From the IMG/VR virus record IMGVR_UViG_3300042866_002947, positions 1-34,260 of that record: DNA of 34,260 bases. One strand, written 5' to 3'. A model generated the notes under the pieces. It ran no database searches and was not told where the DNA came from. It was given only the letters and a program-made list of their open reading frames with translations. Below are positions 1 through 34,260 of the stretch, one piece after another. This DNA comes from a virus. Positions within the stretch are counted from its first letter, which is position 1. Each line of letters begins with the position of its first letter. The translations under genes and the position numbers were made by a program.

Positions 1-642
1 TCAAGCAGCATAACCTAAACCAGATGAGCCCAAGACTTCCGCTCCAGAATTAGGCCGCCTGTTCCAAATCATTCGACGACGGACAATGTTCGGGATGCCG
101 CCCGGGAAAGCATCTTGGTCATAGGTGAGCCGCAGCCGGATTGCCGCACAGCTCCGCAGCCTATGGTTCTCAGTCCACATGTCGGGCAGCGCTGCCTTGA
201 GCCCTGCGAAAGCGGTCTGGTTTGCTGTCCCGAGTTTCTTTTCGACGACAACCTTTCCGGCCCAGCGGCCCTGCGCGGTCCCAGCTGCATTCACCGCCAC
301 TTCGCCTTCGAAATAGATAGCCCCGATCGATTTGACCCGATGAGTGGCCAGCACGATCACCAGATCGAGGTATTGGTTCTCCGATCCTGAGGAGTGCAGG
401 AAGACGATGACCCCGCCCTTGCGGGTGCGACCATAGACGAGATCGCGCGGCACCACGGGCTCGCGGATCGTCACCGTCCGCGGCTGCATCGTGGTCTGCG
501 GTTTTGGCATCAGAGCCTGCGCCGCGTAGGACAGCAGAAGCGTGCCGCCGATCCGCAGAAGCGCGGCACCAATTCCGCCCGCAGCCAATACGCCGCTGAT
601 CGCCCCCGCGATCGCGGTGACGGCTGTCACGATGAAGGGCAT
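1..642 (-). CDS. Truncated phage tail tip (J-like) protein, N-terminal part only
   Basis: A 213-residue protein at the 3' end of the late operon. Residues 1-45 form a glycine/alanine-rich hydrophobic segment. The following sequence, with a LVYGR turn near 68-72, an IYFEGE stretch and a FPGGIPNI motif near 178-186, resembles the N-terminus of tail tip proteins of lambda-like alphaproteobacterial phages (family recognition, no search run). Such proteins normally run to several hundred or more than a thousand residues and carry the host-recognition part at the C-terminus. This one stops about 28 residues after the GIPNI motif, and the tail of the protein (NSGAEVLGSSGLGYAA) looks unlike the family. 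The stop codon is at bases 3-1. I infer that the gene was broken by a frameshift or recombination. An alternative is that the remainder continues as a separate frame left of the window. Confidence 0.75.
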   Translation of the reverse strand: MPFIVTAVTAIAGAISGVLAAGGIGAALLRIGGTLLLSYAAQALMPKPQTTMQPRTVTIREPVVPRDLVYGRTRKGGVIVFLHSSGSENQYLDLVIVLATHRVKSIGAIYFEGEVAVNAAGTAQGRWAGKVVVEKKLGTANQTAFAGLKAALPDMWTENHRLRSCAAIRLRLTYDQDAFPGGIPNIVRRRMIWNRRPNSGAEVLGSSGLGYAA

Positions 643-657
643 GGCGTGGTTCCGAGG

Positions 658-1071
658 TCAGATGGGCCAGGAAAGTCGGCAAGAGGTCAGTGGAACGGTC
701 ACGAGGCCTTCGGGTGCCATCCCGACTGCTTGGGCTCCCGAGCAGACGCCAAAGCCAAGACCAGTATTGGCCAGGACGATGTCACCGCGTTGGGCAAGAA
801 GCACAGACGGGCGTGGCTCGCCCAAGAGCGCGTAGCCCACGTCCTCAAGCGAGGACCAGCCCAGACGGCGCATCACACGCTCGCCGCCGAGCGCCGTGGT
901 GTAGCGACCGCGCCAAAGGGCCGCGATATCTTCGCCACCGGTCAGGATCATGCGTGTCTCAAAAGCAAAGGTAGGGCAGTCATGGACGCCCCAGACGAAA
1001 GGACGCGCGCGGGCGGTATCGATCGCTGCTGCAAGCAGGCGTTCCCAGTGGTCAACGCGGGGGAGCATCAT
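658..1071 (-). CDS. DUF6950-type tail assembly protein (NlpC/P60-like)
   Basis: A 137-residue protein. The pattern WERLLAAAIDTARARPFVWGVHDC, split here as WER near residue 9 and PFVWG-HDC near 24-32, is typical of DUF6950, a phage family related to NlpC/P60 peptidases and holding the position of lambda gpK in tail gene clusters. The Cys of HDC would be the catalytic nucleophile of a papain-like fold. The middle segment QRGDIVLAN gives the expected second motif (GD), although the usual catalytic His is not clear. Its ATG overlaps the stop of the upstream tail gene by four bases (ATGA), so translation is probably coupled. Likely role: tail tip assembly or local peptidoglycan cleavage at infection (inference). 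Confidence 0.8.
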   Translation of the reverse strand: MMLPRVDHWERLLAAAIDTARARPFVWGVHDCPTFAFETRMILTGGEDIAALWRGRYTTALGGERVMRRLGWSSLEDVGYALLGEPRPSVLLAQRGDIVLANTGLGFGVCSGAQAVGMAPEGLVTVPLTSCRLSWPI

Positions 1072-1628
1072 CCGCGCCCCCAGGTAATTTCGCGATCCTG
1101 GATCGCTGTGACGTACTCAAAACCGAGATCGCCGGAGAACAAGACCTGCTGGCTTTCATGGGTGTAACGCCAGGTCCGCGCCAAGGTCAGGTCGATCAGA
1201 CGGCTCTCGTAGCTTATGGTGATCGTGCAGGTGTCGGCGTCATCCTTGATTTCAGGGACATCAAGGCGCCCCGAGAAGGCCTGAACCGGATCAGCAATGA
1301 TGCTGCCATTCTCGGCCAGAAGCCCCAGCCAGATGCGCCCTGGCAGGCCTTGGCGTGCTTCCTCGATCGCCATTTGCACCAGATCCAGCGGCACGCCAGA
1401 AAGTGACACGGCCGAGCCCCCGGCCACAACCTCGCCGGTCTCATCAATGCCCCCGAGGCCGAGCAGCGACCCAGCCCCGGCCCAAGTTTGTCCGTTCCAA
1501 TTAACAGACCCAAGGCCCGACCAGATCCGCACCCAGCCCGTGGCAAACTGACCTTCAAAGAAGATGACGGGCCGCAGCGACTGATCCGCCAGTGCCGTCG
1601 CGAAGGCAGTTGTGATGTCACGTGACAT
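1068..1628 (-). CDS. Phage distal tail / hub-region protein, unnamed family
   Basis: A 186-residue protein between two recognised tail genes. It is rich in beta-strand-like stretches such as WVRIWSGLGSVNWNGQTWAGAG near 30-52 and CTITISYESRLIDL near 132-146, and ends in DREITWGRG. I recognise it as a recurrent tail protein of Rhodobacteraceae lambda-like phages. By position, after tape measure and one further tail gene and before the NlpC-like protein and the tip, it should sit at the distal tail (equivalent to the lambda L/M region). No catalytic motif is visible. The start ATG at 1628 is preceded by a gap of 26 bases to the upstream gene. Precise family name not assigned. Confidence 0.75.
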   Translation of the reverse strand: MSRDITTAFATALADQSLRPVIFFEGQFATGWVRIWSGLGSVNWNGQTWAGAGSLLGLGGIDETGEVVAGGSAVSLSGVPLDLVQMAIEEARQGLPGRIWLGLLAENGSIIADPVQAFSGRLDVPEIKDDADTCTITISYESRLIDLTLARTWRYTHESQQVLFSGDLGFEYVTAIQDREITWGRG

Positions 1629-1654
1629 GATCTTCGTCCGTCAGGTATCGAGGC

Positions 1655-2242
1655 TCACAGCGCTTCGCGGGCTGAGATGGTGAAGCGGTGCTGGTCCGCC
1701 CGGCCGATGATCGAGGGGACCGGTGCCGTCAGGCGCAAAAGGACCGACGGGGCATCAAGACCAAGCAGCGTGCCGACTGGGACCGAGGCCCTGAGCGGCG
1801 GGACAAAGCTGATCACCGCCTCACTTCCGAATGGCGTGACATCTGCGGTTACTTGGTAAAGCCGAGCGGTTGCGTCCGATCCGAGCTGGAAGAAATCCCC
1901 CGCACCCAGTCCGAGCCCCCAGCCTGCCGTGCGCAAAGTGGTGGCTCCCGCCACCTGCGCCTCGGTGACATAAGGATTGCCCGCCGCCACCGGCACTTCG
2001 ATCGAGGGATCGGGAAAGAGGAACCGGCCCCGGAGGCCACCAAGCGCGGCGAAGAAGGCGGAAAGACGCCGGGCCTTGGCCCCTTGGGTCACCGCCATTT
2101 CGATCTGGTATTCCCACCAGGAGGCGCCCCAGTCCTGGATCTGGGAGGTGCCGGTGAACGGAGAACGCGCCTCTGCCACTGAGGTGACGAGCCGCCGCTC
2201 GAGCGAGGACACGAGCGTCAGCGGCAACACAGGAAGGACCAT
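1655..2242 (-). CDS. Phage distal tail protein, unnamed family
   Basis: A 195-residue protein starting one base after the tape measure stop region, which argues for tight operon packing. The N-terminus (VLPVLPLTLVSSLERRLVTSVAEARSPFTG) and the segment WWEYQIEMAV near 43-52 followed by FFAALGGLRGRFLFPDPS resemble the distal tail or baseplate-ring proteins that follow the tape measure in many siphoviruses (position-based equivalence to lambda gpM or Dit-like proteins). The rest is predicted beta-rich by eye, with no enzyme motifs. Role assignment rests mainly on gene order; identity as a real coding gene is well supported by length, codon bias and spacing. Confidence 0.75.
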   Translation of the reverse strand: MVLPVLPLTLVSSLERRLVTSVAEARSPFTGTSQIQDWGASWWEYQIEMAVTQGAKARRLSAFFAALGGLRGRFLFPDPSIEVPVAAGNPYVTEAQVAGATTLRTAGWGLGLGAGDFFQLGSDATARLYQVTADVTPFGSEAVISFVPPLRASVPVGTLLGLDAPSVLLRLTAPVPSIIGRADQHRFTISAREAL

Positions 2243-2243
2243 C

Positions 2244-4736
2244 TCAGATCACCTGACCCCGGCGTCGGCCGTCGGCCACGCTCTCCTTCGCGATGCGGGC
2301 GATTTCTGGGATAGCCGCCCGCAGCCGCGCATCGATCTGCTCGGCTACGCCCATCTGCGCCCCACGTGCGTCGATGTTCACCGTCACGCCGGTGCCAGCG
2401 CTGGCACCACGTCCATACCCAGCCGCTTCACGACGGTTCAGCACACGCTCGCCCCGCTGTAGGATGGCAGGAACCTCATCTGGTCGAAGTCCCGCCCAGC
2501 CACCTGAATGCAGCCGCGGGGCATCTGCAAATGCGGTGACTGGAACCGCGCGCATCGGTGCGCCCGAACCCACCATCCCGCCCGTGTGCCAGATGCTCGC
2601 ATTCACCATCGGGTTTGCAGCCGCCGCTGCCCCGACTCCGAAGATCCCACCGCCAAAGACGCCCGAAAGCGCTGAGGCCAAGGGGCCCAAAACCGCGTTC
2701 TTGAAGGCAAGCGTCGCGAGGTCCGCCAGGATCGAGGAGACCAGCGATTTGAAGTCGAACTTGCCGGTGGTCACAAACTGTCGGAAGGCGCTTTCCGCCG
2801 AGGAGAAGGCCGAGGTCAGCGTCTCGCCGAGCCCCTTGCCCCAATCCATCGCGCCCTTGGCATAGTCTGCCAAGGATTTCGTGACCTGCGCCCAGCCGGT
2901 CGCCGCCTCTTCCGCGGCGGCTTTTGCAGCGCCGCCGGCCCCTCCTGCTGATCGGCCAGCGTCGTCAAATCCGTCTGAGAGCGCACCAGCCGCCGCGGCC
3001 GCGCCGTTCAGCGCGTTTTCGCCCTCTGTCCCTGCGCCGGTGATTGCTGCCTTGAGGGTTTCCCAGGCGGCCATTGGGCGGGCGGCAGCCTCTGACAGCA
3101 TACCAGCCGCCTCACCGTAACCCGCCGCGCGGCCCCGCGCAGCTTCGGCCATGCCTCCGAAGAGATCCGGCGTCTCAATGTAGGTCGTGCCCATGGCCGC
3201 ACGGAACGCATCAGCCGCCGCTGTGCCTGCCGCGGAGGCTGCGCCCTCAAACGGGTTGGCAATCCCGCCAAGATCCACCGCCTCCAGCGTGCCGATTTTC
3301 AGACCAGCTTCACCGGTCGCCCAATCAGGCAGGAGGGCCAACGCCGCGTTCAGCCCTTCGATGAAGCCATTGATGCGTCTGACCACCGCGTTCAGCATCG
3401 ACTCGACGCCACCGATGAGCCCATTCGCCGCCTGATAGGCAAAATCCCCGATCGCTTGCGGCAGGGCGCCCCAGATCGCCTTCACCCCGTCAAAAGCGCC
3501 CTGGAAAGTCCCGACCGCAGAATTTCCCCAGCCCACGACAGCCGTCAGCGCCGATTGCAGCCCATCGTAAATGCCCGCCTGTGCATTGGCCCAGCCGGCT
3601 TCAACCCGCGACCACGCCGCCGTTGCCGCCAGCGCGAGGCGGTCCCACGCCTCTGCCGCGACATCACGCAAGAGGCCGAAGGTTGCACCAACGCCGCCGA
3701 CTTTGGCGACGAGTTGGGTAAACTGGTAAACAAGCTCGCCCGCGCCCACGATGAGCGCGCCAATCCCGGTGCGGATCAAAGCGCCGCGCAACAGCACTAA
3801 GCCGGTGGCGAGGCCCTTGACCGACAGCGCAGCCGCCGCCAGCCCCGCGACCCAGCGTCCCGCCATGACCGTGGCAAAAGTTGCGGCATAGGTTGTCAGC
3901 CGGCCGAGATTGTCAAAGATCGCCGTGATCGCCTGTCCCAGAACGCCCGTGCCACGGGCCGCATCGCCAAGCGCATTGGCAATGGTTTCCAGCGCAGGCG
4001 CGACCGCCGCCGTGAGGCGATTGGTCAGGCCGAGCCAGATCAGGCTGAGCTTGGCAATCGCATCCCCCGTCCTTTCGATCTGCACCGCATCGCTGGCACT
4101 AACGGCCACCCCGAAGTCGCGCACATCCTTGGCCGCCTCTCGCAACGTGGCCGGATCAATCCGCAAGAAGGCGAGCGCTGCCTTGTCGCCAAAGAGGTCC
4201 GAGGCCACGGCCGCACGTTCCGCCTCAGGGACAAGTCGGGCCAAGGCGTCTTGGATCGTGACGATACGTTCATCCAAGGGCAAAGCCTGAAGATCCCGCG
4301 CCGAGAGATGCAGCCGCTCCAGCGCCCCAACGGCAGATCCTGACCCAGATGCAGCTTCAGAAAGCCGCGTGGTCAGCTTCTTCGTCGCCTGTTCGATCTC
4401 GCCCAGTGAGACCCCCGCCAATTCGCCCGCCAGGGTCAGGACCTGCAGGCTTTCCACCGATGTCTTGAGCGAGGCTGCCATGTCGGCCTGCGCGCCGATC
4501 GTGTCGAGGCCCGAACGGATCATCGCCACACCGGCCGCCGCTGCAGCGGCGGTCATCGCGGCAAGCGCAATCCCGGCCTTCGTTGCAAAACCCGCAAGCC
4601 GCGTGTTCGCCCGCTCCATTTCGGAGGAAAGTCGACCAAAGCCCTTGGTGCCGGCCTCGCCGATACCTTCAAGCTCAGCGCGGACCTGACGACCTCCAAC
4701 TGCGGCAAGCCGGACAGAGATGCGTTTCTCGGCCAT
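2244..4736 (-). CDS. Tail tape measure protein
   Basis: The longest structural gene here (830 residues), directly downstream of the G/GT chaperone genes, as expected for a tape measure protein. The protein is dominated by alanine-rich helical stretches, with hydrophobic segments near 55-75 and around 320-345 that could cross the membrane during DNA injection. Residues 1-120 contain the RLAAVGGRQVRAELEGIGEAG start seen in tape measure proteins of this group. The C-terminus carries an ILQRGERVLNRREAAG motif, common in lambda gpH-like proteins, then a VNIDARGA segment. Length of this protein sets tail length; it is bound by the G and GT chaperones before tail tube polymerisation. Start ATG at 4736. 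Confidence 0.92.
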   Translation of the reverse strand: MAEKRISVRLAAVGGRQVRAELEGIGEAGTKGFGRLSSEMERANTRLAGFATKAGIALAAMTAAAAAAGVAMIRSGLDTIGAQADMAASLKTSVESLQVLTLAGELAGVSLGEIEQATKKLTTRLSEAASGSGSAVGALERLHLSARDLQALPLDERIVTIQDALARLVPEAERAAVASDLFGDKAALAFLRIDPATLREAAKDVRDFGVAVSASDAVQIERTGDAIAKLSLIWLGLTNRLTAAVAPALETIANALGDAARGTGVLGQAITAIFDNLGRLTTYAATFATVMAGRWVAGLAAAALSVKGLATGLVLLRGALIRTGIGALIVGAGELVYQFTQLVAKVGGVGATFGLLRDVAAEAWDRLALAATAAWSRVEAGWANAQAGIYDGLQSALTAVVGWGNSAVGTFQGAFDGVKAIWGALPQAIGDFAYQAANGLIGGVESMLNAVVRRINGFIEGLNAALALLPDWATGEAGLKIGTLEAVDLGGIANPFEGAASAAGTAAADAFRAAMGTTYIETPDLFGGMAEAARGRAAGYGEAAGMLSEAAARPMAAWETLKAAITGAGTEGENALNGAAAAAGALSDGFDDAGRSAGGAGGAAKAAAEEAATGWAQVTKSLADYAKGAMDWGKGLGETLTSAFSSAESAFRQFVTTGKFDFKSLVSSILADLATLAFKNAVLGPLASALSGVFGGGIFGVGAAAAANPMVNASIWHTGGMVGSGAPMRAVPVTAFADAPRLHSGGWAGLRPDEVPAILQRGERVLNRREAAGYGRGASAGTGVTVNIDARGAQMGVAEQIDARLRAAIPEIARIAKESVADGRRRGQVI

Positions 4737-4763
4737 TGGGAGGACAGGTCCTGTCGATGAAGG

Positions 4764-5428
4764 TCAGTCGTGGTTTGCGGCGATCTGCGCAGTCACGCAG
4801 CGCACCATTACCGCCTCGATGGCGGGCAAGAGTTCAGCGATCACTGGGGCCGGAATGCCGAGGGCGGCACCAAGCGCGAAGGCCGCGCCCATGTCCCAGC
4901 CGATCACCGCGCCGGGGACGATGCGCAACTGACCCCCAAGGCGCCCAACAAGGTCCCAGACCTGCGCGCCCTCCCAGGTCTGCGGCGCGTTCAGCCGTGC
5001 GGGACACTCGGGGCAGACGAGCCCACAGGCGGCGCAATAGCCTCCGCCCCCGCCGAACTCCCAATCGGCAAGGGCGATGAGACGTTTTTTTCTGCGTCCA
5101 GGAGCAGGCCCTTGGCGACATAGCGGGTCTGGAAGGCCTCGAAGACCGGCCAAAGCTCAAGAAGCGCGTCGATAGCCTCGGGGCTGACCGGCAAGGTCTC
5201 CCCCGTGGCATCGCCAACGCCCTCCCAGTCGAGGATCGCCCGCCGTGCCAGCGCCTTGGCCATGGCAAGCGCCGCCTCCTCGGGGGCCGTCCCTTCGGCC
5301 AGCGCGCCAATCGCAGGATCCGCGCGGCTGGCGACCATCAGCGCCGTGGTCAGCGGCCGGAGTTTGACCCGCAGGCCGGGGAGAAGCTCGCACCAGATTG
5401 GTGCATTACAGAGATCAAGGGTCAGCAT
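4764..5428 (-). CDS. Tail assembly chaperone GT-type fusion made by -1 frameshift
   Basis: Predicted 221-residue product of a -1 ribosomal frameshift at bases 5090-5084. Translation starts at the ATG at 5428, reads 115 codons through GAA AAA AAC, steps back one base and continues as CGT CTC ATC in the second frame to the stop at 4764. The extension (106 residues) carries a C-x2-C-x3-C-x2-C cluster (CAACGLVCPEC), a possible zinc ribbon, then hydrophobic helices ending in AQIAANHD. This layout matches the gpG/gpGT arrangement of lambda and many long-tailed phages, where the short form coats the tape measure protein and the extended form contacts the tail tube. The second frame lacks a convincing start of its own near its 5' end. 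The slip itself is inferred, but sequence, frame direction and gene position all agree. Confidence 0.85.
4991..5428 (-). CDS. Tail assembly chaperone, G-type (unshifted product)
   Basis: The zero-frame product, 145 residues, starts at the ATG at 5428 (MLTLDLCNAPIWCELLPGLRVKLRPLTTALM). Earlier in-frame starts up to 5620 run inside the tail tube gene and are ignored. The frame ends at 4991, about 30 codons past the slippery heptamer, with a short serine/proline/glycine-rich tail, as unshifted G proteins often do. The ordered part has helical segments (EEAALAMAKALARRAILDWEG near residues 50-70) consistent with helical tail chaperones. It lies between tail tube and tape measure, the canonical G position. 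It should be made in large excess over the fusion form. Confidence 0.85.
   Translation of the reverse strand: MLTLDLCNAPIWCELLPGLRVKLRPLTTALMVASRADPAIGALAEGTAPEEAALAMAKALARRAILDWEGVGDATGETLPVSPEAIDALLELWPVFEAFQTRYVAKGLLLDAEKNVSSPLPIGSSAGAEAIAPPVGSSAPSVPHG
5084..5090 (-). promoter_or_regulatory. Programmed -1 frameshift slippery site A AAA AAC
   Basis: Reading the minus strand, the codons GAA AAA AAC occupy 5092-5084, so the heptamer A AAA AAC is in the exact X XXY YYZ register for a -1 slip from the G frame into the T-like frame. Seven consecutive T residues at 5085-5091 on the plus strand show the run. A GC-rich stretch with GGCGGGGGCGGAGG lies 22-45 bases downstream and could help stimulate slipping, but no clear stem was defined. 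Confidence 0.88.
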
Positions 5429-5444
5429 GGCGGAAGAGATCCTC

Positions 5445-6383
5445 TCAATAGGAGGTGACAGTGTTGACGAGGGTGGCGGTACACAGGCGGGCGGGGCTGG
5501 TCGCCTTGGCAGCCTGCCAGTCGAAGGTGGCCTGGATCCCCTGCGGACCCGGGATCTCGATCCGGGGCCGCGGCAGATAGACCGCATGCGCCGTGAAGCT
5601 GAAGCTGGCATTGGCCCCAAGGTTCCAAGCGAAGACCAACTCGCAAGGTGTGCCGTCCATCGCTTGGGTGATCAGCGTCGTGTCGGCAAAGCGGGCCTCA
5701 ATCTTGCCGGTCAGCGCCGCCATGCCAGGATCAACCCCCTCGATCTTACCATCCGAGCGTATGGTCTCGATCCGGTCGAGGCCGTTGGAATAAGTCACCT
5801 CAGCCGAGATGACATTGCCAAGCGGCACCCCGTTGCGGCTGATCGATCCGTTGAAGTGACCGAAGCGCTGCAGCGAAAGGGAGGTTGGCGTGCCCGCGGC
5901 CGTGGCGGCTGCAACGGTTTCGCCTTGGGCCACCAGGCGGGCGGTTGCCGTCAGCAGCCCCGAGCGCGCCATCTGCCAACTGAGCTGATCGCAAACGCAG
6001 CCCGTGTACATCGCATAGCGCGGCACCTCCGGCATCGCCGTCTCGATCGCCATGCTTGGCAGCGCCCAGCCTCCTGACTGGAACGTATGGGTCTTCGGCG
6101 TGGTGCCGGTGGTCGTGGGGGCCCCGAAGGCCGCCTTCAGCCAAAGGCCGAAGTTCTCGACATCAAGCGGCACCACGACATCGCCATCGGCCGTCACCGC
6201 GTCCTTGATCGGGGCCAGCGGATCACGTCCCTGGCCCAAAAGCTCTGAGGCAATCAGCGGCTGCTCGGAGCCGAGCGTCGTGCTGGCAAAAGGCACCACC
6301 CGGAACCCCGTTGTGGGGGCGGTGCCATAGGTGGTCTCGAACGCAAGCGCCATCTGCGCCCGCGCCCCATGGGCTCGTGCCAT
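5445..6383 (-). CDS. Major tail tube protein
   Basis: A 312-residue protein starting MARAHGARAQMALAFETTYGTAPTTGFRVVPF, the usual N-terminus of the phage tail tube family in this group (gp10-like, functionally lambda gpV). It has repeated beta-strand-like stretches and several short glycine/threonine loops, no enzyme motifs, and two Ig-like beta-rich halves by eye. It lies just upstream of the G/GT chaperone gene, 16 bases away, which is the normal order: tube, chaperones, tape measure. Hexamers of it stack to form the tail tube. ATG at 6383. Confidence 0.88.
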   Translation of the reverse strand: MARAHGARAQMALAFETTYGTAPTTGFRVVPFASTTLGSEQPLIASELLGQGRDPLAPIKDAVTADGDVVVPLDVENFGLWLKAAFGAPTTTGTTPKTHTFQSGGWALPSMAIETAMPEVPRYAMYTGCVCDQLSWQMARSGLLTATARLVAQGETVAAATAAGTPTSLSLQRFGHFNGSISRNGVPLGNVISAEVTYSNGLDRIETIRSDGKIEGVDPGMAALTGKIEARFADTTLITQAMDGTPCELVFAWNLGANASFSFTAHAVYLPRPRIEIPGPQGIQATFDWQAAKATSPARLCTATLVNTVTSY

Positions 6384-6454
6384 CCTGTTTCTCCCTCTTA
6401 AGATAGATTGTGTTCACAGCGCAGCCTGCCAGCTTTCTGGGTCGGGGGTGCAGA

Positions 6455-6895
6455 ATGAACAGATTATCGAGACATATGGCTGACTTGGCCGATAGAGCGG
6501 TATCACGCGGCCTTGCTTTCGCGGCGGTGGGAGCGATGTGCCTCGCCGCAGCCCTCGCGCCGACCGAGGCATGCGCCGAAGAATTTTCCGGAACCGTGAC
6601 CCGCGTCACCGATGGCGACACGTTTCATCTGAGTGGCGTGGACCCTGCCATCCGCGTCTGGGGCCTTGATGCGCCGGAGCGCGATGAGCGCGGGGGATCC
6701 GCTGCCACCAAGGCAATGCGCGGCTTGATCGACGGCCAACCTCTGACCTGCGTCCTCATCGACATCGATCGTTACCAGCGCCTCGTCGGCCAGTGTTTCT
6801 TGCCAAATGGCCAAGATATCGCCCAAGCCATGATCTCCATGGGCGTTGCCACAGAATATTGCCGCTACTCTGGCGGCTTTTACGGCACCTGCTGA
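6455..6895 (+). CDS. Exported thermonuclease (staphylococcal nuclease family), moron
   Basis: A 146-residue protein from the ATG at 6455, which follows a GGGGGTG Shine-Dalgarno-like stretch; an upstream start at 6410 is possible but less likely. A hydrophobic segment (GLAFAAVGAMCLAAALA) ending in ACAEE reads as a Sec signal peptide. The mature part of about 105 residues carries the staphylococcal nuclease signature: DGDTF, IRVWGLDAPE and YQRLVGQCF, giving the Arg, Glu and Arg catalytic positions. It is short at the C-terminus, ending SGGFYGTC. Such enzymes cleave DNA and RNA with calcium. It is on the strand opposite to the surrounding tail genes, downstream of the tail tube start region, so it is probably cargo expressed from its own promoter. 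Periplasmic or external DNA degradation is inferred. Confidence 0.85.
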   Translation: MNRLSRHMADLADRAVSRGLAFAAVGAMCLAAALAPTEACAEEFSGTVTRVTDGDTFHLSGVDPAIRVWGLDAPERDERGGSAATKAMRGLIDGQPLTCVLIDIDRYQRLVGQCFLPNGQDIAQAMISMGVATEYCRYSGGFYGTC

Positions 6896-7073
6896 CCCGG
6901 GAAGGTACACCCTCTCGTGCCGTCGCCCTGCGTGCATTTGAGGTGCCGGTATCGTTTTTGGTATCTAATGCCCAAATCTAGATATGTTGCGCCGAGGCCG
7001 AAGGCTCTTCATGCTTAGGGGGACAGAATGCGCCGACACCAGCGGGGTCGGCAAATGACAGAGCAGGACTTCG

Positions 7074-7493
7074 ATGAACAGCACAGCACGGCATTCGGCA
7101 AAACCATCATTTCTGGCGGCCGATATCGAAGTGACCGGGGATATCCGCCATGCAGGGACTTTGGTGGTTCAGGCCAAAGTCACAGGCAATATCAGAGCCG
7201 CCGCTCTGACCCTTCAGCAAGGCGCTGAAGTGATCGGGGATGTTGAAGCGCTCCAGGCCAAAATCTATGGGTCCGTTCAAGGTTTCGCCTTTATCGAGGA
7301 TGTGACGGTCGGAACGACAGGACAACTCACCGGATCGCTGCAGTATAAAACGCTCTCAGTTGAAGCCGGGGCGATCCTTGATGCGGAGATCCGCAAAATG
7401 GCGCCGGTTGAGGTGGCTTCTGCCGAGCCGGACCCTGCTGAATTGACCGCCGCAGAACCGACCGCTCAGCCCAGCGGATCAGCCGCCGAATAA
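7074..7493 (+). CDS. Bactofilin (polymer-forming cytoskeletal protein), moron
   Basis: A 139-residue protein with the bactofilin core: short disordered N-terminus, then FLAADIEVTGDI followed by repeating 6-residue beta turns (GTLVVQAKVTGNI, AEVIGDVEA, KIYGSVQG, TGQLTGSL, AGAILDAEI) of a right-handed beta-helix, then a proline/alanine/glutamate-rich tail. Bactofilins self-assemble without nucleotide and organise envelope and cell-shape machinery. The ATG at 7074 has AGGA six bases upstream; a different frame covering 7028-7228 is not the gene. It follows the nuclease on the plus strand and overlaps the convergent tail gene at its 3' end by 28 bases. A host-type cytoskeletal gene inside a tail operon is unusual. 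Confidence 0.85.
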   Translation: MNSTARHSAKPSFLAADIEVTGDIRHAGTLVVQAKVTGNIRAAALTLQQGAEVIGDVEALQAKIYGSVQGFAFIEDVTVGTTGQLTGSLQYKTLSVEAGAILDAEIRKMAPVEVASAEPDPAELTAAEPTAQPSGSAAE

Positions 7494-7888
7494 TGGAGCA
7501 CGATGGCGAGGACCGCCGCCTTCGCCTGCGCTGCCCCCTCCATCGGCAGATCGACGGGTTGCGGCGCTTCCGCTTCAACCCAGTCGCAGAGACTGCCCAA
7601 TGTGCGGTCGGCGGCGAGCGCGGCACCCACCTGCGCCACAAGCCTGTCAAAGCAGCCGTCCCGGTCACGTGCAGATTGCACAATCACCTCCAGTTCCGCC
7701 CTCTGTCGGTAGTGATAGCGCAGCGGCGACAGCGTGACCTCCGGCTCGCCAGGGTCGCCGTCGCGCAGGATCAAGAGGCCCGCAGCCGGGATGCGTTCCG
7801 GCAGAACCTCCCCGCGCAAGGTTGTGGCGGGCAGCGCTGACAGACGCGCGAGGAGCGCGGTGAGGATGGTTTCGCGAGGGGTTGGCAT
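7466..7888 (-). CDS. Tail terminator-like minor tail protein
   Basis: A 140-residue protein from the ATG at 7888 (MPTPRETILTALLARLSALPATTLRGEVLPERIP). The frame is open up to 7957, but the family start is at MPTPRE. The pattern of an N-terminal helix, a central LSPLRYHYRQRAELEVIVQ strand and a C-terminal VLAIVLHYSAADPLG is typical of the gene between the head-tail completion genes and the tail tube in this phage group, the position of lambda gpU. Databases sometimes mislabel this family as acyl-CoA transferase; no such motifs are visible. It is separated from the preceding late gene by the toxin-antitoxin pair on the other strand. The ribosome-binding site is weak. Confidence 0.72.
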   Translation of the reverse strand: MPTPRETILTALLARLSALPATTLRGEVLPERIPAAGLLILRDGDPGEPEVTLSPLRYHYRQRAELEVIVQSARDRDGCFDRLVAQVGAALAADRTLGSLCDWVEAEAPQPVDLPMEGAAQAKAAVLAIVLHYSAADPLG

Positions 7889-7945
7889 TACGGTACCAAA
7901 TTTGAGTAAAGCTTGGGGCACATCAGGCCTGTTGCGGCAGCGTTC

Positions 7946-7974
7946 TTGAATAGGCAATGCATTTGCCTTACCTT
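7946..7974 (+). promoter_or_regulatory. Candidate promoter/operator of the prlF-yhaV operon
   Basis: TTGAAT (7946-7951) and TACCTT (7969-7974) are separated by exactly 17 bases. Those 17 bases (7952-7968) are a near-perfect palindrome, AGGCAATGCATTTGCCT. A repressor bound there would block the promoter, as expected for antitoxin autoregulation. The -10 match is weak. It lies 26 bases upstream of the antitoxin ATG. Confidence 0.5.
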
Positions 7975-8000
7975 GGACTGGTGCCGTGCGGGAGAATCAC

Positions 8001-8327
8001 ATGTTTGCTGAACTCAAGGTCGAATCCACGCTGACCGACAAATATCAGACGACAATGCCAGGGGTCGTTCGCAAGGCGCTCGGCCTCAAAAAGCGAGATC
8101 GCATCTCCTATACCATCCTGCCAGAAGGTGATGTGCTGCTCAGCCGTGCCTCGGATGCCGTTGAGGATCCGGCTATTGGCGCCTTCCTTAACTTTCTTGC
8201 ACAGGACATTGCCCAAAACCCCGGGCATATTCAGGCCCTCGGCGCTCCGCTCCGCGCCAGACTCTCTGAGTTGGTCGAGGGTGTAGACCTCGATCTGGAT
8301 GCGGCCTTGTCGCCTGGCGATGAATGA
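8001..8327 (+). CDS. prlF: PrlF-type antitoxin (AbrB/SpoVT fold)
   Basis: A 108-residue protein. The N-terminal part, ESTLTDKYQTTMPGVVRKALGLKKRDRISYTIL (about residues 7-40), is the swapped-hairpin AbrB fold of the PrlF/SohA antitoxins; the C-terminal helical part should wrap the toxin. I chose the ATG at 8001 because GGGAG lies upstream at the right spacing; an in-frame GTG at 7986 is an alternative. The stop overlaps the toxin start (ATGA at 8324-8327), typical for toxin-antitoxin operons. A palindrome in the upstream promoter supports autoregulation. It neutralises YhaV and probably represses the operon. Confidence 0.88.
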   Translation: MFAELKVESTLTDKYQTTMPGVVRKALGLKKRDRISYTILPEGDVLLSRASDAVEDPAIGAFLNFLAQDIAQNPGHIQALGAPLRARLSELVEGVDLDLDAALSPGDE

Positions 8328-8824
8328 CGGACGGTTCCTCTATGCAACTGGCCGTGAACGGTTGGACTTTGTTTGCGCACCCTTTGTTTCTTGCCCAGGT
8401 GGAGGAGCTTGCCGTTAAGGTTGCGGCTCTCAAAGCTGCCAATCCGACCGGCTATCGCAGCAAGAACGCAACGAAGCGGCTTGCCGCGATCAACAAGCTG
8501 ATCTTTGAAGAAATCCCCTCAGACCCTACCGACCCGAAGTTCCGGCAGGGCAACACCTTGGGCGAAGATCACAGGCACTGGTTCCGCGCAAAGTTCTTTC
8601 AGCAATACCGGCTGTTCTTCCGGTTCCATGCCGAAAGCCGCGTCATCATTCTTGCATGGGTGAATGACGATACAACGTTACGCGCCTATGACAGCCGCAC
8701 GGATGCATATCGGGTCTTCAAAGGGATGCTCGACGAAGGAAATCCACCTGGCAACTGGGCCACGCTGCTTGCAAGCGTACAAGAATCTGGCGGCCAGCTT
8801 GCCGATTTGATGAGCTCAAAGTGA
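8324..8824 (+). CDS. yhaV: YhaV-type toxin, ribonuclease of the RelE superfamily
   Basis: A 166-residue protein overlapping the antitoxin gene by four bases. Features of YhaV are visible: GWTLFAHPLFLAQVEELAVKVAALKAANP at the start, RLAAINKLIFEEIPSDP in the middle, then FRAKFFQQYRLFFRFHAESRVIILAWVNDD, the conserved core, and AYRVFKGMLDEGNPP near the end. YhaV cleaves mRNA and rRNA in vivo and is neutralised by PrlF. Length matches the family. The pair lies antisense between two late genes and ends 14 bases before the convergent DUF6441 gene. It may stabilise the prophage or interfere with competing phages (inference). Confidence 0.9.
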   Translation: MTDGSSMQLAVNGWTLFAHPLFLAQVEELAVKVAALKAANPTGYRSKNATKRLAAINKLIFEEIPSDPTDPKFRQGNTLGEDHRHWFRAKFFQQYRLFFRFHAESRVIILAWVNDDTTLRAYDSRTDAYRVFKGMLDEGNPPGNWATLLASVQESGGQLADLMSSK

Positions 8825-8838
8825 CGCGGAAGCTCGCA

Positions 8839-9468
8839 TCATAGCTTTCCCCCGACCCAACCCGCGACGATCTGGCCAGGGATTGACGCCATCGCCCGCT
8901 CGGCATCGCGCGCCAGATCCAACCGCTTGGCAAGCTTCACCTGCCGCACCAAGAGGAAGATCGGCACGGTGGCCCGCCCCCGGCCAGATTTCGCGCGAGA
9001 GGCAACCCCAAGCCCGCGACTGTTGAGCCGCCCCTCTGCCACGAGAAGGCTCGGCCCCCGAGCCCGGTAGATGAACCGCAGCGACAATCCGCGCCGCCGT
9101 TCCCATTCGCCCGGCGTTATCCTGCCCCCACGCCCGGATTTGCCCGCAGCAGCCGTCGGGATTGCCAGCCAGAGCCCGCTCTTCGATCGGATCAAGGGCC
9201 CGCTGTCATGCGCCCCGACAATCACCGGCGCGTTGGACCAGACCAGCGCCGCCGCATTCAAGCTGGGCCGACCCTTGGGATAGGCCTCCGAGCGAATGGT
9301 GCGAGAAAGCCGTTGCCCAAGTCCCGCTTGCGCGATCTGGTCCCGCCAATCGGTCTTGAGACGAAGCGCCGCGCCTTGAACGGCGTCCGAGACCGCCTTT
9401 TCGCCGGCGAGGAGTTCGGCTTGCATCATCGCAATGATGTCGGGATCGATGTTGAGCTTCAGTTTCAC
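8839..9468 (-). CDS. DUF6441 family head-tail completion / minor tail protein
   Basis: A 209-residue protein recognised as DUF6441: an N-terminal helix (KLNIDPDIIAMMQAELLAGEKAVSDAV), then LSRTIRSEAYPKGRPSLNAAALVWSNAP near 55-80, and RGGRITPGEWERRRGLSLRFIYRARGPSLLVAEG near 112-145. In these phages it follows the head-tail adaptor and precedes the tail terminator, so a role similar to HK97 gp10 or lambda Z is likely. Many basic residues suggest binding to DNA or acidic partner proteins. The start codon is GTG at 9468, six bases beyond the end of the adaptor frame. Beyond its 3' end lies the antisense toxin-antitoxin island. Confidence 0.82.
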   Translation of the reverse strand: MKLKLNIDPDIIAMMQAELLAGEKAVSDAVQGAALRLKTDWRDQIAQAGLGQRLSRTIRSEAYPKGRPSLNAAALVWSNAPVIVGAHDSGPLIRSKSGLWLAIPTAAAGKSGRGGRITPGEWERRRGLSLRFIYRARGPSLLVAEGRLNSRGLGVASRAKSGRGRATVPIFLLVRQVKLAKRLDLARDAERAMASIPGQIVAGWVGGKL

Positions 9469-9474
9469 CCTGGG

Positions 9475-9773
9475 TCACGCAGGGCAGAGATCAAGAGTCC
9501 AGATCAGCCGCTCGCGGTCTCGCCGCGGCTCCCCCTGGATCAAGAACGTCTCTTCCCCGATCAGGATCTGCTCCTGCGGGCGGGGATCAGGAATATCCGC
9601 CACCCGAACATCAATCCGGGTGGTCTGAGACAAGAGCCGCGCCGCGCCGAACTCGGTGATTTCATCCGGACGGCGCAGGACACCCCTTCCCCTCGTGAAA
9701 CGCCCCTCGCCATCTCAACCGCAAGGTTGAGGTCCCCGAAGAGGACCCCAACCGCCTCAGCAAAGGCCGTCAT
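9475..9773 (-). pseudogene. Frameshifted head-tail adaptor (head-tail joining) protein
   Basis: The ATG at 9773 overlaps the capsid stop (TGATG) and opens a frame beginning MTAFAEAVGVLFGDLNLAVEMARG. The conserved second half is in the -1 frame: LRRPDEITEFGAARLLSQTT, then the strands RIDVRVADIPDPRPQEQILI, GEETFLIQGEPRRDRERLIW and TLDLCPA, ending at the TGA at 9477-9475. The total of 299 bases is one short of a whole number of codons, so a single-base deletion (or two-base insertion) restores a protein of about 99 residues. The break lies between about 9712, where the -1 frame has its last upstream stop, and about 9670, in a G-rich stretch with GAGGGGC and GAGGGGAAGGGG. A sequencing error or a genuine -1 slip cannot be excluded. 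Confidence 0.75.
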
Positions 9774-10786
9774 CACGTCCGCCTCGCACTGCGCAGCACC
9801 TGTGGCCGGGTGCAAATCGGCAGCGGGTTCGACTCGATTTCCAGCCGCACCCATTCATCCCGCTCACGGTCTGGGATCATCCGCGCATAAAGCGGCAGAC
9901 CCAGCGTGTTCACCGTCTCAAACGTGTCAGCCGGCGCAAAGTAGATTTCAAAAAGGCCCTCGATGCCTTGCGGATAGAAAAAGGCCTTATCCGTCGGCAC
10001 GCCGATCGTCGCACTGCCGCCATAACGGCGGAAGGTGATGCCACCGAAGGTGAACTCATCAACCACCCTGCCCCGCAACTCATTCGCGGCCGCCGTATTG
10101 AGATAGGTCTCGCGGATTTCCTTATGGGCCACGAGATCGGCAAAGAAGGCCGAGCCACATTCCGCGCGCAGTTGCACGGGACCAACGGCCAGCCCACCCA
10201 GGCTTTCTTCCACGCTTTCGATCAAGGCCTGACACCGCTTGCGCAGTGCCCCCGATGCCGGTGCCGTATTGTCGAGATCAAAGTCGACCTCTGCCGCTGG
10301 CGTGATGCCAAACTCCGTGGCAAAATTGACGACCACCGCTCCATCGCGCGGATCTTTCACCAAACCCTGAATGCCGTTCAGCAAATGGTATTCAAAAGTG
10401 GCCTCAGCGTCCGAGCGTAGACGGCGCATCCGGCGCGCAACCTCGGCCTGAGCCTGCTGGGTCACGCTTTCCATGCCAAACTCGCGGATGCCTTGGATCT
10501 CGGACGCCCAAAGCACATCCTGCTTCTTGAACTGACGGCAGACAAAGGCCCGCACCTGCCGGCTTTCCGGCGACTGCTGGTCATAAGACGCACCACGCTC
10601 CGAGAACGGGATCAGAGCAAGCGTGCCATCACGGCTTTCAATGACGACCGTGCGTGTGCGCACGCCCCGCTCGCCGAAGAGCCCCGAGCCCGACAGGGTC
10701 GCGGGCTTGAAGGGAATGTTTTCCAACGCGCGCGTCAGTTCGATGACAGAGAAGGCATCGCCTTCAAAAATATCCATGCTGGCCAT
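9773..10786 (-). CDS. Major capsid protein (lambda gpE family)
   Basis: A 337-residue protein starting MASMDIFEGDAFSVIELTRALENIPFKPATLSG, the typical start of gpE-type capsid proteins (HK97 fold). Other family features are FSERGASYDQQSPESRQVRAFVCRQFKKQD around 60-92, RRMRRLRSDAEATFEYHLLNGIQG near 120-142, and FYPQGIEGLFEIYFAPADTFETVNTLGLPLYAR near 275-308. It follows a gpD-like decoration gene, the lambda order. It forms the procapsid shell together with scaffold and protease. No separate scaffold gene is visible, so the scaffold may be part of the protease gene. Its stop overlaps the next gene's ATG. Confidence 0.93.
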   Translation of the reverse strand: MASMDIFEGDAFSVIELTRALENIPFKPATLSGSGLFGERGVRTRTVVIESRDGTLALIPFSERGASYDQQSPESRQVRAFVCRQFKKQDVLWASEIQGIREFGMESVTQQAQAEVARRMRRLRSDAEATFEYHLLNGIQGLVKDPRDGAVVVNFATEFGITPAAEVDFDLDNTAPASGALRKRCQALIESVEESLGGLAVGPVQLRAECGSAFFADLVAHKEIRETYLNTAAANELRGRVVDEFTFGGITFRRYGGSATIGVPTDKAFFYPQGIEGLFEIYFAPADTFETVNTLGLPLYARMIPDRERDEWVRLEIESNPLPICTRPQVLRSARRT

Positions 10787-10831
10787 ATGCCAAACTCCTT
10801 GATGTGATGTTCGAAAGGCGAAAGCCCCGCC

Positions 10832-11203
10832 TCAGCGCAGCACGATCCCAAGCGCGCCAAGCGCCGTCGTAGCCGCAGCGATCTGGGCCTCCGTCGCACC
10901 GACGGGCCAAACGAGATCGTGGCGGTTGACGATGGCCGGGCCGCGCAGGATCACGACGCCAGGCACATCGGCCGCACTGGCATCCACGCCGGCCCAGAGA
11001 ATGCCGGTCGCCGTCTGGCTGCCGTTCGTCGCGGCCGGTGCAAGGCCAGTGTATTTGCCGCCCGTGGTGATCTTGCCCAGCACCGTACCCGGCTCAATCT
11101 TGCCTGCCCCCGAGGCAAGGGTGACGGTTTCTCGGGTGTAATCGCGCAAGACTTCCCAAACGAGGAAGCCACCGGCGTGTTTGCCTTCCGTGAGAGTGGT
11201 CAT
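10832..11203 (-). CDS. Head decoration protein (lambda gpD family)
   Basis: A 123-residue protein: MTTLTEGKHAGGFLVWEVLRDYTRETVTLASG, then GKIEPGTVLGKIT near 34-46 and ATGILWAGVDASAADVPGVVILRGPAIVN in the middle, a pattern of the gpD family that trimerises on the expanded capsid and stabilises it after DNA packaging. It sits between the protease and the major capsid genes as in lambda. ATG at 11203. The gap to the capsid start (45 bases) contains no obvious terminator. Confidence 0.9.
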   Translation of the reverse strand: MTTLTEGKHAGGFLVWEVLRDYTRETVTLASGAGKIEPGTVLGKITTGGKYTGLAPAATNGSQTATGILWAGVDASAADVPGVVILRGPAIVNRHDLVWPVGATEAQIAAATTALGALGIVLR

Positions 11204-11209
11204 GAGACA

Positions 11210-12253
11210 TTAGCCTTTCGTCTTGAACGTGCGGGCGATCACATCGCCCCAGGTGTTGGTGGTTGCCGCGCGTCCCGGTTGAGCATGGGCAGCGGTGATG
11301 TCGGGGGTTGCAGCGGCCTTCACGGCCAATAGGCGGGCCCTGACGTCCTCAAGGTCGATATCTTCCTCGAGGAACCAGCCCGCCATCTGCGGCTGCCCCG
11401 CAAGGCGGCAAAGGTCGATCACGGCGCGGGCATGGGCGATGGCCTCGGCGCGGATGGTGCTGTGATCAGGGGCGGCGTTTTGAGCGGCATCGCAGCCGTC
11501 TTCGGGAATGGCGGTTTGGACGGTTTTGGCCACTGTGGTTTCACTTGCAGCCATGGTTGGCGCTTCTGAAGCCGGGCGTTCAGGGTCAGGCTGGGTGTTG
11601 AGCACTGCAACACCCGCAGTCTGGGGCTCCGGGGCTGCAGACCTTTCTAGTTCACTCGCAGCCTCGACCAATTCGGGCGGCGCATTGCGGAACAACCGGG
11701 TTATATCGAACGTGGCAGCGAGCCTCACAGGCTCGGCGATGCGGTCGATGAAGCCGATATCCAGCGCGTCCTTGGCATCAAGCCAGGTCTCTGCCGCCAT
11801 CAGGGCGGCGATGTCCCCGTCGGGCTTGCCGGATTTCGCGGCATAGCCCTGAATGAGGCTGCCCTTCACCTTGTCGAGTGCCTCGGCCGTGGACCGCATG
11901 TCCTCAGCCGTGCCCATCACCAGCCCCGAAGGGTCGTGGATCATCAGGAAGGCGTTTTCTGGCATGATGATCGTATCACCCGCCATCGCGACGTAGCTCG
12001 CAGCCGACGCCGCGATGCCATCGATCCAAACCGTGACCTCGCCCGTGTGCCGTTTCAGCGCATTGAAGATCGCCACAGCATCAAAGACCGAGCCGCCGGG
12101 ACTGTTGAGGCGCAGATCGATCGCGGCATCGCCAGGCAACGCGCCGAGTTCCGCGAGAAACCCCTTGGCGCTGACACCATAGGCGCCGATTTCGTCATAG
12201 ATCAGCACTTCCGTCCCCGACGCGCGGGCACGGATCGTGTACCAGGATTTCAT
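11210..12253 (-). CDS. Head maturation protease, ClpP/S14 type (with probable scaffold domain)
   Basis: A 347-residue protein from the ATG at 12253, preceded by GGAG; longer in-frame starts up to 12361 overlap the portal gene and are not needed. Residues 1-190 are ClpP-like: LRLNSPGGSVFDAVAIFNAL near 48-66, WIDGIAASAASYVAMAG near 76-92 with the nucleophile Ser83, and FLMIHDPSG near 102-110 with His106. Residues 200-347 are alanine/proline/glutamate-rich with a helical end, a candidate internal scaffold domain as in lambda C/Nu3 (inference). It lies between portal and decoration genes. Role: removes scaffold and trims portal or capsid parts during head maturation. Confidence 0.9.
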   Translation of the reverse strand: MKSWYTIRARASGTEVLIYDEIGAYGVSAKGFLAELGALPGDAAIDLRLNSPGGSVFDAVAIFNALKRHTGEVTVWIDGIAASAASYVAMAGDTIIMPENAFLMIHDPSGLVMGTAEDMRSTAEALDKVKGSLIQGYAAKSGKPDGDIAALMAAETWLDAKDALDIGFIDRIAEPVRLAATFDITRLFRNAPPELVEAASELERSAAPEPQTAGVAVLNTQPDPERPASEAPTMAASETTVAKTVQTAIPEDGCDAAQNAAPDHSTIRAEAIAHARAVIDLCRLAGQPQMAGWFLEEDIDLEDVRARLLAVKAAATPDITAAHAQPGRAATTNTWGDVIARTFKTKG

Positions 12254-12263
12254 GGGGTTACTC

Positions 12264-13766
12264 CTACTGAGTGTCGGTGCCCGGGTTACTGTCGGACGGT
12301 CCGTCATTAGAATTTGGACTGGGCTCTTGGATGGGAGTTGCCCTTGCCCCCTGCGTTTCACCGGGGCTGGCGCGATAGGTCAGGCCCAAGTCTGCTGCAC
12401 GTTTCGCGTCCGAGGCATTCTCGCGATCGACCTCTTCGATGTCATAGCCCGTGGCCTCGACCACCTTGCGCCGCGACGTCAGGCCAGCTTCCATCGCCAG
12501 AACCTGCGCTTGGATGTCCTTCAACGGATCCACCCAATCCCAACGTGGTGGGATCCATTGCACCGGCCGGGCCGTGACAGGATCAGCATGGAGCGCGCCC
12601 GAGAGCACGGCTGTTTCCAGCCAACGCCGCCAGATCGGTCGGCAAAGCTGGTGCGCCATGACCCCGTGCTGCAACTGACCAATGCGGCGGCGGAATTCGA
12701 CGAGTTCGGCCCTGAGGCTTGAGTAATTCGCCTGCCGGACATCGCCGGTGACGAGGTGATACGGCAGACCCAGCGACGCCGAGACTGCCAGCAGCGTTCG
12801 GTACTGAAACGCCTCATAGCCGCCACCAACATCCGCCGGGCTTGAGAACTTCACATCCTCGCCCGGCAGCAGCACCTGCATCGTGCCGGGCTCTAGGCTG
12901 GCCATAGCCGCACCATCGAGATCGGCTTCACCCTCCCCTATCATTGGGTCTTCGGGTGCCGTCTTGGTGATGAAGCCCGCGAACATGGCGGCCGTCTTTT
13001 TCCGGTCGAGTTCGGCGTCATCATACTGGTCCAGCAGGAACAACCGCACCATGGCAGGCGCCACATGGGGCAGGCCCCGGATCTGACCCGCATCTATGGG
13101 CCTGTAGATGTGCAAAACCTCCTCGGCTGGCACGCGGACAGTGTCCGGCACGGCCACCCGTTGATCCGTGCTGTCGCCGGGATGCCGCCGGCGGAAGTGA
13201 TAAGCCACCCGCCGCCCAATCAGGTCGAACTCGATCCCGCAGCGAATACGATTGCCGTTCGGGTCCGTCTCAGTTTTCTCAAACGGCAGCATCTCGGATT
13301 GCAGAAGCTGCAACTGCAGGGGCACCAGCAGCCCGTCCTCCACCCGGCGCGGACGCAGGCGCACAAAACACTCACCGGCGACAAACATTTCGCGCGCGAC
13401 CATGGCCTGCAGGCCATAGAAGTCGGTCAGGCCATCGGCATCCGCTTCATCCGTCCAGGCAAGCCAGAGCTTCTGAACCTGGTCGCGCAGCGCCGCATCC
13501 GTGATAAGCGAGGACGGTTTGATGCCGTCGCCGACGAGGTTAGCCGCAAAGGCCTCGCAGGCATTGGCGGCATAACCGTTGGTGACCACCAGTTCACGCG
13601 AGCGGGCCAGCAGTCTGGGCCCGCCCGAGGCAACCAGCGCGTTGATGTTTTCCAAGGGTGGATTCCAGCCCCGCAAGCGGCGCTTGGCCATCGCGCCTTC
13701 AAGCCGTGCGCGCATAGCTTCAGGACCGCCTGGCTTGGGGCGGCGGAACAAGTCGAACATCCCCAT
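12264..13766 (-). CDS. Portal protein (lambda gpB family)
   Basis: A 500-residue protein with lambda-type portal features: ANACEAFAANLVGDGIKP near 68-86, then MVAREMFVAGECFVRLRPRR near 123-142, HIYRPIDAGQIRGLPHVAPAMVRL near 216-240 and YSSLRAELVEFRRRIG near 358-373. The C-terminus is proline/serine/asparagine-rich and likely disordered. Twelve copies form the ring at one capsid vertex through which DNA enters and to which the connector and tail attach. It is followed by the protease gene and preceded by a gpW-like gene, so the module is complete in lambda order. ATG at 13766. Confidence 0.93.
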   Translation of the reverse strand: MGMFDLFRRPKPGGPEAMRARLEGAMAKRRLRGWNPPLENINALVASGGPRLLARSRELVVTNGYAANACEAFAANLVGDGIKPSSLITDAALRDQVQKLWLAWTDEADADGLTDFYGLQAMVAREMFVAGECFVRLRPRRVEDGLLVPLQLQLLQSEMLPFEKTETDPNGNRIRCGIEFDLIGRRVAYHFRRRHPGDSTDQRVAVPDTVRVPAEEVLHIYRPIDAGQIRGLPHVAPAMVRLFLLDQYDDAELDRKKTAAMFAGFITKTAPEDPMIGEGEADLDGAAMASLEPGTMQVLLPGEDVKFSSPADVGGGYEAFQYRTLLAVSASLGLPYHLVTGDVRQANYSSLRAELVEFRRRIGQLQHGVMAHQLCRPIWRRWLETAVLSGALHADPVTARPVQWIPPRWDWVDPLKDIQAQVLAMEAGLTSRRKVVEATGYDIEEVDRENASDAKRAADLGLTYRASPGETQGARATPIQEPSPNSNDGPSDSNPGTDTQ

Positions 13767-13771
13767 TTCTG

Positions 13772-13999
13772 TCAGAGCCCCTTGGCCGTCGTCACACGCA
13801 CCTGCCGCACCATCCGCCGGCCTTCAGCCGCAGCGATCTCGCGGTCGAGCGCCTCGATGACTCGATCGATTTCTGCTACAGAGCGATAGTCCACCGTCTT
13901 ACCGTCGTAGCTGACGCGAGCAACGCCCGAGGCGCGCTGCGAGGTCAGGGCCTCCCGGCGGAGTTTCAATGTCGCCAGATCCGCCATGCCCAAACTCAT
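13772..13999 (-). CDS. gpW-like head-tail joining protein
   Basis: A 75-residue protein of the gpW family: MADLATLKLRREALTSQRASG, then VARVSYDGKTVDYRSVAEIDRVIEALDREIAAAEG, which should give two helices around a beta hairpin. gpW binds the portal after packaging and forms the entry for the tail. The ATG at 13999 overlaps the terminase stop (ATGA), which suggests coupling; an internal ATG at 13987 gives the classic MADL start. It lies between large terminase and portal exactly as in lambda. Confidence 0.87.
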   Translation of the reverse strand: MSLGMADLATLKLRREALTSQRASGVARVSYDGKTVDYRSVAEIDRVIEALDREIAAAEGRRMVRQVRVTTAKGL

Positions 14000-15960
14000 C
14001 CCATGTAAGTTGACCGCGCAACGCGGCGCACCTTTGACTTGCGTGCAAATTGCGGCCCCCCGGCAGAGGCGGCGCCCTTGGCATCAGCGAGAGCAAACTG
14101 TGCGGCCAACTCCTCCCACCGCGCGTCCGACCAACGGTCAGCCCCGAGGATCCAAGCGGCTGCCCGAGCATAGACCCGGCAGTCGAGGGCTTCATTCCGC
14201 TCCCGCAGCTTTTGCCATTCGAGTTTGGCAAAGCCACGCTTGTTCTTGACCGTGACCAGCTGCTCGGCCGTCAACTGCTTCAACCATTCGGCATCGACCC
14301 AGCCCGGCAGATGGAGAAAGCCGGGAGGAAACGTCTCTCCACCAACCGGGCTGGGTTCCGGCGGATCAAGCCGCAGGAAGCGATAGGTCTCGGCCTTGAA
14401 CGTCGAGGTGGCGATGGTCCAAAGCCGTGCACCTCGGCGAAGACGTTTGCCCGCGATCGTCGCATCCACAAACGTCGGCCCTGTCACAGGGCTTGCCCGA
14501 TTGAACCCTTCCACGCCCTTCACCGGCGCGACCTGTCCAAAGCCCACCTGCCGCGCCCAGGCGTAGACTGCGGCCGTTTCATAACCGGTGTCGATCGCGA
14601 GCCGCGCAATCGTCATCGTCGTGCCGCTCGCGTGAGCCCAAGTTCGGCCAAGAAGGTCAGAAAGCTTCTGCCAACAGGCTTGCTCGCCCGGGCCGCCGTC
14701 GATGACGATGTGATCAATGAGCCAGCTTTGCAGACCCCTGCCCCAGGCCCAGACATCGACCTCGATCCGGTCCCTCTGGACGTCGGCCCCGGCCGTCAGA
14801 AACAGCCCGCCCGCCGGCACCGTGCCTGCACGCCAATCTTCCTTCAGACCCTGCAGGCGCTGCCAATCCGGGGCCTCCCCACTTTCCATCCAAGTCTCGC
14901 CGAGCGAGGTGTTGACGAAGGTCTTCATCGTCTCGTCCCCACCGGCGCGCGCCGACAGAAACGCCTTGGCCATGGCCTCGAGCCGCACCCAGGGCGAATA
15001 GATCTCGTTCAGGTGGAAGCCAGCCGTCCCGTTAAATGGCGCGTCTGCGATCCAGCGGCCCTTCGAGATCGCGGCCCAGCGGGTCTCATCCTTCCAGGGC
15101 GCATCGCAGTCCGCGCAGTGGTAGCGCGCTGTTTCGGGGCGATGGCCGCCGTTCTCGTCCTTGTCCCACTTCACCTGTCCCCAGGTCAGGATTTGTTCCG
15201 CACCGCACACCGGGCACGGCACCCAATACCGGCGCTGGTCGCTTTCCTCAAAAGCCGCCTCGATCCGGCTGGCGCCCTTGTTCGTCGGCGTCGAGACCAG
15301 CACGATCTTGCGGTTCCAGAACGTCACCGTCCGCTTCTTTGCTAGGTTGACCGGGTCACCCTCGGCCCCTGCGCTGAAGGGATAGCGGTCCACCTCGTCG
15401 CACAAGAGCAGCCGGATCGGGCGGCTCGCCAGCCCCGAGGGCGCGTTGGCACCCACGATGGTCAGATGCCCGCCCGGAAACCGCTTGTGCAGGATCTTGT
15501 TGTTGCCGTCCCTAGACTTCGGGTTGGCGATCTTGGTCTGCAAACAGGGCGTGTCCCGCGCCATCGGCGAGAAGCGGTCCTTCGACCAAGTTTCCGCATC
15601 CCGCTCGGTCGGCATCACCACCATGATCGGTGCCGGATCTTGGTCGATGTGGTAGCCGACACAGTTATTCACCACTTCGGTTTTGCCCACCTGTGAACTG
15701 GACATAATGACGACGGTTTCGGTGCCTGCGTCCGAGACCGCTTCCATGATCCCGCGCTGGTATTCGGCACGGGCAGTGCGCCATTGACCGGGCTCAGCGC
15801 TGGCCTCAGAACTCAGCCTGCGGTTCTGATCCGCCCAATCGCTGATTGTCAGATCCGGTGGCGGCCTCAAGACCGCCAAGGCCTTCGCGACCGTCCGTTT
15901 CAGGATCGGCGACCCCACCAATGTCAGCTTCGACGTCAATTTCTGGTTCTGCGAGATCAT
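13996..15960 (-). CDS. terL: Large terminase subunit (lambda gpA family)
   Basis: A 654-residue ATPase-nuclease. Residues 35-70 show the gpA-type opening (RPPPDLTISDWADQNRRLSS). The Walker A motif SSSQVGKT lies near 87-94 and Walker B LLLCDEVD near 184-191, followed by VSTPTNKG as coupling motif. A four-cysteine pair (CPVC and CADC, about 245-283) may bind zinc. The C-terminal half holds the nuclease, with acidic residues such as GADVQRDRIEVDVWAWG and AIDTGYETAAVYAW. It cuts and translocates phage DNA into the prohead. The ATG at 15960 (a TTG precedes at 15963) lies 155 bases inside the small subunit gene; a later start is possible but would be unusual. Confidence 0.93.
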   Translation of the reverse strand: MISQNQKLTSKLTLVGSPILKRTVAKALAVLRPPPDLTISDWADQNRRLSSEASAEPGQWRTARAEYQRGIMEAVSDAGTETVVIMSSSQVGKTEVVNNCVGYHIDQDPAPIMVVMPTERDAETWSKDRFSPMARDTPCLQTKIANPKSRDGNNKILHKRFPGGHLTIVGANAPSGLASRPIRLLLCDEVDRYPFSAGAEGDPVNLAKKRTVTFWNRKIVLVSTPTNKGASRIEAAFEESDQRRYWVPCPVCGAEQILTWGQVKWDKDENGGHRPETARYHCADCDAPWKDETRWAAISKGRWIADAPFNGTAGFHLNEIYSPWVRLEAMAKAFLSARAGGDETMKTFVNTSLGETWMESGEAPDWQRLQGLKEDWRAGTVPAGGLFLTAGADVQRDRIEVDVWAWGRGLQSWLIDHIVIDGGPGEQACWQKLSDLLGRTWAHASGTTMTIARLAIDTGYETAAVYAWARQVGFGQVAPVKGVEGFNRASPVTGPTFVDATIAGKRLRRGARLWTIATSTFKAETYRFLRLDPPEPSPVGGETFPPGFLHLPGWVDAEWLKQLTAEQLVTVKNKRGFAKLEWQKLRERNEALDCRVYARAAAWILGADRWSDARWEELAAQFALADAKGAASAGGPQFARKSKVRRVARSTYMG

Positions 15961-16396
15961 CAAGCACCTCGCGGATCGCAGTTCGGATCAGGTTCCGGGT
16001 GTCTCCGACGGTGGGTTGGTCAAAAGCCTGTGGTGCCAGCCGGTCCGGCAGCCCCAAAAGACGGGTTCTAAGGAGCACCAGCACGGCAATCCAAGCGGCT
16101 TCGATTTCGTTGGCGGCGATCAGGGAACGACGCTTTTCTTCGGCCTCCATCTCGGCGAGGTCGGCACGCGCCCGGATGAACCGCGCGCGCTCAGCCGCAT
16201 AATCCGGTGCCCCTGCCTGCGCTTTCAGCGCCTGATCGCGCAAGTACCGGACATAGCCGCGTACAGACCCGATCAGGTCATATTGCCCGCGTTCGGCCTT
16301 CGGGATCACCCCCTCGCGGCTCAGCTGCTGGACCCGCCGTTCCGAGAGATCAAGCAGCCGCGCGATGACGCCGATAGATTGGGTCGCTGCCGACAT
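15806..16396 (-). CDS. terS: Small terminase subunit (Nu1-like DNA-binding protein)
   Basis: A 196-residue protein. Residues 5-45 form a winged or plain helix-turn-helix (SIGVIARLLDLSERRVQQLSREGVIP), the Nu1-type DNA-binding domain that recognises the packaging site. Residues 55-100 are a charged helix (ERARFIRARADLAEMEAEEKRR), a likely oligomerisation coiled coil, followed by an IAVLVLLRTRLLGLPDRLAP segment. The C-terminal 50 residues are acidic and glycine-rich and lie in the part overlapping terL. It is the first gene of the late operon; the 120 bases upstream would hold the late promoter or a packaging site, but no clear consensus was seen. Confidence 0.87.
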   Translation of the reverse strand: MSAATQSIGVIARLLDLSERRVQQLSREGVIPKAERGQYDLIGSVRGYVRYLRDQALKAQAGAPDYAAERARFIRARADLAEMEAEEKRRSLIAANEIEAAWIAVLVLLRTRLLGLPDRLAPQAFDQPTVGDTRNLIRTAIREVLDDLAEPEIDVEADIGGVADPETDGREGLGGLEAATGSDNQRLGGSEPQAEF

Positions 16397-16516
16397 TTGA
16401 TGATCCCACCGATCCGATTAAAGCCATGGAATTGCTGCGATACGGCTGGATATGCACCCCAAGCAGAGCAAAGCTGATCCCCAGAAAACGATGCAACTCA
16501 CCCGCCGAAAACCGCC

Positions 16517-16918
16517 ATGACCGAACACCCCATTCTGCCCAGCCGCAACGAAGACGCAGGCTTTTTCGGGACATTGACCACCTGCCCCCTCCGCGAGCGG
16601 CGGAGCACAGAAGTCTGGGCGCTGGCCTCAAATCTGATCGCCGCCGCGATTAAGGCAAACAGTGTAGAAGACCTCGCAGGGGTTCGCGATTTTCTGGACA
16701 GCCGCATGGGACGCCACTTCGCCGATGAGGTGATAGGGGCCCTGCAAAGCGGAACCCCCGACAGCGAAAGCGCCATCAAGGTCAGCATCGCCAAATGGCA
16801 GGGCTGGCGCATTTCGGTCCAGACCCAGCGTCTTGAGGGCATCCCCGCGGGGCTGCCCTACCTGACCGGTTGGGTGCAGTATTTTGCCGCAGCCGCGGCG
16901 CAGGGCGAAAGCGCCTGA
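16517..16918 (+). CDS. Hypothetical phage protein
   Basis: A 133-residue protein on the plus strand, divergent from the terminase genes: MTEHPILPSRNEDAGFFGTLTTCPLRERRSTEVWALASNLIAAAIKANS at the start, DFLDSRMGRHFADEVIGALQSG in the middle, and WQGWRISVQTQRLEG near the end. No known domain recognised. Codon bias and the absence of a better frame support coding; the long minus-strand frame opposite is a shadow. A terminator-like hairpin lies 256 bases downstream. Its position between early and late genes is compatible with a regulatory or DNA-modification accessory role, but nothing in the sequence shows which. Confidence 0.65.
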   Translation: MTEHPILPSRNEDAGFFGTLTTCPLRERRSTEVWALASNLIAAAIKANSVEDLAGVRDFLDSRMGRHFADEVIGALQSGTPDSESAIKVSIAKWQGWRISVQTQRLEGIPAGLPYLTGWVQYFAAAAAQGESA

Positions 16919-17065
16919 CCACCGCACCTCCGATGATCCCGCAAACGGTAGGTCGCCTTCATCGGCAGATCCAGTCGGCGTGCAAGGCTTCACCTCAGGC
17001 GGCACGGCCCGTCACGCTTCCCAAATCTGTGACCTTCCGGTGACTCTTTCACATGAAGATCGCAA

Positions 17066-17202
17066 GGCAACTTGCTGACTCAGGGCCCTATTCGCCAACA
17101 AGTACGTGAGAATCTTGCCTGTATGATTCTCTGCCCACTGGCGGACCTGCTCGGCCGCCAAGTTGCCTCTAACTGGGCCAGCCTTGCGCTGGCCCATTTT
17201 TT
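17066..17202 (+). ncRNA. Candidate structured small RNA between early and late genes
   Basis: This gene-free stretch has nested complementary arms: GGCAACTTG (17066-17074) with CAAGTTGCC (17159-17167); inside it GAGAATC (17108-17114) with GATTCTC (17125-17131), and TGGCGG (17139-17144) with CCGCCA (17155-17160). It ends in a textbook terminator on the plus strand (17174-17202). All stems are perfect in Watson-Crick pairing. No ORF with coding signs covers it. No clear promoter was identified upstream. It does not fit a tRNA. Function unknown; it could regulate phage or host mRNA, or be the 3' leader of a longer transcript from the gene at 16517-16918. Confidence 0.45.
17174..17202 (+). terminator. 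Rho-independent terminator, plus strand
   Basis: A nine-base stem TGGGCCAGC / GCTGGCCCA (17174-17182 and 17188-17196) with loop CTTGC is followed directly by six T residues (17197-17202). The T run is on the plus-strand side only, so it stops rightward transcription coming from the hypothetical gene or the candidate RNA, just before the convergent DUF7220 gene. Confidence 0.85.
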
Positions 17203-17416
17203 ATTCACCGTACAGCCTCTCGAACATGCGCCTAAGCAGGTACCCGCGCAACAGCGATACGCTGAGGAACACCAAGCCAATCGTCAGGTGTTCAGACATC
17301 GCGGCCTTAATGCCAAACCACGGGAACACCGCGATCTGTGTCGTTACAGCGAGCACATACCCCACGACCACGTTAGCGACGGCTTCGCACAGTGACACCA
17401 GGCGGGATTGTTTCAT
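17201..17416 (-). CDS. DUF7220 family small membrane protein
   Basis: A 71-residue protein starting MKQSRLVSLCEAVANVVVGYVLAVTTQIAVFPWFGI, with two hydrophobic segments (about 12-34 and 44-58) and a basic C-terminus (LLRRMFERLYGE). I recognise the pattern of DUF7220, small membrane proteins frequent in alphaproteobacterial phages next to methyltransferases. Its ATG overlaps the stop of the methyltransferase gene (ATGA at 17413-17416), so the two are co-translated. Function unknown; small two-helix proteins in this position could act on the membrane, but calling it a holin would be unsupported. Confidence 0.75.
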   Translation of the reverse strand: MKQSRLVSLCEAVANVVVGYVLAVTTQIAVFPWFGIKAAMSEHLTIGLVFLSVSLLRGYLLRRMFERLYGE

Positions 17417-18645
17417 GCAGCCTCGCGATGCACCGCCAGCGCGCTGAAGGTCTTGTCGCTGCCGTCCAAGACCGCCTCCTTGCCGGTGAAGTTCTGCCAG
17501 CGCTGGACCGCCACATCGACATAGGCCGGGTTCAACTCAATGCCGAAGCAAACGCGCCCGGTCGTCTCGGCCGCGATCAGTGTGGTGCCCGATCCCATGA
17601 AGGGCTCATAGACCGCTTGCCCTGGGCTCGAATTGTTCAGGATTGGCCGGCGCATGCATTCCACCGGCTTTTGTGTGCCGTGGACGGTTTTCTCGTCCTG
17701 ATCTTTGTTGGCAATCTGCCAGAGCGTGGTCTGCTTGCGGTCTCCGGCCCAGTGGCCCTTGCCGGATTTGCGCACGGCATACCAGGCCGGCTCATGCTGC
17801 CAGTGGTAATCACCCCGGCTCAGAACCAGCCGATCCTTCGCCCAAATGATCTGGGACCGGATCGTGAAACCCGCAACCTCGAGGCTTTCGGCGACTGTGG
17901 CTGCATGCAGCGCGCCATGCCAAACATAGGCGACATCGCCGGGGAACAGCGCCCAGGCCTCGCGCCAGTCCGCTCGATCATCATTCAGCACCTTGCCGGT
18001 GCGTTTTGTCTTGGCCGCGCCAGCCTGGTTACGCCAGCTCGGATCGTATTCTACGCCATAGGGCGGATCGGTCACCATCAGCAGCGGCTTCACCGGACCG
18101 AGCAGACGCTCGACATCCGTGGCGACCGTGCTGTCACCGCAGAGCAGCCGATGGTTGCCGAGGATCCAGAGATCGCCGGGGCGGCTGATCGGATCCTCGG
18201 GGGGTTCTGGAACATCGTCCTCACCCTCCTGCGGACCGGTGCTTTCCTCAAGGCTCGACATCAGCGCGCTGAGTTCGTCGTCAGTGAAGCCGGTCAGGCC
18301 GAGGTCAAAATCCGCCTCCATCAGATCGGCAAGTTCTAGGTTCAAGAGGTCCTTGTCCCACTCCGCATTTTCGCTCGAGCGGTTGTCCATGATGCGGAAG
18401 GCCCGCGCCTGGTTGGCCGTCAGCCCCTTGGCAACATGCACCGGCGCGGTCTTGAAGCCGAGCTTGCACGCCGCCTCTAGCCGGGTGTGCCCGGCCAGAA
18501 CGACCATCGCCTCATCCACAACAATGGGCTGACGCCAGCCAAACTCCTGGATCGAGGCCGCGACCGTTGCAATGGCCTCGGCATTGCGCCGCGGGTTGCG
18601 CGCATAGGGAATGATCTGCTCGAGCGGCAGGTCAACAACGTCCAT
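17413..18645 (-). CDS. ParB-domain / DNA methyltransferase fusion (orphan modification enzyme)
   Basis: A 410-residue two-domain protein. Residues 1-100 are ParB/Srx-like (PYARNPRRN, then VVLAGHTRLEAACKLG near 48-63). Residues 150-400 are an amino-methyltransferase with motif IV DPPY at 193-196 before the AdoMet motif FMGSGTT at 349-355 and HGTQKPVE at 322-329. That order is the beta class, methylating N6 of adenine or N4 of cytosine; the target site cannot be told. No restriction enzyme is adjacent, so it is probably an orphan enzyme protecting phage DNA. Start ATG at 18645 with AAGGA upstream. It is co-transcribed with the DUF7220 gene. Sequences of the CcrM type also belong to this class. 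Confidence 0.9.
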   Translation of the reverse strand: MDVVDLPLEQIIPYARNPRRNAEAIATVAASIQEFGWRQPIVVDEAMVVLAGHTRLEAACKLGFKTAPVHVAKGLTANQARAFRIMDNRSSENAEWDKDLLNLELADLMEADFDLGLTGFTDDELSALMSSLEESTGPQEGEDDVPEPPEDPISRPGDLWILGNHRLLCGDSTVATDVERLLGPVKPLLMVTDPPYGVEYDPSWRNQAGAAKTKRTGKVLNDDRADWREAWALFPGDVAYVWHGALHAATVAESLEVAGFTIRSQIIWAKDRLVLSRGDYHWQHEPAWYAVRKSGKGHWAGDRKQTTLWQIANKDQDEKTVHGTQKPVECMRRPILNNSSPGQAVYEPFMGSGTTLIAAETTGRVCFGIELNPAYVDVAVQRWQNFTGKEAVLDGSDKTFSALAVHREAA

Positions 18646-19096
18646 GGTGATGTCCTTGGAATGCCCGTCAAAGCGAACCGAAGGTCCGCGAAGCGAAATG
18701 GGATCGGATCCCCGTTTCGGTTCAGGCGTAGGTTTTTCAGGGCCTCAGGCCCTTGTTTTCTTGGGGTTCAGCGCAAAGCGAAACGAAACGGGTGTTTTCA
18801 GGGGTGTCACTGGGCAACCCTCGGGCCTCGCCCCCCCGAATACGGTTGCGAACAGGAGGGACCCGTTCAATTTCAATGGTTTGCGAGTATAAACATTTTG
18901 ATCGGAGACAGTTTTTTCGGGGAAGCCGGTCACCAGTTGCCCTCTTGCAAACCACCCCAAACCCTCGCCCGCGTCCATTCACACCACGGGCAACATATCG
19001 TTCTAATAGCCCCTTCAAAGAGATTTGTCTCGCTCTACGATGTCTCACCAAAAAATGTCTCACGGTCCAAAAATATCTTGACAAGCAGTCGGGAGA
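18646..19096. other. Gene-free stretch with inverted and direct repeats
   Basis: No convincing gene in 451 bases; short frames on both strands lack coding signs. It contains an imperfect palindrome at 18694-18719 (CGAAATGGGATC against GGATCCCCGTTTCG), a compact hairpin AGGGCCT-C-AGGCCCT at 18739-18753, an inverted pair CCGTTTCG/CGAAACGG near 18712 and 18784, and a direct repeat ATGTCTCAC at 19040-19048 and 19055-19063. These may hold the methyltransferase promoter and operator. Nothing here has a T run placed to terminate the minus-strand transcripts. Confidence 0.5.
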
Positions 19097-19489
19097 TTAA
19101 GTGTCCAGACGTGTCATCAAGCCGGACAACCACGTCGCAAATTCACCCTCGCCAAGCGCCCCGCTGGCGAGGTTTTCCATCGCGCGCACTCCCTCAAAGG
19201 GATCAGGGCGAAGCCCATAGCCATTGAGCCGCAGGAAGGCTGCAGAGGCCGCGAAGGCCGTGCGCTTGTTGCCGTCGACAAAGGGATGCATCGTCACAAT
19301 CTCGAAAGCGTAGGCCGCAGCCAGTTCATCAAGACTTGTCGCCGGGTCAGACGTCTTGTTCCGGGGGCGCTGTATAGCGCCTTCGAGCAAGCCAAGGTCA
19401 CGAATACCTGGCGCACCGCCGTGTCGCGCGATTTGGCGATCATGAATAACAATAACCGCCTGCAGCGGCACCCACAGGAAAGATCTCAC
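19097..19489 (-). CDS. doc: Doc-type toxin (Fic/Doc fold kinase, death on curing)
   Basis: A 130-residue protein with the Doc signature HPFVDGNKR at 68-76 followed by TAFAASAAFLRLNGYGL, and the typical start WVPLQAVIVIHDRQIARHGGAPGIRDLGLLEGAIQRP. Doc toxins phosphorylate elongation factor Tu (shown for phage P1) and stop translation. The start is GTG at 19489, overlapping the antitoxin stop (GTGA), so it is coupled. It is the second toxin in the window and lies in an accessory block between the resolvase genes and the methyltransferase. It is read in the same direction as the early genes but has its own candidate promoter. Confidence 0.92.
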   Translation of the reverse strand: MRSFLWVPLQAVIVIHDRQIARHGGAPGIRDLGLLEGAIQRPRNKTSDPATSLDELAAAYAFEIVTMHPFVDGNKRTAFAASAAFLRLNGYGLRPDPFEGVRAMENLASGALGEGEFATWLSGLMTRLDT

Positions 19490-19710
19490 GCAAGCGCCTG
19501 CAGCATGTCGCGGTTCTCATCCATGACAATCTGCGCGGCCGCGAGTGCCGCAGCCAACTCTGGGTCATGCGGCGTGATCTTCAAGCTGCCATCATCCCCA
19601 CGCACCAGATAAACCATGTCCCCCTCACGCGCGTCGAGTGCCGCAAGCATTTCGCTCGAAAGCGTGACAACGGCGGAATTGCCAACTTTCCGGATACGGG
19701 TTGCAAACAT
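19486..19710 (-). CDS. AbrB/MazE-type antitoxin of the Doc module
   Basis: A 74-residue protein: MFATRIRKVGNSAVVTLSSEMLAALDAREGDMVYLV is the AbrB-like swapped-hairpin domain, and the rest (LAAALAAAQIVMDENRDMLQALA) is a helical toxin-binding tail. It belongs with the short antidotes often paired with Doc in place of Phd. Upstream at 19729-19740 an inverted repeat could be its operator. The GAGG eight to eleven bases before the ATG is the likely ribosome-binding site. Confidence 0.88.
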   Translation of the reverse strand: MFATRIRKVGNSAVVTLSSEMLAALDAREGDMVYLVRGDDGSLKITPHDPELAAALAAAQIVMDENRDMLQALA

Positions 19711-19728
19711 AACGAGCCCTCAAAGGTG

Positions 19729-19740
19729 ATACACATGTAT
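19729..19740 (-). promoter_or_regulatory. Candidate operator of the Doc antitoxin-toxin operon
   Basis: ATACA (19729-19733), CA, TGTAT (19736-19740) is a perfect inverted repeat inside the AT-rich sequence 19 bases before the antitoxin start codon. Alternative -10 hexamers (TATACA, TGTATC) overlap it. Antitoxins of this fold commonly repress their own promoter, so this is a plausible target; not verified. Confidence 0.35.
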
Positions 19741-19803
19741 ACACCAAATCGCGAGAACCGACAAGCGCTGAGACCGCCACGCTGTGACGCGTGGCGGGCC
19801 TCC

Positions 19804-20232
19804 TCAAATTGTCTGGCCGATTACATACGCAATAGACCGCTTTAGTGGCACGGTTTTGCCATTGAGCCTCCAGACGATCACCGCGAGCCCATAGTCATGC
19901 TTTCGGTTGGCGGCTGCCCGGCTGAGCCCCTGCCCCCAACAGATTGCTTTCCAAGGGGTTCGATTTGCACGCGACCAGAGGATCTGCCCGATGTCTTTCT
20001 CAACCCAGCGCAGCCAAAGCATGGCCTCATCGGCTTCAGAGATCATCCTTGGCGATGGTAGTGGTCGGCGCATTCGGGGTGTTTGCTCAACCTGATCGGC
20101 AAAGCTCTGCAAGAATTCCGGCCAAGTACTGCCATACCCCTGCGGCCGCACCGGCGGCAGGGATCTCATCACCTCTGCTGCCAACTCCAATCGGTCAGCC
20201 ACCATCGCGCGGGTCCAGCTTCTTTCAGCCAT
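19804..20232 (-). CDS. DUF6362 family phage protein
   Basis: A 142-residue protein from the ATG at 20232, preceded by GGAGAGG; a longer frame up to 20289 is open but the family begins MAERSWTRAMV. Conserved features are RLELAAEVMRSLPPVRPQGYGSTWPEF near 11-37, LPSPRMISEADEAMLWLRWVEKD near 57-80 and RTPWKAICWGQGLSRAAANRKHDYGLAVIVWRLNG near 90-125. The last part reads like a helix-turn-helix (WKAICWGQGLSRAAANRK), so DNA binding is plausible. The family is common in Rhodobacteraceae phages; function unknown. It overlaps the stop of the upstream gene by eight bases. Confidence 0.85.
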   Translation of the reverse strand: MAERSWTRAMVADRLELAAEVMRSLPPVRPQGYGSTWPEFLQSFADQVEQTPRMRRPLPSPRMISEADEAMLWLRWVEKDIGQILWSRANRTPWKAICWGQGLSRAAANRKHDYGLAVIVWRLNGKTVPLKRSIAYVIGQTI

Positions 20233-20428
20233 GATGCCTCTCCCCCACAGGCCGCTGGCCGTAGAGCTTTGCACCCAATTGCTCGACAAGTTCGCGCTCA
20301 GGCCAGGTCAACCGGTGGTCATCGACACTGACGGCCAGGAGGCCTTGTTCGTGCCAGCCATCGCGTTTGACTTCATCTGGCGAGCGGCGTTGGCCGCCAT
20401 AGCCTTTGGGAGTAAATCGCATTCCCAT
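20225..20428 (-). CDS. Small conserved phage protein, unknown function
   Basis: A 67-residue protein from the ATG at 20428 whose first base is shared with the stop of the resolvase gene (TGATG). A GTG at 20431 or ATG at 20422 are alternatives. The sequence MRFTPKGYGGQRRSPDEVKRDGWHEQGLLAVSVDDHRLTWPERELVEQLGAKLYG is one I have seen as a small conserved gene downstream of resolvases in these phages. It is charged and lacks known motifs. It overlaps the DUF6362 start by eight bases. A role cannot be stated. Confidence 0.7.
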   Translation of the reverse strand: MGMRFTPKGYGGQRRSPDEVKRDGWHEQGLLAVSVDDHRLTWPERELVEQLGAKLYGQRPVGERHHG

Positions 20429-20946
20429 CACGCCAGCCCTCCAGTCTCGATGGCCCAGAGCAAGATGGCGATGGCGTCCGCCTCATTGTCGTCGGCCGGG
20501 TTGAACCCGCGCTGATGTGCGGCGGCGATCATCGCTTGCTTCGATGCGTTACCCTTGCCGGTGGCATGGCGCTTGATCGTGCCAACAGGCACACCCTGAT
20601 AGGGAATGCCGCGCAACTCGGCCCAGGCGGTCAGTGTTGCCATCAGACCGCCGTAGACGTGGGCCGCGTCGGTGCCCGCGTGCCGACGCACTTCTTCGAA
20701 CCAGATGGAGGCAATCGAACCGGACAGGCGGTCGACTTCCGTCAGCCAATTCGTGAACCGCAGGTAGCGCATACCACCGCCGTCGTAGCGGCCGGGCTTG
20801 AAGCTTGCCGTGCCGCTGGTGATCAGGCCGTCCAAGCCCCGCAACGCCCAACCAGCGGTCGTGCCGAGATCAAGCGCGAGAATAGCTTTCGCGCCACCAA
20901 AAGCATTGGGCAACGGCTGAGCGGGGATCAGGTTTTCTGTGTTCAT
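20428..20946 (-). CDS. RuvC-like Holliday junction resolvase
   Basis: A 172-residue protein with an RNase H-like fold signature: ILALDLGTTAGWAL near 22-35 (first catalytic Asp26), IWFEEVRRH near 81-89 (Glu84), and DDNEADAIAI near 152-161 (acidic pair D153/D157). Lys/His residues near VGTIKRHATGKGNASK 121-136 match the RuvC basic region. These proteins resolve branched DNA from recombination or replication. It is the first gene left of the 9-bp repeat array and of the primase terminator, so it likely starts a separate transcript. ATG at 20946. Confidence 0.87.
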   Translation of the reverse strand: MNTENLIPAQPLPNAFGGAKAILALDLGTTAGWALRGLDGLITSGTASFKPGRYDGGGMRYLRFTNWLTEVDRLSGSIASIWFEEVRRHAGTDAAHVYGGLMATLTAWAELRGIPYQGVPVGTIKRHATGKGNASKQAMIAAAHQRGFNPADDNEADAIAILLWAIETGGLA

Positions 20947-21055
20947 GGTGAAGGCTCACGGATGAGAGTGGGCCTTCGGCTTTGGTCATCGCAAATTTAC
21001 CGTGCTGGACTCGTAGGAACAAGGAAATTCCCCGGTCGTGTGGTTGTCGCTGCCT

Positions 21056-21320
21056 GTCACCAACCTGTCACCAACCTCATAGGGGGGGGTGGTGACAAAA
21101 ATTACCCTGCAAAAACAATGTTGTCACCAACGTCACTAACGTCACCAACCAAATACTTGGTATGTATGAAGAGAGCGGTACAGGAGAGAAAACACACACA
21201 TATATGGATAAGAGTAGAAGATCGACGTTAGGTTGATGACGTTGGTGACAGCGTTGTTTTTAAATCATTTTTCCGGTCACCATCCTTCACCGAGGTCGGT
21301 GACAGTTACGGGTTGGTGAC
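21056..21320. repeat. Array of 9-bp GTCACCAAC motifs in both orientations
   Basis: Eleven copies of GTCACCAAC or close variants in 265 bases: direct at 21056, 21067, 21123, 21132 (CTAAC variant), 21141 and 21276 (CCATC variant); inverted at 21088, 21232, 21241, 21295 and 21312. Copies at 21123, 21132 and 21141 are in strict tandem, as are the inverted ones at 21232 and 21241. The stretch between contains AT-rich sequence and the palindrome CCAAATACTTGG near 21149. No gene covers it. It could be an origin iteron set or an operator cluster for the resolvase promoter. Confidence 0.8.
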
Positions 21321-21328
21321 AAAACGAA

Positions 21329-21351
21329 GGGGCGCCCAGCTTGGACGCCCC
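21329..21351 (-). terminator. Rho-independent terminator after the primase gene
   Basis: On the minus strand, GGGGCG and CGCCCC flank an inner stem CCA/TGG with one mismatch and a loop of three; the hairpin is followed by TTCGTTTTG. It lies 31 bases past the primase stop codon and would end the early operon transcript. Confidence 0.8.
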
Positions 21352-21381
21352 ATGATGGTGTTCTGAATTATGCCGTTGGCG

Positions 21382-23952
21382 CTATTCGGTCGGCCAACGA
21401 TATCGCCATTCGCGCTCGTCACCTTCACGACGCTGATAGCGCTCCCAGCCCTTCTTCTTGAGATACCCAGACACCCGCATCTGATCCGTACGGGTCCATC
21501 TTGCCGGTTCGGCGCCGATGGCTTCTTCCAATATCTCACCTACAGACACATCGCGTTTCGGTACCCGACGCGGAACGCTTTCACGCCGTGGCGGATCGAA
21601 GGATGAATAGCTGTCTCCCACCACACAAACCTCATGCGTCAACCAGTGTTCAATGAGCCCATCCCAGGCATCGGACTGGTAGCGTTTATCCTGCTCTTCA
21701 CGCGCAGATTTCAGCAGATCCTTGTCCTCAATCCACCAAATTGCCCCTTCCTTAAACCGCGCCGTCGCCTCTGCCCAAAGCTGATCGCGGTCCCGGCGCA
21801 GCGCTTCGATATCGATGCTGCCACAGCGGATCGGCCAGAAACGGCGGTTACCGGTTTCATCGCGCAGGTAGGTGTCGGGGTTGACGGTGCCCGCGAAGAC
21901 GCATTGCCGCTTGATCTCGACGGTATGGCGGCCATAAGGCGGCCGAAACCGATCTGTCGTTCGGGTCAGGAAGGCCTTGATGCGCGAGACTTCCGCCCGA
22001 CCGATGGCGTCGAGTTCCGCGATTTCGACAATCCAGACACCCTGCATGTGAATGGCCGCGTCCTTGGAGCCAAGGTCGGGCAACTCATCCGTAAACCAAT
22101 CCTCGCCTGAGAGAATTTTCAGCGCGGTGGATTTGCGCGCGCCCTGTTCGCCTTCGAGGATCAGCATGTGGTCAGCCTTCACGCCCGGGCGATAAACACG
22201 TGCCACCGCCGAGATCAGCCACAGGCTGCCCATGGCATGGGTCAGATCGGTGGGCTCGGCGCCGAGATAACGGCTGGTCCAGGCCTCAACGCGCGACGTG
22301 CCGTCCCATACGAGCATATCAAGATAGGCGCGCACCGGATGGATGCGGGTTTCGCGCGCAACGGCACCCACAGAGCGCCCCACGACGAGCGGGGCCACAT
22401 TAACCTCGCGATGCTGCAGCCATTCGGCGAGCCGAATATCGTCGCTGTCCTCCCACGGGCGCGGATAGACACACTCGGCCTCATCCCAGGGGGCGGCGCG
22501 CATCAGGACCACTTCCTGACGGAATTCATCGAACGCGATGGTACCCGCGAAGGCCGCGTCTGAGGTGAGGGCTATGATGACATTGGCCTCGTTGCGCTCA
22601 GGCGTGCCAGACAGATCGAGCCTCAGTCGGTTCGCCCAAGTCGGGCGCACAGTCGGTTTCGTAAGATCACCCGTGCTGCTGAGCCGCCGCCGCAATACCC
22701 CAAGCTGCTTTTCGAGGATCGACATGGCAATGCCACTGCGCGCCTTGACCAAGGACAGCACATGACGTTCTTCCATCGGCTCGAGCCGCGCTTTGACAAT
22801 GCGCCCCATCAGCGTGCCAAGGGCTGTTAAATCCGGTGGGTTTGACAGCGCTTCGGTGGCACGGGAGAGGGCCTCGGCAGGATTGTCAGGCTTACCGACT
22901 GTCGCGTCTTCACCGCTGGCATCAATGGCAGGCAATGCGTCAGCGCATGTGGCCACAGCGGCGTAATCCGCCTGCGTTACCCCCTTCTGCAGATCGTCGT
23001 TGAAATCATCGCCATGCAGCGGGCGCAGAATTTCATTCGGAATGTCGGCCATATTTAGCCGGTCTGCGAGCGTCGCAGCCGCCTGTTGACCCGCCTCACC
23101 CGCATCTGCATAGATTGTGACGCGCCGCGTGCCCGCAGGCCATTTGAACCGGGCCAAACCATCGGCTGAAAGCGCGGCCCAAACCGGAGTGCCAAAGATA
23201 ATCTGTGCGGCAAGCGCGGTCTCAATCCCCTCTGCCAGCCCAAGATGCCCATCCTCAGACATTGAAAACAGTCGCACGGCCGCATCGGTTATCGCGCCTA
23301 GCATCTTCTTGCCCGCAGGTGCCTTGCCCAGACCATCATCGCGTAAAAAGGTGCGGTGAATGCCGCCGACAGCTTCCCCATTTGCCAAACGCGGGATCGC
23401 CACTATCCCAGGCCAGCCCCGGCGGCTGTCGTAATCGGTCAGATCCGGATGAAACAGCAAATCCGGTGAGGTTGGAGCAGGCAGCCCACGCGCGCGCAGA
23501 TAGGTTTCCGCGACGCTGCCCGCCAGCGGTTCGCAATCTTCCAGAATGCGGCGAATTTCCAGACTGTGATCAGGGCGCGGCTGCGTCGTGGGCCGCGGCC
23601 GGTTGGTCAGATCACGCTCCAGATGGGCCAACCGCGCCGCCTCATCGAAGAGACGCCCCTCGCTCATGCCTGTAGCATGGTAAATCATGTCGATCGGGCC
23701 GGCCCGCTCGCCTGTCGCAAAATCAAACCCCCACCCGGCATAAGGGCCATCAAGGTGAATGATGCACGAGCCCTCCCCACGGGCGCGGCGCCCGGACAGA
23801 TCAGCACAGCGCAAGGCGCGCTTGTCATAGGTGAGCCGCGCCTCAGGAAAAAGCGATGGCAGCCAATCTCGGGCCGTATCAGCTAGGCGCGCCTTGATCG
23901 CTCCCAGATCATGGCGGGGCGGCGCAACAAAGACATCGTTCAAATCGATCAT
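21382..23952 (-). CDS. Toprim primase / VirE-type helicase replication protein
   Basis: An 856-residue protein. Residues 1-115 form a primase-type N-terminal region with GFDFATGERAGPIDMIYHATG. A Toprim-like part follows at about 237-290: LGLAEGIETALAA with Glu241, and VTIYADAGEAG with Asp283. The C-terminal half is a VirE-type SF3-like ATPase, with Walker A GEQGARKS at 601-608, then WIVEIAELDAI near 640-650 and FAGTVNPDTYLRDETGNRRFWP near 687-708. Such proteins prime and unwind DNA at phage origins. ATG at 23952 after GAGGTG. It ends the early operon, then the terminator. The long plus-strand frames opposite are shadows. Confidence 0.92.
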   Translation of the reverse strand: MIDLNDVFVAPPRHDLGAIKARLADTARDWLPSLFPEARLTYDKRALRCADLSGRRARGEGSCIIHLDGPYAGWGFDFATGERAGPIDMIYHATGMSEGRLFDEAARLAHLERDLTNRPRPTTQPRPDHSLEIRRILEDCEPLAGSVAETYLRARGLPAPTSPDLLFHPDLTDYDSRRGWPGIVAIPRLANGEAVGGIHRTFLRDDGLGKAPAGKKMLGAITDAAVRLFSMSEDGHLGLAEGIETALAAQIIFGTPVWAALSADGLARFKWPAGTRRVTIYADAGEAGQQAAATLADRLNMADIPNEILRPLHGDDFNDDLQKGVTQADYAAVATCADALPAIDASGEDATVGKPDNPAEALSRATEALSNPPDLTALGTLMGRIVKARLEPMEERHVLSLVKARSGIAMSILEKQLGVLRRRLSSTGDLTKPTVRPTWANRLRLDLSGTPERNEANVIIALTSDAAFAGTIAFDEFRQEVVLMRAAPWDEAECVYPRPWEDSDDIRLAEWLQHREVNVAPLVVGRSVGAVARETRIHPVRAYLDMLVWDGTSRVEAWTSRYLGAEPTDLTHAMGSLWLISAVARVYRPGVKADHMLILEGEQGARKSTALKILSGEDWFTDELPDLGSKDAAIHMQGVWIVEIAELDAIGRAEVSRIKAFLTRTTDRFRPPYGRHTVEIKRQCVFAGTVNPDTYLRDETGNRRFWPIRCGSIDIEALRRDRDQLWAEATARFKEGAIWWIEDKDLLKSAREEQDKRYQSDAWDGLIEHWLTHEVCVVGDSYSSFDPPRRESVPRRVPKRDVSVGEILEEAIGAEPARWTRTDQMRVSGYLKKKGWERYQRREGDEREWRYRWPTE

Positions 23953-23960
23953 GGTTCACC

Positions 23961-25280
23961 TCAAGCCAAGAGCACAAGTCCGCGCTCGGCACGGGTAATC
24001 GCGGTGTAGAGCCAGCGGCGGCGGTCGAGGTCACTGCGCCCCAAGCCATCGTCCCAAACGATCACATTCTCCCATTGCGAGCCCTGCGCCTTATGAGCGG
24101 TGATCGCCCAGCCGAAGGTGGCTTCCGTCAGGTGCTTTTTCTCCTTCCAATCCCGATCATGACGATGTCTATCGAAGGCGATGTGGTCCTCAAAATGCCC
24201 CTTGTAGAGCCGCAGGCGGCCCGGCGCCCCCTTGAAATCCGCCGGGCCAACGTGACGCCCCTCTTCATCCGTGACCACGGCAGAAAAGTAGAGGCTGCCC
24301 TCGTCCACGATATCCTCAAGCGTCACAAACATGCCGTTGATCAGCCCGATGTCGTTTTGGTTTTTCAGGCAGATGATTTTCTCCGAAGCCCCCGATGGCA
24401 GGGGGCTGCCCGCCAAACCCGCAGCGGCACGCATCGCGTTATTCACCTGAAGCCGCGTCGCGTTCATCCCGCAGATCAGCTGCCCACCGCGCAACGCCTG
24501 CTCAGGCGAAATATCCGCTTTGTACATCTTGGCGACATGCGCATCGTAGGTGCCAAAGCCGATCGGCCGTCCCTCCCGCGCCATGGTCGCGAGGCGAATG
24601 ATCGCACTCTCCGCGGCCTGCCGATGGATCTCCATCAGCATCACATCCGGTACGACATTGGTGAAAGCCCCCTCCCCTTTGATAGGCGGCAACTGGCCCG
24701 GGTCGCCCAAGACCAGAATGGGCTTTTTGAAACTCATCAAGTCACGCGCCATTTCCTCGCCCACCATCGAGACCTCATCGAGCACGATCAGCCTCGCATC
24801 AGCGGCGTCACTGTGCGGGTTCAGCGCAAAACGCGGCTTTTTCATCTGCGAGAGCGCCTGCCGCATTGCCTCGATCCCAGCTTCCGCTGCGGTGCGATCA
24901 AACCCAGTCAAGCTGCGCACGCTCACCTCGGCCTCACGCACCTTCTGAGCAGCTTTCTCGACTTCTTCCTCCGTGGCTTCAGTCACAGAATAGATCAGGC
25001 TGTGAATGGTGCGCGCAGGTGTCCCCTTTCGGGTCAGTACCAAGGCCGCCTTACCGGTAAAGGTTGCGGTGACAACGCCTGGAACACAGGTGCCATCCCT
25101 TACACTGCGATGTGAAGACAACCCAAGTTCCTCGAGTGCAAACTTCAACACGGTGGATTTGCCGCTGCCCGCGTAGCCGAACAGCCGGAACACCTGCTGC
25201 TCCCGCGTACGGGTTTCGAACCAAGCCTTGATCTCACGGATTGCCGCAGCCTGGGCGCCAGAGGGGGTGAAGTTGGTCAT
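23961..25280 (-). CDS. RecD/Dda-like SF1B DNA helicase
   Basis: A 439-residue protein from the ATG at 25280, which overlaps the upstream stop (ATGA); a frame extending to 25346 is not needed. Motifs in order: GYAGSGKS near 35-42 (Walker A), RLIVLDEVSMVGEE near 163-176 (Walker B), LVLGDPGQLPPI near 189-200, then FGWAITAHKAQGSQWENVIVWDD near 388-410 and RRWLYTAITRAERGLVLLA at the end. This is the UvrD_C_2 arrangement of RecD2/Dda helicases, which move 5' to 3' and remodel forks or recombination intermediates. It is translated with the upstream unknown gene and sits before the primase gene, forming a replication pair. Confidence 0.92.
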   Translation of the reverse strand: MTNFTPSGAQAAAIREIKAWFETRTREQQVFRLFGYAGSGKSTVLKFALEELGLSSHRSVRDGTCVPGVVTATFTGKAALVLTRKGTPARTIHSLIYSVTEATEEEVEKAAQKVREAEVSVRSLTGFDRTAAEAGIEAMRQALSQMKKPRFALNPHSDAADARLIVLDEVSMVGEEMARDLMSFKKPILVLGDPGQLPPIKGEGAFTNVVPDVMLMEIHRQAAESAIIRLATMAREGRPIGFGTYDAHVAKMYKADISPEQALRGGQLICGMNATRLQVNNAMRAAAGLAGSPLPSGASEKIICLKNQNDIGLINGMFVTLEDIVDEGSLYFSAVVTDEEGRHVGPADFKGAPGRLRLYKGHFEDHIAFDRHRHDRDWKEKKHLTEATFGWAITAHKAQGSQWENVIVWDDGLGRSDLDRRRWLYTAITRAERGLVLLA

Positions 25281-26023
25281 GCGGCAAACCCTTCGACAGC
25301 ATAATCCTTTATCGCCCCACCACGAACGGGATCCCCGACCTGACATTCACGGACAAACACCCGCCGCCCATCGGAAAGCCCACGCCAATGGCCACGCCGG
25401 ATGTGCCGGCGCGGGCTTGCATGCGTCCCGCCCTGCGGTGGCGCTTTGCTTCGCGCACGCTCGACATCGATAGATATTTGGTGCCAGGTCCACCCGCGAA
25501 CGCCGGCCTTGGCATATTTGGTGCGCAGGGAGGACATCACTTTGCGTGGCTTGTCGTTTCCAGCAAAAGCCAGAATGCTCAACGCGCGCCAAACAATGCC
25601 CGTGACAACTGGGTAGAACTGACTTGCGCTGTCTGGTAAAATGTCAGGATGAGCAGTGACTTCCGCTCGACCGAGGCCATCAAAGACAGCGTGTGCCGGA
25701 CAATCGCTCCAACTCAGCCTCCGTCTCGTTCGCGAGAACAATGAAGCTTCGACACGGTCTTCAAACTGGCGCGCATAGACGAGGAGCGCCGCACTGTCTG
25801 GGCTCCTGTCGTTCACTTCAAAAATGACCGCTGGATGCGGCAACTTGAGAGGCCCTGCGAATATCAGGGAGCACAGAGCTTCAATTTCGTCGCTATCGAA
25901 AGCCGCCTGGTCAGCAAAATAATAGATCGGCGCAGTCTCAATACCTTCGAGTAAGAAACCAAAACTGGATTTTAGGCAAATTTGCGTTGCCACCTTTTTG
26001 AATTCATAGGCGTGCGGGATCAT
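25277..26023 (-). CDS. Conserved phage protein, unknown function
   Basis: A 248-residue protein from the ATG at 26023, coupled by ATGA to the nuclease gene upstream and by ATGA to the helicase gene downstream. No known fold recognised. N-terminal two thirds are mixed (IPHAYEFKKVATQICLKSSFGFLLEG, then IYYFADQAAFDSDEIEAL). The last part, RRHIRRGHWRGLSDGRRVFVRECQVGDP, is a basic motif with an aromatic pair that recurs at the end of many phage proteins and could bind nucleic acid. Being between nuclease and helicase, it may be part of the recombination-replication set. Function unstated. Confidence 0.75.
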   Translation of the reverse strand: MIPHAYEFKKVATQICLKSSFGFLLEGIETAPIYYFADQAAFDSDEIEALCSLIFAGPLKLPHPAVIFEVNDRSPDSAALLVYARQFEDRVEASLFSRTRRRLSWSDCPAHAVFDGLGRAEVTAHPDILPDSASQFYPVVTGIVWRALSILAFAGNDKPRKVMSSLRTKYAKAGVRGWTWHQISIDVERARSKAPPQGGTHASPRRHIRRGHWRGLSDGRRVFVRECQVGDPVRGGAIKDYAVEGFAA

Positions 26024-26817
26024 TGGTGAGCCCTCCAGCAGCGCTGCACCCAAGAACAGGGCGGATGCCAATGCCCCGCCGCCATACCCCCCTTGCAAAC
26101 GACTGAGGTGGGTGCAGACGCCTCGCGCGGCAGCAACTCCTCGGCGTCAGACGCGCGCACAACGGCCACGGCACGGTCGCTCATCTGCTGCGCGAGCGGC
26201 GCATCAAAGGGGACCAATTCGGCGTAAATTTCCATCGTATCGCGGTTCAGCGCAGTGAAGAGCGCCGGATTGGGCAGTTCAAGATAGGCCTGATAAAGCG
26301 CGATCTGCGCCGCATAGACCGGTTTCGCGATAGCAACCCCGCGCTTTACCGTGTCTTTCCAGCTCGACGCCCCAAGCGCTTTCGTTTCCCAAAGCGCCGG
26401 ATAGGCCATTTCGACCGGGCCGCTCACGAAGCAGCCATCAATATGCCCTTTGAACCGGCCACCGAGAGAGGCAAAACCGAACTGTCGCCCATCACCGCGT
26501 TCCGTGCGCAGATCAAACCCTGCAAGCCGGAGCCAACTGGCAACCATGTCTTCACCACGATGCCCCGCCTCAAAAATGCGCAGGGTTTTCGGTGCGAACT
26601 CTTGCCCCTCATCCTTGGGCATTGCCAGAAAATCATACTGGATCTGGCGCAGGCAGGACCGGCCAAGGCCTGAAGAGCTGACATAGCTGCGCGGGCGTTC
26701 AGCACCATTGCGGGCCCGCAACCCACGATCGATGGCGGCCCCAAGGACGGTCGTAATGTCTGTGAGGATCTGGTCTGCACCATACTGGGCGCCAGACCCG
26801 TGGTTCAGGTCAATCAT
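26020..26817 (-). CDS. PD-(D/E)XK nuclease (Cas4/RecB-like phage exonuclease)
   Basis: A 265-residue protein from the ATG at 26817, preceded by GAGGTG; a TTG at 26829 is in frame but unneeded. Motifs of the PD-(D/E)XK superfamily are visible: SSSGLGRSCLRQIQYDFLA near 47-65, EAGHRGEDMVASWLRLAGF near 83-101, KGHIDG near 122-127 with the catalytic Asp, and ALWETKALG near 141-149 with the E-x-K. Three cysteines near the C-terminus (VCKGG, PPCSWVQRCW) resemble the iron-sulfur cluster region of Cas4/AddB-type enzymes, but spacing is not standard. The enzyme may process DNA ends for the annealing protein encoded in the same operon. Confidence 0.85.
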   Translation of the reverse strand: MIDLNHGSGAQYGADQILTDITTVLGAAIDRGLRARNGAERPRSYVSSSGLGRSCLRQIQYDFLAMPKDEGQEFAPKTLRIFEAGHRGEDMVASWLRLAGFDLRTERGDGRQFGFASLGGRFKGHIDGCFVSGPVEMAYPALWETKALGASSWKDTVKRGVAIAKPVYAAQIALYQAYLELPNPALFTALNRDTMEIYAELVPFDAPLAQQMSDRAVAVVRASDAEELLPREASAPTSVVCKGGMAAGHWHPPCSWVQRCWRAHQ

Positions 26818-26825
26818 GATGCACC

Positions 26826-27212
26826 TCAAAAGGGGATAGGATCTGCAGGGAGGCGGCCATCGCGCTCAGGCCTGGCACCTTGTGTCTGCAGGCTGTCGAT
26901 GTAGCCGGTAACAGCCGCCTCAATGAGCTGGTCAATCTCGGCGGCCGTTCGGTCGAAAAACGGGGCCATGAGGCCGAGTGCGCTCAGCGCTTCCGCAAAA
27001 TCCTTACGGGCATCGCGGATCGCCTGTGCCTCGCGGGCAGTTTTATCAATCATGCCGAAGTTCCTCTGGGCGAGGTCCGCGCCGATGTCTTGGCACCGGC
27101 GCGAACAGAACTGGTAGAAAGGATGCTGAGACCGGCGCAGCCTCAGGCAGAAACCAAATCCCCGGGCTTCGCGGGCGCAGATGACGCAGATGCCATCGGC
27201 CGCAGAGCTCAC
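26826..27212 (-). CDS. DUF6511 family phage protein with zinc-finger-like motif
   Basis: A 128-residue protein. The GTG at 27212 overlaps the upstream stop (GTGA) and fits the family start; the frame reaches 27377 but the extra part lies inside the next gene. Features of DUF6511: CVICAREARGFGFC near 10-23, FYQFCSRRCQDIGADL near 35-50 giving two CxxC-like pairs that probably bind zinc, then GMIDKTAREAQAIRDARKDFAEALSALGL and VTGYIDSL. Common in alphaproteobacterial phages next to nuclease and recombination genes. Function unknown. Confidence 0.82.
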   Translation of the reverse strand: MSSAADGICVICAREARGFGFCLRLRRSQHPFYQFCSRRCQDIGADLAQRNFGMIDKTAREAQAIRDARKDFAEALSALGLMAPFFDRTAAEIDQLIEAAVTGYIDSLQTQGARPERDGRLPADPIPF

Positions 27213-27436
27213 CCCATCAGCAAGTTTTCGAGCTGCTGCTGCCTCCCAGGGGCCTCCTTGATCTTTTGCGAGGCCAGAACCACGAAGCGGCTGATCGCCA
27301 CCGACGCCAAGGCGTCGAGTTCCGTAAGCCGAAGGCTTGCGATAGGACGATCCAGCCTTCCACGCGCCTCGAGCCATTTGCCAATCTCCATTGCCGCTTC
27401 ACGCGTTACATGCGCCTGCCACTCATCCGGGGTCAT
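27209..27436 (-). CDS. Small conserved phage protein, unknown function
   Basis: A 75-residue protein: MTPDEWQAHVTREAAMEIGKWLEARGRLDRPIASLRLTELDALASVAISRFVVLASQKIKEAPGRQQQLENLL. It should be largely helical, and the central LDRPIASLRLTELDALASVAISRFVVLAS is a pattern recurring in this gene position. The stop overlaps the DUF6511 start, so the two are coupled, and both belong to the early operon. No known domain. ATG at 27436. Confidence 0.72.
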   Translation of the reverse strand: MTPDEWQAHVTREAAMEIGKWLEARGRLDRPIASLRLTELDALASVAISRFVVLASQKIKEAPGRQQQLENLLMG

Positions 27437-27440
27437 GGGT

Positions 27441-28172
27441 TTAGCTGTTCAACCAGGCTGGCGTACCGCTTTGCGGGAATGCCGGCGCCGCCGTGGCAGG
27501 TTGCGCTTGTATGACCGGCGCTCGTGTGACCGGTGCTTGTGTCGCCCCTGACCAGCCTCCCTGTGCGGGGGCTTGCGCGGCCCAGGCAGCGGGCACCTGC
27601 GCGGCAGCTTTGCGCGGTGGCGCGTTGACGGGCTCGGGAGCAACCGTCTCTCCGCGCATGATGGCCGCATAGGCCGGTTCATTTGGCAAAACGACATTCG
27701 CAATCTTGTTGGCGTCGCGGTAGTTCCCATTGTCCGAGGCCTCGACCATGATCCGCGCGGCAAAGATGATGCCGTCGAGCTGCTTCAAGCCCCCGATCAC
27801 ACGACGTGCGCGCGCGGCCTCGCCTAGATCGTCGGGCCGCAGCCCAAGTGCGCTGTCGATCATCGCCCGGAAAGCGCTTTTCGAGATGTTCCAGCCCTTC
27901 GACTGGCCCTTTTCATCAAGCTTGCCACCCGCGACCGTGTAGTTTTGCCAGAACTTGCGCCGTGCATAGGGGCCTTCGACCACGGTGAACTCCGCGTCGA
28001 GCATCTTGGAATCGCTATGCGCAGAGGCCTTCAGAAGCCCCGCATCCATCTCGCTCGCCCCATTTGCGCCACCAGGGCGAAGTTTCATCATCACCTTGGC
28101 AAAAGTGCCATCAGGGATCAGCTCCCCCATCGGGGCCATTTGCGGGGCGGCGTCATTCAAATCGAAATGCAT
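27441..28172 (-). CDS. Single-strand-binding-like (DUF669-type) phage protein
   Basis: A 243-residue protein. The core FAKVMMKLRPGG, then MLDAEFTVVEGPYARRKFWQNYTVAGG near 57-83 and GWNISKSAFRAMIDSALGL near 93-112 resembles the DUF669 family, phage proteins with an OB-like fold proposed to bind single-stranded DNA. Residues 180-243 are proline/alanine/glutamine-rich and disordered, ending PAWLNS, like an SSB tail. It is directly followed (leftward) by small early genes and preceded by the Sak4-like ATPase, the usual pairing of a recombinase with its binding protein. The SSB function is inferred from neighbours and fold similarity. Confidence 0.72.
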   Translation of the reverse strand: MHFDLNDAAPQMAPMGELIPDGTFAKVMMKLRPGGANGASEMDAGLLKASAHSDSKMLDAEFTVVEGPYARRKFWQNYTVAGGKLDEKGQSKGWNISKSAFRAMIDSALGLRPDDLGEAARARRVIGGLKQLDGIIFAARIMVEASDNGNYRDANKIANVVLPNEPAYAAIMRGETVAPEPVNAPPRKAAAQVPAAWAAQAPAQGGWSGATQAPVTRAPVIQAQPATAAPAFPQSGTPAWLNS

Positions 28173-28189
28173 CTCGGTGTCCTTTCAGA

Positions 28190-29065
28190 TCAGAGGATGG
28201 AAGGGGTTGTGAGGGCCACTGAGGCGGTCTGCGCGGCGCGGCCATCGATCTTGGCGAGAAGTGCTGCGAGATCTGGCGGCTCAGTGACCTCAAGGCGGCC
28301 GGAACGGTCCTTTGCCGGCAGCCCCCAAGGATTTCCGGCAGTACAAACGAGACGGCGCTCGGCGGATTTCTCATCAAGCTTCCAAGCGCCTTCTGTGTCC
28401 TGACTGAAGAGCTGCATCGTGATGACCTGATCCACGATGCCCGGAAGTTCCCGCCCCGCTTTCGACCCTTCCATCTGCGGCACCCAAGAAGAGGCACCAA
28501 ATTCATCGGTCACCTTTTCCAGCACACCGACAAAGATGACGGTCTTGCCCCGGGCATGTTGCAGATGCTTCAGTGCCTGAATGACTTCGCGGCCAAGAAG
28601 CCCATAGGCGCCGCGCACATCCGGCTTGCCGGTGCGTTCCGAGAATGCCTCCGCCTGCTGCTTGGCATAGGCCATGACCTGCCGCGTCAGATCGGTGATG
28701 CTGTCGACGAAGATGATCGAGCGCTCTTGAAGAAACGCCTCGATCCCGCTTTCCGCGTATTGCTGCTGCACATGGGCATGGTAGGCAGACCCATAAAAGC
28801 TGTTGGGGTGTTGTGCCGGATCAGGCCCGCCGATCAGGACGACCAGATCGCGAAAATCCTCAAATTTGCGGATCGGGATGCTCGGGCCCCGCCAATCCTG
28901 CACGGATTTCATGCCAGCCTCGAGATCGAAGCACACCGCCCTATCCTCAGGCAGCGATTTGAGAAGCGTTGTCTTACCCACGCCCGGCGGGCCAAAGACA
29001 GCAAGCGAGGTCTTGTTTTCTGATGCCGACAAACGTTCGTCAGCGGTGATAATGCGCAATGCCAT
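28190..29065 (-). CDS. Sak4-like ATPase / RecA-core recombination protein
   Basis: A 291-residue ATPase of the AAA_24/Sak4 type, with Walker A GPPGVGKT at 25-32, CFDLEAGMKSVQDW near 45-58, Walker B IIFVDSITDL near 117-126, and a RecA-like body. Sak4 proteins anneal complementary DNA strands, often together with a phage SSB and an exonuclease. Here the OB-like gene follows 17 bases downstream, and the PD-(D/E)XK nuclease is in the same operon, which makes a homologous recombination set likely (inference). Start ATG at 29065 after AAAGGAG. The family also includes packaging or host-takeover ATPases, so biochemical activity is not proven. Confidence 0.83.
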   Translation of the reverse strand: MALRIITADERLSASENKTSLAVFGPPGVGKTTLLKSLPEDRAVCFDLEAGMKSVQDWRGPSIPIRKFEDFRDLVVLIGGPDPAQHPNSFYGSAYHAHVQQQYAESGIEAFLQERSIIFVDSITDLTRQVMAYAKQQAEAFSERTGKPDVRGAYGLLGREVIQALKHLQHARGKTVIFVGVLEKVTDEFGASSWVPQMEGSKAGRELPGIVDQVITMQLFSQDTEGAWKLDEKSAERRLVCTAGNPWGLPAKDRSGRLEVTEPPDLAALLAKIDGRAAQTASVALTTPSIL

Positions 29066-29170
29066 GGCGCGCTCCTTTCATTGGTGGGATGGGAAACAGC
29101 GGCGGGGGGTGACCAGGCGCCGAAGGGGAGCCTGCCCTGCCTCGCGGTCAGAGCGTCCCCGCCGCCGTAG

Positions 29171-29656
29171 TCAGTGAGCCTCGGCAGGCTCCAACTTGAA
29201 GCTGGCCTTGCAGAAACCGATCGTCCGCGCCGGCTCAAAGCCTTTGCGCCAGGCTTCCGGCAGGGCGCCGTACTTGCGTTCAGAAACCGACAATTTGGTG
29301 TCGATAAATTCCGTCGGATCTTCGCCAGCCTCGGCGATGTTCTGGGCAATCTGGGCCAGCTTGATTTGGTCCCAATCGACGCGCTTCGGCAGATCCGCCA
29401 CGACAGCGTAGGCGCCATCGACAAGCCGCACTGTGCCGGTGTCCTTGCCGCAGGCCCGGCGCGCCTCGGCAGCACGGGTCGCATAGCGGACCTCGAGGGC
29501 GGTGGCGAAGCGGGCTGAGGCAAGTTTCAACTGCTGTGCCGCATGGGTCAGTTCCGCCTGCAGACATGCGAGCAGTTCCACCGGCATCAGCGCCAATTCG
29601 CCGGTCGGCATGTTGAGCATGTCATCCACGCTCGGGGCATTTACGGGGTAAGCCAT
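29171..29656 (-). CDS. Conserved early phage protein, unknown function
   Basis: A 161-residue protein from the ATG at 29656; the frame stays open to 29950, but that part overlaps the next gene. Start MAYPVNAPSVDDMLNMPTGELALMPVELLACLQAELTHAAQQLKLASARFATALEVRYATRA suggests an N-terminal helical hairpin, later RVDWDQIKLAQIAQNIAEAGEDPTEFIDTKLSVSERKYGALPEAWRKGFEPAR. The latter part is well conserved in phages of this type as far as I recall. No enzyme motif. It lies upstream of the Sak4 gene with a gap of 105 bases, so partial uncoupling is possible. Confidence 0.7.
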   Translation of the reverse strand: MAYPVNAPSVDDMLNMPTGELALMPVELLACLQAELTHAAQQLKLASARFATALEVRYATRAAEARRACGKDTGTVRLVDGAYAVVADLPKRVDWDQIKLAQIAQNIAEAGEDPTEFIDTKLSVSERKYGALPEAWRKGFEPARTIGFCKASFKLEPAEAH

Positions 29657-29682
29657 TTTGGGGTCCTCTTGGGATTTGGGGG

Positions 29683-30006
29683 TCAGGCTGCGACGAGTTG
29701 CGAAAGCGTGGATTGCGTTGCTGCGGTCTTCGGCCGCGCGACGGCCACGTAAGAAAAGTGATCGAGCTCCAGCCGCTTCTGGACGAGGTGCACGAGGCCC
29801 TGTTCGCTGGCGATCATCGCTTGGCGGGCGAGGCCGCGAAGCTGCTCCTTGTCGAGGCGCTCCATGAACTCGAAGGTCGGGAAGGTGTCTCGCGCCAGAA
29901 AGCCACGATGATATTCCAACTGATCGCCGGGTTCCGCCTGAGAGACCCAAGCCAGAAAGGCGATGTCATTGAGCAGCACTTGCGGGCGAATGGCCGGAGG
30001 TGTCAT
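29683..30006 (-). CDS. Conserved early phage protein, unknown function
   Basis: A 107-residue protein taken from the ATG at 30006, where AGGA lies eight bases upstream and the sequence MTPPAIRPQVLLNDIAFLAWVSQAEPGDQLEYHRGFLARD has the family start. The same frame also begins with an ATG at 30156 coupled by ATGA to the HTH gene upstream; that would add 50 residues with a less typical composition. The later half (ARQAMIASEQGLVHLVQKRLELDHFSYVAVARP) resembles a small winged-helix. Function not known. Confidence 0.65.
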   Translation of the reverse strand: MTPPAIRPQVLLNDIAFLAWVSQAEPGDQLEYHRGFLARDTFPTFEFMERLDKEQLRGLARQAMIASEQGLVHLVQKRLELDHFSYVAVARPKTAATQSTLSQLVAA

Positions 30007-30152
30007 CAAAAGTGTCCTGAAGCTGGGGATCGGAATAAGCGCGTCTCGGCGTTTTTCTGGTTTGCAGGAAATAATTTTCTCTCGCAAAACCAACATCTTG
30101 CTGATGTGGCTCACTGGGGCCAGACCGGGATTATGCGTAGTTTGCGGCATGG

Positions 30153-30359
30153 TCATTCACCGCTCTGAGTTGAGGTGTTCAGCACGCGGTTCAACTCCGC
30201 CTGCTCCAACGCCTCGATGTCACTCATGCGGTAAAGTACCCGGCGGCCCATCTTGATCGGATACGGCGGACGATTGCGCCCCCGCCATTCTTCCAAGGTG
30301 CGGGGGCTGACCCGCCAACGCTCGGCAAGCTCGAGCGTACTCAAGAAACTCTGTGTCAT
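30153..30359 (-). CDS. Small AlpA/MerR-like helix-turn-helix protein (excisionase-like)
   Basis: A 68-residue protein from the ATG at 30359: MTQSFLSTLELAERWRVSPRTLEEWRGRNRPPYPIKMGRRVLYRMSDIEALEQA, a classic HTH_17/AlpA module with the recognition helix SPRTLEEWR and the wing KMGRRVLYR. Such proteins are phage excisionases, or activators of integrase or early genes. It is the first gene of the leftward early operon, right behind a GTTC motif array. Which of the two roles it has cannot be decided from sequence; the recombinase is a serine type, whose directionality factors vary. Confidence 0.85.
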   Translation of the reverse strand: MTQSFLSTLELAERWRVSPRTLEEWRGRNRPPYPIKMGRRVLYRMSDIEALEQAELNRVLNTSTQSGE

Positions 30360-30404
30360 TCCTGTCTCCATCGGCTGTGACAGGAACACCTTGCCGAGCT
30401 AGCG

Positions 30405-30556
30405 GGGGGAACGTCGTCGGACACAGGGGGAACGCGGGGGGAACAAAATCACCAAACTCATGGCGAGCGAATTCAATATCTTAACCACCCCCTCTACGGA
30501 TTTTGTTCCTCCCTGTTCCCCCTTGTTCTCCCCTGTTCGCCCCTTTTGTTCCCCCA
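30405..30556. repeat. GTTC motif array with 15-bp inverted repeat before the early operon
   Basis: Plus-strand GTTC-n-CC units start at 30505, 30515, 30525 and 30535 (exact 10-bp period) and at 30548; inverted GGGGGAAC units start at 30405, 30426 and 30437. A 15-bp inverted repeat pairs 30436-30450 with 30499-30513 with one mismatch and encloses 48 bases, partly AT-rich. No coding gene is present in 30390-30600. This is probably the early promoter with a regulator-binding array; an origin function is the alternative. Confidence 0.78.
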
Positions 30557-30599
30557 CCTGCCCTCCCGAGTGCGGAGGGCTCAGGGAACGCGGTTGGAC

Positions 30600-30625
30600 A
30601 AAAAAAATCCGCCGAGTCGGCGGAT
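30600..30625 (-). terminator. Rho-independent terminator, minus strand
   Basis: ATCCGCCGA (30607-30615), one loop base, TCGGCGGAT (30617-30625) is a perfect inverted repeat. On the minus strand it is followed by eight T residues (30607-30600). It lies 22 bases past the stop of the gene at 30648-31325 and would separate that transcript from the early operon. Confidence 0.9.
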
Positions 30626-30647
30626 ACGCTTGGGCGTTGGGCCGCGC

Positions 30648-31325
30648 CTATTTGGGCGGGTAGACCCAGAAACTTGGTTGCAGCCGATAATTGCCCTTCT
30701 GGTCGTGATCGACAATGTTGCGCCAGGTAATGCGGCGCTTGAACAGATCGCCCGGCTTCATCAAGGCAGAGCCAATCTCCTCAAGCGCCTTCTTGCCGTT
30801 GACCCAAGGCTGCCCCGCTGAATGGGCCGTGTGCAAATGCTGCAGAAATTTTGCCTGCATGATGGTGAAGGCAAAGGATTGGCCTTCCCAGCGGAACGCC
30901 CGGAAGTTCAAAGGCTCCCGCCCCCGTCGGCGGCTAAAGCCACAGCCATCTTCAAAGCGCTGGCGCTCTTCAGCGCCAACCACCAGATCCCCGATCAAGA
31001 CACATTGAGGCTCTTCCAAGCGGACATCGTGGCCGTCCGCCCCCACGAAAACATCCAGCATGGCATCACCATCGCGCAACACGGCAAATACATCGCCTCT
31101 GCGCAACGCAAGAAGCCCCGTATAGGGTTGAATATCGCGCGGGCTGGAGCTAAGGCGGCCACTAACAAAGGGGCGGAGCGGTTCATCAAAGACGCGGATG
31201 GACACCCGAATCTGGGCCGTTTCCGCAAGATATTGCAGGTCAGAGTAGGTTACGCCCCATGTCTGCGTGATCCAGGCCAAATCATGATATTCTCGCTCAA
31301 TCCGCATCCCAGACTCACCCCGCAT
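30648..31325 (-). CDS. Unknown protein next to the repressor, possible regulator
   Basis: A 225-residue protein on the minus strand, divergent from the repressor with 78 bases between. The start ATG at 31325 has AAGGAG at good spacing; an internal ATG at 31307 is possible. The N-terminal half is beta-rich (RIEREYHDLAWITQTWGVTYSDLQYLAETAQIRVSIRVF). The C-terminal part, FTIMQAKFLQHLHTAHSAGQPWVNGKKALEEIGSALMKPGDLFKRRITWRNIVD, reads like a helical or winged-helix DNA-binding region. It has its own strong terminator. Position matches cro-like or antirepressor genes, but the family was not identified. It could also be lysogenic cargo. Confidence 0.68.
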   Translation of the reverse strand: MRGESGMRIEREYHDLAWITQTWGVTYSDLQYLAETAQIRVSIRVFDEPLRPFVSGRLSSSPRDIQPYTGLLALRRGDVFAVLRDGDAMLDVFVGADGHDVRLEEPQCVLIGDLVVGAEERQRFEDGCGFSRRRGREPLNFRAFRWEGQSFAFTIMQAKFLQHLHTAHSAGQPWVNGKKALEEIGSALMKPGDLFKRRITWRNIVDHDQKGNYRLQPSFWVYPPK

Positions 31326-31403
31326 TGTTCTCCTTATGTTCTATCGAATTGACACCATCCAATCAATCTTGTTTTATCCACAGATTGTCCTGGGAGTATC
31401 CAC
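31326..31403. promoter_or_regulatory. Divergent promoter/operator region of the immunity switch
   Basis: Rightward: TTGACA (31349-31354), 17 bases, TTTTAT (31372-31377), then GGGAG (31392-31396) before the repressor ATG. Leftward, TTGATT with 17-base spacing to TAGAAC gives a weaker promoter for the opposite gene. TTATCCACA (31374-31382) overlaps the -10 and equals the DnaA box consensus; TATCCACA recurs at 31397-31404 at the start codon. GTTCTCC (31327) and GTTCTAT (31338) resemble the array near 30.5 kb. Confidence 0.6.
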
Positions 31404-32078
31404 ATGACCCTTGCCCAACTGCCCGAGCGTCTTGATGCAAGGACCTACCAGCTTGGGCTGAAAGTGGCCGAACTCGCTGAGCAAGCGGGTGTGCCCAGAA
31501 GCTTTGTCTATGACATCTTGCGCGGAAAATCGAAGCGCCCCAACCGCGATACGCTTGCCCAGGTCGCTGCGGTCCTAAAGGTGGATGTCGACTGGCTGTT
31601 AACGGGCGCAGGTCAGGTTGAGGGCGAGACGCCTGCCCCATTGGAAGTTGTCGACGAATTCCTGCCCATCCGCTTGGCAGCGCCGGTGGCTTCTATGGGG
31701 GCCGGGGCCGCCGTGGATGACCACGAGGAAGACACTGACAAGACCTATCTCTTCCGCAAGGCTTGGATTGAAGGCCGCCTGCGTGTGTCCCCTGCCAAAC
31801 TACGTTTGCTGCATGTAGAAGGGGACAGCATGGAGCCAACGTTGATGTCGGGGGACATGGTGCTTGTCGACATGACGCGGCAGATCCCAAACCCGCCGGG
31901 GATCTTTGTTCTAAACGACGGCATGGGCCTCGTTGCCAAACGCATTGAGGCCGTGCCCAACACCGACCCTCAACGGATCCGCATTTTGTCGGACAACCCG
32001 CATTACTCTCCCTATGAGCAACTCTTGGATATGGTGAATATTGTCGGCCGCGTGCGCTGGTTTGCCCGCGAAATGTGA
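31404..32078 (+). CDS. LexA/CI-like phage repressor (HTH plus S24 peptidase domain)
   Basis: A 224-residue protein. Residues 10-65 form an XRE-type helix-turn-helix (LKVAELAEQAGVPRSFVYDILRGKS, then DTLAQVAAVLKVDVDWLL). A linker follows with ASMGAGAA near 96-103, where an Ala-Gly bond suits self-cleavage. Residues 125-224 are an S24 peptidase domain with nucleophile Ser142 in GDSMEPTL and the general base Lys179 in GLVAKRIE. It should repress the early operon and be inactivated by RecA-stimulated self-cleavage after DNA damage. Start ATG at 31404 with GGGAG upstream; a consensus-like promoter precedes it. Confidence 0.93.
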   Translation: MTLAQLPERLDARTYQLGLKVAELAEQAGVPRSFVYDILRGKSKRPNRDTLAQVAAVLKVDVDWLLTGAGQVEGETPAPLEVVDEFLPIRLAAPVASMGAGAAVDDHEEDTDKTYLFRKAWIEGRLRVSPAKLRLLHVEGDSMEPTLMSGDMVLVDMTRQIPNPPGIFVLNDGMGLVAKRIEAVPNTDPQRIRILSDNPHYSPYEQLLDMVNIVGRVRWFAREM

Positions 32079-32080
32079 CG

Positions 32081-32113
32081 CAAGGGGCAGTTTCTGAGAG
32101 CCTCTGCCCCTTG
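32081..32113 (+). terminator. Hairpin after the repressor gene, terminator-like
   Basis: CAAGGGGCAG (32081-32090) pairs perfectly over ten bases with CTGCCCCTTG (32104-32113), two bases past the repressor stop codon. There is no T run behind it, so it may stabilise the mRNA 3' end or work with Rho. The following 160 bases up to 32273 hold no other gene that I can see. Confidence 0.5.
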
Positions 32114-32273
32114 AAGCGGCGGCAAGCAGGCTTTCGGGTGCATCTTTTTAGGAAGCAACATCCCCATGCAAGCCCGCGCAAGGCCTGAGGAGCACGGTGT
32201 TTCAGCCTGCTGACTTGCCTGCGTGGTTCATTCAGGCAATCTCGTCGCACATCCTTCTGACGAGGCGGCCCCA

Positions 32274-32501
32274 ATGCCTATTCCCCCTACACCCGCGTTT
32301 GCTGGCCCCAATATGCTGCACCCTGAAAGCATGTCGCCCGCCGAGCGCCGGGCGGAACTGTGCAGTCTATTGGCTCTCGGCCTGATCCGCCTCCGTCTTA
32401 AAACCTTAACGCAAATATCTGACGCAAATGGAGAAAGTTCACTACACAACTCAGACGACTGGAGCATTCATGCAACCGCAGTGAAGACGGAGACAGCATG
32501 A
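32274..32501 (+). CDS. Small conserved protein of the recombinase module
   Basis: A 75-residue protein from the ATG at 32274 (MPIPPTPAFAGPNMLHPESMSPAERRAELCSLLALGLIRLRLK); an in-frame GTG at 32223 is less likely. The segment MSPAERRAELCSLLALGLIRLR, then ESSLHNS, is familiar from short genes that precede DUF2924 and recombinase genes in alphaproteobacteria. It ends at the start of the DUF2924 gene with ATGA overlap (32498-32501). Its function is unknown; the conserved neighbourhood suggests it acts with the recombinase. Confidence 0.7.
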   Translation: MPIPPTPAFAGPNMLHPESMSPAERRAELCSLLALGLIRLRLKTLTQISDANGESSLHNSDDWSIHATAVKTETA

Positions 32502-32953
32502 CACACCACGATCCCATCCCGGCGCGCCTTGTCGCGTTGAAGACCACCTCGGCGACCGATCTGAAAAAACAGTGGCGCGAGTTGTTCGATAGTGAGCCAC
32601 CACCCTTCAACAGGCGCTATCTGGAATCCCGCCTCGCGTATCGCATCCAGGAACTGGCTTACGGCGGCCTGAAACCAGAGACCATCCGCCGCCTCGAGCG
32701 GTTGGGCGACGAGCTTGATGGCGGTGACAAATCCAAGCGCAGTCTGCATGCCAATCGCGGACGCCCAATTACCGGCACGCGTCTCTTGCGCGAATGGCAG
32801 GGTGCCGAACAGATCGTCACCGTCACGAACGACGGATTTGAATGGCAGGGACGGCCCTACAAGTCGCTTTCGGCAATCGCGCGCGCGATCACCGGCACCC
32901 GCTGGAATGGCTGGGTCTTTTTTGGGCTCAAGAACCACAGGGTGCGGTCATGA
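32498..32953 (+). CDS. DUF2924 family protein, recombinase partner
   Basis: A 151-residue protein: LVALKTTSATDLKKQWRELFDSEPPPFNRRYLESRLAYRIQELAYGGL near 11-58 is the DUF2924 signature, followed by GTRLLREWQGAEQIVTVTNDGFEWQGRPYKSLSAIARAITGTRWNGWVFFGL. The latter part looks like a small DNA-binding RAMA-type domain by its W-G-x-Y-x-S-L-S-A-IA pattern. It is coupled on both sides by ATGA overlaps, to the small gene upstream and to the serine recombinase downstream. That makes a three-gene unit; a role as accessory factor in integration or excision is inferred. Confidence 0.87.
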   Translation: MTHHDPIPARLVALKTTSATDLKKQWRELFDSEPPPFNRRYLESRLAYRIQELAYGGLKPETIRRLERLGDELDGGDKSKRSLHANRGRPITGTRLLREWQGAEQIVTVTNDGFEWQGRPYKSLSAIARAITGTRWNGWVFFGLKNHRVRS

Positions 32954-34260
32954 ACAAACCGGTCATTCGAAAACTACGCTGCGCGGTCTACACTCGAAAA
33001 TCCAGTGAGGAAGGGCTGGAGCAGGAGTTCAACTCCCTTCACGCCCAACGTGAAGCCTGTGAGGCCTATATTGCCAGCCAGCGTTCCGAGGGGTGGGTTC
33101 TGGTGCGCGATCAGTATGACGATGGCGGCGTGTCGGGCGGCACACTGGAACGCCCGGCTCTGAAGCGCCTGATGCAGGACGTAGACGAGGGCCTTGTTGA
33201 CATCATCGTTGTTTACAAGATTGACCGTCTCAGCCGGTCACTGGCCGACTTCGCCAAGCTGGTCGAGGTCTTTGACCGCAATGGCGTCACCTTCGTCTCG
33301 GTGACCCAGAGTTTCAATACAACGACATCTATGGGCCGTCTGACCCTCAATATCTTGCTTAGCTTTGCACAATTCGAACGTGAGGTCACTGCAGAGCGGA
33401 TCCGCGACAAGTTTGCCGCCAGCCGCAAGAAGGGCATGTGGATGGGGGGCAGCATTCCCTATGGCTACGTGATCGAGAACCGCAAACTTCAGGTCGTTCC
33501 AGAGCACGCGGAACAAGTGCGTTGGATCTTTGCCCAGTTCCTCAAGATCGGTTCCTGCACTCTGCTCGCGCGGGAAGTTGATGCGCGCGGCATGCGCACT
33601 GCTAAGGGGCATCCTGTCGACAAAAAATATGTCTACCGGATGCTCAACAACCGCACCTATCTCGGTGAAGCTGTCCACAAAGAAAACAGCTATCCGGGCG
33701 AGCACGCTGCGATTATCGACCGCGATACATGGGACAAGGTCCACGCGATTTTGCAGGAAAGCCCCCGTAAGCGCGCCGCTCGGACCCGCTCGGAGACACC
33801 GGCCTTGCTGAAGGGGCTCGTGTACGGCCCAGATGGTGCGGCCTTCTCGCCGACCCACACGCGGAAAGGCGGGCGGCTCTACCGCTACTATGTCAGTCAG
33901 TCGGTGTTGAAGCATGGCGCGGGATCCTGCCCGATTGGCCGCGTGCCCGCGGGCGAGATTGAGGCCACTGTCATCGATCAGCTGCGGGCGGTGTTTCGGC
34001 AGCCGGAGATCGTCGCGGGCACGTGGAAGGCGGCTCGGGCTCAGGGTGTTAGCTTGGCGGAGGTTGAAGCTCGGGCCGCGTTGCAGCAGTTGGACCCTCT
34101 ATGGGATGAATTGTTTCCTGCTGAGCAGGCGCGCATCGTCGGGTTGGTGATCGAACGCGTGGATATCGCCGTCGATAGCATCAATGTTCGGCTTCGGATG
34201 GACGGTTTGTCAGGCTTGGCCCGCGAAATGCTGGCAGGAGGTGTGGGGGTGGCAGCGTGA
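32950..34260 (+). CDS. Large serine recombinase (site-specific integrase)
   Basis: A 436-residue recombinase from the ATG at 32950, overlapping the DUF2924 stop (ATGA). Residues 8-150 are the resolvase domain: YTRKS with nucleophile Ser18, then YDDGGVSGGTLERPAL near 56-71 and KIDRLSRS near 90-97 with catalytic Arg. A recombinase domain follows (IPYGYVIENRKLQVVPEHAEQVRWIFAQF near 164-195, VYRMLNNRTYLGEAVH near 229-244). The zinc ribbon is degenerate: LLKGLVYGPDGAAFSPTHTRKGGRLYRYYV has lost the usual CxxC. It should integrate and excise the element at att sites; none is visible in the window. The stop is the last codon of the window. Confidence 0.93.
   Translation: MNKPVIRKLRCAVYTRKSSEEGLEQEFNSLHAQREACEAYIASQRSEGWVLVRDQYDDGGVSGGTLERPALKRLMQDVDEGLVDIIVVYKIDRLSRSLADFAKLVEVFDRNGVTFVSVTQSFNTTTSMGRLTLNILLSFAQFEREVTAERIRDKFAASRKKGMWMGGSIPYGYVIENRKLQVVPEHAEQVRWIFAQFLKIGSCTLLAREVDARGMRTAKGHPVDKKYVYRMLNNRTYLGEAVHKENSYPGEHAAIIDRDTWDKVHAILQESPRKRAARTRSETPALLKGLVYGPDGAAFSPTHTRKGGRLYRYYVSQSVLKHGAGSCPIGRVPAGEIEATVIDQLRAVFRQPEIVAGTWKAARAQGVSLAEVEARAALQQLDPLWDELFPAEQARIVGLVIERVDIAVDSINVRLRMDGLSGLAREMLAGGVGVAA

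Follow-up and report, generated by a model that had tools for sequence, protein, structure and literature searches.

The window analysed here is a 34,260 bp temperate phage record with 62% GC, and its early region runs from a CI-like repressor with HTH_3 and S24 peptidase domains (31404–32078, plus strand) through the divergently transcribed g225 (30648–31325, minus strand), a terminator-like hairpin with a T run 3′ of g225 (30607–30625, minus strand) and an array of short repeats to the HTH_17 gene (30153–30389, minus strand; likely start ATG 30359 or 30371) and further early genes. g225 is the first early gene and the HTH_17 gene, directly downstream of the array, is the second; the genes beyond it include those for an AAA_24 (Sak4-like) protein, a Cas4-type exonuclease, a RecD-like helicase and a Toprim/VapE protein. 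Hairpins similar to that at 30607–30625 are present in class-B relatives. The early promoter of g225 (31338–31366, minus strand) consists of TTGATT at 31366–31361 and TAGAAC at 31343–31338 separated by 17 bp, and the pattern TTGATT-N17-TAGAAC matches 67 of 121 distinct upstream regions of relatives. A preliminary description of this DNA had placed the array upstream of the early operon and over the early promoter. The array instead sits downstream of g225 and of the hairpin, just upstream of the second gene, whereas the conserved g225 promoter, which adjoins the CI gene, and the likely CI sites are found between CI and g225, about 780 bp away. A consensus search from the array to the HTH_17 gene found no sigma-70-like promoter.

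The array consists of phased short repeats in two opposed clusters. The right cluster (30505–30555, plus strand) contains five units of the form GTTC(C/T/G)(C/T)CC, with starts at 30505, 30515, 30525, 30535 and 30548; the steps are 10, 10, 10 and 13 bp, so that the four units previously described at exact 10 bp spacing are confirmed and the GTTC at 30548 is a fifth unit. The left, inverted cluster (30405–30444, minus strand) contains clear GTTCCCCC units with minus-strand starts at 30444, 30433 and 30412 and reads GTTCCCC-N4-GTTCCCC on that strand. The three inverted units noted before are thus present, but a degenerate fourth, GTCCGACG (GTCC), lies at 30422 on the same strand, and the steps are 11, 11 and 10 bp rather than 10 bp throughout. 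The last inverted unit is directly preceded by ACGAC (30413–30417, minus strand). The spacer separating the clusters (30445–30504) has a GC content of 42%, compared with 62% phage-wide; it is variable among close relatives and reaches 71% GC in class C, the commonest class of relatives. The inner parts of the clusters form an imperfect inverted repeat, with arms at 30423–30450 and 30499–30526 and a 48-base loop at 30451–30498; the 15 bp core, as reported earlier, is recovered with one mismatch, and the extended arms are 79% complementary.

Within the 34,260 bp of the window the array is the densest GTTC/GAAC stretch, and all five occurrences of the octamer GTTCCCCC/GGGGGAAC fall inside it. Apart from its own overlap TGTT, the GTTC chain at 30505–30535 is the sole run of four at exact 10 bp steps for any non-homopolymer 4-mer in the window, and elsewhere in the window no exact-10 chain contains more than two GTTC or GAAC. 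Dinucleotide shuffles of the 258 bp intergenic region produced an exact-10 GTTC/GAAC chain of four in 0 of 2000 trials and a chain of four for any 4-mer in 0 of 400. When an eight-unit matrix was scanned over the whole window, all eight units ranked top, with two other places tying with the weakest unit. Chance or low complexity as the source of the array is ruled out by the shuffles together with its kept position in relatives. The intergenic region showed no direct DNA similarity to annotated phages. Two known boxes were also considered and rejected. The alphaproteobacterial LexA box is GTTC-N7-GTTC; N7 occurs in one array pair only (30430/30441), and the four-unit chain has N6. An exact DnaA box lies near the array only in the relative L076, with one-mismatch matches in a few others.

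Relatives were collected by a primase scan and a g225-alignment scan, giving 80 + 80 viral loci, together with 80 bacterial loci that come mostly from Rhodobacteraceae (Paracoccus, Rhodovulum, Roseibaca, Ruegeria and others). The HTH_17 gene comes after g225 in 174 loci, which represent 135 distinct intergenic regions, mainly of Rhodobacteraceae prophages, and repeat-unit arrays occupy the same slot across these regions. With a simple maximum 5-mer count, about one in four non-redundant loci go unflagged owing to degenerate units, and those loci were judged by eye. The units themselves are lineage-specific: GTTCCCC in the window, CCAACC/GGTTGG, CATCCCCC/GGGGGATG (the commonest) and GTCCCAC/TCCCACC. 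The ~11 bp phasing persists while the unit changes, with a resultant length of 0.88 at an 11 bp period, and the same-orientation steps of GGGAT/ATCCC are 10 bp (76 instances), 11 (108), 12 (184), 22 (88), 23 (29) and 43–45 (71). In 25 loci the unit GGGGGATG was counted 75 times in array regions totalling 5.2 kb and nine times in 189 kb of flanks. Within the intergenic region, conservation is highest for CGA(C/A) with the last inverted unit, a block found in 124 of the 135 distinct relatives; in class C a conserved agCgggATTtcGCAt block comes after this unit. At short range the units are more constant than the sequence between them: every array unit is unchanged in two near-identical contigs, and in the more diverged contig L005 about 100 bp of units are identical to the window, with four substitutions in the spacer. 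The class-C spacer is constant at 48 bp in 35 of 39 measurable arrays, which would fit some contact of one cluster with the other, as in the DNA looping suggested earlier. All units have one orientation in L155, L156, L158, L238, L242, L244 and L245.

The earlier suggestion of cooperative binding along one face of the helix is well supported indirectly, since spacings of 10–12, 22–23 and ~44 bp recur over the 135 distinct relatives and winged-helix proteins that assemble head-to-tail are known to bind such arrays (PMC7498355, PMC5859096, PMC4832192). The comparative data favour as the binder the protein encoded at 30648–31325, which the preliminary description had named as one possibility. Pairwise distances over 44 non-redundant loci, a comparison that rests on few independent class changes and in which array-adjacent genes are inherited together with the array, gave r = 0.75 for the array against g225, 0.67 against HTH_17, 0.66 against CI (n = 31), 0.43 against g157, 0.30 against g259, 0.17 against the primase (n = 9 loci) and 0.08 against the Sak4-like AAA_24 protein. 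The highest value, r = 0.81, was obtained with the C-terminal winged helix of g225. In a regression including HTH_17 and the rest of g225, only this domain was significant (β = 0.58, p = 0.01), whereas the HTH_17 term was not (β = 0.13, p = 0.23); the covariation with the C-terminal domain holds at k-mers of 4, 5 and 6, and when CI was included g225 was still the better predictor (0.52). Within class C alone no regression term was significant, and r was 0.20 for HTH_17 compared with ~0.5 for g225. HTH_17 and g225 flank the array, so that proximity alone is not an obvious explanation for the difference in their covariation.

Two kinds of rearrangement bear on which genes the array goes with. 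An opposite-strand ORF of ~0.94 kb sits between g225 and the array in L161 and L162, while the array still adjoins the HTH_17 gene; the array therefore behaves as a cis-acting part of the second operon, and read-through from g225 is less likely in these loci. The inserted ORF (L162, 3886–4824; same place in L161) encodes 312 residues and has a GIY-YIG-type look by eye. In sister elements whose primases are 62–70% identical, a Sigma70_r2 protein is encoded in this slot, upstream of g157, with Pfam E values of 4e-6 in L034 and 5.8e-6 in L084 and weaker matches in L022 and L063; in these four a sigma-70-like factor replaces the CI–g225–array–HTH_17 module before the same replication genes. Scanning and reading of these sequences found no comparable array, a result that rests mainly on the reading because the scan missed several known arrays too. 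The presence of a sigma-70-like factor in a slot without an array suggests that the array module controls transcription.

g225 has no Pfam or PHROG match, and its relatives have no Pfam family; no response-regulator receiver domain was found by Pfam in g225 or its relatives. The AlphaFold model (pLDDT 82) predicts an N-terminal HTH, a β domain and a C-terminal winged helix, and the C-terminal domain, spanning residues ~136–225, has a pLDDT of 86 when modelled alone. Neither the full-length fold searched against the PDB and BFVD nor the sequence profile searched against the PDB gave anything informative. The C-terminal model weakly resembles OmpR/PhoB-type domains, with TM scores of 0.46–0.56 and no E value below 0.001; many OmpR-type domains are among its top 50 matches, which include ArlR (TM 0.55), RstA–DNA (TM 0.56), CosR–DNA, VanR, VbrR–DNA, PhoP and KdpE. 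All known sites of the OmpR/PhoB family are direct repeats bound by tandem dimers, for example 7 bp motifs with 4 bp spacers in GTTCACC-N4-GTTCACC, and in M. tuberculosis PhoP binding extends cooperatively to three and four motifs (PMC4832192). The boxes of PhoB and of M. tuberculosis and S. coelicolor PhoP are 11 bp direct repeats of a 7 bp motif and a 4 bp spacer, a layout that the left cluster approaches with its steps of 11, 11 and 10 bp, and they are bound by tandem head-to-tail winged helices, as we propose for the array. g225 differs from these systems in the receiver domain, which was not detected, in its extra N-terminal HTH and in the weakness of the fold similarity, and the array differs from their boxes in having two opposed clusters, the right one at 10 bp steps. 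Phased direct-repeat operators are already known; the one proposed here would differ in its two opposed clusters and its undescribed regulator. The best candidate for the array-binding protein is g225.

We therefore give about an even chance to the proposal that the array is a cooperative head-to-tail operator for g225 that controls the second early operon. Early transcription would start at the TTGATT-N17-TAGAAC promoter beside CI, would yield g225 and would end at the 30607–30625 hairpin. The OmpR/PhoB-like C-terminal winged helix of g225 would then bind the units head-to-tail, with one protomer per helix turn, filling the two clusters as opposed cooperative filaments. Bound in this way, g225 would control, and most likely activate, the operon of HTH_17, recombination and replication genes, the transcript of which would start in the stretch from the last inverted unit to the HTH_17 gene.

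Several other readings need to be weighed against this one. The HTH_17 protein itself might bind the array head-to-tail, as do Apl, Xis, BldC and probably RdfS, and so autoregulate its own operon. Such operators consist of direct repeats one helix turn apart beside the gene of a small winged-helix binding protein, and here the array has such repeats, directly upstream of the gene for a small Pfam HTH_17 protein in every lineage, and it follows that gene when g225 is separated. Head-to-tail binding on direct repeats is known for BldC (PMC5859096) and has been proposed for RdfS (PMC11963761), these two being the best solved relatives of the HTH_17 profile (RdfS, E = 1.5e-6), and the repeats of Apl sites are spaced by 10–11 bp (PMC7498355). 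The sites of phage 186 Apl, lambda Xis, BldC and RdfS also share with the array a location near phage early control genes. However, the array lies neither at an att site nor between CI and the early promoter, it has two opposed sets, the phage has a serine recombinase, and the covariation favours g225: the array–HTH_17 correlation loses significance once the C-terminal domain of g225 is included, and it is low within class C. We consider this reading rather unlikely. Replication origin function, in which two iteron sets around a melting region would be bound by the Toprim/VapE primase–helicase or by g225 as initiator, appears quite unlikely; it suits the window alone, where the spacer is low in GC and a Toprim/VapE protein is encoded, but fits the family poorly. 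The likeness to PICI (SaPI-like) origins (PMC6092414) extends to two sets of short iterons around a lower-GC spacer in this window and to an encoded primase–helicase. The array sequence, however, tracks neither the primase, which speaks against primase-bound iterons, nor the AAA_24 protein; the spacer is GC-rich in most relatives, including class C; some arrays run in one direction only; and no comparable array was found in the sigma-type sister elements that carry the same replication genes. In the variant with g225 as initiator, the array may still be an origin.

CI, the other binder put forward in the preliminary description, is unlikely in that role because arrays are also present where an XRE and ImmA/IrrE pair takes its place, as in L245, and an operator set for the CI-like repressor is a very improbable reading of the array. 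The CI gene lies in the same module and CI distances do correlate with those of the array, but g225 predicts the array better when both are included, and the CI–g225 region carries a conserved promoter and GGAT repeats of its own. Like lambda OR/OL, the array has several repressor-type sites close to temperate-phage early genes; its units differ in being non-palindromic, up to nine in number, located beyond the first early gene and retained when another regulator stands in for CI, and CI-tied sites between CI and the early promoter, as in lambda, are not what the array represents. In L245 the XRE-type regulator and the ImmA/IrrE-like protease (Peptidase_M78) occupy 1843–2903, on the strand of g225 and upstream of it. 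The array might finally act as RNA in a minus-strand transcript, as a large hairpin, an attenuator or an antitermination site. The inner arms are able to pair and a terminator-like hairpin lies upstream, but the unit spacing differs between the arms, single-orientation relatives are unable to pair, and Rfam gave sub-threshold chance matches only, which makes an RNA function extremely improbable.

If the array is an operator for g225, it would belong to a control module that is widespread among temperate Rhodobacteraceae phages and apparently not yet described, in which an orphan regulator is paired with a phased operator that differs by lineage and for which a sigma factor can be exchanged in the same slot. 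The changing units would then provide a natural set of matched regulator–operator pairs for studying how specificity is gained or changed in phased winged-helix filaments, and the module would bear on what licenses the expression of replication genes in these phages. A wider conjecture, unlikely to hold as a whole, is that g225 founds a two-headed family of phage DNA-binding proteins, with an N-terminal HTH and a C-terminal OmpR-like winged helix, the two opposed filaments of which on a lineage-specific array would couple early transcription to the start of replication, the sister elements having swapped the whole module for a sigma-factor module.

Further sequence elements were observed around the array. 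In the CI–g225 region, GAAC-N7-GAAC at 31327–31341 overlaps the early promoter and the ribosome-binding site; GAAC-N7-(A/G)AAC, which resembles the alphaproteobacterial LexA box, is present in 101 of 121 distinct CI–g225 upstream regions, 18 of which have it in perfect form. The window has a single exact DnaA box (TTATCCACA), at 31374–31382 in the same promoter region, and TGTGGA(T/C) is found in the CI–g225 region of 102 of the 121 relatives. On the other side of the array, a hairpin formed by TTCCTGTC and GACAGGAA (30359–30386, minus strand) covers the start of the HTH_17 gene together with its ribosome-binding site, which lies in the 3′ arm of the hairpin. The stem sequence of the HTH_17 leader hairpins varies by lineage while the pairing is kept, and the purine-rich site is 96% paired in the predicted folds; this conservation of pairing despite changed stem sequence suggests translational control of the HTH_17 gene.
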